Shown: one piece after another, positions 1 through 64,000 of the stretch
How the letters are laid out: every line of letters begins with the position of its first letter
Position numbering within the stretch: position 1 is the first letter of the stretch
Assembly: GCF_008254045.1 (NCBI RefSeq)
Contig: NZ_CP042425.1
Location: forward strand, 3,224,001 to 3,288,000
Direction of reading: 5' to 3'
Source of the DNA: Limnoglobus roseus
GTDB lineage: Bacteria; Planctomycetota; Planctomycetia; Gemmatales; Gemmataceae
Length of the DNA: 64,000 bases
The notes under the pieces: generated by a model
What the model was told of the DNA's origin: nothing
Seen by the model: the letters and a program-made list of their open reading frames with translations, nothing else
Database searches by the model: none
Translations under genes and position numbers: made by a program

Positions 1-427
1 GCTCGTGGCAGACGACCCCGGCCAGTTCCCCGTCGATGAAGATGCCGGCGTCGAGGATCGAACTGATGCCGAGCGGCATCAGGTACGCGGCGGCCAGTTC
101 GGCCGTCCGGGGATCGGTGGCGGCGACCTCGGCCGGCACCGCCTTGCGAATCGTCAGTGAGGAAAAATACGCGGGAAAGTCGGCCACCCGAATGATGGCC
201 CCGGCGGAGTGTTCGCGGGTGGAGCGTTCGTACAAGTTGGCACACCGCATGGCCGACCGTTGGTCGATGTACAGCCACACCCCGACCCGCGCCACCCGGG
301 CCGCGTCCGCGACGATCTCGCACGCCCGCGCGAACACCTCCGCCAGTCGCATCTCGGCGGGAAGTTTGGTGAGCGTCAGGCGTGCGGCCTCACTCGGCCG
401 TCGTGGCTCGGGGTGGGTGAACGACAT
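1..427 (-). CDS. GAF-domain protein, N-terminal part (runs off the window)
   Basis: The frame is open from an ATG (complement of 425-427) to the window edge, giving 142 residues with no stop. After about 40 residues the protein reads as a GAF sensor domain: a strand containing VGVWLYID, then LYERSTREHSAG, DFPAYFSSL, and a C-terminal ISSILDAGIFIDGELAGVVCHE-like strand pair. GAF domains of this kind usually sit in front of a histidine kinase, response regulator or diguanylate cyclase output domain. That part lies outside the window, so the output function is unknown. It is transcribed away from the gene at 671, leaving a shared 243-bp divergent spacer. Confidence 0.8.
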   Translation of the reverse strand, partial: MSFTHPEPRRPSEAARLTLTKLPAEMRLAEVFARACEIVADAARVARVGVWLYIDQRSAMRCANLYERSTREHSAGAIIRVADFPAYFSSLTIRKAVPAEVAATDPRTAELAAAYLMPLGISSILDAGIFIDGELAGVVCHE

Positions 428-618
428 CAGTTCCTCCGGACGGGTGAGGCGTACCCTGACCAGATTAGTACGACGGCACGACTGTTCTGTTCTTCCCGAC
501 ACTTTACCCGAGAAAGGGCATTCCCGAAAGCACTTTCCCGCCTTTGTCATGCGGCGGGGCAAACGGCCGCTTGCAGTCGAACATTTCCAGTTGGCGTGGT
601 CGGAGTTTGGTGGCAGTC

Positions 619-624
619 TATAAT
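619..624 (+). promoter_or_regulatory. Possible -10 element TATAAT
   Basis: A perfect TATAAT hexamer lies 46 bp before the ATG at 671 in otherwise GC-rich DNA. The nearest -35-like hexamer, TTGGCG at 591-596, is 22 bp away, which is longer than the usual 17. The match is suggestive only. Confidence 0.3.
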
Positions 625-670
625 TGGTTGGAGTAACTCCGCCCTCGTCCATCCCCTCGGAACCGCCGCC

Positions 671-1897
671 ATGACTCGCCATGCGGCCGCGAAACTTTTT
701 CTAGTCGGTTCGCTCGCCGCGGGCTTTGCCCCGCGCCTGCCCGCCATCGACCCCGACCCGTCCAAGCTCGCCCCGACGCGGGAGCAGGCGACCCGCGCGC
801 AGGAACTCGTGGCGAAGCTCGGCGACCCGGTTTTCCGCATCCGCGACGACGCCACCCGCGAGTTGCGGAAGTTGGGCCGGGCCGCTCTGCCGGTCCTGAA
901 CGACACCCTCAACACGACGCCCGACCCGGAAGTCCGCGTCCGCTGCGAGACGTTGCTCCCGGCCATCGAGACGGCCGACCTGAAGGCCCGCCTGGCGGCG
1001 TTTGTTTCCGATGCTGACGGGAAGTACGACCACAAACTGCCCGGCTGGGGGGCGTTCCGCACGATCACTGGCAACACCGCCGACGCGCGGACACTCTTCG
1101 CTGACGCCTGCCAGTCGAAGGACAACGTCGAAGTCCTCCAGGCCCTCGGGTCGCCGAAAGAGGAACTTGAAAAGGTCGTGCTGAACCGGCGGATGCTGCT
1201 GTACAACCAGTCCGTTCGTTACTCGCCCAACGGCGTCCGCACGCCGGCCAGAACCGGGGACGTGGTGACGCTCCTGTTCGCAGAGGCGACGGTTTCGATC
1301 GCCAACCGGAACTACTCCTACGCCATCACGAACTTGCTCAGCCAGCCGACCGTCCGCGAGGCGGTCACGGCCGAGACGGGCGAACCGTTCCGCAAACTGC
1401 TCGCCCACTGGATGGACTCGCGGACTAACTACCTCGAAATCTACCAGGCGATGAACCTGGCCGGGCAACTCAACCTCAAAGACATCCCGGTCACGAAGTA
1501 CGCCGAGAAAGTGCTGGCGACCGAAACCTCGCCGGTCATCTACCGGATGTACGCGCTGACCACGACGGCCCGCGTTGTCGGGGCTGACGGTTTGCCGACA
1601 CTGGCGAAGGCGATGGACGACAAGACGAAGTACGCGGTGAACTGGATCGTGAACAACCAGCGGACGGTCCACGAGGTCCAGGTCCGGGACATCGCGCTGG
1701 TGATGAGCCTGTTGGTGACGAAGCAGAAGCCCGAAGACTATGGCGTGGAAGTCAAGAATTTGACCGCCCAGAACCTCAACGACGCCCTCAAATTCAGCTA
1801 CATGTACTACGCATTCGCGGACGACAAAGCCCGCGACGCCGCGTTCGCGAAGTGGAAGCAGTACCAGGCCAAGCAGCCGAATCCGGCGAAGAAATAA
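671..1897 (+). CDS. Secreted protein with HEAT-like N-terminal segment
   Basis: The product has 408 residues and begins with a signal-peptide-like stretch (KLFLVGSLAAGFAP). Residues about 35-100 carry the helical repeat seen in many Gemmata proteins: a LVAKLGD..FRIRDDATRELRKLG helix, then AALPVL and PEVRVRCETLLPAIE. The same type of segment ends the WD40 protein at 30902-33493. The remaining 300 residues are mainly helical and not recognised. I chose the ATG at 671 because the hydrophobic leader follows at once; longer in-frame extensions upstream lack a leader. Nothing catalytic is visible. The gene stands alone and ends in a hairpin terminator. Confidence 0.75.
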   Translation: MTRHAAAKLFLVGSLAAGFAPRLPAIDPDPSKLAPTREQATRAQELVAKLGDPVFRIRDDATRELRKLGRAALPVLNDTLNTTPDPEVRVRCETLLPAIETADLKARLAAFVSDADGKYDHKLPGWGAFRTITGNTADARTLFADACQSKDNVEVLQALGSPKEELEKVVLNRRMLLYNQSVRYSPNGVRTPARTGDVVTLLFAEATVSIANRNYSYAITNLLSQPTVREAVTAETGEPFRKLLAHWMDSRTNYLEIYQAMNLAGQLNLKDIPVTKYAEKVLATETSPVIYRMYALTTTARVVGADGLPTLAKAMDDKTKYAVNWIVNNQRTVHEVQVRDIALVMSLLVTKQKPEDYGVEVKNLTAQNLNDALKFSYMYYAFADDKARDAAFAKWKQYQAKQPNPAKK

Positions 1898-1904
1898 ATG
1901 AACC

Positions 1905-1940
1905 CGGCCGGCCGGGTCTTACCCGGCCGGCCGTCATTTT
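1905..1940. terminator. Bidirectional hairpin terminator
   Basis: A perfect 13-bp stem (1905-1917 with 1921-1933) and a 3-base loop are followed by TCATTTT. It lies between the convergent genes ending at 1897 and 1961 and can serve both. Confidence 0.75.
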
Positions 1941-1960
1941 CACTGCACCTCGTCGACTAA

Positions 1961-3025
1961 TTAATTGTCCAGGCCATTCGTCTCGCCGCCGCTCGGCGTG
2001 ATGGCCGCGTAGAAACTCAGCGGGGCGATGGAAGCATTAACCGTCCGCACCGTTCCGTCGCCCATCGCGGTGAGCATCACGCCGGTGTGGGCCGATTGCG
2101 GCACCGACGGCAGGCACGCCGTCTTGCTCGGGGCCGCCTGGAACACGGGCGTGGGGTTGTTCACGGTACCGCCGCCAGTATTCGGCGTTCCCGTGCCCGT
2201 GACGCCCAGCACCGAACCGCTGGTCAACACGGCCGGCGTATTGGGCATGAACTGGCCCGTGCCGGACGCCGCGTTCGCAGTCGGTTGTGCCCACACGAAG
2301 GCCGGCGTCGCCGCGAACGGGGACACGACCGTCCCGTAGGTGCCCAGCGCCCACAGGTTCGGGGTGCCGTTACAATCCATGTACCGCTCGGCGAACATGA
2401 TCGTGTTCGACGTGCCGTCGGTGTTCAGGCTCGTGGGGAACGTCGGCCCGGTCTGGCCGAACAGCACGCCGTTGGCGGCGTAACTGATGGGCGTCAGCGT
2501 GGTGGTCACGGCCGTCGCCGTCACACCGTTGCTAGTACCACCGCCGACCGCGACGGAGTAAGTTTGGTCGCCGCTGCTCCCCGTGGGGTCCGATGGGCAG
2601 ATTAACGTGGGGATTTTCTTGGTCGAGCCGGTCGCCGGCGTCACCGCACTGACGTAGCTGGTCGTACACGCCGTCGCCGCGGCCGTGGTCGTGCCGGTGG
2701 TGGGGACGTATAGGTTGTACAGACTGCCTTGTTCGATGTACGGCAGGACGCGGAAGTAGATCGAGTGGAGGCCCCAGCCGGTCGCGTTCCACTTGTTCTG
2801 AAGGCCGACGTCGCGAATCACCGGCAGGGCACCGTTGTTGGTGTCAGCGTAGCCGTGGACTGCGAGGGCCAGTTGCTTCAGGTTGTTGGAACACTTCGAG
2901 CGGGCCGCGGCTTCGCGGACCTTTTGCACGGCGGGCAGCAGCAGGCCGATGAGGATCGCGATGATGGCGATCACGACGAGCAGTTCAATGAGCGTAAAGG
3001 CGCGGCGGGAACGAGACCCAAGCAT
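1961..3025 (-). CDS. DUF1559 pseudopilin-like protein
   Basis: The product has 354 residues. It starts with a short basic leader and a type IV pilin-like helix, [34 protein letters not shown], in which the processing site is followed by F-T-L-I-E. A large extracytoplasmic domain follows. Near the C-terminus the [12 protein letters not shown] stretch fits the H-X9-DG signature of the DUF1559 family, which is greatly expanded in planctomycetes and likely processed by a prepilin peptidase (one is at 12995-14134). The frame extends upstream to 3166, but the ATG at 3025 has a GAGGAA box 6 bases before it and places the leader correctly. The precise role is unknown. Confidence 0.9.
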
Positions 3026-3464
3026 GGGCTTCCTCAGAATGGGATCGGTTGAGTTCGGTGGGAGGGGTGGAAAATGTTCTTGAGAGAGTGTTCCGCTGGC
3101 GAGAAGCGAAACGGAGAACAAATTCGCGATGGGGAGTATTGCTATCCTACGCGGTGAGTTGGTCATCGCATAGGCTTCTCGGCTGATTTTTACGAGATCC
3201 GTCCGTTGCGCGGAGTCCGGGTCGACAGGGCTGCGGATTTATCGGACACATCGTGACGACCGGAGTGGCTACGGCCCCACTGCGTCGAAATTGACACATG
3301 ATCAAGACTTAAGATGTTCTCGCTTTCGCGCGTAAGATTCTCGCCGCAATCGGGTATGTTTTCCTGGTCATGAGCTTTCTGCTGGTGGCCATCGGCCTAC
3401 AATGGCCCCGACCTATCGCCGGTGGTGGGTCGTCGATTCACTCTCTCGTTCTGAGGACTCCGAA
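3026..3464. other. Divergent intergenic region, 439 bp
   Basis: This is the shared upstream region of the leftward DUF1559 gene and the rightward gene at 3465. A TTGACA hexamer occurs at 3291-3296, but no well-spaced -10 follows it. I see no small gene or RNA. Confidence 0.5.
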
Positions 3465-4022
3465 ATGCGGAAGATGATGTTCGCGGCCGCTCTGGCCGTC
3501 GCGGCGGTTGTCGGCGTGGCCTTTGCCGACCACGTCAAGTCTGGCCCGCAAACGGGCGACACGGTCCCCGGCCCCTTCCACCCGCTCAACATCAACGGCG
3601 ACTCGGCCGGCGAAAAGGCCTGCATGTACTGCAAGCACGGCGACAACCCCGTGGCCGTGGTCTTCGCCCGCACGGCGACCTGCCCGCAAACCGCCAAGCT
3701 CATCAAGAAGCTCGACGAAGTAACGGCCAAGCACGCGGACGCCAAGATGGGCAGCTACGCTGTGTTCATGAGCGACGACGACAAGCTGCCGGCCGAACTG
3801 AAGAAGATGGTCGAGAAGGAAGGCCTCAAGAACCTGACCGTGACCGTGGACAACCCGGCCGGCCCGGAAAAGTACAAGATCGCGTCGGACGCCGACGTGA
3901 CCGTCCTCCTGTACACCGACCACAAGGTCAAGGCTAACTACAGCTTCAAGAAGGGTGAAATCAAGGACGCCGACATCGAAAGCATCACGAAGGACGTCTC
4001 CAAGATCGCTCCGAGCAAGTAA
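3465..4022 (+). CDS. Exported thioredoxin-like protein
   Basis: The product has 185 residues and a clear signal peptide (KMMFAAALAVAAVVGVAFA). The mature part has a CMYC pair in GEKACMYCKHGDNP, then a strand AVVFARTATCP, a helix (TAKLIKKLDEV), MGSYAVFMSDDD and LTVTVDNPAGPEKYKI. This order resembles a thioredoxin or peroxiredoxin fold. The CxxC lies before the first long strand rather than in the usual active-site position, so redox activity is inferred only. ATG 3465 follows CTGAGGAC at a good distance. The gene is monocistronic and ends in a very strong hairpin. Confidence 0.75.
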   Translation: MRKMMFAAALAVAAVVGVAFADHVKSGPQTGDTVPGPFHPLNINGDSAGEKACMYCKHGDNPVAVVFARTATCPQTAKLIKKLDEVTAKHADAKMGSYAVFMSDDDKLPAELKKMVEKEGLKNLTVTVDNPAGPEKYKIASDADVTVLLYTDHKVKANYSFKKGEIKDADIESITKDVSKIAPSK

Positions 4023-4044
4023 GTCACCGGCCTAACGAGAACGA

Positions 4045-4086
4045 AACAGCAACGCCGCCGGGGATGTCCCCGGCGGCGTTGCTGTT
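4045..4086 (+). terminator. Strong hairpin, 20-bp stem
   Basis: A perfect 20-bp inverted repeat (4045-4064 with 4067-4086) has a 2-base loop and starts 22 bp after the stop at 4022. There is no long T run on the plus side. It also separates this gene from the convergent lipoprotein gene. Confidence 0.7.
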
Positions 4087-4110
4087 GGTCGGCGATTGTG
4101 GCCCCGACAC

Positions 4111-4323
4111 TCAGTTCTCTGTCACCAGAGATTGTGGTGCCTGCTTCTTTCCTTTAACAACAACCGGCTCAACCGTATTGGGGTCCGGCCGGCTCATGGT
4201 GCGGAGGGCTTGCTTGGAGTTGGCTTCGATCTTGGGGTTCGCCGCCTGGCTCGAATCCCCACACCCGGCCGCCAGGCCCAAGAAAGGAACCGCGGCCAAG
4301 AGGAAGATGTTCGGAAGTTTCAT
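4111..4323 (-). CDS. Small lipoprotein
   Basis: The product has 70 residues: a hydrophobic leader with the lipobox LAAGC (Cys 21), then a short polar tail ending SLVTEN. It should be lipid-anchored to a membrane. It lies 51 bp downstream of the DUF1559 gene at 4375-5442 on the same strand. Such small lipoprotein genes often accompany DUF1559 genes in planctomycetes (family knowledge), so the two may act together; the role is unknown. The ATG at 4323 was preferred to the one at 4356 because it gives a standard lipoprotein leader. Confidence 0.7.
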   Translation of the reverse strand: MKLPNIFLLAAVPFLGLAAGCGDSSQAANPKIEANSKQALRTMSRPDPNTVEPVVVKGKKQAPQSLVTEN

Positions 4324-4374
4324 GGTGTGACTCGCGAGTGTAAGAGGGTATTTCATTTCGTGCGGCGGTACGTC

Positions 4375-5442
<1,068 letters not shown>

Positions 5443-5699
5443 AGTCAAAACCTCGGACAGAAGTTCCAGAACCCAGGAGAGCCGGGACGGAATCGACTTC
5501 TGCTATCGCAAGCGACCGACGGTCCTTGGGCGAGTCAGAAGGTACGGATTCCTAACACAGCAACCTGGGCCGAGCAAAAAGAACTCGTGGAATGTTGATC
5601 GAATATTGGAGTGGATTTTTGCCCGGGAAGAGCAGCTACCGCAACACTTCTCCGGGCATCTCAAATTGCAGACTGAGGTGCGAAAAAAAGCAGCGTTAC

Positions 5700-7094
5700 T
5701 TACCACGGACTGCCGACGGCACGGCCGGTGAGGTCGTAATCGTCGGCGCTCGTCACCTTGACCTTCGTGAAGTCGCCGGGGCGGAGGTTCTTGGCCTTCA
5801 CGCGGATCTCGCAGTCGATGTCCGGGCTGTCGGCGGTGGTGCGGCCGCGGACGTGGTTCGCGAACTCCGGGTCCGGGCCGTCCACGATCACCGTCAGTTC
5901 TTTCCCGACCTGCTTCGCCGCGTAGTCGAAGGCGATGGCCTGTTGCAACTCCATGATGCCGGCCACGCGGGCTTGCTTCACGTCGTCGGGGATGTGGTCG
6001 TCGAGTTTCTCGGCCGGTGTGCCGGGTTCGAGCGAGTACGGGAAGACGCCGAGCCGTTCGAACTTCTGTTCGCCGACGAACGCCTTCAGTTCCTCGTACT
6101 CGGCGTCCGTCTCGCCGGGGAAGCCGACGATGAACGTCGTCCGCATCGCGAGGTTCGGGATCGCCTTCCGCATCCGGGCAAGCAGTTTCTCGGTGGCGTC
6201 GCGGTCGACGCGGCGGACCATGCGCCGCAGCACGCGGTCATTGATGTGCTGGAGCGGCATGTCGATGTACGGGATGATCTTTTTCGCGCCGGCGAGCGCG
6301 TTCAGCACGTCGTCGCCGATGTGCTCAGGGTAGGCGTACAGGACGCGAATCCACTCAATTCCCTTCACGCCGTCGAGTTGCTTCAGCAACTCGGCCAACC
6401 GCGTGCGGCCGTACAGGTCCATGCCGTAGTAGGTCGTGTCCTGGGCGACGATGATGAGTTCCCGCACGCCGTCGGCGGCGAGTTCGTTCGCCTCGCGGAT
6501 CACTTCTTCCATCGGCTTCGTGACGTGCTTGCCGCGCATCTTGGGGATGGCGCAGTAGGTGCAAAGGCGGTCGCAGCCCTCGCTGATCTTCATGTAGGCG
6601 TAGTGTCGTGGCGTGATGCGCAGGCGGGCGGTGTCTTCGAGTGCCCGCACCGGGGCCGGGCGGAACAACGACCGCTGCTCCTCACGATGCTGAACGGCGC
6701 GGTCCACGACTTGGGCGATGTCCTCGCGGCCGAACACGCCGACGATCTGATCGACCTCGGGCACGGTTTCGAGCAACAAATCCTTGTGCCGTTCCGCGAG
6801 GCAGCCGGCCACGACGACTGAACCGACGCGGCCTTGTTTTTTGAGTTCGAGCATCTCGCGGATAACGCCGAGCGATTCCTGTCGGGCCGGTTCGATGAAC
6901 CCGCAGGTATTCACCACGACCACGTCGGCCCCTTCGGTCGACGCCTGGAAGGCGTAGCCGTCTTGGGCGAGTTTGCCGAGCATCCGTTCGGAATCGACGG
7001 TGTTCTTCGGGCAGCCGAGGCTGATGAAGGCGTAGCTCCCCTTCGGCGTGACGGGTGCGGCGGTGGCGAGCGGCAGACTTTTCGTGATGGCCAT
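5700..7094 (-). CDS. rimO: Ribosomal protein uS12 methylthiotransferase RimO
   Basis: This is a radical-SAM methylthiotransferase of 464 residues. The N-terminal UPF0004 domain shows SLGCPKNTVDSE (Cys 28), VNTCGFIEPA (Cys 64) and VVAGCLAER (Cys 98). The radical-SAM cluster is EGCDRLCTYC (Cys 174, 178, 181), followed by PKMRG. A C-terminal TRAM-like domain covers roughly the last 65 residues. SLGCPKN and the PKMRGKHVT stretch favour RimO (methylthiolation of the uS12 aspartate) over MiaB. Length is normal for the family apart from an extra N-terminal segment of about 20 residues. It is divergent from the mch operon. Confidence 0.93.
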   Translation of the reverse strand: MAITKSLPLATAAPVTPKGSYAFISLGCPKNTVDSERMLGKLAQDGYAFQASTEGADVVVVNTCGFIEPARQESLGVIREMLELKKQGRVGSVVVAGCLAERHKDLLLETVPEVDQIVGVFGREDIAQVVDRAVQHREEQRSLFRPAPVRALEDTARLRITPRHYAYMKISEGCDRLCTYCAIPKMRGKHVTKPMEEVIREANELAADGVRELIIVAQDTTYYGMDLYGRTRLAELLKQLDGVKGIEWIRVLYAYPEHIGDDVLNALAGAKKIIPYIDMPLQHINDRVLRRMVRRVDRDATEKLLARMRKAIPNLAMRTTFIVGFPGETDAEYEELKAFVGEQKFERLGVFPYSLEPGTPAEKLDDHIPDDVKQARVAGIMELQQAIAFDYAAKQVGKELTVIVDGPDPEFANHVRGRTTADSPDIDCEIRVKAKNLRPGDFTKVKVTSADDYDLTGRAVGSPW

Positions 7095-7216
7095 AGCAAC
7101 GCAGACGAGGTACGGGCAAAGTTCGAACTGTTGTTATACAGGCCGGGCCGGCGTTTTGCATTTTTCATTTCGCTTTTTGAGTTGATAAACCAATGTCGAA
7201 CCCTCGGGGAACTGTC

Positions 7217-8161
7217 ATGCGAACCCTCAACGAACGAGCCTGGGCCGTCGCCGACGCGATGGAAGCGAACGCCGAACAGTTACGCATCAGCGTTTCGCGC
7301 GTGGCCGGCACGCGGATCATCGACTGCGGCGGCGCGATCGAGGGAAGCCTGGCCGCCGGCGTGATGATGGGCCGTGCGTGCCTGGCCGATCTCGCCGACG
7401 TGTCGCTGGTGCCGTCGCCGTTCGCCGACCTGCCGGGGCCGGCCGTGCAGGTGACGACCGACCACGCGACGCGGGCGTGCCTGGCGTCGCAGTACGCCGG
7501 CTGGCAGGTGAAGGCGGGGAAGTATTTCGCGATGGGGTCCGGCCCGATGCGGGCGGCATCGGCCCGCGAACCGATCTTCGCCGACATCGGCTACAACGAG
7601 GAACCGCCCTGTGCCGTCGGCGTGCTGGAAGCGAACCACCACCCGACGGAGGAAGCCGTCACCGCCATCGTGCAGAAGTTGCCGACGAGCGTTGAGAAGT
7701 TGACGCTCCTTGTCGCACCGGCCGCGAGTGTCGCCGGGGCGGTGCAAGTCGTGGCCCGCAGCGTCGAGACGGCCCTGCACAAGTTGCACGAACTGAAGTT
7801 CGACGTGAAGAACATCGTCAGCGGCTTCGGCGTGGCCCCGCTTCCCCCTGTGGCGAAGGACGACCTGAACGCCATCGGCCGGCCGAACGACGCGATCCTC
7901 TACGGCGGCCGCGTGACGCTCTGGGTGCGGGCCGACGACGAGCAACTCGCTGCTATCGGGCCGAAGGTGCCCTCCACCGCGTCGAAGGACCACGGTGCCC
8001 CGTTCGCGGAACTGTACGCCCGGTACGGCAACTTCTACGACATCGACCCGATGTTGTTCTCGCCGGCCGAGGTGACGTTCGTGAACCTCAAGACCGGCCG
8101 GGCGTTCACATTCGGCCGCGTAGAGGCAGGATTGTTGCGGAAGTCGTTCTTCGGAGTTTGA
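7217..8161 (+). CDS. mch: Methenyl-tetrahydromethanopterin cyclohydrolase
   Basis: The product has 314 residues and reads through as Mch: N-terminal LNERAWAVADAM, RIIDCGGAIEGSLAAG, the QVTTDHATRACLASQYAGW segment, KYFAMGSGPMRA, and the C-terminal DIDPMLFSPAEVTFVNLKTGR stretch. Mch hydrolyses methenyl-H4MPT to formyl-H4MPT in C1 oxidation and formaldehyde detoxification. Planctomycetes are known to carry such archaeal-like C1 genes. I preferred ATG 7217 (GGGGAA 5 bases before it, protein starts MRTLNERAW); ATG 7193 upstream is the alternative. It leads a tight five-gene operon. Confidence 0.93.
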   Translation: MRTLNERAWAVADAMEANAEQLRISVSRVAGTRIIDCGGAIEGSLAAGVMMGRACLADLADVSLVPSPFADLPGPAVQVTTDHATRACLASQYAGWQVKAGKYFAMGSGPMRAASAREPIFADIGYNEEPPCAVGVLEANHHPTEEAVTAIVQKLPTSVEKLTLLVAPAASVAGAVQVVARSVETALHKLHELKFDVKNIVSGFGVAPLPPVAKDDLNAIGRPNDAILYGGRVTLWVRADDEQLAAIGPKVPSTASKDHGAPFAELYARYGNFYDIDPMLFSPAEVTFVNLKTGRAFTFGRVEAGLLRKSFFGV

Positions 8162-8163
8162 GC

Positions 8164-9006
8164 GTGCGATTGGCTATTCTCTCCCGCGGCGACGGCTGGC
8201 ACGTCCAGGACTTGCTCCGGGCGGCCCGCGACCTCGGGCACACGGCGGCCGCCGTCGATTTCCGGCGCGTCTCGGCCGGGAACGACGCTCCGTTGTCGGC
8301 GTTCGACGCCGCGATCATTCGCACGATGCCGGCCGGGTCGCTGGAACAGGTCGTCTTCCGCATGGACGTCATGCACGCCTTCGAGGCGAGTGGCCGACCG
8401 ATCCTGAATCCGCCGCGGGCCGTCGAGACGTGCGTGGACAAGTACCTGACGAACGTTCGCCTCGCGAACGCCGGGCTGCCGGTGCCGCGGACGGTGGTCT
8501 GTCAACTGGCCGACGACGCGATCGCGGCGTTCGATGCGCTCGGCGGCGACGTGGTCGTGAAGCCGCTGTTCGGGGCCGAGGGCCGGGGCATGGTTCGCGT
8601 GACCGACCGCGAGTTGGCCTGGCGGACGTTTCACGCCATCGAGCAAACCCGCGGCGTTCTCTACGTGCAACAGTTCGTGAAACACCCCGGCTGGGACGTG
8701 CGGGCGTTCGTGCTGAACGGGAAGGTTCTCGCCGCGATGACGCGGACCGGCCACGGCGACTGGCGGACAAACGTCGCACAGGGCGGCACGGCCGAGCGAC
8801 ACGAACCGTCGGCCGCCGTGAAGGAACTGGCCGTGAAGTCTGCCGCCGCGACCGGGGCCATCGTTGCCGGCGTGGACCTGTTGTTGAACGAGAACGGGGA
8901 ATGGCTCGTGATCGAAGTGAACGCCGTGCCGGGATGGAAGGCGTTGGCCCCGACGTGCGGCCTCGACGTGGCGGCCGCCGTCGTGCGGGCCGTCGGGGAG
9001 GGCTGA
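8164..9006 (+). CDS. RimK/MptN-type ATP-grasp ligase
   Basis: The product has 280 residues with an ATP-grasp fold: VDKYLTNVRLANAGLPVPRT, DVVVKPLFGAEGRGMVR (nucleotide-binding loop), VQQFVKHPGWDVRAFVLNG, and the metal-binding end GVDLLLNENGEWLVIEVNAVPGW. This matches the RimK family, which adds glutamate to a carboxylate; its H4MPT-linked members (MptN-like) probably modify the cofactor tail. GTG 8164 starts 2 bp after the mch stop and has GGAG 7 bases before it, so the two are translationally linked. That the substrate is H4MPT or a precursor is inferred from the operon. Confidence 0.85.
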   Translation: MRLAILSRGDGWHVQDLLRAARDLGHTAAAVDFRRVSAGNDAPLSAFDAAIIRTMPAGSLEQVVFRMDVMHAFEASGRPILNPPRAVETCVDKYLTNVRLANAGLPVPRTVVCQLADDAIAAFDALGGDVVVKPLFGAEGRGMVRVTDRELAWRTFHAIEQTRGVLYVQQFVKHPGWDVRAFVLNGKVLAAMTRTGHGDWRTNVAQGGTAERHEPSAAVKELAVKSAAATGAIVAGVDLLLNENGEWLVIEVNAVPGWKALAPTCGLDVAAAVVRAVGEG

Positions 9007-9009
9007 ACC

Positions 9010-9912
9010 GTGGCCGGGAAACGAAAGTACATTCACGAACACGCCGAGCCGAAGGACGTGCAACTGCACATCCAGACGGCGTGCCTGTGGGAAGCGACGG
9101 CCCGCAAGGTCGGCAACGTCCACCGCTACGCCGACTTCGCCGGGACGACATACCTCGACTTCACCCTGAGCGCCGCCGCGGTCGCGAAGCCGCTGGACCG
9201 GGCGATGTACGGCTGGCCGTTCGGCCGCGTGCTGCTCGACGCGGTGAAGGAAACCCGCCGCGTCTGCGGGCAGAACACCAACCTCGGCATCTTGCTGCTC
9301 CTCCTGCCGCTGCTGTACTGCGACGAGAACCATTACGCGATCCCGCGGTTCATCGCGAAACTCGATCTCGACACCACGAAGGACGTGTTCGAAGCGATCC
9401 GCATCGCCCACCCCGGCGGCCTCGGCGACGCGGCCGAACAGGACGTGAACCAAGAGCCGACGGTCACACTCTCCGAGGCGATGAAACTCGCCGCCGACCG
9501 CGACCGGATCGCGAAACAGTACGCCACCGGCTTCGCGGATGTGTTCGAGTTCGGCGTGCCGGCGTTCCTGGCCGCGTTCGCGAAATTCGGCCGCATCGAG
9601 TCGGCGGTGATCGAGTGCCAGTTGAAATGGCTGGCCGCGTTCCCCGATTCGCTCATCGCTCGCAAGAACGATGGGGCTGTCGCGGACGACGTGCAACGGC
9701 GTGCCGCGGCCGTGCTGAACGTCGGCGGCCTCGACACGCCCGAAGGCCGACGGGCGGGCGTGGAACTCGACGCGCACCTGCGGTCCGACGGCAACAAGTT
9801 GAACCCCGGTACGACGGCCGACCTCGTGACGGCATGCTTGTTCGTCGCCCTGCGGGACGATAAGGTGAAGCCAGCCGACCCGTTCCGCTGGGCCGTTCCC
9901 GACTGGTTGTGA
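9010..9912 (+). CDS. CitG/MdcB-like triphosphoribosyl-dephospho-CoA synthase homologue
   Basis: The product has 300 residues and a GTG start 3 bp after the preceding stop. It has family features: VQLHIQTACLWEATARKVGNVHRYADF near the N-terminus, RRVCGQNTNLGILLLLLPL, and AHPGGLGDAAEQDV. Classical CitG makes the prosthetic-group precursor of citrate lyase. Homologues within H4MPT gene clusters are thought to serve that cofactor instead, since no citrate or malonate decarboxylase genes are present here. The exact reaction in this setting is unknown. The protein is helical with no transmembrane anchor. Confidence 0.8.
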   Translation: MAGKRKYIHEHAEPKDVQLHIQTACLWEATARKVGNVHRYADFAGTTYLDFTLSAAAVAKPLDRAMYGWPFGRVLLDAVKETRRVCGQNTNLGILLLLLPLLYCDENHYAIPRFIAKLDLDTTKDVFEAIRIAHPGGLGDAAEQDVNQEPTVTLSEAMKLAADRDRIAKQYATGFADVFEFGVPAFLAAFAKFGRIESAVIECQLKWLAAFPDSLIARKNDGAVADDVQRRAAAVLNVGGLDTPEGRRAGVELDAHLRSDGNKLNPGTTADLVTACLFVALRDDKVKPADPFRWAVPDWL

Positions 9913-9921
9913 GGGGCCGTG

Positions 9922-10512
9922 ATGACCGCTGTGCCGAAACGCAAAATGACCGCGGCCGAGTACCTTGAGATCGAGCGGAAGGCGGCGTTCAAGAGCGAGT
10001 TCTACAACGGCGAGATGTTCGCCATGGCCGGGGCATCGGAGCCTCACAACCGGGTGAAAGAGAACTTGGTCGGTGAACTGTTCGGCCGCATGAAAGGCGG
10101 GCCGTGCGGTTCGTACTCCAGCGATCAACGAGTGCTCGTGGATCGTACCGGACTGTACACGTACCCAGACATCGTTATCGTCTGCGGCGAGCCCGCGTTC
10201 GCGTCCGAAGACCGCAGTACGATCACGAACCCTCAGGTCGTCATCGAAGTGATGTCCGACTCCACGGAAACCTACGACCGCGGGACGAAATTCCGACATT
10301 ATCGGCAGATCTCTTCCCTCCAAGTTTACGTGCTCGTCGCCCAAGACGAAGCACGGGTCGAGCAGTTCGTCCGCCAACCCGACGGGACGTGGAACCTGCA
10401 AATCTTCGCCGACCCGGCCGGGAACTTCACCCTCGCCAAAGTCGGCGCGACCGTGCCGCTCGCCGACGTGTACCGCAACGTCACGTTCCCGCCTCCCGAA
10501 CCCTTGCGGTAA
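9922..10512 (+). CDS. Uma2-family (DUF820) PD-(D/E)XK-fold protein
   Basis: The product has 196 residues. It shows MTAAEYLEIERKAAFKSEFYNGEMFAMAGAS at the N-terminus, then the nuclease-fold core YTYPDIVIV (Asp) and PQVVIEVMSDST (Glu), and the C-terminal YRQISSLQVYVLVAQDEARVEQF. Uma2 proteins are abundant in planctomycetes and cyanobacteria, and their substrates are unknown. GAGGGG lies 5 bases before ATG 9922. It sits 9 bp after the CitG-like gene and 4 bp before the PTPS-like gene, with no promoter or terminator around it. Its place inside a cofactor operon is unexpected. Confidence 0.88.
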   Translation: MTAVPKRKMTAAEYLEIERKAAFKSEFYNGEMFAMAGASEPHNRVKENLVGELFGRMKGGPCGSYSSDQRVLVDRTGLYTYPDIVIVCGEPAFASEDRSTITNPQVVIEVMSDSTETYDRGTKFRHYRQISSLQVYVLVAQDEARVEQFVRQPDGTWNLQIFADPAGNFTLAKVGATVPLADVYRNVTFPPPEPLR

Positions 10513-10516
10513 CACC

Positions 10517-11005
10517 ATGCCCACCGAACGCTACCACGTCCGCGTGACGAAGGACTCGTTCATCTTCAGCTGCGCGCACTTCATCACGTTCAACCGCGAT
10601 CAGGGCGAGCGGTTGCACGGCCACAACTACCGCGTGGCCGTCGAGGTCGAGGGGCCGCTCGACGAAAACCACTACGTCTTCGACTTCATCGCCCTCCGCG
10701 ACCGAACGCAGGCCATTTCGTTCGAACTCGATCACCACGTCCTGCTCGCCACCCTGAACCCGCTGCTCTCGGTGGAGGAGACCGCCGACCGCGTTCGCGT
10801 CACGTTCGGCCAAAAGGAGTGGCTGTTCCCGCGCGAGGATTGCATCTTACTGCCGATCGAGAACACGACGGCCGAACTGCTCGCGAAGTGGATCGCCGGG
10901 CGGTTGCTCGCGGACGTCCGTGGCCGTGGGTTCTCCCCCCAGGTCATTCGCGTGGAGGTCGAAGAGAACATCGGCCAGTCGGCGATTTATGAGAGCCGCG
11001 CGTGA
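10517..11005 (+). CDS. 6-pyruvoyl-tetrahydropterin synthase (PTPS/QueD) family protein
   Basis: The product has 162 residues with the zinc-binding PTPS pattern: IFSCAHFITF, RLHGHNYRVAVEVEG and VFDFIALRDRTQAISFELDHHVLL. The His of CAHF and the two of HGH are the expected zinc ligands, and LPIENTTAELLAKWIAG provides the conserved Glu. Family members rearrange dihydroneopterin triphosphate or related pterins. Placed last in the mch operon, 4 bp after the Uma2 gene, it probably helps make the pterin part of H4MPT; this is inference. A queuosine or biopterin role cannot be excluded. Confidence 0.85.
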   Translation: MPTERYHVRVTKDSFIFSCAHFITFNRDQGERLHGHNYRVAVEVEGPLDENHYVFDFIALRDRTQAISFELDHHVLLATLNPLLSVEETADRVRVTFGQKEWLFPREDCILLPIENTTAELLAKWIAGRLLADVRGRGFSPQVIRVEVEENIGQSAIYESRA

Positions 11006-11123
11006 TCCGGGCGGATTTCTCGCATTTCTCCTCATCTCTTGCTTGCCGCCCCGAATCCGGTGTGGGTACGATTCAGGGTATGCGGGCGGGGTAGCCCCAC
11101 CCGCGGCCCGATGGGGAGAACCG

Positions 11124-11774
11124 ATGCGTCCTTTCTTTCACGTCTCAATCGCGATGATCGGTGCACTTCTGACGACGACGGCAACGCACGCTCAGCAACT
11201 GCCCCGGCCGGGCAGTTTCAACCTGAAGTCGATGCTCGTATCGAACAAGGCCCTCCAGGACGACCTGAAAATCTCCAGCGAGATGAAGGACAAGTTCGCG
11301 AAATATCAGGAGACGTACACGGCAGAGGTGACGAAACTGCGGACCCTCGGCCCCGAGGACGAGGATCAACTCACGCGGTTGAAGGTGATGACGAAACTCC
11401 TCGAAGACCGCATCGCCCTCATGCACGGACTGTCGGCGGACCAGACGAAGCGGCTCCTTCAAATCGAGCGGCAACTCATGGGCATTCGGGCGTTCAGCAA
11501 CGAGACCGTCGCAAAGGAACTCAAACTCACCGACGACCAGAAGACCAAGGTGAAGAGCGTGACCGAGGAATTTAACAAGGACCTCCGCGAACTCACCGGC
11601 GGCATGGGGCGGACCAACGACCCGGAGACGCAGAAGAAGATCGACGCCCTCCGCCAAGAGGAGATGGACAAAATCGAGGAACGACTGACGCGGGAGCAGC
11701 GGCGGATCTGGCGGGACATGCTCGGCGAGAAGTTCGACCCGGCGAAATTGTTCCCGCCCCCGATGCCGCGATAA
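11124..11774 (+). CDS. Exported helical protein, Spy/CpxP-like
   Basis: The product has 216 residues with a signal peptide ending near THAQQ. The rest is almost wholly charged helix: LQDDLKISSEMKDKFAKYQE, then LKLTDDQKTKVKSVTEEFNKDL and LTREQRRIWRDMLGEKFDP. The repeated LTxxQ-like motifs recall periplasmic Spy/CpxP chaperone folds, which are also common in planctomycete proteins of unknown role. GGGGAGAA precedes the ATG. The gene stands apart from the mch operon by 118 bp and ends at a long-stem hairpin. Confidence 0.7.
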   Translation: MRPFFHVSIAMIGALLTTTATHAQQLPRPGSFNLKSMLVSNKALQDDLKISSEMKDKFAKYQETYTAEVTKLRTLGPEDEDQLTRLKVMTKLLEDRIALMHGLSADQTKRLLQIERQLMGIRAFSNETVAKELKLTDDQKTKVKSVTEEFNKDLRELTGGMGRTNDPETQKKIDALRQEEMDKIEERLTREQRRIWRDMLGEKFDPAKLFPPPMPR

Positions 11775-11779
11775 GAGTT

Positions 11780-11860
11780 TGAAGGGGTGAACGGGTGAAG
11801 GGGTGAAAAGACAGTAGGGTTTTTATCACCCGTTCAGCCCGTCACCCGTTCACCCCTTCA
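11780..11860. terminator. Long hairpin between convergent genes
   Basis: A perfect 19-bp inverted repeat (11780-11798 with 11842-11860, built from GGGGTGA-type units) flanks a 43-base loop that includes TAGGGTTTTTAT. It separates the convergent genes ending at 11774 and 11864. The large loop is unusual for a simple terminator. Confidence 0.55.
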
Positions 11861-11863
11861 TCT

Positions 11864-12340
11864 TCACGCCCCCTCGGCGGTGTCCGGGACTTGCTTCGGG
11901 TCGGGCGGTTGGTTGTAGATCGTTTCCGGGAAGTGTTCCACGAGATAGTGAACCACCCGCTTGGCTGAGAGGATGCCGACGGGGTGGTTCTGGTCGTCCA
12001 CCACCGGTAGGTGGCGGTAGCTGCCACCCTGCATCCGCTTCACGGCCGTGCGGATCGAGTCTTTCATCTCCACCGTCACCGGCCCCGGCGTCATCACCTC
12101 GTGGACCGGCCCGTCCAGCGACTTGTTGACGGCCAGCACCCGCGTGAGCAAGTCGCGCTCGGTGAAGATGCCGACCAGTCGCGTGTCGCGGACCACGAGC
12201 AAGCAGCCGACTTTCTCCTGTCGCATCTGCTCGACCGTGGCGGCGATCGACAGGGCGGCGTCCACCTGTCGCGGCGGCGTCGGGCTGAGCCGGGCCACGC
12301 TGTCGATCTTCAGGTTGCGGGTGAGTTCCATGCGGGCCAT
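11864..12340 (-). CDS. Two-CBS-domain protein
   Basis: The product has 158 residues: a 20-residue lead, then two CBS repeats. The first holds VDAALSIAATVEQMRQEKVGCLLVVRDTRLVGIFTERDLLTRVL; the second holds VHEVMTPGPVTVEMKDSIRTAVKRMQGGSYRHLPVVDDQNHPVGILSAKRVVHYL. Tandem CBS pairs bind adenosine nucleotides and act as regulatory modules. No catalytic domain is attached, so the partner is unknown. ATG 12340 lacks a good ribosome binding site, and the ATG at 12331 is an equal alternative. Confidence 0.88.
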   Translation of the reverse strand: MARMELTRNLKIDSVARLSPTPPRQVDAALSIAATVEQMRQEKVGCLLVVRDTRLVGIFTERDLLTRVLAVNKSLDGPVHEVMTPGPVTVEMKDSIRTAVKRMQGGSYRHLPVVDDQNHPVGILSAKRVVHYLVEHFPETIYNQPPDPKQVPDTAEGA

Positions 12341-12380
12341 TGTGCGAACGGCCCGCGAAGTGACAAGGGACGGTCGGCGG

Positions 12381-12998
12381 TCACAGTTCCGCGAAGTTCT
12401 TCAACATCTTCAGCCCGATGGCCTGACTCTTCTCCGGGTGGAACTGCGTCGCCATCACGTTGTCCCGCCACACCACGGCGGTGAACGGGTCCGGGTAGTC
12501 TGCCGTCGCCGCCGTCAGGTTCGCGTCGGCCGGTTGCGGGTAGTAGCCGTGGACGAAGTACACCGACGGGTGCGGCGGCAGGTCGCGGAACAGCGGGCAG
12601 TCCGGCCGCGTGAGCGCGAGGTTGTTCCAGCCCATGTGCGGCACCTTCAGCCCGGGGACCGTGGGGAAACTCACCACGTCGCCCGGGAACAGGTCGAGGC
12701 CGGCGTGGACGCCGTCTTCGTGGCTGCGGGTGAACAGCAATTGCATTCCGAGGCAGATGCCGAGGAACGGCCGGCCGGCTTTGGCGTGCGCCACGATCGC
12801 GTCGGCGAGGCCCGTTTCGCGCAACCGGGCGATGGCGTCGCGGAACGCGCCGACGCCGGGCAGCACGACCTTCCCCGCTTCCGCGATGCGGTTCGCGTCG
12901 GAGGTAATCTCGGCGGCGTGGCCGAACGATTCGAACGCCTTCTGCACGCTCCGCAGGTTCGCCATGCCGTAGTCGACGATCACCAAGTTCCGCGTCAT
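12381..12998 (-). CDS. hisH: Imidazole glycerol phosphate synthase, glutaminase subunit
   Basis: The product has 205 residues, a normal HisH length. It starts LVIVDYGMANLRSVQKAF; the oxyanion and nucleophile region is KVVLPGVGAF and FLGICLGMQLLF (Cys in GICLG), and the catalytic His and Glu lie in ATQFHPEKSQ. HisH supplies ammonia to HisF for imidazole glycerol phosphate and AICAR formation in histidine synthesis. HisF is not in the window. The ATG overlaps the stop of the prepilin peptidase gene by 4 bp, and the gene is last in the leftward aroDE-aroK-pilD chain, an unusual mixture of pathways. Confidence 0.93.
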   Translation of the reverse strand: MTRNLVIVDYGMANLRSVQKAFESFGHAAEITSDANRIAEAGKVVLPGVGAFRDAIARLRETGLADAIVAHAKAGRPFLGICLGMQLLFTRSHEDGVHAGLDLFPGDVVSFPTVPGLKVPHMGWNNLALTRPDCPLFRDLPPHPSVYFVHGYYPQPADANLTAATADYPDPFTAVVWRDNVMATQFHPEKSQAIGLKMLKNFAEL

Positions 12999-14134
12999 GT
13001 CGGGTTCCCACTTCCCATGGCCTCGACCGCCGGGCCACGCCGAAGGATCAGGCCAAAGATCAACAAGCCGCCGCCGACAATCGACATCGACAGCATCAGA
13101 ATCAGCGGCGAGAAGAAGACGAATCGGCTCGCCTCGCCGAGGGTCGGCCACGCGAGCCAACAGGCCACCGCCCCGGCTGCGATGCCGGGGCCGAACGGGA
13201 TGTGCGGGTCTCGCTGCTTGCCGCGGATGGCGTTGTAAGCCATCCACGGGATCAGGATCGGCAGCAGCACGAACGCCCCGGCCGGCAGCGCAAGCACGGT
13301 GATTTGCCAGCCGAGGAACGAGCCGATCATCATGAGCAGGTCGGCGTCGCCGAGGCCGAGGGCTTCTTGTTGGAAGCCGATTTCGAACAGCCACTTCGCC
13401 GATCGGCCGATGAACTGCCCGACGGCTGCCCCCATCAGCCCCGTCAGGAAGCCGAGTTGCCAACTGCCGGCCGGTGCCCACGCCGGCGGCGGTCCCCAGA
13501 ACGGCCAGAGGGCCAGACCCGCGGGGATTTTGTTCGTGAGTTGGAAGTGCGTCCAGCCGTAATCACCCGGCGGTGTGAGCGGCACGCTGCCCACGTCACT
13601 CGGCCACGGCCACGGTCCGAGAGTGGACGCGAGGATGCCGATGAGCGTGCCGACGTAGGTGAGTTGCAGCGGGATGATCCGGTAGTGCAGGTCGATGGTC
13701 GCCGCCGCGATCAGCATCGAGAACAGGAAGGCGAGGGCCGCGAAGTACAGCCACGCCCGCAGGGACGGGAACTGCCCGATGGCCCCGAACGGCTGTACGA
13801 GGCCGGGGACGTTGTGCCAGTTGAAGACGACTTCGATCAGGAACAGCGCGACGAACACGAGGCCGGTTGCGAGTTCGATCCAGAGGTAGCGGCTGGAGAA
13901 CTTCGTCCCACAGAACCGACACTTCCCGCCGAGGCGGAGGTAGCCGAGGATCGGCAGGTTGTCGGTCAGCCGTAGGGGGCGGTAGCACGCCCCGCACCGC
14001 GACCCCGGCCAGACGATGCTCTTGTCGAACGGCATCCGCGCGATGAGCACGTTGAGGAAGCTGCCGATGCCGAGGCCGAGCGCGAACACCCACAGGGTGC
14101 AGGTCACGATCGGGATGTGGTACCACCATTCCAT
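12995..14134 (-). CDS. pilD: Type 4 prepilin peptidase (PilD-like)
   Basis: The product has 379 residues and is a polytopic membrane protein. The N-terminal part has GLGIGSFLNVLIARMP and two CxxC pairs (RCGACYRPL and CRFCGTKF), the zinc-binding module of PilD/GspO. Catalytic aspartates sit in AATIDLHYRIIP and ALGLGDADLLMMIGSFLG. An extra segment of about 70 residues (PGDYGWTHFQ...GPPPAWAPAG) between the two aspartate motifs makes it longer than usual. It cleaves and N-methylates prepilin-like leaders; the DUF1559 proteins in this window are plausible substrates. The ATG lies inside the end of aroK (31-bp overlap), with no clear ribosome binding site. Confidence 0.9.
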   Translation of the reverse strand: MEWWYHIPIVTCTLWVFALGLGIGSFLNVLIARMPFDKSIVWPGSRCGACYRPLRLTDNLPILGYLRLGGKCRFCGTKFSSRYLWIELATGLVFVALFLIEVVFNWHNVPGLVQPFGAIGQFPSLRAWLYFAALAFLFSMLIAAATIDLHYRIIPLQLTYVGTLIGILASTLGPWPWPSDVGSVPLTPPGDYGWTHFQLTNKIPAGLALWPFWGPPPAWAPAGSWQLGFLTGLMGAAVGQFIGRSAKWLFEIGFQQEALGLGDADLLMMIGSFLGWQITVLALPAGAFVLLPILIPWMAYNAIRGKQRDPHIPFGPGIAAGAVACWLAWPTLGEASRFVFFSPLILMLSMSIVGGGLLIFGLILRRGPAVEAMGSGNPT

Positions 14135-14652
14135 ACGTGCAAAATATCGGCGGCGAGCAGTTCCGGCGAACGCTCTGCGGGAAACGCCGCGTGCGCGGCC
14201 TCGCGGTAGAGCGGTTCGCGGGCGGTCAGGACGGTCTGCACTTCCAGGAGGCCGCCGGCCGGCGTGAGGTTCGGGCGGCGGTCGCGGGTGGTCGGGTCGG
14301 CCTGCATTCGCTCCCACGCGAGGCCGGGCGAAACCTGCAACCACGCGACGAGTCCGCTGTCGTGCAGGAGGCTCCGATTCGCGGGCCGAAGGATGATCCC
14401 GCCGCCGGTCGCGATGACGTGCTGTGCGCGGGCTGCGAGTTCCGCCAGGATCTTCGATTCCAGGTCGCGGAAGGCCGGTTCGCCGTCCTCCGCGAAGATG
14501 CGGGCGATGGTCTTGCCCGCACGGGCTTCGAGGAGAACGTCCGCGTCAACGAACGACCAGCCGAGGCGGTCCGCGAGGACACGGCCAACGGTCGTCTTCC
14601 CGCTGCCGCGGTAGCCGATGAGAAAGATGCGGGGGTACATGGGGTTAGTCAT
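14104..14652 (-). CDS. aroK: Shikimate kinase
   Basis: The product has 182 residues. The P-loop is FLIGYRGSGKTTVGR, followed by the shikimate-binding DADVLLEARAGKTIARIFAEDGEPAFRDLE and the ATGGGIILR motif, with RDRRPNLT as the lid. It phosphorylates shikimate on the way to chorismate. The ATG (14652) overlaps the aroDE stop (ATGACTAA), giving translational coupling with the preceding steps; the ATG at 14640 is an alternative. The 3' end overlaps pilD by 31 bp. Confidence 0.93.
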   Translation of the reverse strand: MTNPMYPRIFLIGYRGSGKTTVGRVLADRLGWSFVDADVLLEARAGKTIARIFAEDGEPAFRDLESKILAELAARAQHVIATGGGIILRPANRSLLHDSGLVAWLQVSPGLAWERMQADPTTRDRRPNLTPAGGLLEVQTVLTAREPLYREAAHAAFPAERSPELLAADILHVWNGGTTSRS

Positions 14653-16204
14653 CGCCTTCAGCGTCGTCGGCTTCTTCTTCCAACGCCCGCGTGATCGGCG
14701 AGAGGGCCTTGCGCATAATCTCGCGCATCTTCTCGACGTTCGGCACCACCTGCGTGAACAGTTCGATCTGCCGGGCCGCCTGCCGGACGAACATGTCCAC
14801 GCCGGTGATGACCTTGCAGCCATTCTCGCGGGCTTCGCGGACGAGGAGCGTCGTCTCCGGGTTGTAGATCGTGTCGAAGATGATCTTGCCGGACGTGAGC
14901 GCACTCTTGTGGTACGGCGACTCGTTCACGTTCGGGTGCATCCCGACCGGCGTGCAGTTGATGACGATGTCGTGGCTGACGTTGTGCCGGCCCTGCCAAT
15001 CGACGACCTTGCAGTGGACCTCGTCGGCAATCGCCGCTCCCTTGTCCATGTTGCGGGCCGCGATGGTCAGGTGAACCCCTTCCTTGTGCAGCGCGTGGGC
15101 GATGGCGCGGGCCACGCCGCCGGTGCCGAGGACGATCGCGGACAGTTGGTTGAGGGCCGGGGCGTCGCCGTCCGGGTACCAACTGAGGAGGTTCGCCTTC
15201 AACGATTCGATGGCCGCGACGTAGTCGGTGTTGGCCGCGAAGAACTCGCCGTTCGGCCGCCGCACGAGCGTGTTCGCCGCCCCGGAGAGTTGCACGAACG
15301 CTTCCTTCTCGGTGGCGAGCGTGGCCGCGTCTTCCTTGTGCGGGATGGTGACACTGAATCCGCTGACCGGCACCGCCTCGTACACCTTCAACGCCTCGGC
15401 CAACGTGCCCCGCGTGACGCGGAAGGGCAGGTAGATCGCGTTCGTCTTGTTCCGCAGGTACATGTGGTTGTGCAGGACCGGGCTGAAGCTGTGGCCGACC
15501 GGGTCGCCGAGGACGCCGAAGAACTCCGTCGAGGCGTTGATCGACCGCACCGGGTAGGTCGTCTTGAAGTCGTCGAACGCCGGCAGACCGGGGGCGATGC
15601 CGCGCTCACGGTTGAACGCCGCGTAGATCCACGGCGCGCCGTACTTCAGGGCCGTGTACCGCGTCGGCAGGCCGAGGTCGCCCATGCCGAAGATGATCGT
15701 CGGCTTCGGGGCGTGCTTCTGTATCTTCAGCACCCGCTCCACGTCGGCGACGGTGTTGGTCATCACCGCGAGTTTGTACACGTCGCCGTCCTGCCGGAGC
15801 ATTCGCTCGTAGATCGAGTCGAGGTCTTCCGGCGTTTCCTTCATGTTGTGGTAGCTGATGAGCCGGCGGACCTTGCCGAATCGCTTCACGCCGTCGGCCA
15901 CGTCGGTTTCGAGATCGGCCCACTCGAAATGCCCGGAGGCGATCGCCTGCCGCATGACGGCGAGCCGCTCGTCTTCCGTACACGGGTGCCGGCCGCCCTC
16001 GGTCACGCGACGGAACGTGGCCAGCCACGGGCACCGCTTGTGCGGGGCGAGTCGCTTGAAGTCCACGGCCTTCGAAAGAAAGTCCAGCCGCAACTCGATG
16101 AACTGTGCCCCGCGCTTCGCGGCCTCTTCGAGTTCGACCACGATCATCTTGTGGCGGGTCCGGCCGATCACGACGGCCACGCGGTCCACGTCCGGCACGG
16201 GCAT
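14645..16204 (-). CDS. aroDE: Bifunctional 3-dehydroquinate dehydratase / shikimate dehydrogenase
   Basis: The product has 519 residues in two parts. Residues about 10-225 are a type I dehydroquinase (FIELRLDFL, LISYHNMKETPE, and the Schiff-base lysine region DVYKLAVMTNT). Residues about 235-500 are a shikimate dehydrogenase (FGVLGDPVGHSFSPVLHNHMY, VTIPHKED, GAANTLVR, VLGTGGVARAIAHAL, INCTPVGMHPN). The two perform steps 3 and 4 of the shikimate pathway. The fusion is known from plants and chlamydiae and occurs in planctomycetes. aroK follows at once, so three consecutive steps are coupled. Confidence 0.95.
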   Translation of the reverse strand: MPVPDVDRVAVVIGRTRHKMIVVELEEAAKRGAQFIELRLDFLSKAVDFKRLAPHKRCPWLATFRRVTEGGRHPCTEDERLAVMRQAIASGHFEWADLETDVADGVKRFGKVRRLISYHNMKETPEDLDSIYERMLRQDGDVYKLAVMTNTVADVERVLKIQKHAPKPTIIFGMGDLGLPTRYTALKYGAPWIYAAFNRERGIAPGLPAFDDFKTTYPVRSINASTEFFGVLGDPVGHSFSPVLHNHMYLRNKTNAIYLPFRVTRGTLAEALKVYEAVPVSGFSVTIPHKEDAATLATEKEAFVQLSGAANTLVRRPNGEFFAANTDYVAAIESLKANLLSWYPDGDAPALNQLSAIVLGTGGVARAIAHALHKEGVHLTIAARNMDKGAAIADEVHCKVVDWQGRHNVSHDIVINCTPVGMHPNVNESPYHKSALTSGKIIFDTIYNPETTLLVREARENGCKVITGVDMFVRQAARQIELFTQVVPNVEKMREIMRKALSPITRALEEEADDAEGDD

Positions 16205-16298
16205 GGGAAGCTCACGAAAATCAGGGAGAAGAGAACGTTCCTATACCGTACTGTCCCGCGAGAATGGCAGCAAGCGGAGAGGCCGAGCCGCGGCCGAC

Positions 16299-16354
16299 CA
16301 TTTTGCACTTTTCATTGGTCCGGTGATGATCGTACCAATGAAAAGTGCAAAATG
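16299..16354. repeat. Perfect 21-bp inverted repeat in a divergent intergenic region
   Basis: Arms 16299-16319 and 16334-16354 are exact reverse complements around a 14-base loop. The core TTTTGCACTTTTCATT recurs with one mismatch at 7154-7169, in the other divergent intergenic region (rimO/mch). It lies between the start of aroDE (16204) and the start of the gene at 16430, so it is not a simple terminator. Confidence 0.75.
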
Positions 16355-16429
16355 TGGCCCTCTGGACGATTCTCCCCGCGACCCCGATACTTTTGAACAC
16401 CCCGCCTTTCCCTTTCCCGGAGTCCTCCG

Positions 16430-17218
16430 ATGATTCGCGTTCGTACAGCAATGGCAGGTGTCAGTGCGGTGTCACTACTCGCCCTTGCGTTCCTCCTGCC
16501 CGCGGCGGCCGCCGACCTGCCGACGTCGGAGAAGTTCTCGGACGAGGGCTTCGTCACGATCTTCAACGGCAAAGACCTGACCGGCTGGAAGGTGTCCGCG
16601 AAGACCGGGCACAGCGGCAAGAGCAAGAACACGTCCGGCGGCAAATGGGTCGTCGAGGACGGGGCCATCGTCGGCAGTCAGGACGTGCCCGGCAACGGCG
16701 GCATCGTCATCACCGAGAAGCAGTACGGCGACTTCGAAGTGGCCCTGGAGACGCGGAACGACGACGGCCCGGATAGCGGCCTGTTCCTCCGCTGCACCGA
16801 CACCGGCAAGTGCTACCAGGCGATGATCGACTACCACAAGGGCGGCAACCTCATGGGCATCTACGGCGAAGGGCTTGGCGGCAAGCCGCACATCCGCAAC
16901 TTCGACTTCGGCAAGGACGTGACCGAGATCGTGGTGCCGAGCAAACAGCCGGACGGCGGGTTCAAGAGCCCGGTGGCGGCCGCCGACTGGAAGAAGTTCT
17001 GGAACCCCGGCGAGTGGAACGAACTCCGCGCCCGCATCGTCGGCAACCCGCCGACGCTGACGACATGGATCAAGGGCGTGAAGTTCATGGAGTACACCGA
17101 CACCGAGAAGCGGCATAACGACACCGGCGGCATCGCGCTGCAGGTCCACGGCGGCGGCGATTACACCAAGCAGTTCGTCCGCTATCGCAACGTCCGCGTG
17201 AAGGAGTTGAAAAAGTAG
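16430..17218 (+). CDS. Secreted DUF1080 (3-keto-disaccharide hydrolase-like) protein
   Basis: The product has 262 residues with a signal peptide ending near AAAADLP. The DUF1080 concanavalin-like fold follows: FVTIFNGKDLTGWK, KWVVEDGAIVGS, ITEKQYGDFEVALETRNDDGPDSGLFLRC, EWNELRARIVGNPPTLTTWIKG and GGIALQVHGGG near the C-terminus. The family acts on 3-keto-glycosides or binds carbohydrate, and is very numerous in planctomycetes. The substrate cannot be read from sequence. The gene is monocistronic, with a terminator after it. Confidence 0.9.
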   Translation: MIRVRTAMAGVSAVSLLALAFLLPAAAADLPTSEKFSDEGFVTIFNGKDLTGWKVSAKTGHSGKSKNTSGGKWVVEDGAIVGSQDVPGNGGIVITEKQYGDFEVALETRNDDGPDSGLFLRCTDTGKCYQAMIDYHKGGNLMGIYGEGLGGKPHIRNFDFGKDVTEIVVPSKQPDGGFKSPVAAADWKKFWNPGEWNELRARIVGNPPTLTTWIKGVKFMEYTDTEKRHNDTGGIALQVHGGGDYTKQFVRYRNVRVKELKK

Positions 17219-17256
17219 GCAGGCCAGTCAACCCGCCATCCCGCCCAGGTTCGCAG

Positions 17257-17292
17257 CCGCGACGTTGCCGTGCGCAACTTCGCGGTTTTTTT
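17257..17292 (+). terminator. Rho-independent terminator
   Basis: A 12-bp stem with one mismatch (17257-17268 with 17274-17285) and a 5-base loop is followed by seven Ts (17286-17292), 39 bp after the stop at 17218. Confidence 0.85.
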
Positions 17293-17361
17293 CTTGACAC
17301 CTCTCCGACCCGAGGTATCACGCGGCGACACCCGATTTCATTCCGCTGCCGAGGGGTTTCC

Positions 17362-18105
17362 GTGCCGACCCTGCGCTCGTTCGTTCCGCAAAGTTTGCAC
17401 CCGATGGCCCGCACGCTGAAGCGACTGTTCGCCGGGGTGCCGCCGATCGACCCGCCGGCCAAGACCGACAACGTCACCGACATCGACTACCACCGCGAGT
17501 ACGCCCGCACCGACCTGACGCAGAACTACTGGCTCATCGTCGGCCCGAGCACGAAGGCCGAGTACGACCGGCTGGCGAAGTTGAAACTGCAACACCTCAT
17601 CGACCTCGGCCTCCGGCCGGATTCCCGCCTGCTCGATGTGGGCTGCGGCACCGGGCAAGTGGCACAGACTTGCGCCGAGTACCTGTCCGACAAGGGCTTC
17701 TACTTCGGCACCGACGTGGGGGCCGAGGGGATCGAGTTCTGCAAGCAGCGGTTCCCACGGCCGAACTTCCGCTTCGCGGTGAACGAGGCGACGACGCTGC
17801 CGATCCACGGCGAGACGTTCGACGCCGCGTGCTACTTCAGCGTGTTCACGCACACCTACCTCGACGAAACGGCCCTGTTGCTCGCCGAGACGGAACGGTT
17901 GCTCGCCCCGTGGGGGTGGGTGTTCGCCGACCTGTTCACGTCGCCGACGGTCGAAGGTTCGGAGGGCAACCGCGGGGCGATGGTCGTGAACCGCGACCGC
18001 TTCCTGCGCCTGGCCAAACTCGTCGGCTTCCCCCGGGCCGAGGTGGTCATGTCTCAGCAACTGCCGGAAGGGAAGCTGCGGGAGTTCTTCAAACTGAGCC
18101 GCTGA
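17362..18105 (+). CDS. Class I SAM-dependent methyltransferase
   Basis: The product has 247 residues with a GTG start preceded by GAGGGG. Motif I is LLDVGCGTGQVAQ, with an acidic motif II position in YFGTDVGAEGIEF and the post-motif region FDAACYFSVFTHTYLDETALLLAETERLLAPWGWVFADLF. The N-terminal 70 residues (with LTQNYWLIVGPSTKAEYD) are not recognised. Substrate unknown. It lies 44 bp before miaA on the same strand and may be co-transcribed. Confidence 0.85.
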   Translation: MPTLRSFVPQSLHPMARTLKRLFAGVPPIDPPAKTDNVTDIDYHREYARTDLTQNYWLIVGPSTKAEYDRLAKLKLQHLIDLGLRPDSRLLDVGCGTGQVAQTCAEYLSDKGFYFGTDVGAEGIEFCKQRFPRPNFRFAVNEATTLPIHGETFDAACYFSVFTHTYLDETALLLAETERLLAPWGWVFADLFTSPTVEGSEGNRGAMVVNRDRFLRLAKLVGFPRAEVVMSQQLPEGKLREFFKLSR

Positions 18106-18149
18106 CGCGCGTATCATGTCCCCGGCAGTTCCGCCTCCGGGTTGAGCCA

Positions 18150-19088
18150 TTGCACGACTTCGCCGACGCCCTGATTCTGACCGGCCCCACCGCGAGCGGG
18201 AAGACCGCGATCGCGGTGGAGTTGGCCGAGCGCATCGGGGCGGAAGTCCTGGCGATGGACTCGATGACACTCTACCGCGGCCTCGACATCGGCACCGCCA
18301 AGCCGACGCCGGCCGAACAAGCCTGCGTGCGGCACCACTTGATCGACTTACTCGACCCGTGGGAGTCGGCCAACGTCGCCTGGTGGCTCGACCAGGCGAC
18401 TAAGGCGTGTGCCGACATCCGCTCTCGCGGCAAGCGGCCGTTGTTCGTCGGCGGCACGCCGTTCTATTTGAAGGCCCTCCTCCACGGCCTGTTCGACGCC
18501 CCACCATCGGACGCGATCCTTCGCCAGCAACTCGAAGCGGAAGCCGCCACACTCGGGAACGAGCACCTGCACGCGAAGCTCGCCACCGTCGATGCGAAGT
18601 CGGCGGCCCGCCTTCACCCCAACGACGTGCGGCGGGTGGTGCGGGCACTCGAAGTCTTCCATCTCACCGGGGCGCCGTTGAGCGCGTTTCAGCAGACGTG
18701 GGATTCGCCGACCTTTGGCAATGATTCGCCCGCGGCTGCCATCCCCTGCGTGAACCTCGAATGGCCGCGGGAGGTCTTGTACGAACGCATCAACCGCCGC
18801 GTGGAAACGATGGTCGCCGGTGGCTGGCTCGACGAGGTTCGCGGCCTGATTGAACTGTCACAACCGCTCAGCCGTGAGGCGTCGCACGCCGTCGGCTACG
18901 CCGAGTTGATCGCCCACGTTCAACACGGTCGGCCGACGCTGGCCGAAGCGGTCGCGCAAATTCAGCAGCGCACGCGGCAGTTCGCGAAGCGGCAGATGAC
19001 GTGGTTTCGCGGTCTGAAAGCCTGCCACGGGGTGCCCGCGGGCGAACCGGAGGCGGCCGAACGGGTGCTGGCGGCGTGGGGCATTTAG
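18150..19088 (+). CDS. miaA: tRNA dimethylallyltransferase
   Basis: The product has 312 residues. The P-loop is LTGPTASGKTAIAVELA, then EVLAMDSMTLYRGLDIGTAKP, VRHHLIDLLDP, PLFVGGTPFYLKALLHGLF, RLHPNDVRRVVRALEV and the C-terminal RTRQFAKRQMTWFRG. It adds a dimethylallyl group to A37 of tRNAs reading U-starting codons. No ATG or GTG is in frame before the P-loop; TTG 18150 is the only suitable start and gives a normal length. It follows the methyltransferase gene by 44 bp. Confidence 0.93.
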   Translation: MHDFADALILTGPTASGKTAIAVELAERIGAEVLAMDSMTLYRGLDIGTAKPTPAEQACVRHHLIDLLDPWESANVAWWLDQATKACADIRSRGKRPLFVGGTPFYLKALLHGLFDAPPSDAILRQQLEAEAATLGNEHLHAKLATVDAKSAARLHPNDVRRVVRALEVFHLTGAPLSAFQQTWDSPTFGNDSPAAAIPCVNLEWPREVLYERINRRVETMVAGGWLDEVRGLIELSQPLSREASHAVGYAELIAHVQHGRPTLAEAVAQIQQRTRQFAKRQMTWFRGLKACHGVPAGEPEAAERVLAAWGI

Positions 19089-19158
19089 CCGCCGCCGGAA
19101 CCGGACGTTCATACAATTACTGTTCCTCTCCCTCGATCCTTGAGAAGGTGAAATCGCG

Positions 19159-20781
19159 ATGGCTCGCGTGCTGATTGCCGACAACCTGGAAGCCTCCGCC
19201 GCCGAGACGCTCAAGAAACTCGGCGTGCCGGTTGATCACCGGCCGGAACTGAGCAAAAAGCCGGAAGAACTGAAGGCCGCCCTCCGGGAATACGACGCCG
19301 TCATCGTGCGGTCGGCCGCGAAGATCACGGCCGAGATGCTCGAAAACCCCGGCAAACTCCGGGCCATCGCCCGCGCCGGGGTCGGCGTGGACACGATCGA
19401 CGTGGCCGCCGCCACCCGCAAGGGCGTCGTGGTCATGAACACGCCCGGCGGCAACACCGTCTCGGCCGCGGAACACACGATCGCACTGATGATGTCGCTG
19501 GCCCGCCTCGTCCCGCAGGCCGACGCGACGATGAAGAAGGGCGGCTGGGACCGCAACAAGTTCGTCGGCACCCAAGTCACCGGCAAGACGCTCGGCGTCA
19601 TTGGCCTCGGTCGGATCGGCCGCGAGGTCGCAAAACGGGCCGCCGGGCTAGAGATGAAGGTTCTCGCGTTCGACCCGTTCGTCACGCCGGACAAGGTCGC
19701 CGAGATGGGCTACAAGCCGGCCGCGAGCATCGAGGCGATGCTGCCGGACGTGGACTTCCTGACGATTCACGTGCCGCTGACCGACGAAACCAAATCGCTG
19801 ATCGGGCCGAACGAACTCGCCAAGATGAAGAAGACGGCCCGCATCCTCAACGTCGCCCGCGGCGGCATTGTGGATGAAAAGGCCCTCGCGGACGCCCTGA
19901 AGGCCGGGACCATCGGCGGGGCCGGCATCGACGTGTTCAGCGTCGAGCCGATCGTCGCCGACAACCCACTGATCGGCGCGCCGAACATCGTCCTCACGCC
20001 GCACCTCGGGGCGTCCACTTACGAAGCCCAGGAAAACGTCGCCATCGAAGCGGCCGAGTTGATCGCGAACTTCTTGCTGAAGGGCATCGTCGCGAACGCC
20101 GTGAACATGGCCGCCGTGGACCGCAAGGAACTCGACGAACTCAAGCAGTACGTGGACCTCGCCCGGCGGTTGGGCATGTTGCACGCCCAGATGAACCATG
20201 GGCAGATCAAGAAGGTCGCGCTCACCTACAAGGGCGACCTCGCGAACAAGAAGACCAAGCTCCTCACGTCGGCGTTCACCGCCGGGCTGCTCGAATCGCG
20301 GATGGCCGGCGTGAACCTCGTGAACGCCGAGGTCATGGCCCGGGACCGCGGCATCGAGATCACCTCGTCCGCGTCGCCGAAGAAGGATGACTTCGCCTCG
20401 CTCATGCAGGCCGACGTGGAGACGGACAAGAAGACTTACACCGCCGCCGGCACGCTCTTCGGCAACGAGTACCTCCGCCTCGTCCGGCTCGGCTCGTACC
20501 GCCTGGAAGCGTACCTCGACGGCGTGCTGTTCGTGTTCAGCCACCGCGACCGGCCGGGCGTGATCGGCTTCATGGGCAGTACTTTCGGCAAGCACGGGGT
20601 GAACATCGCGGGCATGAACCTCGGTCGCCAAGCGCCCGGCGGCGAGGCGATCGGGGTATTGAACCTGGATACCGTCCCCGACGCCGCGGCCGTGGACGAA
20701 GTTGCCGGGCATTCCGACATCACGAGCGTCTCGGTCGTAAAACTTCCGCCGGCCGGCGAGTTACCGGGTTGGCTCGGCTAA
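19159..20781 (+). CDS. serA: D-3-phosphoglycerate dehydrogenase (long, ACT-containing form)
   Basis: The product has 540 residues. The N-terminal half shows AGVGVDTIDVAAATRKGVVVMNTPGGNTVSAAEHT, the NAD-binding GVIGLGRIGREVAKRA, ARGGIVDEKALADAL, and the active-site GAGIDVF...LTPHLGAST region. An intervening domain of about 130 residues and a C-terminal ACT domain (FVFSHRDRPGVIGFMGSTFGKHGVNI) follow, as in long SerA enzymes that may sense serine. It makes 3-phosphohydroxypyruvate, the first step of serine synthesis. GAGAAGGTG precedes the ATG. It stands alone downstream of miaA. Confidence 0.95.
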   Translation: MARVLIADNLEASAAETLKKLGVPVDHRPELSKKPEELKAALREYDAVIVRSAAKITAEMLENPGKLRAIARAGVGVDTIDVAAATRKGVVVMNTPGGNTVSAAEHTIALMMSLARLVPQADATMKKGGWDRNKFVGTQVTGKTLGVIGLGRIGREVAKRAAGLEMKVLAFDPFVTPDKVAEMGYKPAASIEAMLPDVDFLTIHVPLTDETKSLIGPNELAKMKKTARILNVARGGIVDEKALADALKAGTIGGAGIDVFSVEPIVADNPLIGAPNIVLTPHLGASTYEAQENVAIEAAELIANFLLKGIVANAVNMAAVDRKELDELKQYVDLARRLGMLHAQMNHGQIKKVALTYKGDLANKKTKLLTSAFTAGLLESRMAGVNLVNAEVMARDRGIEITSSASPKKDDFASLMQADVETDKKTYTAAGTLFGNEYLRLVRLGSYRLEAYLDGVLFVFSHRDRPGVIGFMGSTFGKHGVNIAGMNLGRQAPGGEAIGVLNLDTVPDAAAVDEVAGHSDITSVSVVKLPPAGELPGWLG

Positions 20782-20917
20782 CGGTTTTCGATACTGTTCA
20801 GGGAACGGATCGGCCCGCCGGCCGGTCCGGGTTCGTCAACTTCGCCCTCCCAGAACATTCTCGGCAAACCCCGGCCACCGTGCCGGACCGTGACTTGTCC
20901 GTTCCACTCGGAGCCGG

Positions 20918-22270
20918 ATGTTTGCCACGCCACCCAATCCTGACTTGTTCGCGATCCAATCGCCGGAGCGGTGGCCGTACGTGCTCGCCGCCCTGGCCGG
21001 TGTCACTCTGCTCGCGGCCCTGTGGATCATGACCCTCCGTCTCCGCCTGAAGCGGCAGACCGAGGAACTGCGGGCGCGATTCGCGAAGGAAGCGGAACTC
21101 GAAGCCCGCATCCGCCAGGGGCAGAAGCTTGAAGCCGTCGGCCGGCTGGCGGGCGGTATTGCCCACGACTTCAACAACCTGCTCACGGTCATCAACGGCT
21201 GTTCCGAACTGCTCGACAGTACCCTACCGCCGGACCACCTCTCGCGGGACTTGCTCAACGACATTCGCCGCGCGGGGGAGCGGGCCGCCGGCCTGACCAC
21301 GCAACTCCTCTTGTTCAGCCGTCAGCGGCCGATGAACCTCGTGGCCGTGGACTTGAACAACGCCGTCGTCGACGCCGTGCGGTTGCTCGGCCGCGTTCTC
21401 GGCGAGAACGTCATCGTCGAAACGCACCTCGCCCCCGGCCTGCGGACGGTGAAGGCCGACTACGGGCTCATCCACCAGATCATCCTGAACTTGGCCGTGA
21501 ACTCCCGGGACGCGATGCCGCACGGCGGCACGGTCACGGTCCGCACGCGAGCGGTCGAAATCCCCGACGGCCGCACGATGAACCGCCTGACCCTCGCGGA
21601 CACCGGGTGGGGGATGGACGAGGCGACGCAGAAGAAGATTTTTGAGCCGTTCTTCACCACGAAGGACGTGGGCAAGGGCACCGGCCTGGGCCTCGCCACC
21701 GTCTACGGCATCGTGAAAACACTCGGCGGCGAGGTCCACTTTTCCAGCAAGGTCGGCAGCGGCACGACGTTCGAAATTGATCTGCCGGCCGCCGGCCTGT
21801 CCGAACACAGTGACCCGGTCCACCGCCGCAAGACGACCGTCGGCGTGGACGAGCTAACGCCGATGCCGGCCCGCGGCGTGATCTTGGTGGTGGAAGACGA
21901 CGAGATGGTCCTGACGCTGGCGGAGAAGTCCCTCCAGCGGCACGGCTACCAAGTGCTGACGGCCCGCACGTCGACCGACGCCGTCGGCAAGGCCCGCAAC
22001 ACGAAGAAGCTCGACCTACTGATTACCGACGTGGTGATGCCGCAACTGAGCGGCCCGGAAATCGCCAACATCATCAGCGCCTTCCGCCCCGGCCTCCGCG
22101 TCCTCTTCATGAGCGGCCACACGCCGGAAGAGATTCTCCGCCAGGGCGTCCGCGACCTGGACGCCCACAGTTTCATTCAGAAGCCGTTCACGCCCGAATC
22201 GCTCATGTCCAGCGTGCAAGTCAGCCTCGTGCAAACCCTCCCCGAGATCGACCTCGGGGCGATGCGGTAG
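20918..22270 (+). CDS. Hybrid histidine kinase with C-terminal receiver domain
   Basis: The product has 450 residues. One transmembrane helix lies at about residues 20-40, followed by a short coiled coil. The H-box is [18 protein letters not shown], the N-box [14 protein letters not shown], then [15 protein letters not shown] and [15 protein letters not shown] receiver domain fills residues about 325-440 ([10 protein letters not shown], phosphoacceptor in [20 protein letters not shown]). No periplasmic sensor domain is present, so the signal is unknown and the regulator it serves is not adjacent. GGAG lies just before the ATG. Confidence 0.93.
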
Positions 22271-22292
22271 GGCGCGTGAGGGGGTTGCCCGC

Positions 22293-23162
22293 TCACCACT
22301 CGTCGGCGGCGAAAACGGCCTTCGCTGCCGTGGCCTCGTCCTTCGCCGGCGTACACTCGGTGCCGACCCAGCCGGTGTACTTCAGGGTGGCCAGTTCCTT
22401 CAGGACGCGGGAGTAGTTGATCTCGCCCGTGCCGGGTTCGTGCCGGCCGGGGTGGTCGGCGAGTTGCACGTAGCCGATGGCGTCGGCTGCGAAGCCTTCC
22501 TTCAGGTGGCCGCACAGGTCGCCTTCCGTGATGTGCATGTGGTACAAGTCCCAGTTCAACTTCACGAACTTCGAGCCGACCGCCTTCACGATCTTCATGG
22601 CCGGGGCCGAGCCGTAGAGGCAGTGGCCCTTGTGGTCGACGCGGACGTTCATCGCTTCGAGGATGAGCATTACGCCCGCCGCTTCCGCGACGGGAGCCGC
22701 TGCTTTCAGGGCGTCGATGATCGTGGCGTGCATCTGCTCCTGCGAGACGCCGGGGATGTCGTCGCCGGCCACCACGCACATCATCTGGCACTTCAACTTC
22801 TTCGCGACCTCGCACGCCTCGCCGATTTTGTCCACGACTTTCTGCTTGTTCTTCGGGTCGTTCATCCCCGGCTTGAAGCCCCAGGCGGTGAACTGCGTGA
22901 TCGTCAGTTTCAACCGCTCGCAGGTGTCGGCGACGGCCGCGATGTCCTTGCCCTCGTAGGGCCAGAACTCGACGCCGGGGAAGCCGAGGGCGGCCGCTCC
23001 TTCGAGCCGCTTGAGGAAGTTCTTTTCCTTCGAGAACCACATCTCGACGTTGCACGCGAACTTGGTGTGATTCGCCTTGCCGGTCGGCGAGTCGGCGGTC
23101 AATCGCGAACCGATGGCGGCCGTCGCGGCGGTGGCGAGGAAGTGTCGGCGGGTTGGCGTCAT
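22293..23162 (-). CDS. Hydroxypyruvate isomerase-like TIM-barrel protein, Tat-exported
   Basis: The product has 289 residues. A twin-arginine leader (TPTRRHFLATAATAAIG) precedes a xylose-isomerase-like barrel: FACNVEMWFSKEKNFLKRLEGAAALGFPGVEFWP, LTITQFTAWGF, VMLILEAMNVRVDHKGHCLYGS (first catalytic Glu), KLNWDLYHMHITEGDL, YVQLADHPGRHEPGTGEINY, and WVGTECTP (second Glu). These match the Hyi branch of the sugar isomerase/epimerase superfamily. Export by Tat is common for planctomycete members. The true substrate may be another sugar acid or keto sugar. It is first reached from the DUF6797 gene across a palindromic element. Confidence 0.85.
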   Translation of the reverse strand: MTPTRRHFLATAATAAIGSRLTADSPTGKANHTKFACNVEMWFSKEKNFLKRLEGAAALGFPGVEFWPYEGKDIAAVADTCERLKLTITQFTAWGFKPGMNDPKNKQKVVDKIGEACEVAKKLKCQMMCVVAGDDIPGVSQEQMHATIIDALKAAAPVAEAAGVMLILEAMNVRVDHKGHCLYGSAPAMKIVKAVGSKFVKLNWDLYHMHITEGDLCGHLKEGFAADAIGYVQLADHPGRHEPGTGEINYSRVLKELATLKYTGWVGTECTPAKDEATAAKAVFAADEW

Positions 23163-23178
23163 GGGAGGGGTTCCAAAA

Positions 23179-23252
23179 GGCGAGCGGCCCGGCGTAAGCG
23201 GGCCGTGTCTGGAACGGAGAGGACACGGCCCGCTTACGCCGGGCCGCTCGCC
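23179..23252. repeat. Intergenic palindromic repeat, copy 1
   Basis: Perfect 31-bp arms (23179-23209 and 23222-23252) flank a 12-base loop. The arm sequence, starting GGCGAGCGGCCCGGCG, is shared with copies at 25617-25696 and 36447-36521. It fills the gap between two leftward genes and ends exactly where the stop codon of the DUF6797 gene begins. Confidence 0.9.
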
Positions 23253-25601
23253 TTACTTCTTCCCCACGTCGTGCACGGTCAGGAACACCGAGCCGGTGAC
23301 GGCCCGCGTGGTGTCCTTCGTCGCGAGGTTGTAGCCGAGTTGCATCTGCTGGACCGGCTTCATGCCGCCCGCGACCTTCACGAACAGCGTCTTGCCGTCG
23401 GCCGACAGGTCGGCCGCGGAGATGATCAAGTCGTCTTGCCCTTCGGCCTGCGGATTCGAGACCTTCCACCGCTTCGAGCCGTACTCGCCGCTCCAGCGGT
23501 AGCCCCACCACGCGGCCCGGAAGTTGGCGAGGTTCTTCACCGCGGCCGGGTCGAGGGCGTTCGGGAACGTCAGCTTCACGCCGTCCGGCACGACTTCCAT
23601 TTTCACCGGGATGTCGAACGGCTTGCCGGTCGGCCGAACTCGCTGGAGGCTGCCGTCGGCCTGCGCGGACGTCTGCCAACCGTTGAGGCCGACGACGTAG
23701 AGTTGCCCGTCCTTCGGGTTGAACCGCCCGGTCCGCGAACCGGACAGGAAGCGCATCCCCAGGTCGGCCGCACCACCTTGAACGGTCTCCCCGATCTCTT
23801 GCCGCAGCAGGACGAACGACTTGCACCGGCCGTAGCTAAAGTGCAGCGGCAGCCCGGCGAGCGGCCCCCACCGTTCATCCTTCGGCACCCACACCTGACA
23901 TCCGGCCGAGTTATCGACCTCGCGCGGCAGCCAGCACAGCGGCGGGTCGTAGGTCTTCGGCGGAACGTCCCGGTGGCTCGCCCGCATGTCGCCGTAGAAG
24001 CCGCCCTTCTTGTACTCGTCGATCCGCGTGGCCGGCATCCAGTTCCCTTCCTGGTCGGCCCCGGTAATGATCCCCGTCGGCGAGATGCCGAGGCCGATCG
24101 GGTGGCGGAAGCCGGTGCAGTAGACATCGGCCTTACTGCCGTCCTTGCTGATTCGCATGAGCGTGCCGCCGGTCGGCGTGTCGGTGTCGCCGGTCTTGTG
24201 GAAGAAGAAGTTCCCCTGCGGGTCGGTTTCGAGGCTGGTGTCGTAGCTGTGTTCGCCGCCGCTGACGTGCCAGTCGTTGTTGACGCACTCGTAGAAGTCG
24301 GCCTCGCCGTCGTTGTTCTCGTCGTGCAGCCGGGTGAGTTGGCCGCGTTCGAGGACGTGAATCTTGCCGTCAATCACCTTCACGCCGAGCGGCTGGTAAA
24401 GGCCAGTCGCGAACCGCTGCCAGTGGCACTCGTCCTTCGCCTCGTCCACTCGCACCAGCCACACGTCACCGTGGGCGGTGGTCATCACGATGCGGCCGTC
24501 CGGTAGGAAATCGACGGCGGTGCAGAAGAAGAGCGCCTTGTACGGGTTGTCGTAGGGGATCGTGAGCGTGTCGACGGCGAACGGGCTGTCGGCCGAGCCG
24601 CGGACGAGTTTTGTGACCAGCGGCTTGCCCCAACGGAGGCCGCCGGGCTTGGTGAGGGGCGTGAGGTCGTCGCCGCGGTCGAGCGTGCCGACGAACTTCG
24701 CGAACGCTTCGAGTTGCGTGGCCGCGAACCGCCCGTACACGACGTTGGCCTTCCACCCGTCGGCGGACGTTTCGTTGCGGAGGAAGGCGTACCCGTGGCC
24801 GTCGGGCAGCAGGGCCACGTTCGCGGGCTTTTCCGCGATCGCGATGGCTTCCTGGCCGCCGGTCACGTCGTCGAACAACAGTTGGACGTCCGATTTGATC
24901 GTCCGGCCCGCCCCGGTGAGTTTGTCGACGAGCATCAACTGCTTGTTCACGCCGCCCTGCGGGTTGCGAACCTGGACCGAGCGAACGATCACCGACAGGT
25001 CGTCGTGCGTGACGAGCCGGGGCGACTCCAGCACTTCGAGGTCGCCGACGGTGTACTTCACGACCACGCGGTCGCCGTGGAAGTACGTCCCGCGGTACTT
25101 CGCCCACGCCTTCGGCAGCGGGGCGGTGAAGCGGCTGACGCCAGCGTCCCATTTGCCGTTCGCGTCGGGCCAGCCGGGGCCGGGCGGGAGCGCGAACGTC
25201 GTCTGTCCCTTCGGCGTCGGCGTGTTGAGTAGGCCGAACCGTCGATCGCTGATGTTCACGAACCCGCCGGTCCAACCGGCGACCATCCGCATCGTGTTGC
25301 GGTCGAAGGCGACGCCGGCCTTGCCGCCGTCGAGCTTGATGACGGTCGCCTTATACGCCATCTGCGGGTCCTTGCCGACCGGGTAGCGGAAGGTGCAGTT
25401 CAGCGCGGGGCCGGTGTCGGTGGACTGGAACCGCTTGTCGTCCCAGTCGGGGTCTTTCATCCGCTCGAACGGCTCGGCCTTCCCGACGCCCGGCCGCGGC
25501 GTCCAGTCGTTGATGTCCACCGGGGCCACCAGCGGCGGCTTCGGCGGGTCGGCGGCGAACGTCGCGAGCGGGGCAAGGAGCAAGGCGAGCAGGGTGCGCA
25601 T
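23253..25601 (-). CDS. Exported DUF6797/sorbosone-dehydrogenase-like propeller protein
   Basis: The product has 782 residues with a signal peptide (LLALLLAPLATFAADPP). The N-terminal third contains TDTGPALNCTFRYP, DKRFQSTD and FDRNTMRMVAGWTGGFVN, as in DUF6797-type proteins. The middle reads as a beta-propeller of the glucose/sorbosone type (FLPDGRIVMTTAHGDVWLVR, LYQPLGVKVIDGKIHVLERGQLTRLHDENNDGEADFY, GFRHPIGLGISPTG). No heme-binding CxxCH is present, unlike many relatives. It likely acts in the periplasm on a carbohydrate. ATG 25601 has GGAGAGG 8 bases before it. Confidence 0.82.
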   Translation of the reverse strand: MRTLLALLLAPLATFAADPPKPPLVAPVDINDWTPRPGVGKAEPFERMKDPDWDDKRFQSTDTGPALNCTFRYPVGKDPQMAYKATVIKLDGGKAGVAFDRNTMRMVAGWTGGFVNISDRRFGLLNTPTPKGQTTFALPPGPGWPDANGKWDAGVSRFTAPLPKAWAKYRGTYFHGDRVVVKYTVGDLEVLESPRLVTHDDLSVIVRSVQVRNPQGGVNKQLMLVDKLTGAGRTIKSDVQLLFDDVTGGQEAIAIAEKPANVALLPDGHGYAFLRNETSADGWKANVVYGRFAATQLEAFAKFVGTLDRGDDLTPLTKPGGLRWGKPLVTKLVRGSADSPFAVDTLTIPYDNPYKALFFCTAVDFLPDGRIVMTTAHGDVWLVRVDEAKDECHWQRFATGLYQPLGVKVIDGKIHVLERGQLTRLHDENNDGEADFYECVNNDWHVSGGEHSYDTSLETDPQGNFFFHKTGDTDTPTGGTLMRISKDGSKADVYCTGFRHPIGLGISPTGIITGADQEGNWMPATRIDEYKKGGFYGDMRASHRDVPPKTYDPPLCWLPREVDNSAGCQVWVPKDERWGPLAGLPLHFSYGRCKSFVLLRQEIGETVQGGAADLGMRFLSGSRTGRFNPKDGQLYVVGLNGWQTSAQADGSLQRVRPTGKPFDIPVKMEVVPDGVKLTFPNALDPAAVKNLANFRAAWWGYRWSGEYGSKRWKVSNPQAEGQDDLIISAADLSADGKTLFVKVAGGMKPVQQMQLGYNLATKDTTRAVTGSVFLTVHDVGKK

Positions 25602-25616
25602 GAGAACGACCTCTCC

Positions 25617-25696
25617 GGCGAGCGGCCCGGCGTAAGCGGGCCGTGTCTGGACTGGTTCACTCAAAGACACGGCCCGCTTACGCCGGGCCGCTCGCC
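25617..25696. repeat. Intergenic palindromic repeat, copy 2
   Basis: Perfect 32-bp arms (25617-25648 and 25665-25696) flank a 16-base loop. The arm is identical to copy 1 over their common length. It fills most of the gap between the DUF6797 gene start and the RND gene stop at 25698. Confidence 0.9.
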
Positions 25697-25697
25697 T

Positions 25698-28600
25698 TTA
25701 TCCAACAATGACTGGCTTCTCAACCTGCGGCGTCGTTCCATTCAGCGACGGCACGTGTGCCGGTGGCTTCTCGTGCGGCTCGTCTTCCTTCACCGTGAAC
25801 AGCCCGCGGAACCGCTCGACCAGCACGTAGAACACCGGGACCATGACCAGCGTGACGAGCGTACTCAGCACGATGCCGCCGATGATGCCGCGGGCCATCG
25901 GGGCTCGCGTTTCGGCCCCCGGCCCCAAACCGATCGCGGCGGGAATCGCCCCGGCGACGCACGCGAGGCTCGTCATCAGGATCGGTCGGAGGCGTTCACG
26001 GCCGGCGTGGATCACCGCGTCGATCGGGGCCAACCCGGTCGCCCGCTGGCGGTTGGCCGCGTCCACGAGGATGATCGAGTTCTTCTTCACGAGGCCCATC
26101 AGCAGAATCATACCGATGAGCGACATCATGTTCAGCGTGTCGCCGGTGAGGTAGAGGGTGACGAGCGCCCCCGTCGCGGCGAACGGCAGGGCGAGTAGCA
26201 CCGTGAACGGGTGGACGAACGACGCGAACTGCACCGCGAGAATGCCGTAGACGACGAGGATGCCGAGGGCCAGCGCGAACACCAGACCGCTGATCGTCTC
26301 CTTCATCGCCGAGGCGTTGCCGAGTTCGACGGCCTCGTAGTCCTCGTTCGGCAGCACCCGCTTCGCGATCTCCTGGCAGCCGGCGACGGCCTCACCTTGC
26401 GACACGCCGGCGGCGGGCGTGGCGGTGATCTCGATAGAGCGTTGGTGTTTGAAGCGGTTCAACACCGGCAGCGTGGCTTGCGGTTGCAGGTCCACCACGT
26501 CGCGCAGCGGCACGAGGCGGTCCACGCCGACGCGGACGGGCACGCTGTCGAGGTCGGCGGGCACGTCCCGCTGGCCGGCGGCGAGCTTGATCCGCACGTC
26601 GTACCGCCGGCCGTTGTCTGTGTACTTCGCGATCTTCTGCCCGCCGACCATCAGCGACAGCGACTCCGCCACGCGGCCGACCGGGGCGTTCAGCCGGCCG
26701 AGCTTCACGCGGTTCGGGATGACCCGCTGTTCCGTCTTGCCGGGGCGGTAGTTGCAGTCCACGTCGGCCACCAAGCCGCTCGCCCGCATCTCTTCCATCA
26801 TCGTGTTCGCGAGGTGCGGCAGTTCCTTCCAGTCGCCCTTCAGCGCGAAGTCGATCGGGTCGCCGCGCTGGGCGGTGAAGCCCTCTTGCGACAGGTCGCG
26901 CATGACCACCCGCACGTCGCCGAGGCCCTGAAGTTGCGAACGGATTTCGCTCATGATCTCTTGCTGCGACTGCTCTCGCTGGTCTTTCGGCACAAGGTTC
27001 ACGAAGATGTCGGCCTCGAAAATGAGCGTGCCACTCTCGCTGCCGGCCGCCGTCAGAACGCCGGCCACGTCGTCGCGGACGAGCAGCGTTTCCTCGCACT
27101 CGCGGAGGAGGCCCTTCACCTGTTCGATGTTCGAATCGACCGGGCAGACGACGTGAACGACGAACCGACTCTGGTCCTCGCTCGGGATCAGTTCCTTGCC
27201 TAGCACGCCGGCGGCGAGCATCCACACGGCCACGCCGCCGATGGCCGCCCCGACGAGCAGCACCAGCGCCGGCACCCGCAGCGAGAACCGCAGGACGCGC
27301 AGGTAGGCGGCCGTGACCAATCGCATGAACCGATCGACCGGGTAGACCAGCACCGGCGTGAGGAAGAACTTGTCGAGGATCGCGTAGACTTGATGGCCGC
27401 GGGTCGTGAGCAGGAAGCCGATCACGAACGCGGCGGGCAGGGCGTACTCGCTGCCGAGGACGGAAAAGGCCGAGGCGAGGGGCGAGTAGTCCTTCCGCAG
27501 TTGCGGCAACTGCTCGAGAACGAGCTTCGCGGCGAAGGCGACGGCGATCAAGAACAGACCGCCGACGAGGCCGAGCGTCCACTTCCGGCGGCGCGGGATG
27601 CTGACGCAGAAGCCGTGTTTCACGTCTAGGAACAGCGAGCAGAGCATCGGTGTTAGCGTGAGTGCGGAGACGAGCGAGAGCAGCACGGCCACGCCGACGG
27701 TCACGCCGAACTGGAAAAAGAACCGGCCGACCGTCCCTGACAGGAACGCCACCGGCAGGAAGATCGCCACGATGGACAGCGTTGCCGCCACCGCCGCGAA
27801 GCTGATTTCCCGTGCACCGAGCAGGGCCGCCCGGAGTCGCGACAAGCCTTGCTCGCGGCGGCGGTAGATGTTTTCGAGGACGAGGATTGCATCGTCCACG
27901 ACCACGCCGACCGACAGCGACAGGGCGAGCAGCGTCATCAGGTTAATCGTGAACGGCGGGCGGCCGAACAGCTTCATGCCGAAGTTCACGATGAAGAACG
28001 TGCCGACGAGCGAGGTCGGGATCGACAGGCAGACGTTGACCGTTGTGCCGAGCGAGCCGAGGAACAGGAAGCAGACGAGGGCCGTCAGCAGCACGCCGAG
28101 GATCAGCGTGAGTTTCATTTCCTCGACGTTCTCGCGGACGAACACCGAGTAGTCGATGGGGACGTGCATCTCGACGCCGGCCGGCAGCATCCGCTTGAGC
28201 TTCGGCATCTCAGCCTTCACGTTCTCGCACACGGCGACGAGGTTGCCGCCGATGGCCTTCCGCACGCCGACGGCCACGGCGGGCCGGCCGTTGTACCGGG
28301 CCACGCTCCGCTCGTCTTCCGTGCCGTCCTCAATGCTCGCGACGAGGTCGCCGAGGTAAATGGCCTGATCGTTCCGCCGGGCGATGAGGATGCGTTTGAA
28401 CTCGTCGATGGAATAGGCTTCGCCCATCGCCCGCACGTTCGCCTCGATCATCCGACTGGTGATCGTGCCGGCCGGGAGTTCCTGGTGCTGCTGCTGGATC
28501 GCCGTGCGAATCTCGGCGGCGGTCAGGTTGTACGACCACATCTTCCGCGTGTCGAGCCAGATGCGGACGTTCCTGGCGCGCAGCCCGGAGAACTGCACGC

Positions 28601-29138
28601 CGCCCACGTCCTGGATCGCGGCGATGGCCTGTTTGAACTCCTTCTCCGCGAAGTCGCAAATCTTCCCGTGCGGCACGCTCGAACTGCTGAGTGTGATCCA
28701 CAACACCGGCAGGTTGTTCGGGTTCAGCTTCAGGATGACCGGCTGCTCGATCTCCCGCGGCAGCTTCCGCCGGGCGGCGCTCACCACGTTTTGCACGTCC
28801 TGCATCGCCACGTCGATGTCGCGGTCGAGGCGGAAGAAGACGTTCACTTGACTCACGCCCTGGTAGCTCTGGGACGCGACGTAGTCGACGCCCTCTACGC
28901 CGGCGACGGCGTCCTCGACCACGTCGGTCACATCCCCGTCCATCACGTCCGGCGACGCGCCTTCGAGCGCGATGATGACGCTGACGACCGGGAAATCGAC
29001 TTCCGGGAACTGGCTCACGCCCATGTCGCGGTAGCCGAGGTAGCCGAAGACGAGCATGGCCGCCGCGAGCATCACGGCGAAGACGGGGTTGCGAATGCTC
29101 AGGTCGGCAAGGCCGCGGCCGGGACGGGATTCGCGCAT
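25698..29138 (-). CDS. RND-family efflux permease (AcrB/MdtB-like)
   Basis: The product has 1146 residues. An N-terminal transmembrane helix (RNPVFAVMLAAAMLVFGYLGYRDMGVSQFPEVDFP) is followed by a porter domain with ITSRMIEANVRAMGE, a helix block with SVGVVVDDAILVLENIYRRREQG (the acidic pair of the proton relay), a second porter domain, and the C-terminal ILLMGLVKKNSIILVDAANR block. This is the full two-fold RND plan, about 100 residues longer than AcrB because of an extra segment before the second repeat. It exports hydrophobic compounds by proton antiport. No membrane-fusion or outer-membrane partner gene is adjacent. Confidence 0.93.
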   Translation of the reverse strand: MRESRPGRGLADLSIRNPVFAVMLAAAMLVFGYLGYRDMGVSQFPEVDFPVVSVIIALEGASPDVMDGDVTDVVEDAVAGVEGVDYVASQSYQGVSQVNVFFRLDRDIDVAMQDVQNVVSAARRKLPREIEQPVILKLNPNNLPVLWITLSSSSVPHGKICDFAEKEFKQAIAAIQDVGGVQFSGLRARNVRIWLDTRKMWSYNLTAAEIRTAIQQQHQELPAGTITSRMIEANVRAMGEAYSIDEFKRILIARRNDQAIYLGDLVASIEDGTEDERSVARYNGRPAVAVGVRKAIGGNLVAVCENVKAEMPKLKRMLPAGVEMHVPIDYSVFVRENVEEMKLTLILGVLLTALVCFLFLGSLGTTVNVCLSIPTSLVGTFFIVNFGMKLFGRPPFTINLMTLLALSLSVGVVVDDAILVLENIYRRREQGLSRLRAALLGAREISFAAVAATLSIVAIFLPVAFLSGTVGRFFFQFGVTVGVAVLLSLVSALTLTPMLCSLFLDVKHGFCVSIPRRRKWTLGLVGGLFLIAVAFAAKLVLEQLPQLRKDYSPLASAFSVLGSEYALPAAFVIGFLLTTRGHQVYAILDKFFLTPVLVYPVDRFMRLVTAAYLRVLRFSLRVPALVLLVGAAIGGVAVWMLAAGVLGKELIPSEDQSRFVVHVVCPVDSNIEQVKGLLRECEETLLVRDDVAGVLTAAGSESGTLIFEADIFVNLVPKDQREQSQQEIMSEIRSQLQGLGDVRVVMRDLSQEGFTAQRGDPIDFALKGDWKELPHLANTMMEEMRASGLVADVDCNYRPGKTEQRVIPNRVKLGRLNAPVGRVAESLSLMVGGQKIAKYTDNGRRYDVRIKLAAGQRDVPADLDSVPVRVGVDRLVPLRDVVDLQPQATLPVLNRFKHQRSIEITATPAAGVSQGEAVAGCQEIAKRVLPNEDYEAVELGNASAMKETISGLVFALALGILVVYGILAVQFASFVHPFTVLLALPFAATGALVTLYLTGDTLNMMSLIGMILLMGLVKKNSIILVDAANRQRATGLAPIDAVIHAGRERLRPILMTSLACVAGAIPAAIGLGPGAETRAPMARGIIGGIVLSTLVTLVMVPVFYVLVERFRGLFTVKEDEPHEKPPAHVPSLNGTTPQVEKPVIVG

Positions 29139-29174
29139 GGTGGGAGGGGCCTGGTGGGGAGGGCCAGGGCCATT

Positions 29175-30797
29175 CTAATCGGAACCCTCACGAACGGCGT
29201 CGGCCTTTCGCCGCCAAACTTCGATCTCGTCGAACGCCGTCACCCGTTCGTACTTCTCCCGCAGCATCCGGGGCACACGCTCCCAGGTGGGCACTTCCTC
29301 CCACTCTCGTGGCCGCCAGACCACGAGCGATTCCGGCGAGGCGAGCAGTTCCTTCGCGAACCCGTCGAGGTCGTCGCGGCCGACGATGATGACCCACATC
29401 ATCGACTCGGCGTGCAGCGGCGTGCGGCGGCCCGAATCGCCGTTCACGGCTGCCGGCGACAACAGCAGGTTGGCCACCGGCGTGTCGGGCGAGGTTTGCG
29501 TCCGCAGGTACTCGGTCAGCCGGCGATAGCACGCCCACGGGTAAACGTGCTGGTTCGGAATGCCCCGCCGCGTGTACCCGGACGGCACGTAACTCTCGGA
29601 CGCCCGCCCGGTCACGGCCCGCCAAGTTCGGCCGAGGTGGGTGACTTCACAAAAGTTCGGTCGCCAATCGACGGAACTTCCGATCATCGCCAGTACGGCC
29701 ACCAGCCGCACCGTCGCGGACGTCGGCGAGCGGAGCAGGCCGGCGACGACGGCCATGCCGAAGGCGGCGAGTGCGACATGGTACGGCTGGACGAGGTAGC
29801 GGTGCGGGAACGGGCTGAGCGGTTTATAGAACCACGCCCCCGCCAGCGCGGCCACGGGCCACACGAGCAAGGACAACGGCACTGCCGGTCGGCCGCGCAG
29901 CCACAGAAATGCGTACCCCGCGACGAGTGCGAGCACCCCGCCGACGACGGCTTGTTCCTGGTAGATTTCGAGCCGGTCCACGCCGGGGTGGCGGTAGATG
30001 CCGCCCTCGCCGATGCGGCCCATCTCGCGGACGAAGTCCGGGATCAAGCCGTGCGCGACCAGCGGTAGGAACAGCAGGCCGACGAACGCCGCCCCGCACA
30101 TGAGCCAGAGGCCGAAGCTACGAACTCCGCCCGCGAACCAAACGGCCACCGCGACGGCGGGCATCAACAGCACCGCCTGCGGCCGCGACACGAGCGCGAA
30201 GGCGCACAGGGCGGCACAGGCGACCAGCGACCACCGCGGCCGCGTTCGCCCGGCCACGGCCAACAGGCCGAGCAGCACGAAGGAGGCCGCCTGCCAGTCG
30301 CGTTGGGCCGCGAGGGAGAAATCGAGCGTGGCGTGGTAGCTCACCAGCACCGCGGCCGCCAGCGTGCCGGGCAAGTACCACCCCAGCCGCACCCGCGACC
30401 ACGCGACGCAGCTTCCGGCCAGGCCGAACAGCAGGACGGCGTCGAAGGCGTAGACCACCTGCGAATGGCCCCAGCCGAAGAGGTGGCCGAACAGCCACGC
30501 TTGATAGATCGGGCCGGGGAAGTTGGTCGTCGGTAGGTCGCGGTACGGCAATCGGCCGTCCGACCACCCGCGGGCGAGCGTGGCGAAAACGTCGTGGTCG
30601 GCCCACATCGGCCACGTCAGGTAGCCCGGCAGCCACGTGACGAACACGCCGAGGGTGTACAACGCCAGAAGGACTGTCAACGGCCCGGCCAGCAATCGCT
30701 CGGCGACAGCGTCGAGCGTTGACCGAGAGGGGTCCGTGTTCGGGCGAATGAAAAGGACTGCCGAGCGGACCCGCGGCAGCAGTTGAGTGGTGAACAT
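29175..30797 (-). CDS. GT-C-like polytopic membrane protein (possible glycosyltransferase)
   Basis: The product has 540 residues with about ten transmembrane helices. The first extracytoplasmic loop has an acidic pair in YLTWPMWADHDVFATLARGWSDGRLPYRDLPTTNFPGPIY. This layout (acidic loop, PYRD, NFPG) is typical of GT39/DUF2029-type lipid-linked sugar transferases. The last 140 residues form a soluble domain (LRTQTSPDTPVANLLLSPAAVNGDSGRRTPLHAESMMWV). The sugar donor and acceptor are unknown. The gene lies 36 bp before the RND gene start on the same strand. Confidence 0.65.
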   Translation of the reverse strand: MFTTQLLPRVRSAVLFIRPNTDPSRSTLDAVAERLLAGPLTVLLALYTLGVFVTWLPGYLTWPMWADHDVFATLARGWSDGRLPYRDLPTTNFPGPIYQAWLFGHLFGWGHSQVVYAFDAVLLFGLAGSCVAWSRVRLGWYLPGTLAAAVLVSYHATLDFSLAAQRDWQAASFVLLGLLAVAGRTRPRWSLVACAALCAFALVSRPQAVLLMPAVAVAVWFAGGVRSFGLWLMCGAAFVGLLFLPLVAHGLIPDFVREMGRIGEGGIYRHPGVDRLEIYQEQAVVGGVLALVAGYAFLWLRGRPAVPLSLLVWPVAALAGAWFYKPLSPFPHRYLVQPYHVALAAFGMAVVAGLLRSPTSATVRLVAVLAMIGSSVDWRPNFCEVTHLGRTWRAVTGRASESYVPSGYTRRGIPNQHVYPWACYRRLTEYLRTQTSPDTPVANLLLSPAAVNGDSGRRTPLHAESMMWVIIVGRDDLDGFAKELLASPESLVVWRPREWEEVPTWERVPRMLREKYERVTAFDEIEVWRRKADAVREGSD

Positions 30798-30852
30798 GAC
30801 CCGAATTGTTACACTGCCGACCGCGACCGGGGCAACAGCAATTTGCCTTCTG

Positions 30853-30927
30853 GCGAGCGGGTGGCGTCAGCCCTCTGATTCTGCGCACGGCGGGGAGAGA
30901 ATCAGGGGGCTGACGCCCCCCGTTCGC
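30853..30927. repeat. Imperfect 28-bp inverted repeat overlapping a gene end
   Basis: Arms 30853-30880 and 30900-30927 pair with three non-Watson-Crick positions around a 19-base loop. The right arm contains the stop codon and last codons (encoding RGASAP) of the WD40 gene. It may act as terminator for that gene, and it looks like an inserted palindromic element that now supplies the C-terminus. Confidence 0.6.
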
Positions 30928-33493
30928 CCAATCTCAGCAGCGACCACTTCGCGTCCTGCACGACGAGGCTTTCGGGTGGGCCGGTCGCGATCGTCTTCAG
31001 CACGCCGACCGCCTCCGGCGAGCCGACCAGTTCGAGCAAGTGGACCGCCCGCAACGGCCGCACGTCCCGGCGGGCGAGCAGTTTTTCCAGTCGGTTGCGG
31101 GCCTCGACCGATTCGGTCTTGTCGAGCATGGTCCGCATCGCCGCCTCGGCCCGCCAGCCGGCCTTCGCCAGTGCCTTTGTCGCCGCTTCCCGAGAGGTGA
31201 AGGCCGGGGCGTCGAGGTCCGCCAGCCAGCGATCGTGGTTGGCGTAGTCGGCGGCCGTGGCCAGCTGCGTGACCTCCCGCGCGAACGCGACGGCTTCGGG
31301 CGGCCGCGTCGCCAGTTGATACAGGGCTTTCCGGGCCGGCGCGGGCTTGTCGCCGATCTCCCGTCGGAGTTTGTCCACGTCCTCGGGCCGCGCGACGGCC
31401 AGCCGCCCCCACGCCCCGCCGGTCGTGTCGTGGCCCGACACCTGCGAGTGCTGTTCGTCGCCGCCGCGGGAGTAGAACAGCGTTCGGCCGTCGGGGGAGA
31501 ACGTCAGGGCGACGATTTCCGGGCCGCCGGGCATCTGGAAGAGTTCCTGGCCGGAATACGTCTCGAACGCATGGATGGTGCCGCCCTGACCGGCCACCGC
31601 CAGCGTTCGCCCGTCGCGGGAGTAGGAAACCTTCGGCCCCTCACCACCGAACGGGAGTGTATGACCGCCCTCGCAGGTGCTGATCAGTCTTCCGTCACGG
31701 GCCGAGTGGACGTGGAACTCCGGGGACTGGTTGGAGGGTGAAGTTGGCCGGCCGACGAACCCCGTCTCGCTCACCGTGGGCGTCACCCCGTCCGAGTTCT
31801 CGAAGACCAGCCGGTCGCTTTTCTGGTCCAGGTCGCGGAACCGGATGGCGTGCTTCTTGCCTTCAAAAACCAGCCCCGAGTCCGCGGTGAACCGCACCGG
31901 CTCGCCCGGCACCCGGTCGATCTCGCGGCCGGTGGCCAGGTCCCACACGCTCGCCTCCTTCCGTCCCTCGACGGCCACGCGGGCGCCGCCTCGCGAAATG
32001 ACCGCCTTCGCCGCCCGCGGGACCGGCGGTTTCTCCCAGATCGCTTTGCCCGTGGCGGGGTCCAACAGCGTCGGCTTGCCGTCGAGGATGGCGAAGAGGC
32101 CGTGTCGGGTGAAGGCGGCCGTGGAAACGTCGCCGGCCGGGGCGGGAATCTCCCGCAACAGGCCGAGCGTCTGGGCGTCCCAGATGCGGATCGGTGTCTC
32201 CGTCCCGGAGGCCTCGTTGGTCGTGAGCAACTTCGTGCCGTCGGGGGAGAACTGCACGCGCACGCGGCCCGGTACGATCCGCTCGCCCTTCGGCCGGAGG
32301 AACAGAGACTTGAGTTCGCCGAGGTTCTTGCCGGTCGTCGTGTCCCACAGGTAGACCATCGGCCGGCCGTACATCGCCGTTGCGGCCCGCGTGCCGTCGG
32401 GCGAGAAGGCGATGTCCCACACCGCCGACGAGTGGCCGAGCAGCGCAGTGGGCTGCCGGCCGGTCGCGAGTTCGTACACCATCGGCCGGCTGGGGTACGC
32501 CACGGCGACGTACTTGCCGTCCGGCGAAATCTGGACGTTGCCGACCCAGCCCCAGCCCGGCTCGACGGCGAACGTCGTCGCGCCGGTCGTCGTGTTCCAC
32601 CCGCGGAGGTACGCCCCGTCGCCGGCCACTAGTGTCGTACCGTCGGGCGTGAACCGGAGGCGGTACGGGGCCTCGGAGAACCACTCGACCGCCTCCACCG
32701 CCCGGAGCATCTTGCGGGCCTTCACGTCCCACAGTTCGATGGGGCCGGGCCGCTTGCCGTCGTCGGTTTCGCGGGCCGACGCCGTCGCCAGGGTCGTGCC
32801 GTCGGAATTGAGTGCGACCGCCGTGTACGCAGTGTCCTTCGGCGGGTCGAGCTTCCAGACGCCGGCCGCCGTTTGCACCGCAACGCGGTCGTCGCCGAGC
32901 AGGGCGAAGACGCTCGCCCCGGCCGCCTTCGCGAACCGCCGCACGTCAGTCACGCCCTCCACGCGAACGCCCGGCAATTTGTCGTCGAGCCAGATGATGT
33001 TCGTTCCGCGGGTTCCCACGGTGGCGATGCACGTGCAGTCGTCGGACGGCAGGATCGTGTCGGACTTGCTGAACTCCCGCGAACGAAGTTCGGAGCCGCC
33101 CTTCAAGTCCACAACCCGGACCTTCCCGTTGCGGTCCTCGGAGCGGCCCATGCAGAGGATCGTCTGCCCGTCGGGACCGGGGTAGAGGGTGTCGTTGGAG
33201 TTCAGGCTGCCGGATTTGAATTCGCTGCTCTGGCCCGTGGAAATCTCCCAGCGGTGCCAGCGCTGGTTCGTGAACACGTTCACCATCCGCCCGTCGGCCG
33301 TAAAGCCTACGGCCTTGCAGGTGTCACCGTTGACCGCCATCGCCGTCGAGCCGAGCGTGACGACCGGCCCCATCGGCTTGTCGGCTTCCAGTTCGTCTAG
33401 CGGTTGCTGGACCCGTCGAGCCCGAACCGCTTGTGCGACCACGGGTCCGCACGTGACGAACAGCAACACCGCTAACACGATTCGACCCGCCAC
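30902..33493 (-). CDS. Exported WD40-repeat protein with HEAT-like C-terminus
   Basis: The product has 863 residues with a GTG start after a perfect GGGGAGG, and a signal peptide (GRIVLAVLLFVTCGPVVAQA). Many WD40 blades follow, recognisable by FSPDGT..., AVWDIAFSPDGTRAATA, IRIWDAQTLGLLREI and VALTFSPDGRTLFYSRGGDE. Residues about 700-860 are helical and share the motif WLADLDAPAFTSREAATKALAKAG...RNRLEKLLARRD with other Gemmata proteins, including the one at 671-1897. Such proteins are scaffolds of unknown partners. The last residues are encoded by an inverted repeat. Confidence 0.88.
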   Translation of the reverse strand: MAGRIVLAVLLFVTCGPVVAQAVRARRVQQPLDELEADKPMGPVVTLGSTAMAVNGDTCKAVGFTADGRMVNVFTNQRWHRWEISTGQSSEFKSGSLNSNDTLYPGPDGQTILCMGRSEDRNGKVRVVDLKGGSELRSREFSKSDTILPSDDCTCIATVGTRGTNIIWLDDKLPGVRVEGVTDVRRFAKAAGASVFALLGDDRVAVQTAAGVWKLDPPKDTAYTAVALNSDGTTLATASARETDDGKRPGPIELWDVKARKMLRAVEAVEWFSEAPYRLRFTPDGTTLVAGDGAYLRGWNTTTGATTFAVEPGWGWVGNVQISPDGKYVAVAYPSRPMVYELATGRQPTALLGHSSAVWDIAFSPDGTRAATAMYGRPMVYLWDTTTGKNLGELKSLFLRPKGERIVPGRVRVQFSPDGTKLLTTNEASGTETPIRIWDAQTLGLLREIPAPAGDVSTAAFTRHGLFAILDGKPTLLDPATGKAIWEKPPVPRAAKAVISRGGARVAVEGRKEASVWDLATGREIDRVPGEPVRFTADSGLVFEGKKHAIRFRDLDQKSDRLVFENSDGVTPTVSETGFVGRPTSPSNQSPEFHVHSARDGRLISTCEGGHTLPFGGEGPKVSYSRDGRTLAVAGQGGTIHAFETYSGQELFQMPGGPEIVALTFSPDGRTLFYSRGGDEQHSQVSGHDTTGGAWGRLAVARPEDVDKLRREIGDKPAPARKALYQLATRPPEAVAFAREVTQLATAADYANHDRWLADLDAPAFTSREAATKALAKAGWRAEAAMRTMLDKTESVEARNRLEKLLARRDVRPLRAVHLLELVGSPEAVGVLKTIATGPPESLVVQDAKWSLLRLGERGASAP

Positions 33494-33515
33494 GGCGATC
33501 CTCCCCGAACCGCAG

Positions 33516-33839
33516 TTACACGAACTCGAACAGTCCCACGCGGTAGCCGTCCGCGTCCCGCACGAACGCTTCGCGGTAGCCTTCCTGACTCACGACGACG
33601 GGCCCGTCGGGCACGACGCCGCGGGCCGAGAGGCGAGACAGTTCACGGTCGAGGCTCTGCACGCGGAAGTGCAGCGTCACGCCGCCACCGACTTCGCCCG
33701 CCTTCAACGCGAGCCGGCTGCCGTCGCCTTCCAGCAGCGCGAACCCGTTCGCCTCGTCGAGCAACTTCACCGCGAGGCCGAGAACGTCACGATACCACGC
33801 CAGGGAGGTAGCGAGGTTCCGCACTGCGAGTTCGGCCAT
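33516..33839 (-). CDS. VOC-superfamily (glyoxalase-like) protein
   Basis: The product has 107 residues and is one VOC unit: AELAVRNLATSLAWYRDVLGLAVKLLDEANGFALLEGDGSRLALK, then VTLHFRVQSLDRELSRLSARG and AFVRDADGYRVGLFEF at the end. The position of the metal Glu in DADGYRVGLFEF is kept. The reaction is unknown; the superfamily covers isomerases, dioxygenases and resistance proteins. A GTG at 33851 overlaps the stop of the ABC permease gene (GTGA), so translation may begin there by coupling; the ATG at 33839 gives a minimal domain. Confidence 0.8.
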   Translation of the reverse strand: MAELAVRNLATSLAWYRDVLGLAVKLLDEANGFALLEGDGSRLALKAGEVGGGVTLHFRVQSLDRELSRLSARGVVPDGPVVVSQEGYREAFVRDADGYRVGLFEFV

Positions 33840-33847
33840 GAACAGCG

Positions 33848-35152
33848 TCACGAGAACAGCCGGAACAGCTTCCCGCCCTTGTCGCCGCCGACCTCGCGGA
33901 AGAGCACGTCCTCGCGGCGGAACTGCCGCACCGCGGTGTACAGCGCGGCGACCACGCACACGCACAGACTGCCGAGGACGGGGCCGAACATCCCCCACGG
34001 GATCGGGTCGGCCGACACCGCGAGGAGCTTCTGCTGCATGAGCATCGCCCCCGTGACGGGGATCAGGGCGTTCCCGAAGTCGAGTTCCTTGCCCGGCATC
34101 ATGCTCCACAGGGCCAGTGGCATCGCGACCAGGATGAGCGGGACGAGGTAGTACTGCCCCTCCTTCGTGCTCCGGGCGAACACGCCCAGCGACAGGCAGA
34201 TCGCGCTGAACAGCATCGCCAGCGGGAAGCCGAGGACCACGCAGCCGATCAGGCCGGGCTTGTTAATGATCGGGTAGCCGAGGACGAACTCCACGACGGT
34301 ACACGCGGCCGTCAGCCAGATGACGTTCCACACGACCGACCCGAACGAGAAGACCGTGACGGCGAAGAACTTGCCGTACACGATCTCGCTGCGGTCGGCC
34401 GGGCTGATGAGCAGCGTTTCCATCGTCCCACGCTCCTTCTCGCCGGCCGTCAGGTCGACGGCCGGTTGAATCGCGCCGGCCAACAGCCACATCATCAGCA
34501 AGAAGGGCAGGGCACGGGACAGGCCGTCGCGGATCGCGTCGGCGGCCTGCTTCAACTTCGGCTTCGACGTGATCGGGTCGATCAGGTCGAACACCTGATC
34601 GTAGTCGGTGGGCAACCCAGCCTTCGTGAACCGCTCCTGGAGAATCCGGTCTTTCCAGGCGAGGACGATGCTCCGCAGGCGGCGGGAGGCCAGCTTCGAT
34701 TTCTCGTCGCCGTCGCGGTGTTCGATGATGACCTTCGGCTTCCGGCCGGCGGCGACCTCGGCGGCGAAGCCCTCCGGCACTTTCAGAAGCACGTCGACCT
34801 TCTTGTCCCGGAGGTCCGCGTCCGGGTCGTCCGACACTTCCACCACGCGGATCGGCGGGAGTTCCCACTGTGCGTCGTCGCCGACCGGCCCCTCGGCCCG
34901 GTCGGCCGGCCGTTTTTCCTCGACGAACTGATCGTCCTGGGTCAGCAGGGGCGTCGGGGGCAGCCGGTCCTTCCCCACGATCCCCACGAGGAATTTCTGC
35001 TCGGCGGCCAGCTTGGCCATGGCGAACGTGGCGAGGCCCAGGAACGGGTACAGCACGACCGGCGTCACGAGCAGGAGCAGCACGCTCCGGCGGTCGCGGA
35101 GCAGGTCGCGCAGCTCGCGGAAGGCAATCAGTCGCAGCACCGGCAGTCGCAT
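33848..35152 (-). CDS. ABC-2-type transporter permease (NatB-like)
   Basis: The product has 434 residues. The N-terminus is AFRELRDLLRDRRSVLLLLVTPVVLYPFLG (first membrane helix). A large extracytoplasmic loop (about residues 50-235) follows, then five or six helices with the signature TAGEKERGTMETLLISPADRSEIVYGKF. This is the plan of NatB and related ABC-2 permeases with a long first loop. No ATP-binding subunit gene lies beside it. The VOC gene follows with a stop/start overlap. Confidence 0.87.
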   Translation of the reverse strand: MRLPVLRLIAFRELRDLLRDRRSVLLLLVTPVVLYPFLGLATFAMAKLAAEQKFLVGIVGKDRLPPTPLLTQDDQFVEEKRPADRAEGPVGDDAQWELPPIRVVEVSDDPDADLRDKKVDVLLKVPEGFAAEVAAGRKPKVIIEHRDGDEKSKLASRRLRSIVLAWKDRILQERFTKAGLPTDYDQVFDLIDPITSKPKLKQAADAIRDGLSRALPFLLMMWLLAGAIQPAVDLTAGEKERGTMETLLISPADRSEIVYGKFFAVTVFSFGSVVWNVIWLTAACTVVEFVLGYPIINKPGLIGCVVLGFPLAMLFSAICLSLGVFARSTKEGQYYLVPLILVAMPLALWSMMPGKELDFGNALIPVTGAMLMQQKLLAVSADPIPWGMFGPVLGSLCVCVVAALYTAVRQFRREDVLFREVGGDKGGKLFRLFS

Positions 35153-35227
35153 GGGGTGGCCCAGAAGAGGTCGGTCCCCCTGTTGTATCTGAGCGGCCGG
35201 CCGCAGGCGTCGATATACTGCCCACCG

Positions 35228-36433
35228 ATGGCCCGCGAACGGTCGAACCTGATTCAACCGCCGGAAGTCGGCTCGGAGCGGTTCCGCACGTCGGCCGCCA
35301 TCGAGACGACGCTGGCCGGGTCGCTGGCGTCTGCGTTCGACCTGTCGCGGTGGGCCGGCACGAGCGACGGCCTGGAAGAACTGCTGACGCGGACGCAAGA
35401 AGCGGTCACGCGGTCGATCGAGGAGGAAGGCAAACTCCGCGGCACCATCCGCGGCCGCGTGCTGGCCGACCTCGCCACCTTTCCCGACGCGCCATCGACT
35501 GCCGGCGTCTACCGCGTGCCGGATCATTTGCTGCGTGCGGCCCGCCGCAACGTCTTGCTGCCCGGCCACGTCACCGCGTGCGACGGCGTCTCCGCCAGCC
35601 ACGACGGCCTCACCGGCACGGTCGCCACCATCGGCATCTGCCTCGTCCGTTACGACGGCCTCCTGAACACCTGGCGCTCGACGTTCCTCTGGCACGACTA
35701 CGACACGCGGGCCGCCGACCCCGTCGGCCACCTTCGCGGGGTCCTCAGCAAACGGTCGAAACGGTCCACCGACGAACTCGCGACCGACGACGCCATCACG
35801 GTGTTGTTGCGCCGCGGGCTGATGGCCGCGGCCGAGCGGAAGGCGCTCCTCGACCGCGGCACGACCCGCTGGCGGATGGGCCACGGCGTGCCGGCCCCGC
35901 TGGAACTGCTGACTGGCGGCGGGTCGGTGCCGATGGTGGACGCGGCGCTGCCGCTGCTCGAAGAGTTGCTGTTGAAGGAAACGCGGTGGGTCTTCCTGCC
36001 GGCAACGATGGGTAACCGGGCGCTGTTAACGCTGGCGAACGCGCTATCGCCGGGAGAACTGGCGATCTTCCAGAAGGGGAAGCCGATGGTCGAGGCGGTG
36101 ATCGACCTCGGCAACTACGCCCCCGGCTACCGGCGGAAGGTGGAGGCGTTCGCCACGCGGTTGGGTGAGGCCACGGTCGTCGGCGGCTACCGGGCCACGC
36201 GGTACGCCCCGCCGCAACTGTTCGTGGCCCACGCGGAGCGGGCGGTCGAAGCCGGCATCGTGGCGATGGCCGACGGCGGATTGCAACCGCACCGTGGCTA
36301 CCCGCTGCTGTTGGAACTGGCCGATTTGGGGGCGAAGACCGGGTTGGGCATCAACGTGTTCGGCAGCGTCGTCGAGACGGCCTACGCCCGTGCGAAGGCG
36401 AGCCACCTGTGCGCCGAAGGCCGCGTGACGTAG
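35228..36433 (+). CDS. Unknown protein, possibly NurA-domain-like
   Basis: The product has 401 residues, soluble. Features that recall the NurA nuclease domain are an acidic N-terminal strand (GHVTACDGVSASHDG), a middle VPMVDAALPLLEELLL, and the end HRGYPLLLELADLGAKTGLG...VETAYARAKAS. The usual catalytic acids cannot all be placed by eye, so NurA is a guess. NurA works with the HerA translocase; the only HerA-like sequence here is a broken 3' fragment at 40.5 kb. ATG 35228 is 75 bp from the divergent permease start. Confidence 0.4.
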   Translation: MARERSNLIQPPEVGSERFRTSAAIETTLAGSLASAFDLSRWAGTSDGLEELLTRTQEAVTRSIEEEGKLRGTIRGRVLADLATFPDAPSTAGVYRVPDHLLRAARRNVLLPGHVTACDGVSASHDGLTGTVATIGICLVRYDGLLNTWRSTFLWHDYDTRAADPVGHLRGVLSKRSKRSTDELATDDAITVLLRRGLMAAAERKALLDRGTTRWRMGHGVPAPLELLTGGGSVPMVDAALPLLEELLLKETRWVFLPATMGNRALLTLANALSPGELAIFQKGKPMVEAVIDLGNYAPGYRRKVEAFATRLGEATVVGGYRATRYAPPQLFVAHAERAVEAGIVAMADGGLQPHRGYPLLLELADLGAKTGLGINVFGSVVETAYARAKASHLCAEGRVT

Positions 36434-36446
36434 TTGACCTAATCAA

Positions 36447-36521
36447 CGGCGAGCGGCCCGGCGTGAGCGGGCCGTGTCTGCATGTATCAGACACGGCCCG
36501 CTCACGCCGGGCCGCTCGCCG
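36447..36521. repeat. Intergenic palindromic repeat, copy 3
   Basis: Perfect 34-bp arms (36447-36480 and 36488-36521) flank a 7-base loop. Compared with copies 1 and 2 the arm has GTGAGC for GTAAGC, and the opposite arm carries the matching change, so pairing is kept. It lies between convergent genes. Confidence 0.9.
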
Positions 36522-36547
36522 TTCCGACGGCAAACTCTACTCCAGGT

Positions 36548-39500
36548 TTACCGCCCCTTCCGCTTCGCTTTCTTGCCCTGAGGGGCGTCGCCGGTCAGCA
36601 CCGGCGGGGCGAACTTCGGCGGGGCAGCTTCTTGAGCCACTGCCTCTTGCTGCGGGCGGGAACTCATCCAGTATTCTTGCGGGATCAGGCCGACGCACAC
36701 GAGGAGGGCGTGCGACACCCACAGGCCGGTGCAGACCATCGCCAACGTGTTGTCGAAGCCGTAGGCGTGCAAGCCGATGCCGAGTTGGTTCGTGCCGAAC
36801 CAACTCCACACCGTCACCATGTTCCCGACGATCGTCAGCAGTGCGATGCCGCGAGTCTTCACCAGCCCCGCCCAGCGGGCGTGCAGGATCAGCGAGTTCC
36901 AGATCACGATGAGGACGGCCCCGTTTTCCTTCGGGTCCCAGCCCCAGAACCGGCCCCACGATTGGTCCGCCCAGATGCCGCCGAGGACTGTGCCGACGAA
37001 ACTGAGCAGCGTCGCGAACGCCACCACGCCGTAGAGCATGTTGTTGAACGCCCGGTTCATCTCCGGGGTAATGGCTCTCGTGCACAACCCCGCGATGACG
37101 TAGGCGACGCCGAGCGCCCCGGCGACGAAGGTGGCCGTGTACCCGAACGTCACGCAGGTGACGTGCGTGGCCAGCCAGAAGTTCGTGTCGAGCACGGCCT
37201 GCATCATCTCCAGCGTGTCGCCGCCCGCACCGATCTGGTGCGCGACGATCGTCGTCAGCACGCCGAGCGTCGCGCCGAGCAGGTTGCCGATGCCGATGGA
37301 ATAAATCTTCTCCAACAACAGGCAGAGCACCACGCAGCCGAAGCCGATGAAGATGGCCGACGAGTAGAGGTTCGTCACGAACACCAGCCAGCGGTCCTGA
37401 ATCGCCATCCGGGCGATGAGGGACGTTCCGTGGATGGCGGCCGTGAACAGCATCAACCAGAACGCCGACTTGCGGAAGGGCGAGGCGTGGCCGAACCAAC
37501 TCGCGATGCAGAGCAGGATCACGCCGACGTACAGGCCGATGCACACGAAGAACGGTGCGAAGGCGTTGTAGAAGGTTTCCAGCTTCATCCGCGGGGTGTC
37601 GAGCTTCACACCCTGCACGGCGTAGCCGGGCGCGTCCTGAGCCAGCAGTTTGTTGAAGTCGTCCGGCTTCTTCGTCGCGTAGGCCCGCAACAATTGCGTC
37701 CACAGGCGGAGGCCGGGGTTAGACTCGATCCGCTCGCCCACTTCCCGGTGCATGTCCGCTTCGAGCTTCTCCAACTGGGCCGGCGGCAGGTTCTTCATGG
37801 CCTCGCCGGTCGGCAGGTTGTTGTCGGTCATGATCTTCTGAGCGACCGCCTGCTGAAGCCCTTCGATCGCGTCGGGGAGGTTCGAGTAATCGTCTTCCCC
37901 CTTCTCGCCGTGGATCACCAGCGGGGCCGACATGGTGCTGATCGCCAGGATGAGTTCGAGGCGGTTGGCAACTTCGATTGCCTTCGACTCGTACAGGTCG
38001 ATCGGCTGCTTCTCGGCCCGCTTCTTCCGGGCCGCGCGGGCGTCGACGATCAGCTTCTCGAACTTGTCCTGCACTAACTCGTTGATCGCGTACAAGAAGC
38101 CCGACCGCTGTTCCAGGCCGAGGACGGCGAGCACCTGATCGTTCTCGATCTTCAGCACCTTGTACTTGCCGGCCGGCTTGGAGCGGATGCTCGTGCCGCT
38201 CGTCGCCAGGTCGAAGAACCAGCGGATGGCCGGCTGACTGTTGCCGTCTTCGTCCTTGAACGTCTCCCGGCCGCTGACGATCCGCAGGCTGACGCGGGCG
38301 AACGTGTCCAGCGGCTTGACGCGGCCGCCGTCGATGACCGGCAGGTTCGAAGCGGCGGCGAGGTCGTACGGCGCGCTCGGCGGGTACATCCGCCCGGCGT
38401 GGGCCAGCACGTACACGACCGCGAGCCCGAGAATCCCCCACGGCAGCCACTTTCCCGCCTCGACCGCCGGTTCCGCGTCCGGCGTGATGCCCGCCACTGG
38501 GAAGAGGCTTCGCTTCTGGAGGAACTTCACGAGGTACATGCCGAAGTGGACCGTCAGGCCCAGGCCGACCATCAGGCACGAGATGTACGGGATCACCCAG
38601 CCGGGGTTGCGGACGACTTGCAGGACGGTGTACGCCTCGGTCGCGCGGTCGAAACTGTGTTGATAGAACGCCTCGCCGCGGTGCCGGAGGGGTTCGTTCA
38701 TGGCGATCCGCTGCACGCGGTCCACGCCCCGCTCGGTGTCGATCAGCCGCACGTCGCTGGAGTAGTTTTTCGGGCTGTCGGTGCCGGTGTACTTGTCGTG
38801 GCGAAAGTCGATCAGGTGGATCGTGAACGGCTTGTAGTACCGGATGTTCCGCATCACGGCCGTCATCTTCTCGTTGCCGAACGTGAGCGGCTCCGGCTTG
38901 AGGAACCGCGAGAAAAGGTACGTGCCCACGTCCGCGCCGGTGGCCTTGTCGTGGAAGCGGACGTACATGCTCGGCACGTCTTCGCGCTTGTCCATGTCCA
39001 CGCCGGAGACGATGGCCAACTTCTTGGCGACGACTTCCTTGCCCGCCCCGGCGGTCGCGACGTTGGTCTGCCCCTCCGTCTTCGCCAACTCGGAGTTCGC
39101 CATGTACTCCAGGACTTCCAGGTCCACCGGCAGATCGGGGTGGCTGATTCGCTCGCCGGGCACCAGTCGCGATTGCGGGACGGCCGTCACCTGATCGCCG
39201 TCCGGCAGCGTGCGGACGAACGCGAGTTCGTACCGTCGGTTGTCCTCGGAGAAGTTCACCGACTCGCCTTCGTTGATAATCATCCGCTGCTCGACCTGAG
39301 CCGTGCGGGTGATCGCCTCGCCGATGAACAGCAGGATGAGGCCCGAGTGGACGACGAGAATGCCGGCCCGCCGCCAGCTGACGCGGAATCGCACGGCGTG
39401 CGCCGCCAACAGGTTCGCGAGCATGGCGAACCCGAGCAACTTGCCGGCCGGGAACGGGAACGATCCGGGCAGGTGGAAGTTCGTCGGCAGGAAGAAGAAC

Positions 39501-39739
39501 ACCTGCCCGAACTTGGCGAACAGGTCGAACGGCACCCAGACGACCATCGACCAGAAGTACTGTTCGACGACGGTCCAGATGCCGTCGTTCATCTGCGCGA
39601 GGGTGCCGAAGAAGACCAGGCCCATCCCGAGCGCGAACAGCACGACGGTCAGTTGCAGGGAAGCCAACGGCTTCAGAATCGCCTTCACGCCCGGCCCCGG
39701 CTTCGGGGCGGGGGCTGCGGGTTCGTCTTGGAACGCCAT
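36548..39739 (-). CDS. Cytochrome c biogenesis protein, ResB-CcsA fusion
   Basis: The product has 1063 residues. The N-terminal part is ResB-like: ASLQLTVVLFALGMGLVFFGTLAQ, four helices, and a long extracytoplasmic domain (about residues 150-370). A region of about 300 residues between the halves is not recognised. The C-terminal 300 residues are CcsA-like, with the heme-handling motif WADQSWGRFWGWDPKENGAVLIVIWNSLILHARWAG and flanking His residues (ATHVTCVTFGYTATF). System II machinery carries heme across the membrane and attaches it to apocytochromes c. Fused ResB-CcsA proteins are known in several phyla. The lipoprotein gene lies just upstream on the same strand. Confidence 0.9.
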   Translation of the reverse strand: MAFQDEPAAPAPKPGPGVKAILKPLASLQLTVVLFALGMGLVFFGTLAQMNDGIWTVVEQYFWSMVVWVPFDLFAKFGQVFFFLPTNFHLPGSFPFPAGKLLGFAMLANLLAAHAVRFRVSWRRAGILVVHSGLILLFIGEAITRTAQVEQRMIINEGESVNFSEDNRRYELAFVRTLPDGDQVTAVPQSRLVPGERISHPDLPVDLEVLEYMANSELAKTEGQTNVATAGAGKEVVAKKLAIVSGVDMDKREDVPSMYVRFHDKATGADVGTYLFSRFLKPEPLTFGNEKMTAVMRNIRYYKPFTIHLIDFRHDKYTGTDSPKNYSSDVRLIDTERGVDRVQRIAMNEPLRHRGEAFYQHSFDRATEAYTVLQVVRNPGWVIPYISCLMVGLGLTVHFGMYLVKFLQKRSLFPVAGITPDAEPAVEAGKWLPWGILGLAVVYVLAHAGRMYPPSAPYDLAAASNLPVIDGGRVKPLDTFARVSLRIVSGRETFKDEDGNSQPAIRWFFDLATSGTSIRSKPAGKYKVLKIENDQVLAVLGLEQRSGFLYAINELVQDKFEKLIVDARAARKKRAEKQPIDLYESKAIEVANRLELILAISTMSAPLVIHGEKGEDDYSNLPDAIEGLQQAVAQKIMTDNNLPTGEAMKNLPPAQLEKLEADMHREVGERIESNPGLRLWTQLLRAYATKKPDDFNKLLAQDAPGYAVQGVKLDTPRMKLETFYNAFAPFFVCIGLYVGVILLCIASWFGHASPFRKSAFWLMLFTAAIHGTSLIARMAIQDRWLVFVTNLYSSAIFIGFGCVVLCLLLEKIYSIGIGNLLGATLGVLTTIVAHQIGAGGDTLEMMQAVLDTNFWLATHVTCVTFGYTATFVAGALGVAYVIAGLCTRAITPEMNRAFNNMLYGVVAFATLLSFVGTVLGGIWADQSWGRFWGWDPKENGAVLIVIWNSLILHARWAGLVKTRGIALLTIVGNMVTVWSWFGTNQLGIGLHAYGFDNTLAMVCTGLWVSHALLVCVGLIPQEYWMSSRPQQEAVAQEAAPPKFAPPVLTGDAPQGKKAKRKGR

Positions 39740-39770
39740 GACGGGTCAAACGCCTCGGGAGCGGGGAGTG

Positions 39771-40355
39771 TTACGAACGCGGCTTGCCCATCATCATGGG
39801 ACCGCCGATGTTGAGTTTCGGGCCGCGGAGGTCGACGAACGTGCCGGTGACCTTGTCGGCGGCGATCGGCCGCGTGGCCTTCGGGATGCTGGCCGGGGTG
39901 AACTTCTCGTTGCCGAGTTGCTGCACGGCCCACCGCGTCAGGTTGCCGACGGCCCCGCCGCCGGACACCGACAGCGTGACTTCGAGGTTCGGCTTCTTCG
40001 CGTCCGGCTTAATGACGCCGATCGTAATGTCGTTCCGCCCCGGCAGCGTTTCCCACCCCGGCGGGCTGTCCCAGACCGGCTGATTCTTCAGCCCGTTCGG
40101 GAAGCGGACGCTCGCCATCGTCTTCTCGAAGTCGGCCGCGTAGGGGGCGAGTTCGCTCGCCTTGCCCGCGAACTTGAAGAACCACTTCGGCTCGGCGTCC
40201 GGGAACATCGCCCCGAGAATCTGGTACTCGCCGGCCGCCTCGTCCTGCGGCACCTCGACCGGCTTCGGCACCTTGTAGGTGTTCACGTCCTCGGTCGGAC
40301 CGCACCCGGCGGCCGTCGCACCCACGGCGAGCAAAATGAGCAAACGGTACGGCAT
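39771..40355 (-). CDS. Lipoprotein of unknown function
   Basis: The product has 194 residues with the lipobox TAAGC (leader YRLLILLAVGATAAGC). The mature part has EYQILGAMFPDAEPKWFFKFAGKASELAPYAADFEKTMASVRF and WDSPPGWETLPGRNDITIGVI. It resembles small planctomycete lipoproteins often found beside cytochrome biogenesis genes. It lies 31 bp upstream of the ResB-CcsA start on the same strand, so it probably belongs to that unit. ATG 40355 was chosen for its leader; the frame extends upstream without one. Confidence 0.8.
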   Translation of the reverse strand: MPYRLLILLAVGATAAGCGPTEDVNTYKVPKPVEVPQDEAAGEYQILGAMFPDAEPKWFFKFAGKASELAPYAADFEKTMASVRFPNGLKNQPVWDSPPGWETLPGRNDITIGVIKPDAKKPNLEVTLSVSGGGAVGNLTRWAVQQLGNEKFTPASIPKATRPIAADKVTGTFVDLRGPKLNIGGPMMMGKPRS

Positions 40356-40535
40356 GGCAGCAACGATCTCGGGAACTCGGGTGGCAGGAAGGTCGGACCG
40401 ATTGTTGATCGAAACGCGATTTCTCGTCAACCCAGACCTTCCAGGCGGGGCAGGTCGTCCATTTTATGAACGGACGGGAGCGCGAAATCGACGAAGTGCG
40501 TGGAAACGGAAATCAGCCGCCGCCCGCCGAGGGAG

Positions 40536-40745
40536 TCAATCCACCATCCGCAAGCGGCACCGCCCCGGTTCCAGGTTCACGAGCATCGCCGGTTCGATCC
40601 CCTGCGCGGAAACGATGGCCTGCCCGGTCGGCAGGTTCTTCAGTCGTGGCCACAAATTGTCCGGCACGCCCCCGACAGAGTGCTGAAGCCGCCGCAGGGT
40701 GGGTTCGTCGCCGAGGCGCATCAACATGCGGGCGACAAGTATGTA
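40536..40745 (-). pseudogene. 3' remnant of a HerA/FtsK-like ATPase gene
   Basis: About 68 codons end in a normal stop and read ILVARMLMRLGDEPTLRRLQ, PDNLWPRLKNLPTGQAIVSAQGI, MLVNLEPGRCRLRMVD. This is the usual C-terminus of bacterial HerA/DUF87-type ATPases, where the final strands pack against the core. No P-loop or earlier core sequence is found upstream in any frame, so the rest of the gene is lost. Function in the remnant is unlikely. Confidence 0.5.
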
Positions 40746-41285
40746 TTCCCCTCCGGCCGACTGACCTGACGCCGGCACCCTCGCCAGCGGAGGCGGGCCG
40801 CCGGCGGGTCGTCTGACGACGCGGCCACCCGCTCAACTAATTCTTCGACGCACGGACCGCCGGCGTTCCGTGCGTCGTTTTTGGAACTGCAAGAGGCGGT
40901 GGTTTGGCCGGCAGTGCTCGCCTCTCTCGCGGTCATGTGGTTTGCCCCGACGACATGCGGCGATCGTCGCGATGGTGCCTCTCGTCCTCGACGGTACCAC
41001 CTGCCGGGGTATCGACAATTGGCCAGTGGGCACCACCCTGACTGGCGGTTGCCGCCCAACCCGGCGGGACGGCTGGCCTGGATCTTCTTCGAGGCTGAAC
41101 GGCGAACTGGAGTTCCGCTGGTCATCCAAACCCACGAGCCCGGCGAGTAGGCGGTCTGGAAGTGGCGGCGATAATCGACCACAAACGGCGGGCGACAAGA
41201 TTCCGTTCCTTCCGGCCGAGTTCGCCGCTTGGCCGCAATCGCTCGGTCGACGCTCTGGGCACTTCCGGAATGTCGGCAGAAACAC

Positions 41286-41320
41286 CGTCCGGACCGTCCG
41301 AGTCGTCCGATTCGTCCGAT
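41286..41320. repeat. Four 9-bp iterons (CGTCCG core) next to an AT-rich island
   Basis: CGTCCG begins at 41286, 41295, 41304 and 41313, exactly 9 bp apart. An AT-rich stretch (about 41327-41352, TTAAATAACTG...) follows, and further GATCGTCC units occur at about 41378-41422. The array lies in a gene-free stretch. The read-through peptide would be a V-R-x repeat, which is not convincing as coding. Confidence 0.6.
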
Positions 41321-41600
41321 CATCGAGTTAAATAACTGTCAATTATATGCTTGCGGCGAATCGATTGCCCCGGCGATGATCGTCCGTGGATCGTCCACCG
41401 CCGTCGGAGGATCGTCCGCGATCGAGTGGGTCGGCAGTCGGGGGAGGCACGGCACGACGCGTCCCCTGGCAGTCGGGGGACTCCTCCTGCATCTCCTGCA
41501 CGAAGATGAAAATCCCTGAAAAACAAGGATTCTGAGTGCAGGAGATGATGACGCAACTCTTGCACTCGCGGCCGTCGGTTAGGGTTTCGATGCCAGTCCT

Positions 41601-41618
41601 TGCGGTGCGCCCGCACCC
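41601..41618 (+). repeat. 18-bp motif TGCGGTGCGCCCGCACCC, copy 1
   Basis: Exact copy of a motif found five times in the window in both orientations. The core GGTGCG-CC-CGCACC is a 6-bp palindrome around two bases. This copy is intergenic. Confidence 0.7.
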
Positions 41619-41829
41619 TTTTTCATGAGTAACGCCGCTGTTACCGACCGTCTATGTGACGCATACTCCCGGCATGGACCTCCTCTTGGTCGTCCTGCCG
41701 GCAGGCGTTCGCAACGGAGCGTACTGATTACTCCGTGCTTTCGTCGCTCGTCTCTCCCATCGCGTCGTGTCCTGGCAAGCCGAGTCGCTCGCCTTCTAAC
41801 TCTTGGCGTGCGCAATTCCGCCGTGATTA

Positions 41830-44800
41830 TCAATGCATAACAACATCAATCTGGCCGATGTACCCATCCAATTTCCCGTCGGATCGCAGTCCTAGTGCGA
41901 AGTATTCGTAACCCTTGGTCATCGGTCGAGAAAGGATCCCACCATCTCCAGAAGTGAAACTACCGACCGCATTGCCACTTGCCCCGATTCCAATTTTGAT
42001 CTTCCCGCTCACGTCTGTCGTGTACCGGATGGCCTCTGGGCCGAACGTACCCGTCCCGCTGTACACAGAATCGTCGTCCCGATTCCCCTGAACCGTCAAC
42101 GTGCCACCATTCTCTGAGATCGTGATCGTGAATGTCTCTGTTCCACCGTCCAGGGTCCGCGACGCTGTCCACGTTCTGAACAGGGTGTTGCTGCCCGCCC
42201 CGGTGCCCGCTCCGGTGCCCGTCCCTGTGCCGGTGCCCGTCCCCGTTCCGGTCCCTGTGCCGGTGCCCGTCCCCGTTCCGGTCCCCGTCCCCGTCCCCGT
42301 CCCGGCATTAGTCACCGTCACGCTGAGAGAGCCGCTAACGGATTGGCCTGTGCTGTCAGCGACGGAAATTTTGGCCGTATAAGTCCCCGCGGCCGAGTAC
42401 CGATGCGTCGGGGTCGCGTCGAACGACGAAGAGCCGTCCCCGAAATCCCAATAGTAGCTGTAGCCGGGCAGGCCGCCGGTCAAGTGCGTTGCAAACGTGA
42501 ACTGCGTGGAGGTGTCCCCCGATCCCGGGTTTACCTCCACGGTGCCGCCCAAGGCGGCCGCGAGTACGACCACGCTGGCGGAACTACTCGCCGTCGCCCC
42601 CTTGCCGTCGGTCACGGTGACGCGGGCGGTATGGGCTCCTGGGGTCGCGTAAGTGTGCGTCACCGAGGCACCGGTTGCCGTCCCGCCGTCTCCGAAATCC
42701 CACTGGTACGTGGATCCCGGCACGACGCCCGTCGCCTTTGCGGTGAACGTAAATGCCGTCGATGACGGCCCCGACCCAGGCGTCGCGGTGGCGGACGCCG
42801 ACAGCGTGGGCGTCGGCGTCAGGAGGGGGTCGATCGCTGGAAGCAATTTGTCCTTGATGGTGTTGACCAGCTTCGCCTCCGCAATTAGCACCGCGACTAG
42901 GGCCGCCTCCTCGGGCGTGAACAGAAGTTGAACCAGCCCTTTCAAAGCCTGGTCGATCCCTTTCTTGACGAGGTCGTCCAAGACGGACGCGATCTCGTCA
43001 ATGGCCGTATCGTCGATCGGTCGGCCGTCGGCGGCGTCCGCCATTAACCTCAACACAGGACCCGCCAACCTCCCCAGAAAAATGAGGTCATCCACCGCTG
43101 CCGGACGGGTTACGTCAAGCCCGATTTCCTTCCCGAATTTGTCGAGGAAGTCGCCGCCATTTTTGATTACCTTGCTGGCAATTTGTGCCGCGTCGCCGGC
43201 CTGCCGGAGCCAGTTCCCTAGGGCCCCCCGCGTGGACGCGGCGGTGGCCGGCGTCGCCACCCCTTCGAGGGCCATTTCCGCGGCGATCGTCTGATCCGAT
43301 AGGGCCGCGTTGAACCCTCGATCGGACCCGAAATCGAACACCCCACCCGTCGCCTCCGCGGTAGCGAACTGGTCCGCAAGCCGCTGGAGGGAGGATGAGA
43401 GTTCCTGGCCCACGGTAATAAAGTCTTGGGACGGCTGGATGCCGTGGCTTGAGGCGAGTTGTTGGTAACCCGCAAGGCCGGAGTCGAGTTCGTCCTGCTG
43501 AGCCCGGAGGGCTTGTTCCGTCAAAAAGCCCACCGGGGTGACAACGGCCGGCGGGGCCGGAATCGGCTCAGAGGACTTGGTCGCATCGACGGGTTGGCCT
43601 CCGCCGGCCGGCGTCTGGCGGACGGTAACACGTAAATCGCCAGCCGACGCGGTCGGCCGGGTGCCGTCGGCCGTGGTGGCCACGGGCACGAAAGCCGTGA
43701 TCGCCCCCTCCGTAACGTCCGACGCCTCAACCGTGGCCACGAAGCCGCCATCGTCAACGTAGGTGACAGTCGTGTGTGCGTTCGGCAGGAAGCGACCGCG
43801 GATGACCGCCTCCCCAAGGGGGAGGGCGGGCATCTCGATCGAGTCAACTTCGACGGGGTCCTCGGACCCGCCCACGAACACGCCGCCGTTGAACCCCGGG
43901 TAGGGCTGCTCCGACGAGACCTCGGCTCCGCCAGGGTCGTAGTATGTGACCGTGCTCCCGGCTCCCGTTCCGGGGCCGGTGACGATCGCGGACCGCCCGT
44001 CACCGGTGTCCGCGATGGCGACCCGCACGCCGGCCCGGTTGTCCGGGTCGCCGGCGAAGAAGTTGGCCAGTTGCAACGCCGGGTTCGCGTCGACCGCGGA
44101 GTCCAGGGAAGCGAATCCCCCGGCCGCCAGCAGTTGTTGGCTGTCGATCTCCCGCACTCGCGGGCCGCCGCCGGGCCCGCCCCCGAAGATGAGGTTGGCG
44201 TATCCCTTGCCGGGCAGGGAGCCGCTCCCGACGTAAACGCCGTTCCGTAGCGACTGTTCGAACGCGAAAAAGTTGGCGAGGGGGTGCTGGGGCGAACCGC
44301 CCTGCGCCGAAGCGATCTCCCGCCCGTCGTAGATCGTCACCCGCGGGCCGCCTCCCAAGCCGGCGGCCACGATCAGGTCCGGCACCCCGTCCCCGCTCAC
44401 GTCCCCCACGCCGATCCGGGCCCCGCCGCGGAAGTTCGGATCGTCGATGCCGAAGAAATTGGCGAGCACCGACCCGTCCCTGCCGCTGTACACGGACACC
44501 CGCGGCCCGCCCCCGACGTCGGCCGACACGGCCACGTCCGCGTACCCGTCCCGGTCGAAGTCGCCGGCCGCGACGAACACCCCGCCGGTGAACAGTTCGC
44601 CGAAAGCGGTCAGGGTCCGGACTTGCCCCCCGTCCACGCCGGAGAACACTTTGATGGTCGGCGGGCCGCCGCCGCCGGGCGTCGTAATCACGTCCGGGAC
44701 GCCGTCCCCGTTCACGTCGGCGACCGCCACCCGCACCCCGCCTGAAAACGCGGGATCGTAGGCCGCGACGGAGAACCGGACCGAGCCGTCCGCGTTGTAA

Positions 44801-46134
44801 ACCATGACGACCGGACTGCCGCCGACATCGGCCCCCACGGCCGTCAGCCTGACGAGGGGGAGGGCGCTCGGCGCGGCCGGGTACGCCTGGGACGGCGGGG
44901 GAGGAGACGTGGCCGTCGAGGGCGGCGGCGGCGGGACGATTGAAACCGGCGACTCCGCAGGAGGGACGATCGTTGCCGGCGGTGGAGGAGGGGGCGGAGG
45001 AAGAGGAAGAGGAGGAGGAGGAGGAGACGGGGGTGAGTCGATCGTAATGGGTAGGCTAAAGTCGGCGGTTTCCAACTGTCCGTTCGTCTTGATGTCAGAG
45101 ACCGTGAGTAGGATCGTGTAATTACCCCCGGTGGTCGGGGTGCCTACGAGTATGTGCCTCGAACTGTCGTAACTCAGCCCGGGCGGCAACCCGTCGTTTA
45201 CCGTAATGAAATCAATGCCGGCCGGGCCGCCCGTCCCATCGAGGAGTTGCGAGTAGGGCGTTCCCACCACCCCGTTCGGCAGGTGGTCGGGGTTCACAGC
45301 GAGAGGCGTATCTGATGCCGGGGGCGGCGGGCTGGTGACGGTCTGACTGACCGAGTCGCTACTCGCATCGAATGGCAAGTTTCGGTTGAAGATAGTATCG
45401 AAGAGCGTCGTCCCGGAATACTGGGCGATGATCGTACTCGTGCCGGCCGGGATCGCAGTGGTCGTGAGTTCGGCGACGCCGTCGAAGTCCGTAGACACCG
45501 TGCCCAGCGTGGTCGCGGGCGTGCCGGCGACGGAGAATGTGACGGTCCCGCCAGACGGTGGCGTCAGACCGTAAGGACTGTCGACCGCGTGGACGGTAGC
45601 GCTGAGTGTCACTGGACTGCCGACGGCCGACGGGTTCGGCGAAACCACTAGCTTAGTCGTGGTTTGGTATTCAGAGGCGGAGTCTACGACGAGTTGATAG
45701 AGGTCCGCGGAACTTCCAAAGTAGACGGTCCCGGTCAGCGGATAGGTGTAGCGGTCGTAGTCCGCCTTGACGTGCAGACCGCCCGCGGGCAGACCGGAGC
45801 CGATGACTTTGGCATACCCGCTGTAGTCGAACGTGGCCGAACCCAGATCGTGGGGGGTGGCCGTCGGGTCACCATCAACGGTGTACGAAAAGGCGACTAA
45901 CCCGCCCGGAGGTGTGAACAGGAAGGCGGGATCGGACGGGTCGAAGGCCGAAACTTGTGCAGTAAAGGTCACCGTGTCCGTCGTGTTCGACGGGTTCTTG
46001 GAGGACTCAAGAGTGATCTTGGTGGCCGAGTTCGGGACTACTCGCTCCTCCAAGAGTTCACCCCGTAGCCCGACAAATGAGGCACTCCCCGTACGACGCC
46101 CGTGGCGAAGGGAGACTTCAACAAATCGGGACAT
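41830..46134 (-). CDS. Large modular extracellular protein (Ig-like, FG-GAP, PKD)
   Basis: The product has 1434 residues. The N-terminus has GLRGELLEERVVPN, the motif seen at the start of many Gemmata surface proteins. Modules in order: two bacterial Ig-like domains (about 38-265), a putative-Ig domain (about 275-363), a proline-rich linker (about 365-420), integrin-like FG-GAP repeats with VADVNGDGVPD and GDVSGDGVPDL calcium loops (about 440-755), a helical region (about 870-1110), two PKD domains (YQWDFGDGG, YYWDFGDGSSS; about 1118-1275), a Gly-Thr repeat (about 1275-1315), and a C-terminal domain of about 120 residues. It likely acts in adhesion or cell-surface display. The stretch is one unbroken frame. 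Confidence 0.88.
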   Translation of the reverse strand: MSRFVEVSLRHGRRTGSASFVGLRGELLEERVVPNSATKITLESSKNPSNTTDTVTFTAQVSAFDPSDPAFLFTPPGGLVAFSYTVDGDPTATPHDLGSATFDYSGYAKVIGSGLPAGGLHVKADYDRYTYPLTGTVYFGSSADLYQLVVDSASEYQTTTKLVVSPNPSAVGSPVTLSATVHAVDSPYGLTPPSGGTVTFSVAGTPATTLGTVSTDFDGVAELTTTAIPAGTSTIIAQYSGTTLFDTIFNRNLPFDASSDSVSQTVTSPPPPASDTPLAVNPDHLPNGVVGTPYSQLLDGTGGPAGIDFITVNDGLPPGLSYDSSRHILVGTPTTGGNYTILLTVSDIKTNGQLETADFSLPITIDSPPSPPPPPLPLPPPPPPPPATIVPPAESPVSIVPPPPPSTATSPPPPSQAYPAAPSALPLVRLTAVGADVGGSPVVMVYNADGSVRFSVAAYDPAFSGGVRVAVADVNGDGVPDVITTPGGGGPPTIKVFSGVDGGQVRTLTAFGELFTGGVFVAAGDFDRDGYADVAVSADVGGGPRVSVYSGRDGSVLANFFGIDDPNFRGGARIGVGDVSGDGVPDLIVAAGLGGGPRVTIYDGREIASAQGGSPQHPLANFFAFEQSLRNGVYVGSGSLPGKGYANLIFGGGPGGGPRVREIDSQQLLAAGGFASLDSAVDANPALQLANFFAGDPDNRAGVRVAIADTGDGRSAIVTGPGTGAGSTVTYYDPGGAEVSSEQPYPGFNGGVFVGGSEDPVEVDSIEMPALPLGEAVIRGRFLPNAHTTVTYVDDGGFVATVEASDVTEGAITAFVPVATTADGTRPTASAGDLRVTVRQTPAGGGQPVDATKSSEPIPAPPAVVTPVGFLTEQALRAQQDELDSGLAGYQQLASSHGIQPSQDFITVGQELSSSLQRLADQFATAEATGGVFDFGSDRGFNAALSDQTIAAEMALEGVATPATAASTRGALGNWLRQAGDAAQIASKVIKNGGDFLDKFGKEIGLDVTRPAAVDDLIFLGRLAGPVLRLMADAADGRPIDDTAIDEIASVLDDLVKKGIDQALKGLVQLLFTPEEAALVAVLIAEAKLVNTIKDKLLPAIDPLLTPTPTLSASATATPGSGPSSTAFTFTAKATGVVPGSTYQWDFGDGGTATGASVTHTYATPGAHTARVTVTDGKGATASSSASVVVLAAALGGTVEVNPGSGDTSTQFTFATHLTGGLPGYSYYWDFGDGSSSFDATPTHRYSAAGTYTAKISVADSTGQSVSGSLSVTVTNAGTGTGTGTGTGTGTGTGTGTGTGTGTGTGTGAGTGAGSNTLFRTWTASRTLDGGTETFTITISENGGTLTVQGNRDDDSVYSGTGTFGPEAIRYTTDVSGKIKIGIGASGNAVGSFTSGDGGILSRPMTKGYEYFALGLRSDGKLDGYIGQIDVVMH
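42190..42306. repeat. In-frame Gly-Thr/Gly-Ala coding tandem repeat
   Basis: A degenerate tandem of 6-bp units (read on the coding strand as GG-ACN or GG-GCN codon pairs) encodes an unbroken run of about 20 Gly-Thr or Gly-Ala pairs inside the large extracellular protein. It links the second PKD domain to the C-terminal domain. Such tracts change length by slippage. Confidence 0.85.
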
Positions 46135-46453
46135 ACCGACTCCTAACCCGCAACGGATTCCAATGACCGTAATTGAATCGCCGCTACAATCGTCAGATGT
46201 TAAGCGATGCCGGTAGCGGCGTCAACCGGGCACCTGACCTCGGTGTGAAGCTTTGGGTGACGGAGGCAGAATGGCATTGCGAGGTCCGGATCGATCTGCT
46301 GAGCGGCGATCAGCAGGCACACCACCACGCGGCCGGTCCGGGGGGGGCCGGGTCGTGAGCGGGGTATTTCGGCCAGGTGGGCCCGGAGAGTGCCGTTCCG
46401 GGCGAAAGAAATGAAAAAATCCCGCCCGTCGGGGTGCGGGCGCACCGCACGGG
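46135..46453. other. Intergenic region, 319 bp
   Basis: Upstream region of the large extracellular protein and downstream region of the HTH gene. It holds one copy of the 18-bp motif (46432-46449), five bases from the stop codon of the next gene. No convincing gene, promoter or RNA is seen. Confidence 0.5.
46432..46449 (-). repeat. 18-bp motif GGGTGCGGGCGCACCGCA, copy 2
   Basis: Exact reverse complement of copy 1, located just past the 3' end of the terminase-like gene. Confidence 0.7.
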
Positions 46454-46963
46454 TCACTCGCCCGCCGGGTTCTCCACTCCGCTGGAAAGGTCCTTCGCCT
46501 CGGCGATCAGTTCCTCCAGTTCCTTGAGCCGCTTCTTCACCTCAACGAGTTCGCCGCGGTCCCGGCCCCACCGGTGGGGGAACTTCCGCTCGAGCCACCA
46601 GACGAGGTACTTCGGGTCGGCGGACCGGCCGGCCTCGAGGACCTCGGCGACGGCCTTCGCCTCCGTCTCGGCTTCGGCGGAGACGACGGCCCGGTAGAAG
46701 TGGCCGTAGACGCTCGCCTGGTACTTCCGGCCCGATCGCATCCAGTTGAGGAACGTGCGGGGCGAGACGTTGAGGGTGGCGCAGGCGGTCGACCGGAACT
46801 GGCCGTGGAGGATGAGTTGCACGAACGCCTCGGCGAGCTTGGCGGTCAGTTTCGTCGGCCGGCCGCGGCGGTTGCCGTCGGCGTCGTCGGGGTTCGGCCC
46901 CGGGCGGTCGTCCGGCGGGTCGACATCGTCGGGCGGTTCGGGCGGGAGGGCGGTGCTGCTCAT
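46454..46963 (-). CDS. Phage terminase small-subunit-like HTH protein
   Basis: The product has 169 residues. After a Pro/Asp-rich lead of about 33 residues comes GRPTKLTAKLAEAFVQLILHGQFRSTACATLNVSPRTFLNWMRSG, a helix-turn-helix layout as in terminase small subunits. FYRAVVSAEAETEAKAVAEVLEAG and YLVWWLERKFPHRWGR follow, then a coiled coil. The WxLExxxPxRWG ending is typical of that group. No large terminase, portal or capsid gene is nearby, so it may be a relic or a regulator. ATG 46963 is likely; the ribosome binding site is weak. Confidence 0.65.
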   Translation of the reverse strand: MSSTALPPEPPDDVDPPDDRPGPNPDDADGNRRGRPTKLTAKLAEAFVQLILHGQFRSTACATLNVSPRTFLNWMRSGRKYQASVYGHFYRAVVSAEAETEAKAVAEVLEAGRSADPKYLVWWLERKFPHRWGRDRGELVEVKKRLKELEELIAEAKDLSSGVENPAGE

Positions 46964-47151
46964 GGGTCGGCTCGCGGGGGCGGGGTCACAGACAGGGTAA
47001 TCGACGGCGGTCGGGCCCCGCGAAACCGTGGGCAGCCTTTGAGCCGGAGTGTTGCCGCGGGGGCGGGCGTTCGTGGACCGCCTCGCATCACCAACCCGGT
47101 CGGTTTCGCTAAACCAGACTCGGTCGACGCACCGACCGGAGTACGCCACGA

Positions 47152-47409
47152 ATGACCGACCGCAACCCGCACTACCGCATCGTCGAGGGGGCCGACGCCT
47201 GGGCCTTGGAGACCGCCGTGAAGGCGCTCCTAGACGAAGGGTGGACGGCCCAAGGCGGGGTGTGCGTCGTGCCGACCGGCGTCAGCGACAGTGGCCCGAA
47301 ATTCTTTCAGGCGATGACCCGCAACGCCGCCCCGGTCCCGCCGCCCCTCGCGGCCGCGGCCGACGTGCTGCCGTTCCCCGACCCGGTCGGCGGGCCCGGC
47401 GGCATTTGA
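47152..47409 (+). CDS. DUF1737-like small protein
   Basis: The product has 85 residues. HYRIVEGADAWALETAVKALLDEGWTAQGGVCVVPTG...KFFQAMTRN matches the short DUF1737 pattern (YRIV, helix, GWxPxGG, QAMxR). The last 25 residues are Pro/Ala-rich. Its role is unknown; members are frequent in phages and mobile regions. It is divergent from the HTH gene, with a 188-bp spacer between them. Confidence 0.75.
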   Translation: MTDRNPHYRIVEGADAWALETAVKALLDEGWTAQGGVCVVPTGVSDSGPKFFQAMTRNAAPVPPPLAAAADVLPFPDPVGGPGGI

Positions 47410-47468
47410 CATCGTCGGGGCAGGTGGACGACTGAGACCGCCTCAACAACCGCACCGGAGGGCGGGCG

Positions 47469-48200
47469 ATGACGGAAGCGGAGTGGCTGGCGGCGACGAA
47501 TCCGACAGGGCTACTCGGGTTCCTCCGTGGCCACGAAGAGTTCCGTAAGTTCCGGTTGTTCGCCTGCGCTTGTGCGCGTCGCGTTGTGCATCTCGTCCGG
47601 GACGGTCGGGCGAAGGCCGCCCTTGAGTTCGCCGAACAATTGGCAGACCGGGCGGCGGCGGCTCGAAAGGGGCGACCGGCAATCTACAAGGCGGGCCTTG
47701 CGGCGTGCGAGTTTCTGTGGGGGCAGCACCAAGGGCGGTTCGACAGCGGCGAGTTACTCGCCCACCTGGCGGAATCCAACGCGACCCACGCCGCCGTGAA
47801 GACCGCGGAAGCCGACGCCACGGTGGCGGCCGGGGGATGTACCGCGGCCGGTCTCGCCGCGGCGTACACATCGTGCCGCCCGCCCCGGCTCCCGACGCCC
47901 TTCCCACCCGGCCGGGGAGACCGGATCGCAGACGAGGAGTGGATACAGGCCACTCTTCTCCGCGACATCTTCGGCAACCCGTTCCGCCCCGTCACCTTCT
48001 CACCAACTTGGCTCACGCCCACTGTCGTCAGCCTCGCGGAAGGCATCTACGCCGATCGCGCCTTCGACCGTCTGCCGATCCTCGCCGACGCGCTCCAAGA
48101 CGCCGGGTGCGAGGACGCTGACGTGCTGGGCCACTGCCGGGGTGAGGGGGTTCATGTGCGCGGGTGCTGGGTCGTGGATGGCGTGCTCGGGAAGGGGTGA
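47469..48200 (+). CDS. MTEAEWL-family protein of Gemmata type
   Basis: The product has 243 residues and starts MTEAEWLAATNP, with KFRLFACACARRVVHLVRDGRAKAALEFAEQLADRAA. Its C-terminal half holds RDIFGNPFRPVTFSPTWLTPTVVSLAEGIYADRAFDRLPILADALQDAGCEDADVLGHCRGEGVHVRGCWVVDGVLGKG. The gene at 63236-63910 is a clear paralogue. This expanded planctomycete family has no assigned function. A Cys-rich LFACACAR segment and a final HxRGCWVxDxVLGKG are its hallmarks. GGAGGGCGGGCG precedes the ATG. Confidence 0.8.
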   Translation: MTEAEWLAATNPTGLLGFLRGHEEFRKFRLFACACARRVVHLVRDGRAKAALEFAEQLADRAAAARKGRPAIYKAGLAACEFLWGQHQGRFDSGELLAHLAESNATHAAVKTAEADATVAAGGCTAAGLAAAYTSCRPPRLPTPFPPGRGDRIADEEWIQATLLRDIFGNPFRPVTFSPTWLTPTVVSLAEGIYADRAFDRLPILADALQDAGCEDADVLGHCRGEGVHVRGCWVVDGVLGKG

Positions 48201-48515
48201 GGGGCGAAGAGGGACGGCGAGGCTGCCAAGGTGTGGCCGACCCCGTCTGACATCCGAGGCCGGCTGAACGAAACTTCCGGCCGAGGCTCACGAGGGGCTA
48301 CGAAATCGATCGCCGTTCCCTGCCAACTTGGCACCCCTCGGCAAGCCGCTTTTCTCTCCATTTTCCTTATTTCTAAGTCGAATTCGACTTCCGCCCGACT
48401 ACCGCCGCGGGCACGCTCCTTGCATTTTTCCGGGCGGGCGGCGGGGATTCCCGTCGGGCACGGACCGCCGCCCGTTGTCCCCGCGGTGCCCGACCACGCT
48501 CGAAGGAGGTTAATC
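48201..48515. other. Intergenic region upstream of hsp20
   Basis: This 315-bp region holds a 16-bp perfect palindrome at 48375-48390 and an excellent Shine-Dalgarno sequence (GAAGGAGGT) just before ATG 48516. No separate gene is seen. Confidence 0.55.
48375..48390. promoter_or_regulatory. 16-bp palindrome AAGTCGAATTCGACTT, possible operator
   Basis: A perfect palindrome lies 125 bp before the hsp20 start, in a short AT-rich patch. It does not match the CIRCE element. It could be a binding site for a dimeric regulator. Confidence 0.4.
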
Positions 48516-48923
48516 ATGCTGTCCCTTCTCGCCAACGACTCCCCGTTCGCCCCGGCCAACCGCCTCAGCCCCGTACTCGACCGACTCTTCGAGGGGATCA
48601 CCGCCCCCGGGTGGCCGACCCGCGGGCCGGCCCTGTGGGAATCCCCAGACGCCGTGTACTTCCAGATGGACGTCCCGGGGGCGACGGCGGGGGACCTGGA
48701 CATCTCCGTCCACGGCGACGAACTGATCGTCTGCGGCGAGCGGAAGGTCCGCGGCCGTGAGGGCGACGAGCGATCGTTCGGCCGGTTCGAGACCCGGGCG
48801 GCCCTGCCGTGCGGGGTGGACGCGGACCGGGTGGAGGCGACGCTCGCGAACGGCGTCCTGTCCATCACGTGCCCGAAGTCCGAGGCCGCCAAGCCGCGGA
48901 AGATCGCCCTCAAGTCGGCGTAA
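48516..48923 (+). CDS. Small heat-shock protein, Hsp20 family
   Basis: The product has 135 residues. The alpha-crystallin domain begins PALWESPDAVYFQMDVPGATAGDLDISVHGDELIVCGER, continues ERSFGRFETRAALPCGVDADRVEATLANGVLSITCPKSEAAKPRKI, and ends with the strand before a very short tail. The I-x-I/V anchor expected at the C-terminus is only loosely present (RKIALKSA). It holds unfolded proteins without ATP. It is monocistronic, with an excellent ribosome binding site and a hairpin after it. Confidence 0.92.
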   Translation: MLSLLANDSPFAPANRLSPVLDRLFEGITAPGWPTRGPALWESPDAVYFQMDVPGATAGDLDISVHGDELIVCGERKVRGREGDERSFGRFETRAALPCGVDADRVEATLANGVLSITCPKSEAAKPRKIALKSA

Positions 48924-48931
48924 CCGCCGGG

Positions 48932-48967
48932 CCGCGGGGAAGGCGTTGGTTCGGCTGTCCCCCGCGG
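48932..48967 (+). terminator. Hairpin downstream of hsp20
   Basis: An 8-bp perfect GC stem (48932-48939 with 48960-48967) and a 20-base loop lie nine bases after the stop; a second GC-rich inverted repeat (CCGCCGGGCC with GGCCGGCGG) encloses it. There is no T run. Confidence 0.45.
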
Positions 48968-49168
48968 GAACTCACTGCGCATTGGCCTACCGGGCCGGCG
49001 GGTGCCGTCCCGGTTTGTTTTCGACCTTGCTCGTGAGAGAATCAGTGGAACGCGCCCCCCACTCTCGGTTGGATACCCGCCCGGGCGGCGGTGGAGCCGA
49101 TTACTCCCTCCGCAGCGAAAAAGGCCCAGTAGCATATTAAGTTGAACTTGACCCCCGGAGCGAAGTTC

Positions 49169-49360
49169 ATGTCAGACACCCCACTCGACATCGAGTCGGA
49201 TCAAAAAAACGCGAATGAACTGACCGCGCGGATAGCTCTGTTGCTGAACCACATAGAGGGCCTGATGAAGACGAACAAACACTATCTCGACTCGATTAAC
49301 ACCCTAATCGAGAAGGTCGATCGGCTTGAAACCGAGGTGAAGAGGCTGGCTGGAAATTGA
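49169..49360 (+). CDS. Small coiled-coil protein
   Basis: The product has 63 residues: SDTPLDIESDQKNANELTARIALLL, then a heptad-like helix NHIEGLMKTNKHYLDSINTLIEKVDRLETEVKRLAGN. It has an acidic start, no signal peptide and no other domain. GGAG lies 9 bases before ATG 49169. The AT content is higher than in neighbouring genes. Function unknown. Confidence 0.6.
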   Translation: MSDTPLDIESDQKNANELTARIALLLNHIEGLMKTNKHYLDSINTLIEKVDRLETEVKRLAGN

Positions 49361-49491
49361 CCCCTCGCTCGGCCCGTCAGCGGATGCAACTCAAGCCCGC
49401 ATCGCGATCGAATGGGCCGAGGGGAGGCAGGCACACGACTTGCTGACTTCCCGCCGAGATTTGCATTCGCCTACCCTCGCCCGGCCCGCTC

Positions 49492-49770
49492 ATGACTGCT
49501 ATCCATCGCATCGACCCGGAGATCTGGGTGGAGACGCCCAAGGGCGGCGGCCTCGCGTACTTCCTCATCGACTACGGCCCGTCGATCAACACGATCTGGG
49601 TCGTCCGCCTGGACGCGACCGGCGACGTGATCCACGTCGAGTCGTCCGAGGTCCGCATCCTCGGCAACCCGATGTGGCACATCCCCCACCCGCTCCCGTT
49701 CGACCCGCCGGAGCCCCCGTCGCCGAACGGTTCAGCGCACCCGAATCGGATCAAGGTCCACGAGGAATGA
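49492..49770 (+). CDS. Small conserved-looking protein
   Basis: The product has 92 residues. It reads HRIDPEIWVETPKGGGLAYFLIDYGPSINTIWVVRLDATGDVIHVESSEVRILGNPMWHI and then a proline-rich tail. The strand pattern (ETPKG, LIDYGP, WVVRLDATGDV, EVRxxGN) recalls short planctomycete proteins that occur in mobile regions. No catalytic motif is visible. No good ribosome binding site precedes the ATG. Confidence 0.6.
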   Translation: MTAIHRIDPEIWVETPKGGGLAYFLIDYGPSINTIWVVRLDATGDVIHVESSEVRILGNPMWHIPHPLPFDPPEPPSPNGSAHPNRIKVHEE

Positions 49771-49966
49771 GGGTTCGCCGGTGACGTGACGCCGACAGGC
49801 CGGGACAGGCTGACCGCGGGCCCACTCAGTAACACTCCGTCCGCGTCGGTGCTTGCAGTCGTGGCCCTCGGCCACTACGCTTGGGGTGTTGTCCCAGTTG
49901 TGGAGGGGCAATTGCGTATGTCCCGAAGCGGTACAGAATCACAGTTTCGGTGACGGGGGGCATGGT

Positions 49967-50236
49967 TTGTTTCCAGGTGCGGACTACGAGCGCGTTGCAC
50001 CGACTCAATGCGGACGCTGCGGCGGGACAGAGTTCGACCGGCGGGGGCGGGTCGGCCTGTGGGACGGCGGGCGAGGAAGCGGCTGCACCTACGAGGCGGT
50101 TTGTCGGGCGTGTGGCGCGATTTGGCACTCGCTCTCCGACCCGTTCGCCTGTCGGGACCGGCCGCAGTCATTGGAGTGGTTCTCCCGGGACGCAGACGCC
50201 GGATTAGGCGATGCACCAAATCCGGCGATGCCTTGA
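49967..50236 (+). CDS. Small zinc-ribbon protein (TTG start)
   Basis: The product has 89 residues. Two Cys pairs, TQCGRCGGTEF and AVCRACGAIWHSL, about 30 residues apart, form a likely zinc ribbon; the start TTG follows GGGGGG. The end (LGDAPNPAMP) is encoded by the recurrent element described at 50216-50240. Another plus frame from 49881 (GCCPSCGGAIAYVPKRY) carries a CxxC pair just upstream, so a frameshift joining two ribbon halves is possible. Function unknown. Confidence 0.4.
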   Translation: MFPGADYERVAPTQCGRCGGTEFDRRGRVGLWDGGRGSGCTYEAVCRACGAIWHSLSDPFACRDRPQSLEWFSRDADAGLGDAPNPAMP

Positions 50237-50240
50237 CCCG
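50216..50240 (+). repeat. CCRAAYCCGGCGATGC-type element, copy 1
   Basis: CCAAATCCGGCGATGCC then TTGACCCGTTGCTC. It overlaps the end of the zinc-ribbon gene. Related copies lie at 51216-51238 and 51622-51647, each just after a small gene. Confidence 0.5.
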
Positions 50241-50375
50241 TTGCTCTCTCCGAAACGCGCCAGGGTTTTTACTTCTTGCGGACGTTTCAGATGATCGATA
50301 AGCTGGGGTTGAATTTGGTTTCTGGAAACAGCACTTTTCAACCGGCATCGCGTCAGCCGTAGAAGACGCACACGC

Positions 50376-50705
50376 ATGGGCGTTCGAGTCGAAGTCCGCG
50401 ACGGCGAGTCCCTCGCAGAAGCGGTCAAGCGGTTCAGAGAATCAGTCTGGCGACAAGGCCCGCCGGGTGCCGGCCGGAAGCGGCCGAAGTGGCACAAGAG
50501 GCCGCTCGACTACTACCTCAAGCCGAGCGAGTTGGCTCGCCGGGACGATCTGCGGGATGCGTTCGAGACCTACGCCGGGGAGTGCTCCCGCCGACGATGG
50601 TTGTGCCTAATCCGCCGCCGCACCAAGCAGCGGAAGGAGCGATTCGGGGACGCCCCGGTGGTGTGCAAGTATCCAAGACCCCGGCCACTCCCGGGCTGGG
50701 CGTAA
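50376..50705 (+). CDS. bS21-like small basic protein
   Basis: The product has 109 residues and is very basic. VRVEVRDGESLAEAVKRFRESVWRQGPPG resembles the start of ribosomal protein bS21 (short strand, then a helix with ESLxEAxxRF), and KWHKRPLDYYLKPSELARRDDLRD resembles its YxKPSExRRR region. The last 45 residues (RRRWLCLIRRRTKQRKERFGD) are extra. It is probably an S21 paralogue, not the housekeeping copy. Whether it binds ribosomes or other RNA is unknown. S21 homologues occur in phages, which fits the accessory setting. Confidence 0.5.
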   Translation: MGVRVEVRDGESLAEAVKRFRESVWRQGPPGAGRKRPKWHKRPLDYYLKPSELARRDDLRDAFETYAGECSRRRWLCLIRRRTKQRKERFGDAPVVCKYPRPRPLPGWA

Positions 50706-50746
50706 GCCGAGTGCCGAAACACCTGTTCGGCGACGGAGGGCTCCGG

Positions 50747-51208
50747 GTGTCCGAGTCGTTCGACATCGTACTGTCGAAGCCGCTCGCACCGGATGCCATC
50801 GCCGCCGCGCTCGCTGACCTCATCCCGCCTGGCCTCCGTGTGGACGTGCGGGGGGAAATGGCCGACCTGCCCGACGAGCCTGGAGCAGTCTGGGCGCTGG
50901 TCGGCAGGTCCGGCGACCCGGCCTGGCCGTGCGTCCTCAACGTGCTGGTGTGCCGCGATGAGTGCGGCCTGGGGCCGTATCCCGACCTCCGCATCGCGGC
51001 CGGGCTGGGCGAGCGGTTCGGGGCCGACGCGGTCTGCGGCACCCATCCGTTCGTCGGCGACCTGGACCCGCTCGACCCGTACTGGTCGCTGGCGTGCGTC
51101 GGCGGGCAGTGGCATCTTGCCAGCACGGTCCGCGCCCGGTTCATGGCGGGCGAGCCGCTCCCCGACGAGGGCGTGCGGTTGGTCCGGCCGGTCACCGTTC
51201 CCGAGTAA
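50747..51208 (+). CDS. Hypothetical protein
   Basis: The product has 153 residues with a GTG start preceded by GGAGGG. It reads SESFDIVLSKPLAPDAIAAALADLIPPGLRVDVRGEMADLPDEPGAVWALVG..., then PWPxVLNVLVCRDECGLGPYPDLRIAAGLGERFGADAVCGTHPFV, and RARFMAGEPLPDEGVRLVRPV. It is soluble with an alpha/beta pattern and no known motif. Planctomycete paralogues with similar openings are common by impression. It ends at a recurrent element (51216-51238). Confidence 0.6.
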   Translation: MSESFDIVLSKPLAPDAIAAALADLIPPGLRVDVRGEMADLPDEPGAVWALVGRSGDPAWPCVLNVLVCRDECGLGPYPDLRIAAGLGERFGADAVCGTHPFVGDLDPLDPYWSLACVGGQWHLASTVRARFMAGEPLPDEGVRLVRPVTVPE

Positions 51209-51215
51209 AGGCACG

Positions 51216-51238
51216 CCGAACCCGGCGATGCACCCGAC
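51216..51238 (+). repeat. CCRAAYCCGGCGATGC-type element, copy 2
   Basis: CCGAACCCGGCGATGCACCC then GAC, seven bases after the stop at 51208. Read through, it would encode PNPAMHPT. Confidence 0.5.
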
Positions 51239-51333
51239 ACCGCGGCACGAAGTGGTTCCCTGGTTCGACGTCTCGGCAACCGCGGTGCTGGTGAGCATGT
51301 GGTCGTTCGGGGGCGGAAGAGGAGGGTTTTGGA

Positions 51334-51597
51334 ATGTCCAGGCGGAAGCGCGTGGGACTCCTGCTCGCTGGGGTCGTCTGTCTCACAGCCTACGCCGGCT
51401 CGTATTACGGGCTGTCGCGACGTGGGTACGAATTCGAGTCGATGTCGGAGACGTTCTACTATTCCCCGCCTCGGGACACGACGGCTTGGCGGGTCAAGCA
51501 TGTGGGCTGCGTGTTCCTGTTCGCCCCGGCCAATACGGTAGATCAATGGCTGTTCCTGGGCCGTCCGCCGGCAGACGTACCGGGGTCGCCATTCTGA
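51334..51597 (+). CDS. Small membrane or exported protein
   Basis: The product has 87 residues. A basic start and hydrophobic helix (RRKRVGLLLAGVVCLTAYAGSYYGLS) are followed by a short domain with aromatic residues (YEFESMSETFYYSPP, TTAWRVKHVGCVFLFAPANTVDQWLFL). It is a signal anchor or uncleaved leader. GGAGGG precedes the ATG. Function unknown. A third recurrent element follows at 51622. Confidence 0.55.
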   Translation: MSRRKRVGLLLAGVVCLTAYAGSYYGLSRRGYEFESMSETFYYSPPRDTTAWRVKHVGCVFLFAPANTVDQWLFLGRPPADVPGSPF

Positions 51598-51621
51598 CGG
51601 CCGGTACCGACCAAAGCCCCG

Positions 51622-51647
51622 CCGAACCAGGGACTGCACCGGACCCG
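51622..51647 (+). repeat. CCRAAYCCGGCGATGC-type element, copy 3 (diverged)
   Basis: CCGAACCAGGGACTGCACC then GGACCCGTTGCTC. It shares the ACCCGTTGCTC tail with copy 1 and the CCGAACC start with copy 2. It lies 24 bp after the stop at 51597. Confidence 0.45.
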
Positions 51648-51694
51648 TTGCTCGGCCGGTCCCGTGAGGGAAATCTAAATCGTGCGGCGGATTC

Positions 51695-53749
51695 TCACAG
51701 ATCCGGCATTCCCAGCTGCTTGAAGTAGGCCCTGTTCCGTCTCGTCGCGGAATCAAGCATCTGGGCGTACGTCAACGTCTCAATCTGCAGGCACAGTCCC
51801 TCCTCGTAGCTGTAGAGCGCTCCGTTCGGCTGCTCCTTATACCCTTCTTCTTTGAGCAAGCGGCGGAGCTTCTCAGTCATATCGGCCACGATGAAGCCAA
51901 AGAACCTGGTCGTCTCGTCGCCGGGTATCATCCGCCCCTGGTGGTCCCGCGCTTTGCCCCGACGAATCAGCTTGGCGTACTCCTTAATCTGTTTGTGAGG
52001 GTTCTCGTCGTCGTCGTATGCCTCGCGGCCCGGCCGCTTGAACTCGATGATCGTCACGCACACCGGGTTCTGTGTCGTCTCCGACGTCGAGTAGGCTTCG
52101 TGGAAGACGATAATGTCGGGCTCTTTTCCTTCCTTGCCCGGCTCGGGGTTGATCGGATCGAGCTTGTCGGCGCGAGTGTCGGAGGCCAGATACCGGTGCC
52201 AGTTCAGGCGTTCGTCGATGAGCCAGAGGTTGCAGTGGTCGAGGGAAACGCCGTCGGAAGTCTTCCGTAGCGGGAAAATGATCTGGTGGACGGCTTCCTC
52301 GAGTTGATGCGTGCCGTCGTCTCCCGCACTCAACAGCGAGGTCAACACGTCGACCACGGCCTTCCGGTGGCAGGTAAAGGCCCCGAGGGCCACGAGGTTC
52401 TCTTGTTGCGCCGCCGATGCGTACCGCTCGATCAACCGCTTCTTGCCGGCCTCGAGCATCTCTCCGGCCTTTGCGAGTTTCATCAACTCGGCGTGAAGCT
52501 GTTTCATCTCGTCTCGGTCGGCGAAGTGGCGGCCGGCGAGCGCCGTTAGAATCTCTGTCTCCGAGGCGTTGATCGCCAAGCTGTCGACGAGTTCTTCGTG
52601 ACGGTTGACGACCGCCCGCATCTCGGGAGCCTTTGACGCGACGACGTTCCTGATCCGTTCCTGTTTCTGTGTTCGCATTCTGGACAGGTCGTCGGTGAGA
52701 TAGCCTCGGACTTCTTGGCACGCCCGAGCTAAAATCTCGTCGCCCGTGGGTTCGTCGGTAAAGCTGTCGGCGGAAGCGAAGTTGAAGTCGGAGCGGGTTT
52801 CATTGACCCATTCGTTCAATGCCTTACCCGTCACCATTCCGAAATAAAACACTTCACCCAGGGCCGGGCGTTTAAGTGCCGTTTTCAGGTCCCGGATGTG
52901 ATTCGAGAGGGCGTAAGCCGTCACGAACCGGCGACGGGCACAGAACGCAAGTTGGTGACTACCGATCGCACCGCGGACCAAGTAGTGCTTGAGTTTGAAC
53001 AGCCGCTTGCGGACCTTGAACGTCACGTCTAAGGTGTCACACTGGTAGTGATTCTCGAAATGCTTTCGGAGGTCCATCTCGACCCCGCACTGTTCGTCCA
53101 CCAAAAGAAACTGGACCTTGGATGAAACGAGGAGTTGCTCAAGGTGGTGTTCGATCAGCCGGTTCGCGAGGATCTCGGTACGCTGGGGGCACGAGTACGC
53201 GGGTTGCAAACCCACGAGCCGCAGCAGGGTTCCCTCACTGTGGTCGGTTGCCACCCCGTTTCCAACCTCACGAACCCCGTGTTCGAGGTTGAAGACGATG
53301 TTCCGGTGTTGGAGAGCGGCGCCGTCGTGGTACACGCTCTCGATGACGGCCTTCTCGAAAGCCTTGAGCCAAAGCAACCGGCCCACCCCTTTACCCCCGC
53401 TCGAAACCTTCCGCGGCGAATCGGCCTCGCTAAACGAATCGAAGTTCTCCCGAGTGAAACCGACCCCTGTGTCCACGACGTCAAACCCCGTCACCGGGCC
53501 TACGCCCCCGCTCAGCCCGTCGAGGAGTGTGCCGGCCGGCGGCTGCCCTCGGACGACCCTTACGACGACACGATGCGACTTGTTCGCCGTATGACATTCC
53601 TCGATCGCGTCGAACGCGTTCGCCACCGCTTCGTACACGGGACGGAGGGCCTGATCCTTCCCCAAGGGCATGTTGCGGACGCGGTGCCGGAGGTTGAGTT
53701 TCACGCCGGCCCCCTGTTGCTGAGAATCGTTGGAGAAGATCGCTACCAT
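51695..53749 (-). CDS. MORC-like GHKL ATPase fused to a PD-(D/E)XK-type nuclease
   Basis: The product has 684 residues. The N-terminal ATPase has ALRPVYEAVANAFDAIEE (Glu40, Asn44, Asp47), DVVDTGVGFT (93-), SSGGKGVGRLLWLKAF (118-) and EGTLLRLVG, as in Hsp90/MutL/MORC GHKL domains. A helical, S5-like and coiled middle follows. Residues about 540-575 read PDIIVFHEAYS...VCVTIIEFKRP, the Asp / Glu-x-Lys pattern of restriction-like nucleases. Prokaryotic MORC-related ATPases linked to nucleases are known from restriction and conflict systems. It is a lone gene, likely anti-phage or anti-plasmid. ATG 53749 is chosen because the ATPase domain begins just after it; a TTG at 53821 is in frame. Confidence 0.72.
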   Translation of the reverse strand: MVAIFSNDSQQQGAGVKLNLRHRVRNMPLGKDQALRPVYEAVANAFDAIEECHTANKSHRVVVRVVRGQPPAGTLLDGLSGGVGPVTGFDVVDTGVGFTRENFDSFSEADSPRKVSSGGKGVGRLLWLKAFEKAVIESVYHDGAALQHRNIVFNLEHGVREVGNGVATDHSEGTLLRLVGLQPAYSCPQRTEILANRLIEHHLEQLLVSSKVQFLLVDEQCGVEMDLRKHFENHYQCDTLDVTFKVRKRLFKLKHYLVRGAIGSHQLAFCARRRFVTAYALSNHIRDLKTALKRPALGEVFYFGMVTGKALNEWVNETRSDFNFASADSFTDEPTGDEILARACQEVRGYLTDDLSRMRTQKQERIRNVVASKAPEMRAVVNRHEELVDSLAINASETEILTALAGRHFADRDEMKQLHAELMKLAKAGEMLEAGKKRLIERYASAAQQENLVALGAFTCHRKAVVDVLTSLLSAGDDGTHQLEEAVHQIIFPLRKTSDGVSLDHCNLWLIDERLNWHRYLASDTRADKLDPINPEPGKEGKEPDIIVFHEAYSTSETTQNPVCVTIIEFKRPGREAYDDDENPHKQIKEYAKLIRRGKARDHQGRMIPGDETTRFFGFIVADMTEKLRRLLKEEGYKEQPNGALYSYEEGLCLQIETLTYAQMLDSATRRNRAYFKQLGMPDL

Positions 53750-54107
53750 GATTTGCGCGCCAAAGGGAATGAGGTATGATCCCCAAGCGCGAAGAATCGG
53801 GCCGATGACCGCAACCGCCAAGTGAGGTCATCGGCCCGAACATTTTAATCGACTCGAACGTCAGGTGCCATCACCGTGTTCTGAATTCCACGCCGGCCGT
53901 CGCCCTTGTGTGAGAATTTGGCCCCCACCCCGCCGCCATCAGCATCTCGATCAGTTGGTTCACCGTGGGCCGTTCAACACCTCAGGCGATGATCCCGGTC
54001 ATCAGAACAACCGCCGTCGCGTGAACTCCGATCCCTACTCAAGTTCTCGTTGAGAGCAGGGCCAACTGCTTGCATCCCCTCCCCGGTCGGTGCGGGTGGC
54101 AACGGTC
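53750..54107. other. Gene-free stretch, 358 bp
   Basis: It contains the upstream region of the MORC-like nuclease gene and the downstream region of the gene at 54108. No convincing gene, hairpin or repeat is seen. Confidence 0.5.
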
Positions 54108-54566
54108 TCAGTCTGCGAAGGCCGGTTGTGTGGTCGGCTCGCCCGTCTGCCAGTCCCACCGATCTTCCTTCGCTCCCTCCACCCCCGCCTCGACCCGGTA
54201 GCCGACGATCATCTCGACGGCGTGGACCTCGATCGGGGCGAGGTCATCGATGTTCAACTCGTCGTTCAGCCCGTTGAGCTTCAGCAGGTGCGCCGGCCGG
54301 CACGCGGCGACGCCGAACAGCTCGTGGATCCGCCCCACGGTCGCGCCGACGAACGCCGCGCCGGCCAGACCGCGGGCGAGTGGCGAGTCGTCCGCCGGGG
54401 CCATCCCCGCCGGCGTCACGACGAACGGGATGCCGCCGGCGTCGGCCGCGTCGAGGTGGAACGACAAGCGGGCGATCACGGCCCCGTTGAGGCCGTTGGC
54501 CCGGACGAAGGCGAGGAACTGCTCCGTACATTCGGCCGCGCGGTCGGCGAGGTCGTCAGGCGTCAT
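54108..54566 (-). CDS. Hypothetical protein
   Basis: The product has 152 residues. It reads PDDLADRAAECTEQFLAFVRANGLNGAVIARLSFHLD, then PFVVTPAGMAPADDSPLARGLAGAAFVGATVGRIHELFG, LLKLNGLNDELNIDDLAPIEVHAVEMIVGY, and a polar tail. It is soluble, with no signal peptide and no family I recognise. GGAG lies before ATG 54566. It may belong to the nearby phage-like gene set, but nothing proves it. Confidence 0.6.
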   Translation of the reverse strand: MTPDDLADRAAECTEQFLAFVRANGLNGAVIARLSFHLDAADAGGIPFVVTPAGMAPADDSPLARGLAGAAFVGATVGRIHELFGVAACRPAHLLKLNGLNDELNIDDLAPIEVHAVEMIVGYRVEAGVEGAKEDRWDWQTGEPTTQPAFAD

Positions 54567-55350
54567 GTCAACTCCGGTGGGTGGGTGGGATGCGGGCGGG
54601 CGCGCCGCACGGGCGGGGTATGGAAAAGGTCCGGAACCGTGGTGGGGTGCCCGATTTGAGATTAGTCGAAAAATGAACAAGTGGCAATGTGTTCACTATC
54701 GTGTATAACAAAGGCGGCCGCGGTCCCTGCAAGAGTCCCGCGGCCGCCGGTCGACACCACGGGATTACTGTACACGCGATCAAGTCGACTGTCAAACCCG
54801 TCCCCGCCGGTCTTCCCCCACTCTTGCGGCCCGCGTGCGGTGCGCCCGCACCCTTCAGCCCGACAACTCAGTCGAACCCGGGAGACGGTGCCAGCCCGGT
54901 CAGCGCGTGCGCGAAGTGGTACGTTCGTTGCCGACGGTCGGGCGGAATGACGCCCGCGACCGCAGACACGGTAGGGCGTCGGACGCGGTCCGGCCGCGTG
55001 AGGACGCCCGGTAGGCCTGAAACGCCTTCCCCGACCGGCCGAAGAGCCCGCCGGGGTGTCGGTGACGACTTCACCCGGGCGGAATGGGCCGCCGGGGTGC
55101 GACAACCGGAAACGCCGATCGGTGCGGCTGAGCCGCACCCGCCGCACGGGAAGGACTGCGGCTAGCCCCGAGGGACCCGGCAGAGGTGTCGGGTGGTTCC
55201 GAGCGTGCTCGGGAACTTGCGGGGGCGAAACAATCTCAGCGGGGCAGGAAGGGGGCACTGCGCCCACGCCGAACCACGCCCCGCGAAAACAAGCCGGAGG
55301 AAGGGCGGGTGAGCGCCGCCGAGTCGGCAGGCGGCCACCGCGGTTAGACC
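54567..55350. other. Gene-free stretch, 784 bp
   Basis: Open frames here have shadow-like composition. It holds an 11-bp GC hairpin (54713-54723 with 54738-54748), one copy of the 18-bp motif (54836-54853), and several smaller palindromes. No gene is supported. Confidence 0.5.
54836..54853 (+). repeat. 18-bp motif TGCGGTGCGCCCGCACCC, copy 3
   Basis: Exact copy in the same orientation as copy 1; intergenic. Confidence 0.7.
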
Positions 55351-56025
55351 TTACACTCGGCGTTCGGCGACGGGTTGCGCCCGTCGCCGAACGCCCCAAA
55401 ACCCCGCCGCCCCGATGCCGGCAAGCAGGATCGCCGGCGGGGCCGGGACGTCGACCGGCGTCGTGGTGCCCTCGAGGGTGAACGCCGCGGCCCCGTCCGT
55501 GAGCGTCCACGCGGCCGTGTCGTCCCGGCGGACGTCCAGGAACTCGCCCGGCTTTTGGCTTGCGATCGCCCACGACCAGACGTTCGGCGTGTCGGCGTCG
55601 ACCTCGGCGATCGACAGCCAGTACCGGCCGGGGGCGAGGGCGACCGGGGTCGGCAGGGCGGCCGCGTAGGCGTACAGCGGGGCGGTGGTACCGACGTCCG
55701 TCCGCCCGACGTCGACCGTTTGGCTCGACACCACCGATCCCGGGAGCGGGATCGGGCCGAACCCGTCGGAAAGGAACTCGATGCGGAACGTGGCGGGGCC
55801 GACCGGGTCGATGGCGGTGACCCCGGTCCGCCCGTACCAGCGGACGTCGGTGACCGTGGCCGCGGCGGTCAGGGCGAAGTCGTCGGCCGCGATCTGGCTG
55901 CGGGACGGGTCGCTGATCGCGAAGGCCGGCGGCGTGGCCCCGGCGGGCAAGTCCTGGTCGTAAACGATGTCGGCGCGGGCGGCGGGGGCGGCCAGGCCGA
56001 GGACCGCGAGGAAAAGGGTGCGCAT
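55351..56025 (-). CDS. Exported protein with PEP-CTERM-like tail
   Basis: The product has 224 residues. Signal peptide RTLFLAVLGLAAPAARADIVYDQDLP; the body is a beta-rich domain (AADDFALTAAATVTDVRWYGRTG, FRIEFLSDGFGPIP, PGRYWLSIAEVD, VWSWAI). The C-terminus has VPAPPAILLAGIGAAGFWGVRRRA: a proline motif, a hydrophobic helix and a basic end, the plan of PEP-CTERM sorting signals processed by exosortase. It is likely surface-anchored or cleaved. GGAG lies before the ATG. It stands alone. Confidence 0.75.
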   Translation of the reverse strand: MRTLFLAVLGLAAPAARADIVYDQDLPAGATPPAFAISDPSRSQIAADDFALTAAATVTDVRWYGRTGVTAIDPVGPATFRIEFLSDGFGPIPLPGSVVSSQTVDVGRTDVGTTAPLYAYAAALPTPVALAPGRYWLSIAEVDADTPNVWSWAIASQKPGEFLDVRRDDTAAWTLTDGAAAFTLEGTTTPVDVPAPPAILLAGIGAAGFWGVRRRAQPVAERRV

Positions 56026-56109
56026 GCGTCGGTCTCCGTGACGGGTCCGGGCGGGCGGCGACAATAGCCGCCCGGCAATGCCGCGTAAACCGGAATCCCC
56101 CGCGGGTGC

Positions 56110-56337
56110 TCACGGCCGCCGCGGTCGCTCCGGCTCCGGCAGGCTACTCGGGTCGACCAGGAGGGGGTCGTCCCGCTCCCGGGGCGTCTTCGGAACCACC
56201 CGACGGTCGACCGACAGCCCGTGGTTCACCTCGACCAGTTCACGCTGGCGGCGGTCGTCCCGCTCCGCCTTGCCGGCGGTTTCACACCCCGACAGGGCGA
56301 TCAGGACGAGGCCCACCGCGGAAAGTCGTCGTCCCAT
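56110..56337 (-). CDS. Small lipoprotein
   Basis: The product has 75 residues. Leader RRLSAVGLVLIALSGCETAG with lipobox LSGC, then a highly charged, proline-containing tail (ERDDRRQRELVEVNHGLSVDRRVVPK). It is membrane-anchored and function is unknown. The ribosome binding site is weak, so the call rests on the lipobox. Confidence 0.55.
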   Translation of the reverse strand: MGRRLSAVGLVLIALSGCETAGKAERDDRRQRELVEVNHGLSVDRRVVPKTPRERDDPLLVDPSSLPEPERPRRP

Positions 56338-56411
56338 GTCCGCGCCGCCATTCGACGGTGGCCGGGTATGCCGTTCGTGCCCGGGAATGTCAATGCGGCC
56401 GGTAGTGGTCC

Positions 56412-56429
56412 GGGTGCGGGCGCACCGCA
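56412..56429 (-). repeat. 18-bp motif GGGTGCGGGCGCACCGCA, copy 4
   Basis: Exact reverse complement of copy 1; intergenic, about 110 bp from the stop of the gene ending at 56541. Confidence 0.7.
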
Positions 56430-56540
56430 GGCGGAGATTACGATCCGGCGTTCAACCGCACCCAGGGCCCGAAAGTGACGTCCTTCGACGGGGCGGGCTC
56501 GATGTGCCCGGGGTTGCCCCCAGATGCCCGTTAGCCCGGG

Positions 56541-58757
56541 TCATTTGCCCGTGTTCAACTGCACGCCGTTGAAGAAGATCAGGTCCGCCGTCGGCGTCGG
56601 CTTGGCCCCGGGGAGGGCGTACAGGGGCGACGGCGCGGCCTTCGCGATGGCCCACCAGATCGGCCCGGCGGCGACCGTCGGCTCGGGCAGGCCGCTCGGG
56701 AATTGGGCCTTGACCTGGGGGAGGAGGAACGGGGCGACGGCGTACCCCGTGGTGAGCAACTCCGGCCGGCGGACGCCGTACGTGTACACGCCGGTGGCCA
56801 CGAACTTCAGGTGGCCGCTGTCCGCCTTCGTCGGGTTCTCGCGGAGGACGTTGGCGTGCTGGAAAACGAAGTTCGTGTCCGCGGCCGGCGGGTGCGGGTC
56901 CGGCTCCTGCGGGGGGACGCCGTACCGGACGGCCGTCCACCGGACCTTCCGCGTGGCCTTGCTCCGGCCGACGTTCCACGCCGGGTTCGGGTACGGCGTC
57001 CCGGTCTTCGGGTCGACGGCCGCGGCGTTCCGGACGACCCGGTCGCCCGTGTCGAAGTCGTCCTCGGTGGTGATCAGGTAGACGCTGTACGTGGACGGGT
57101 CGTCGACCGGGTCGGCCTTCGGCGGCTGGCCGATCGTCGCGCCGGCGGCGGGGTTTCCCTGGTACGGCCACGACGAGGGCGACGGGTTCGCGGTACTCGG
57201 GAAGGCGGGCGACCCGAACAACGACCCGGAGGCGGCGAGCGTGTCGGCGGTCAGGAGCGTGCCGCCGGCGTCGTTCGCGAAGGCAGGCGAGCCAATGCCG
57301 GGGAAGGCGAACAGGTCGGCGAGCGTCCCGGCCGACTCCGCGAACGGGATCGACACGCCCCACGCCGACGCCCCCTCCGCCTGCGGGGTAGAGCTTCCGC
57401 CCCCGACCGGGCCGACGGGGATCAGGTTTCCGATGATGTTGGCGATCTGTTGCGGCGTCAGCGGCCCGCCGGCCCCCGCGGCACCGCCCCCAACCTGGTT
57501 CGGAGTGCCGATCAGCACGCCGCCGACGTTTGCCGGCCCGCCAGCCCCGGCCGCGCCGCCGTTGGCGGGCCCGTTGTTGAGGAGGCCGAGTAGGGGGTTC
57601 GGGCCGGAGACGAGCGTTCGGGTGATCGTCGGGGCCGGGGGCACGGTCACGAGCGACCCGCACGGCTCCTGGAACGGCGGCCGGAGGAGGTCGGTCTCGT
57701 TCCGCGTGTCGGCGGGGATCGTGTACGGGTTAGAACCCTGCGGCAGCATTCCCGAGGGCGGGGCGGAGAACAGGTCACGACGGTAAGCCCCTGCTACCGT
57801 CGTCAGCTTCTTGATGTCGGCTAGAAAACCCAAGACAACAACGACTCGCTTGCGGTCCGCGGAGCCTTGAATCGAGTTGTGGAACACGGGTGCAATCCCC
57901 TCGGTCTGCACCTGTACCCCCGCCACGATGCTCAGGGCGATGGACAATGCACGCCCGGTCACCTCGCTGTACTTCCGATCGACGTTTCCAACGAGCTCGA
58001 CGCTGACAAGGCCCATCACTGCCGCTGTGCCGGGCTTCGTGTCAAACTTTGTCTCGATCTTGGCGGAAGCCGCCTCGTCGGGCGGGCGAAACTCGTACTG
58101 TTCCTCGGTTCGTGAATACTTCAGCGTCAGGGCGTCGTCCTGCCACTCAGCATCAAATTCGATTTCCTGATACCCCGGCAAGACGGCCGGGACGCCGGCG
58201 ACTTGCATCGCTTGGGCCTTCGTCAAGCTCCGGTCCCGGCAGAAGATCATGCCTTCGAGCCGCCGAGTTCGGTAGCCCTGCATATCTCGCGACTCGGTGT
58301 ACCGAAAGTGGTGGTTCAAGACCTTGCGAACGGTGTCGGTACACGGCGGCATGACCACTTCGACCACCACCTCGACTTCGAAGCACATTTCCGAGATGTG
58401 AACGGGCCGCACGCTGACGACTTTCGGGCCGTTTGCGGAATCGCGGTTCTGCTCGGGGTTGTTGGGGTTACCCGAGTCGCCGACCTGGATGATAGTCTTG
58501 CCGAACGGCGCGTACACGAAGTACCGCCGGTGTCGCATGAGGGACACTTTCAGCCGATCGAACGTCTCCGCCGGGGTTTCGTTACTCACCGATGGGGTAA
58601 GGCCGCGAGTGACGACCCCCTGCACGGTGATGGTGTGCTTCTCGTTAGTGACGTTGATATCGCCGGGATCGGTGATCTTCTCCGTCCGGACCTCGGAGCG
58701 GATAAAACTGGACATGGCTACGGAACCGAATTGCCAGGCCACAGAGGAATCTGCCAT
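56541..58757 (-). CDS. Large protein, possibly a phage-tail-like structural protein
   Basis: The product has up to 738 residues with no signal peptide. The first 300 residues are beta-rich (KHTITVQGVVTRGLTP, RRYFVYAPFGKTIIQVGD, EMCFEVEVVVEVVMPPC). Residues about 390-530 are low-complexity Gly/Ala/Pro with NPLLGLLNNGPANGG. A further domain follows (STYSVYLITTEDDFD, RWTAVRYGVPP) to the C-terminus, which ends DLIFFNGVQLNTGK. The architecture and neighbours (a Gly-zipper protein and a helical protein upstream on the same strand) suggest a tail or baseplate role, but no named family can be assigned. The start could be ATG 58715 instead. Confidence 0.55.
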   Translation of the reverse strand: MADSSVAWQFGSVAMSSFIRSEVRTEKITDPGDINVTNEKHTITVQGVVTRGLTPSVSNETPAETFDRLKVSLMRHRRYFVYAPFGKTIIQVGDSGNPNNPEQNRDSANGPKVVSVRPVHISEMCFEVEVVVEVVMPPCTDTVRKVLNHHFRYTESRDMQGYRTRRLEGMIFCRDRSLTKAQAMQVAGVPAVLPGYQEIEFDAEWQDDALTLKYSRTEEQYEFRPPDEAASAKIETKFDTKPGTAAVMGLVSVELVGNVDRKYSEVTGRALSIALSIVAGVQVQTEGIAPVFHNSIQGSADRKRVVVVLGFLADIKKLTTVAGAYRRDLFSAPPSGMLPQGSNPYTIPADTRNETDLLRPPFQEPCGSLVTVPPAPTITRTLVSGPNPLLGLLNNGPANGGAAGAGGPANVGGVLIGTPNQVGGGAAGAGGPLTPQQIANIIGNLIPVGPVGGGSSTPQAEGASAWGVSIPFAESAGTLADLFAFPGIGSPAFANDAGGTLLTADTLAASGSLFGSPAFPSTANPSPSSWPYQGNPAAGATIGQPPKADPVDDPSTYSVYLITTEDDFDTGDRVVRNAAAVDPKTGTPYPNPAWNVGRSKATRKVRWTAVRYGVPPQEPDPHPPAADTNFVFQHANVLRENPTKADSGHLKFVATGVYTYGVRRPELLTTGYAVAPFLLPQVKAQFPSGLPEPTVAAGPIWWAIAKAAPSPLYALPGAKPTPTADLIFFNGVQLNTGK

Positions 58758-58849
58758 GGAAGCCCGCGGGCCGGCCGCGCCTTGATTTGAATGCCGCTTG
58801 AAACGAGCGGCGAGTTTCGCGACACTTAGAAGGGTAACGAGGGCATCAC

Positions 58850-59110
58850 ATGGCGAGACACGATGAGGACTTCAACGACGTGCTCCCGCAAAGTCCGAAG
58901 CGTAGCGTTGCTGGTACCCAAGTCATCCTCGCCGGAGTAGCAGCCGGCTTGATTGCTGCTCTATCTGGCGGTTTGATTTGGCTCACTTTCCGAGACAAGC
59001 AGCCGACGCCGATCCCGCACAAGGAATCGTCCTCGTACCAGACCACCGAAGCGATGAAAAAAGCGGCGAAGGAGTTCGATGAAGAGCAACAGCGGCGGGA
59101 GAATCGTTGA
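58850..59110 (+). CDS. Small single-pass membrane protein
   Basis: The product has 86 residues. An acidic N-terminus is followed by one helix (VILAGVAAGLIAALSGGLIWLTF) and a charged tail ending EAMKKAAKEFDEEQQRRENR. The tail peptide KAAKEFDEEQQR is identical to one at the end of the convergent gene 59114-60370, because the two gene ends are an exact inverted repeat. It is opposite in strand to its neighbours. Function unknown. Confidence 0.6.
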   Translation: MARHDEDFNDVLPQSPKRSVAGTQVILAGVAAGLIAALSGGLIWLTFRDKQPTPIPHKESSSYQTTEAMKKAAKEFDEEQQRRENR

Positions 59111-59183
59111 AATTCAACCGGGCCCATTCTTCATTCTTTCTCTGGCTCTCTGTTGCTCTTCATCGAACTCCTTCGCCGCTTTT
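59059..59183. repeat. 34-bp perfect inverted repeat spanning two convergent gene ends
   Basis: Arms 59059-59092 and 59150-59183 are exact reverse complements with a 57-base loop. Each arm is coding, and in each gene it specifies KAAKEFDEEQQ in the correct frame. The two stop codons are only 3 bp apart in the loop. The structure could also act as a shared terminator hairpin. Confidence 0.9.
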
Positions 59184-60370
59184 GAGAATGACTCAGCCAG
59201 CGTCATGCTCTGCGCGTCGTCGCCAGGGAACAGCTTGTTCAACTGCTTGGCAATCTTCTCGACCGGCCAATTTGCCATCGTAGACAGGTAGTTCTCGATC
59301 GACTGGAAGTAGTTGTCAATCCGCGCCAGGATGATGTCCTGCTCCCTCTGGTTGTCCTTGTTCGCCTGGTCGCTCTCCATGAGCGTGCGGGCGGAACTGG
59401 AGATGCGGTCGCCCTTCTGCCGGCTCCGCAACTGGTCCCGAATGTCGCCCTCGGTCTGGACCTGATTCAGCAGCCCGGACATGCCCCCGAGTCGCTGGTT
59501 CACGTCATGGAGCTTTTTCGACGCCTCCTCCGCCCGCTTGCCGAACTCGTGGATCTTGCCGGCCACCTTGGCGGCCTCTCCGCCCACGTGTTCGCCGGCC
59601 TGCCCGCCCACCGCGGCCCCGACCCGTGCCCCCACCGGCCCGCCGACGACCGCGCCAACGGCGGCCCCGACCGTCGAGCCGATGACGTGGCCGGCGACCT
59701 TCCCCGAGGCGGACCCGGCCCGCGCCGCCCGCGACTCGCCGCCGCCGGGGCCGCCGACGTGGCGGACGGCCCCGACCACCCACGCGGCCGCGGCGGTGAC
59801 GGCCTTCGCCTTGCGGCCGAGCTTCGACTCGACGAACTTCGCCCCGGCGGCGCGAGCGACCCGGCCCGCCTTCGACGCGACGACCTTCCCGGCGACGGCC
59901 TTCACCCCGCGGCCGACCTTCGTGCCGACGACCTTCCCGGCCGCGGCCTTCGCCCCGCGGCCGAGTTTCGACCCGGCAAGTTCCACGACGGCCCGCCCCG
60001 CCCGCGTGTCCGCCAACCGACTGAGCAGAGCCGCGTTCTGCGGTGCGCCCGCACCCTTCGCGGCCCCCGCCCCCGAATCGCGCACCCCGCTCAACGCACG
60101 CGCGACCGCCGCCGCGGCCGCCCGGCCGATCAGGTCGCCGACGCGGTCCCACTGGCCGCCGGTCGGCTCGCCACCCCCGCCCCCGGTTCCGCCGCCGCGT
60201 CGCGCGACCTTGTCGGCGTCGAGTTCCACGCCGCGGGCCGGGTCGGGCCGGCGGGTCGGACCGCCTTGCCCCGGCGTCGGCGGGGGCGGCCGGTAGCTCG
60301 CCACGGCCGCCACGACCTCGTCGAGGCGGTGCAGCACGTCGGCGAGTTTCGTGTCCGGGGCGTCGGCCAT
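59114..60370 (-). CDS. Gly/Ala-zipper-rich protein, possibly tape-measure-like
   Basis: The product has 418 residues. The N-terminal 90 residues are Pro/Gly-rich. The middle has repeated blocks (GRGAKAAAGKVVGTKVGRGVKAVAGKVVASKAGRVARAAGAKF) and a glycine-zipper stretch (GSTVGAAVGAVVGGPVGARVGAAVGGQAGEHVGG). The C-terminal third is charged helix (RIDNYFQSIENYLSTMANWPVEKIAKQLNKLF). Glycine zippers insert in membranes, while repetitive helical proteins in this position act as tape measures in tails; both are inference. An 18-bp motif copy lies inside the gene and encodes KGAGAPQ. Confidence 0.55.
   Translation of the reverse strand: MADAPDTKLADVLHRLDEVVAAVASYRPPPPTPGQGGPTRRPDPARGVELDADKVARRGGGTGGGGGEPTGGQWDRVGDLIGRAAAAAVARALSGVRDSGAGAAKGAGAPQNAALLSRLADTRAGRAVVELAGSKLGRGAKAAAGKVVGTKVGRGVKAVAGKVVASKAGRVARAAGAKFVESKLGRKAKAVTAAAAWVVGAVRHVGGPGGGESRAARAGSASGKVAGHVIGSTVGAAVGAVVGGPVGARVGAAVGGQAGEHVGGEAAKVAGKIHEFGKRAEEASKKLHDVNQRLGGMSGLLNQVQTEGDIRDQLRSRQKGDRISSSARTLMESDQANKDNQREQDIILARIDNYFQSIENYLSTMANWPVEKIAKQLNKLFPGDDAQSMTLAESFSKAAKEFDEEQQRARERMKNGPG
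60039..60056 (+). repeat. 18-bp motif TGCGGTGCGCCCGCACCC, copy 5 (inside a gene)
   Basis: Exact copy within the 59114-60370 coding sequence. On the minus strand it specifies GAGAP in frame. A 14-base partial copy (GCGGGCGCACCGCA) is at 60584-60597 in the next gene. Confidence 0.65.
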
Positions 60371-60400
60371 CGTCGTGGCTCACAAGCGTTCGGGGGCGAT

Positions 60401-60874
60401 CTAGTACGGCATCATGGCGTAGAAGCGGCCCGACTCGACGAGGCGGGCGATCTTGTTCAGGGGGTTGTCGGAGTGCGTCGCGAAGGCGTGCGAGAAGGCG
60501 TAGAACTCGACGAGGACGGCCACGGCGTCGGCGTCCCCGACCCCCGACCCGTCGGCGGCCACCGGCGGCAGGTCGAAGGCGGCGCGGGCGCACCGCACGG
60601 CCGCGTCGAGGGCGGCCCGGAGCTGCTCGGCACGTTTGACCGGGTCGGGGGCGGCGGTCGTCCCGTCGGTTGCGGGCTGGGGTTCGCTGCCGAACCGTTG
60701 CAGGTCGGTCAGGCACTCCGGCCACCTGTAGCCCGTGGCGACGGCGAGCTTCGACTCGGCCTCCATGGCGTCGGCGTACCGCGGCAGGCCGTTGATGGCG
60801 TAGGCGAAGACGCCGAAGCGGTGGTCCGGGGCGGCGGGGCGGAACAATCGCAGGAACCAGCGGAACAGGAACAT
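60401..60874 (-). CDS. Helical protein upstream of the Gly-zipper gene
   Basis: The product has 157 residues. It starts FLFRWFLRLFRPAAPDHRFGVFAYAINGLPRYADAMEAESKLAVATGYRWPECLTDLQRFG and continues with helices (EQLRAALDAAVRCARAAFDLPP, VAVLVEFYAFSHAFATHSDNPLNKIARLVESGRF). The position, just before a tape-measure-like gene with a 30-bp gap, is where tail assembly chaperones sit in phages; no sequence motif confirms that. AGGGG precedes the ATG. Confidence 0.5.
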   Translation of the reverse strand: MFLFRWFLRLFRPAAPDHRFGVFAYAINGLPRYADAMEAESKLAVATGYRWPECLTDLQRFGSEPQPATDGTTAAPDPVKRAEQLRAALDAAVRCARAAFDLPPVAADGSGVGDADAVAVLVEFYAFSHAFATHSDNPLNKIARLVESGRFYAMMPY

Positions 60875-61392
60875 CGTCGACCCCTGGTGGCGTGGCGGAA
60901 CACCCTCAGGGTAGCCGTGCGAGCGCACCACACGCCATCTCGGTGAGGGGCGAATCGTGGTGGCACGCTCGCGTTCCGGAGAACAGACGGCGGATGGCTC
61001 CATCGGTGTGACGGGTAGGTTTTGCGGCGGGGCGAGGCTCGTCGAACGCCAACCCGCGAGTTGGCTCGGTCGGCTCACGGGCAATCAGTTCGCCGAACTC
61101 GCGGCGATGTTCCAGTGGGTGCCGATCAGTCGGGACGTGTAGTTGGCGGTCGGTACCGTCCTAACCTTGGGGTGCTGGCCCTTGGCTTTCTAAGATGGCT
61201 CTGGTTGTTGTCGGAGGACGAGTTCGACTCTCGGAACGGTCGCTCGGCAAGTTCGAGTCGTCGGTAAGGTGTGGGTGGCATACCGACAACAATCGACCGG
61301 CCAACAGTCCGGGCGGTTTGCGTTTCACTTCATCCGCCGATTTCGGCCTAACAATTCCGCCCGAACATGGACCGGGCTGGCCGAGCAAGGGG
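60875..61392. other. Gene-free stretch, 518 bp
   Basis: Open frames here have no protein-like features or ribosome binding sites. No hairpin or repeat stands out. It separates the tail-like module from the group of small genes that follows. Confidence 0.5.
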
Positions 61393-61836
61393 TCAACGGG
61401 TGGCCGAGTCCGGTGAAGCGGCTGATTTGGCGTCTGGGACGTTGCTAATCACCTCGACCTCTCCGAACCTCGACACCCACGGATACCCCGACAGGGTCGT
61501 GCCCTCGGGATGCCGGAAGTCGTACCGATGGTCCCGGCGGACCGCCCCCGGCCCGACCTTGAAGTTGGCCGAGCTGGACGACTCGACCCGCCAGTCGCTC
61601 CCGTCTGCCCGGGTCAGGATCGAGCACACCAAGCCGCGGCATCGCTCTGGCCCATCCACGACCGGCCCGTGCAGCCCGTACCGGATGTGTCCGTCCTCAA
61701 GCCAGCCATCCACCCGGAAGACGAACGGCGTCCGGTCGGCGACGAGTTCGACGGCGGCATCTGGCCCGAGCTGGCACTGGAGGTCGTCCCACGGGGTGAC
61801 GCGGACCAGCGTTCCGAAAGTGGATAGTACCGTCAT
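61393..61836 (-). CDS. Hypothetical protein
   Basis: The product has 147 residues. It reads TVLSTFGTLVRVTPWDDLQCQLGPDAAVELVADRTPFVFRVDGWLEDGHIRYGLHGPVV and later RVESSSSANFKVGPGAVRRDHRYDFRHPEGTTLSGYPWVSRFGEVEVI. It is beta-rich with no signal peptide and no known motif. GAGGGCGAG before ATG 61836 supports the start. It is last in a leftward series of unknown genes. Confidence 0.6.
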   Translation of the reverse strand: MTVLSTFGTLVRVTPWDDLQCQLGPDAAVELVADRTPFVFRVDGWLEDGHIRYGLHGPVVDGPERCRGLVCSILTRADGSDWRVESSSSANFKVGPGAVRRDHRYDFRHPEGTTLSGYPWVSRFGEVEVISNVPDAKSAASPDSATR

Positions 61837-61894
61837 ACGCTCGCCCTCGACCGAACTAACCGAGCCGCCGGAGTGCTGCCGATCGAGCCACGGG

Positions 61895-62272
61895 TCAGGA
61901 CGTGGGGGGGGGCGGAGCGTCACCGGTTTCGGGATAAACACTGCCGTCAGAGGGTGTTTGCGGACGTTGACAGAGGATGATCTCGGCCCGCTCGCCGAGC
62001 CACAGCACGCACGCCTCGACCACCGTCCCGAGCGGCGGGTATTCCTCGAACCGGATCGGCCGCTCGCGGGCACCGGCCATCTCCGGCACCCGCAGCAGGG
62101 TCGGCCACCCGGATCCGATGTCCAACCACACCCCGAACGGGGCGCGGCACACAACCTCGCCGCGGACCGCCTGACCGACGGCCAGTCGCGACCGCACCTC
62201 AGGCCACCGGGTCTGACCGGCGTCAGTGCCCCAGTCCGGGAAGTGGACGCGGATGTCGCCGTCCCACGCCAT
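61895..62272 (-). CDS. S1-domain-like small protein
   Basis: The product has 125 residues. After about 30 residues the sequence reads LAVGQAVRGEVVCRAPFGVWLDIGSGWPTLLRVPEM and then FEEYPPLGTVVEACVLWLGERAEIILCQRP. This is the strand order of an S1 OB-fold (VGxxVxGxVxxxxPFGVxVDI). S1 domains bind RNA. Single-domain S1 proteins may act in RNA metabolism, but the target here is unknown. GGGGGG precedes the ATG. Confidence 0.65.
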   Translation of the reverse strand: MAWDGDIRVHFPDWGTDAGQTRWPEVRSRLAVGQAVRGEVVCRAPFGVWLDIGSGWPTLLRVPEMAGARERPIRFEEYPPLGTVVEACVLWLGERAEIILCQRPQTPSDGSVYPETGDAPPPPTS

Positions 62273-62460
62273 CGTGCCCCCCTTTGCTTCCGCCGCCCAA
62301 TCAGGGATTATCCCAATCCACAGTTGCGATGATACCGCCGACCGTGGGGCAAGGGCTAAAACTTCTTCGGGGCGGACGGGCCGCGGGCCACGCCGGTGGC
62401 GCGTTACAGAGAGAGCTACCGGTCAATGTGCCGGGGGACACATGCTCCGCCGTTTCGGAA

Positions 62461-62949
62461 CTATCGCCACTCCATCGGGAAAATGCGAGTCTGCCATTCT
62501 AGCCCTGGTGGTAGGACGAGCAACCACAGAGGATCAGATACGCAGAACCGAAATCGGCAGGCTGGCCAGAGAGACCGATCCCCAGTTTTTAGCAAGTGGC
62601 CGCAGTTAACGCGGTCGGAGACGGACGCCGAGGGAATGAACCGATCTGCGTTCTCTTCGAACCAACTTGGATCCCATTCGTTGGGCATGTAGAATTCGAT
62701 GCCCGATTCGGCCACGCAGTGCGACGCCTCATCCGCAGGTAAGGGACAGAAAATGCCGAATTCTCTCGGATCATCCTTAGGTTTGAAATATCCGTCGCGG
62801 AGTCGGCTCCAGGCATCCCAGACGATTTGAAGGGCAAGAGACTTCGACGCTTCGAAATCGTAATTGTCGTAGGGATAAGGGCAGTGAAGTTGGCAGACCG
62901 ATTCATCTCCCTCTGCCGAGATCGTTTGCACCTGCAATACCGGTGGCAT
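62461..62949 (-). CDS. Hypothetical protein, lower GC
   Basis: The product has 162 residues, rich in aromatic and acidic residues: CPYPYDNYDFEASKSLALQIVWDAWSRLRDGYFKPKDDPREFGIFCPLPADEASHCVAESGIEFYMPNEWDPSWFEEN. The GC content is lower than in flanking genes, which suggests recent arrival. GAGGAGG before ATG 62949 strongly supports the start. The last 30 residues look less protein-like, so the 3' end may be altered. No family recognised. Confidence 0.6.
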   Translation of the reverse strand: MPPVLQVQTISAEGDESVCQLHCPYPYDNYDFEASKSLALQIVWDAWSRLRDGYFKPKDDPREFGIFCPLPADEASHCVAESGIEFYMPNEWDPSWFEENADRFIPSASVSDRVNCGHLLKTGDRSLWPACRFRFCVSDPLWLLVLPPGLEWQTRIFPMEWR

Positions 62950-63040
62950 GCCGCTCGCCTCCTCTTCACAACGTCAAGTATCGTATCGATCTACGGGTAA
63001 GCACCAACCCAGCCGGCGCGTTGCTGAGTGGGCACGGGAG

Positions 63041-63208
63041 TCATTTACTCGGCAGTGGCAGCGTTTCACAGTCGACGGGACCGCGATTTTTGCTCCACTC
63101 TTTCTGCCAAGCCGAACAGCCGGCGAGAAGTAGCAAGGTGATACAGAACATGAGCGCAACGAATTGGCCCACATCGACCGATCCGGCATCAGATTCTGGA
63201 TCACTCAT
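63041..63208 (-). CDS. Very small lipoprotein
   Basis: The product has 55 residues. It reads SDPESDAGSVDVGQFVALMFCITLLLLAGCSAWQ and then a short polar tail with VDCETLPLPSK. LLLLAGC is a lipobox at Cys 31, but 19 acidic residues precede the hydrophobic part, longer than a normal leader; starting at the internal Met 20 would give a leader that is too short. It lies 27 bp after the 63236-63910 gene on the same strand and is probably co-transcribed. Confidence 0.5.
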   Translation of the reverse strand: MSDPESDAGSVDVGQFVALMFCITLLLLAGCSAWQKEWSKNRGPVDCETLPLPSK

Positions 63209-63235
63209 CGTGTAACTCTCAACCGTTGGTGACTC

Positions 63236-63910
63236 TCACCCCTTCCCGAGCACTCCGTCGACGACCCAGCACCCGCGGACGTGAACCCCGTCGCCTCGGC
63301 AGTGTGCCAGAATCGCCTCCTCCTCGCACCCCGCGTCCTGCAACGCATCCGCGAGGATGGGAACGCGGTCGAACGCACGGTCGGCGTAGATGGCTTCCGC
63401 GATGGCAACGGTGGTCGGCGTGAGCCAGGACGGGGAGAACGTCACCGGGCGGAAGGGGTTGCCGAAGATGTCGCGAAATAGGTTGCAAATGTACCGGCCT
63501 GCAATCTTCTGAGGGATGACGCCGCCGAGCGGCAATTCCGTGGCCGTCATCATGAATGCCGCGTGGAAGGCTTCCGAGTTGGTCGCTGCGCCGACCATCT
63601 GAATCGCCACTCTGACTCCCACGGGCGTGCCGGCGGGCTGTTGAGAACGGCCCCGCATCGCCTCAGAGGCCATGTGCGAGGCGGCTAATTCCATTTTCGT
63701 CGCTCGCCCATCGGCGAACCGCTCGGCGACCTCCACGGCCCCTCGCAGGCGGTCGTCGGGCAACAACCCCCAGGTCACCCGACAGCAACCGCACGCGAAC
63801 AACCGGAGTTTGCGGCGACCGGCTTTCGTCCGCGGCATCTTGCACTCGGTCAGGTGAAACGCCATCCACTGAGGATTAGCCGCTTCGCTCAACCACTCCG
63901 CTTCCGTCAT
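63236..63910 (-). CDS. MTEAEWL-family protein, second paralogue
   Basis: The product has 224 residues. It starts MTEAEWLSEAANPQWMAFHL, with RRKLRLFACGCCRVTWGLLPDDRLRGAVEVAERFADG, and ends RDIFGNPFRPVTFSPSWLTPTTVAIAEAIYADRAFDRVPILADALQDAGCEEEAILAHCRGDGVHVRGCWVVDGVLGKG. The C-terminal half is almost the same as in 47469-48200, while the N-terminal half differs more. A strong GGGGAGGG precedes the ATG. Function unknown. Confidence 0.8.
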   Translation of the reverse strand: MTEAEWLSEAANPQWMAFHLTECKMPRTKAGRRKLRLFACGCCRVTWGLLPDDRLRGAVEVAERFADGRATKMELAASHMASEAMRGRSQQPAGTPVGVRVAIQMVGAATNSEAFHAAFMMTATELPLGGVIPQKIAGRYICNLFRDIFGNPFRPVTFSPSWLTPTTVAIAEAIYADRAFDRVPILADALQDAGCEEEAILAHCRGDGVHVRGCWVVDGVLGKG

Positions 63911-63934
63911 CGCCTGCCCTCCCCGCGGTCGCGC

Positions 63935-64000
63935 CTAGACCGCGTAGGCCAGCCAGTACCCGCCGCACTTGAGATCGACGTACCACACGTCGGTGGACTT
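63935..64000 (-). CDS. 3' end of a further gene (cut by the window edge)
   Basis: 21 codons open to the edge read KSTDVWYVDLKCGGYWLAYAV and then a stop (63935-63937). The aromatic pattern looks protein-like. Identity cannot be told from so short a piece. It lies 24 bp before the start of the MTEAEWL gene on the same strand. Confidence 0.45.
   Translation of the reverse strand, partial: KSTDVWYVDLKCGGYWLAYAV

What the first reader, a model, noticed from the sequence alone, without database searches (positions are those of the whole stretch)
51695..53749. Stand-alone MORC-like GHKL ATPase with a C-terminal PD-(D/E)XK-type nuclease
Seen: GHKL motifs (EAVANAFDA, DTGVGF, GGKGVGR) and a later PDIIVF...VTIIEFKRP pattern in one 684-residue protein. 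Known: MORC-type and MutL-type ATPases coupled to restriction-like nucleases occur in prokaryotic conflict systems. Inference: this is an anti-phage or anti-mobile-element effector of a planctomycete lineage, coded as one gene with no methylase or partner, in an accessory region. It is the best candidate in the window for a poorly described system.
Basis: partly seen in the sequence, partly recalled or inferred. Interest (0 to 1): 0.7.

Follow-up and report, generated by a model that had tools for sequence, protein, structure and literature searches.

The report
GHKL-ATPase Shedu-type defence nuclease
This is a single bacterial gene for an ATP-driven DNA-cutting protein of a family already described (paraMORC3, also called GHKL-type Shedu) and shown in cholera bacteria to block phages, so it is a divergent planctomycete member of a known defence family rather than a new system.

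Summary
The ORF at 51695-53749 (-) encodes a GHKL ATPase joined to a C-terminal PD-(D/E)XK nuclease. The better start is the GTG at 53704, giving 669 aa. AlphaFold2 and Foldseek support GHKL plus an S5/transducer-like domain. Profile-profile comparison links the C-terminus to the Shedu SduA_C nuclease (97%, E 1e-10; controls at or below 1%). Both active sites are intact and conserved in 77 diverse sequences.

It is not a poorly described system. The architecture was published in 2008 as paraMORC3, including stand-alone members. In 2025 one such protein, VcSduA of Vibrio cholerae (Shedu type I-D), was shown to stop phages and to need both its GHKL glutamate (E27) and its nuclease lysine (K557). 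These correspond to E25 and K556 here, on the new start. The family has at least 515 genome loci, sits on plasmids and viral contigs, and its neighbours are rich in restriction-modification genes compared with a control. The window gene is solitary, accessory, and on a long branch.

Best explanation: an ATP-gated, dimeric anti-phage nuclease. Defence activity, trigger and DNA substrate are not shown for this protein. Side finding: a gammaproteobacterial clade carries the gene last in a type I restriction operon, sometimes directly after a canonical Shedu gene.

The parts
51695..53749 (-).
51695..53704 (-). Preferred gene model: GTG start at 53704, 669 aa; motif I Glu becomes residue 25 and the nuclease Lys residue 556
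   Evidence: AGGGGG at 53715-53710; many homologues place the Glu at residue 25-27; residues 1-13 of the long form model poorly
53710..53715 (-). Shine-Dalgarno-like AGGGGG, 5 nt before the GTG start
   Evidence: read directly; no test of function
53207..53692 (-). GHKL (Bergerat-fold) ATPase domain, residues 20-181 of the long form (approximate)
   Evidence: AlphaFold2 model; Foldseek hits to TRAP1/Hsp90, GyrB and Topo VI-B at E about 1e-10; Pfam HATPase_c in 6 of 12 relatives
53630..53632 (-). Motif I Glu40 (general base in GHKL ATPases; equivalent of VcSduA E27)
   Evidence: invariant in 77/77; VcSduA E27A loses defence (PMC12137116)
53456..53473 (-). Motif II DTGVGF (residues 93-98)
53378..53398 (-). 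Motif III GGKGVGR (residues 118-124)
52760..53182 (-). S5/transducer-like domain, residues 190-330 (approximate), with invariant Arg319
   Evidence: AlphaFold2 strands 212-307; Foldseek alignments run on through the GyrB 43-kDa and Hsp90 N-middle regions; Arg319 in 77/77. That Arg319 is the gamma-phosphate sensor is inference
52331..52744 (-). Long helical arm, residues 336-473, joining ATPase and nuclease
   Evidence: AlphaFold2 helices 336-350, 352-373, 397-427, 434-473
51698..52330 (-). C-terminal PD-(D/E)XK nuclease domain, residues 474-684, homologous to Shedu SduA_C
   Evidence: hhalign 97%, E 1.1e-10, controls at or below 1%; AlphaFold2 pLDDT 87; Foldseek top hits McrC, Cas4, MspJI, Can2, weak
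52298..52300 (-). Glu484, first acidic residue of the E-D-ExK set
   Evidence: 77/77
52115..52117 (-). Asp545 of PD
   Evidence: 76/77; aligned with the Shedu Asp
52037..52045 (-). Glu569-x-Lys571 (E-x-K; Lys571 is the equivalent of VcSduA K557)
   Evidence: 77/77; aligned with Shedu EIKKP; VcSduA K557A loses defence

Best explanation
The gene encodes a solitary anti-phage DNA nuclease of the paraMORC3 / Shedu type I-D (VcSduA-like) family. Shown here: the domain order GHKL - S5/transducer-like - long helical arm - SduA_C-type PD-(D/E)XK nuclease, both active sites intact, and an accessory distribution with defence-type neighbours for the family. Inferred from VcSduA and from GHKL enzymes: the protein forms a dimer whose ATPase domains close like a clamp on DNA, and the ATP-driven closure moves or releases the C-terminal nuclease so that it cuts invading DNA directly. 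The trigger is probably a feature of the DNA itself (a free end, a crossing or an odd structure), as for other Shedu proteins, but no step of the trigger is shown for this branch.
For: Full-length AlphaFold2 model pLDDT 88, pTM 0.78. Foldseek to PDB: TRAP1/Hsp90, GyrB and Topo VI-B at E 1e-10 to 1e-11 over about 380-550 columns. C-terminal profile against a Shedu SduA_C alignment: 97%, E 1.1e-10, aligning D545, E569xK571 and Q587; reversed, column-shuffled, GHKL-part and linker controls all at or below 1%. Motif I Glu to nuclease Lys spacing is 531 residues here and 530 in VcSduA (E27, K557); five members have exactly E27 and K557, among them one from Vibrio lentus. Neighbours of 40 genome loci: leading Pfam families are Methylase_S, N6_Mtase, Eco57I, AAA_21 and HsdM_N, with SduA_C, AlbA_2, RhuM and integrase also present; the leading families of 20 control stretches from the same genomes are metabolic and regulatory, with no restriction family among those shown. 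Plasmid members lie beside type I RM, Shedu, CBASS-like SAVED, SIR2 and Abi genes; 39 viral contigs and one phage carry it. Published: VcSduA blocks Drexlerviridae and phage X29 without loss of the host culture, and E27A or K557A abolishes this (PMC12137116).
Against: No functional test of this protein or of any planctomycete member. It is on a long branch (2.22 changes per column), about 28-33% identical to relatives, so trigger and target may have drifted. The Pfam SduA_C model itself matches neither this protein nor the sampled relatives, so the Shedu link rests on profile-profile comparison. The nuclease Foldseek hits are weak (best E 0.011). The window has no recognised defence neighbours.
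Confidence: 0.82

Rival explanations
1. It is a nuclease that works together with restriction-modification systems: the GHKL part reads the state of DNA handled by a type I enzyme and the C-terminus cuts.
For: Iyer et al. place paraMORCs mainly in RM neighbourhoods. A gammaproteobacterial clade has the gene as the last gene of hsdR-AAA-hsdM-hsdS, or hsdR-AAA-hsdM-hsdS-sduA (L011, L016, L035, L042, L045, L048).
Against: Only 12 of 84 loci with at least 2 kb on both sides carry an HsdR/M/S-like gene detectable with these probes. The window gene has no RM neighbour. VcSduA acts alone in E. coli (PMC12137116).
Confidence: 0.1
2. It mainly acts against plasmids or other mobile DNA, or kills the infected cell, instead of cutting phage DNA in a cell that survives.
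For: Many family members sit on plasmids, 30 of 59 records typed as conjugative, and on phages, where inter-element competition is plausible. GHKL clamps bind DNA by topology in other families (general knowledge).
Against: VcSduA protects at all tested phage doses with the host culture preserved.
Confidence: 0.12
3. It is a housekeeping DNA-repair or topology protein related to MutL or Topo VI-B.
For: Fold kinship with GyrB, Topo VI-B and Hsp90.
Against: It is absent from most relatives: 2 of the 3 other genomes of its genus lack any match, the third has only a partial 33%-identity match, and 9 of 392 genomes of the phylum including its own have a match. The neighbourhood is not fixed. The taxa are mixed on the tree.
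Confidence: 0.03
4. The gene is decaying and inactive in this genome.
For: Long branch; a second, N-terminal-only copy elsewhere in the same genome is clearly dead (L002).
Against: Full-length frame without stops, all catalytic residues kept, coding-type codon profile.
Confidence: 0.05

Closest known systems
VcSduA, Shedu type I-D of Vibrio cholerae WASA lineage (PMC12137116)
   Same: Single gene; N-terminal GHKL ATPase, clamp-like middle, C-terminal Shedu-type PD-(D/E)XK nuclease; Glu-to-Lys spacing 530 against 531 here; essential residues E27 and K557 correspond to E25 and K556 (new start).
   Different: The planctomycete protein is far diverged; a Vibrio lentus member with VcSduA's exact residue numbering lies in a distant gammaproteobacterial clade. 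No phage test exists for this branch, and sequence identity to VcSduA could not be measured.
paraMORC3 (Iyer, Abhiman and Aravind 2008, PMC2292703)
   Same: GHKL + S5 + C-terminal RE-fold nuclease with E-D-ExK; a subset occurs as stand-alone genes with no conserved neighbourhood, in scattered lineages.
   Different: The 2008 paper stresses proteobacteria and Bacteroidetes; here it is a planctomycete. The link to Shedu was not made then.
Canonical Shedu (SduA, PF14082; reviewed in PMC12904381)
   Same: Homologous C-terminal nuclease (hhalign 97%); variable N-terminal sensor; single gene.
   Different: The N-terminus is a GHKL ATPase, not the EcSduA clamp; EcSduA is a tetramer, whereas the VcSduA authors model a dimer. 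The sequence is not caught by the PF14082 model.
MORC proteins and MutL
   Same: GHKL + S5-type ATPase module.
   Different: Iyer et al. state that paraMORC2-5 lack the motif that unifies MORCs; MutL's nuclease is of another type (general knowledge).

Membership tests
paraMORC3 | N-terminal GHKL ATPase with motifs intact | tested here: met
paraMORC3 | S5 domain after the GHKL domain | tested here: met
   AlphaFold2 strands 212-307 and Foldseek alignments running through GyrB 43-kDa and Hsp90 N-middle regions; domain limits not measured separately
paraMORC3 | C-terminal RE-fold nuclease with E-D-ExK | tested here: met
   E484, D545, E569xK571 conserved; PD-(D/E)XK fold hits (weak); Shedu profile match
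Shedu (type I) | SduA_C / DUF4263 nuclease domain | tested here: met
   Profile-profile 97%, E 1.1e-10 with controls. The single-model Pfam scan with PF14082 is negative, so this is a distant homologue
Shedu (type I) | Single-gene system with a diverse N-terminal regulatory domain | tested here: met
   No co-directional partner in the window; GHKL N-terminus
Shedu (type I) | Cleavage of DNA near ends, anti-phage activity | not testable with these tools
   Needs protein and phages
VcSduA orthologue (type I-D) | Same architecture and same place of the two essential residues | tested here: met
   Spacing 531 against 530; E25/K556 with the GTG start
VcSduA orthologue (type I-D) | Direct sequence match to VcSduA | not tested
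   The V. cholerae A1552 sequence was not held in the collections used
MORC | MORC-specific motif | not tested
   The motif is not spelled out in the section read
PADLOC-DB 2.0.0 systems | Match to any defence model | tested here: not met
   no model up to E 1

The most novel reading that the evidence does not exclude
In the gammaproteobacterial clade the GHKL-Shedu protein is an integral last subunit of a composite type I restriction operon (hsdR-AAA-hsdM-hsdS with or without a canonical SduA), so that restriction breaks are handed on to a DNA-end or DNA-topology-sensing clamp nuclease; solitary members such as the window gene would be detached relics that sense ends made by unlinked systems.
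Probability: 0.12. Interest if true: 0.5.

Novelty: new member of a known kind. Interest (0 to 1): 0.3.

Why it matters
The gene adds a deep, solitary planctomycete branch to a family whose one tested member is an anti-phage nuclease, and which the standard defence library used here (PADLOC 2.0.0) and the Pfam Shedu model both miss. The profile evidence links the 2008 paraMORC3 nuclease to Shedu by sequence, and the conserved gammaproteobacterial type I RM + Shedu + GHKL-Shedu operon gives a concrete, testable case of two Shedu-type nucleases stacked on one restriction system.

Tried and rejected
Pfam, NCBIfam and PADLOC scans of the single protein gave only sub-threshold or meaningless hits (the TIGR03111 glycosyltransferase hit at E 0.006 lies in the helical arm and is taken as a coiled-coil artefact). 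PDB sequence searches with the protein and with profiles found nothing useful. PADLOC on the neighbour set is swamped by redundant type I specificity models, so Pfam with a control set was used instead. Foldseek with the nuclease domain alone gave only weak hits and is treated as supporting, not decisive. Gu et al. 2025 on Shedu types is not held, so type I-D is cited through PMC12137116. The neighbour control used 20 stretches and its tally shows only the 25 commonest families, so no exact rate or p-value is claimed. The tree has weak support around the window protein (39%) and long branches, so no sister group is claimed.

Full report
OBSERVATION. The minus-strand ORF 51695-53749 is real: 684 codons, no internal stop, coding-type codon profile. 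A GTG at 53704 with AGGGGG just upstream is the likelier start: many homologues place the motif I Glu at residue 25-27 and the extra N-terminal residues are poorly modelled. On that start the protein has 669 residues, with motif I Glu at 25 and nuclease Lys at 556; residue numbers below are for the 684-aa form.

WHAT IT IS. Relatives were gathered from whole genomes of the phylum (9 of 392 with a match, including the window's own genome), plasmids (59 records, 49 covering at least 80%), phages (1), species genomes (at least 515 confirmed stretches, 80 kept) and viral contigs (39 loci). Nearly all kept loci match over the full length. In a 77-row alignment E40, N44, D93, G95, G97, G118, G121, G123, R319, E484, H488, W509, D512, D524, E569 and K571 are invariant; D545, R124 and Q587 are 76/77. 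The AlphaFold2 model is good (pLDDT 88, pTM 0.78). Foldseek against the PDB returns Hsp90/TRAP1, GyrB 43-kDa and Topo VI-B at E 1e-10 to 1e-11 over long alignments, which is the GHKL plus S5/transducer arrangement. Residues 336-473 are long helices. The C-terminal domain alone models well (pLDDT 87); its best PDB hits are PD-(D/E)XK nucleases (McrC, Cas4, MspJI, Can2) but weak (best E 0.011).

THE SHEDU LINK. The C-terminal alignment (75 rows) was compared by hhalign with 16 Shedu SduA_C sequences (the Vibrio fluvialis protein annotated as Shedu plus PF14082 hits from planctomycete and other genomes). Result: 97% probability, E 1.1e-10, 120 columns, with PD-D545, E569xK571, Q587 and the last strand-helix in register. 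Reversed, eight column-shuffled, GHKL-part and linker controls all stay at or below 1%. The PF14082 model itself does not hit this protein or the sampled relatives at single-sequence level, so it is a distant branch of that nuclease family.

CONTEXT. In the window the gene stands alone: the surroundings hold a PKD/FG-GAP protein, an HSP20 gene, and uncharacterised ORFs, with no recognised defence gene. It is accessory: of the three other genomes of its genus, two have no match and one only a 33%-identity partial match, and other family members of the taxon mostly lack it. GC of the 2-kb block 52-54 kb is 0.60 against 0.66-0.71 next to it, which is compatible with horizontal gain. For the family, neighbours within two genes at 40 loci (146 proteins) are led by type I specificity and methylase families, Eco57I, AAA_21 and HsdM_N, with SduA_C, AlbA_2, RhuM and integrase present; 124 proteins from 20 control stretches of the same genomes are led by metabolic and regulatory families, with no restriction family among the 25 shown. 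Plasmid examples lie beside type I RM, Shedu, SAVED-type CBASS, SIR2-plus-ATPase and Abi genes. The tree mixes phyla, though the test counts changes and is no proof of transfer. Phylum: L073 (Candidatus Brocadia WS118, Planctomycetota) is the same locus as G382, which is listed as of the window's phylum.

WHAT IS KNOWN. Iyer et al. 2008 define paraMORC3 as GHKL + S5 + a C-terminal RE-fold nuclease with E-D-ExK and note stand-alone members (PMC2292703). Adams et al. 2025 show that VcSduA, a GHKL + DUF4263 protein called Shedu type I-D, blocks T1-like Drexlerviridae in E. coli and phage X29 in V. cholerae; E27A and K557A abolish it; the culture survives at all tested doses; a dimer with a clamp-like middle is modelled (PMC12137116). 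The Glu-Lys spacing is 530 there and 531 here, and five members in my set have exactly E27 and K557, one from Vibrio lentus. A review states that EcSduA binds DNA ends through its N-terminal clamp and nicks at a fixed distance (PMC12904381). I could not get the VcSduA sequence itself.

MECHANISM. Shown: architecture, conserved active sites, nuclease homology to Shedu, family-level defence context. Inferred: dimerisation on ATP, clamp closure on DNA, release of the nuclease, direct cutting of phage DNA. The trigger is unknown.

SIDE FINDING. In Vibrio fluvialis (plasmid), Salinivibrio, Pseudoalteromonas, Rosenbergiella, Shewanella and Thalassotalea the gene ends an operon hsdR-AAA-hsdM-hsdS; in V. 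fluvialis and Thalassotalea a canonical sduA lies between, overlapping or abutting the GHKL gene; Litchfieldella also has sduA directly upstream. On the tree the sampled members lie in one gammaproteobacterial clade (Salinivibrio was not in the tree).

VERDICT. The reading of the domains is correct, and the defence role is very likely, but the kind is known. New member of a known kind; interest 0.3.

Noticed in passing
L011, L016, L035, L042, L045, L048 (and L055): Conserved gammaproteobacterial operon hsdR-AAA-hsdM-hsdS with or without canonical sduA, ending in the GHKL-Shedu gene; in L055 sduA lies directly upstream.
   Followed up: partly
L002 (own genome, C1:8608244-8608597, -): A dead copy: about 125 N-terminal residues of a GHKL relative (37% identity), then a broken frame and an ORF with helix-turn-helix domains of transposase type (HTH_29, HTH_23), probably IS630-like.
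   Followed up: partly
L014:2485-4509 (phage vB_RanS_PJN03): The phage member sits next to the integrase gene and is annotated as N-acetylmuramoyl-L-alanine amidase, which its sequence does not support.
   Followed up: partly
window 47469-48200 (+) and 63236-63910 (-): Two proteins of one family that start MTEAEWL and share the C-terminal stretch IFGNPFRPVTFSP...VHVRGCWVVDGVLGKG; no Pfam match.
   Followed up: no
window 50376-50705 (+): Short ORF whose start resembles ribosomal protein bS21 (MGVRVEVRDGESLAEAVKRFRESV); not confirmed by Pfam.
   Followed up: partly
window 56544-58757 (-) and 59114-60370 (-): Two well-coded ORFs without family: a 738-aa protein with no Pfam match and a 418-aa protein with a weak glycine-zipper match.
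   Followed up: no
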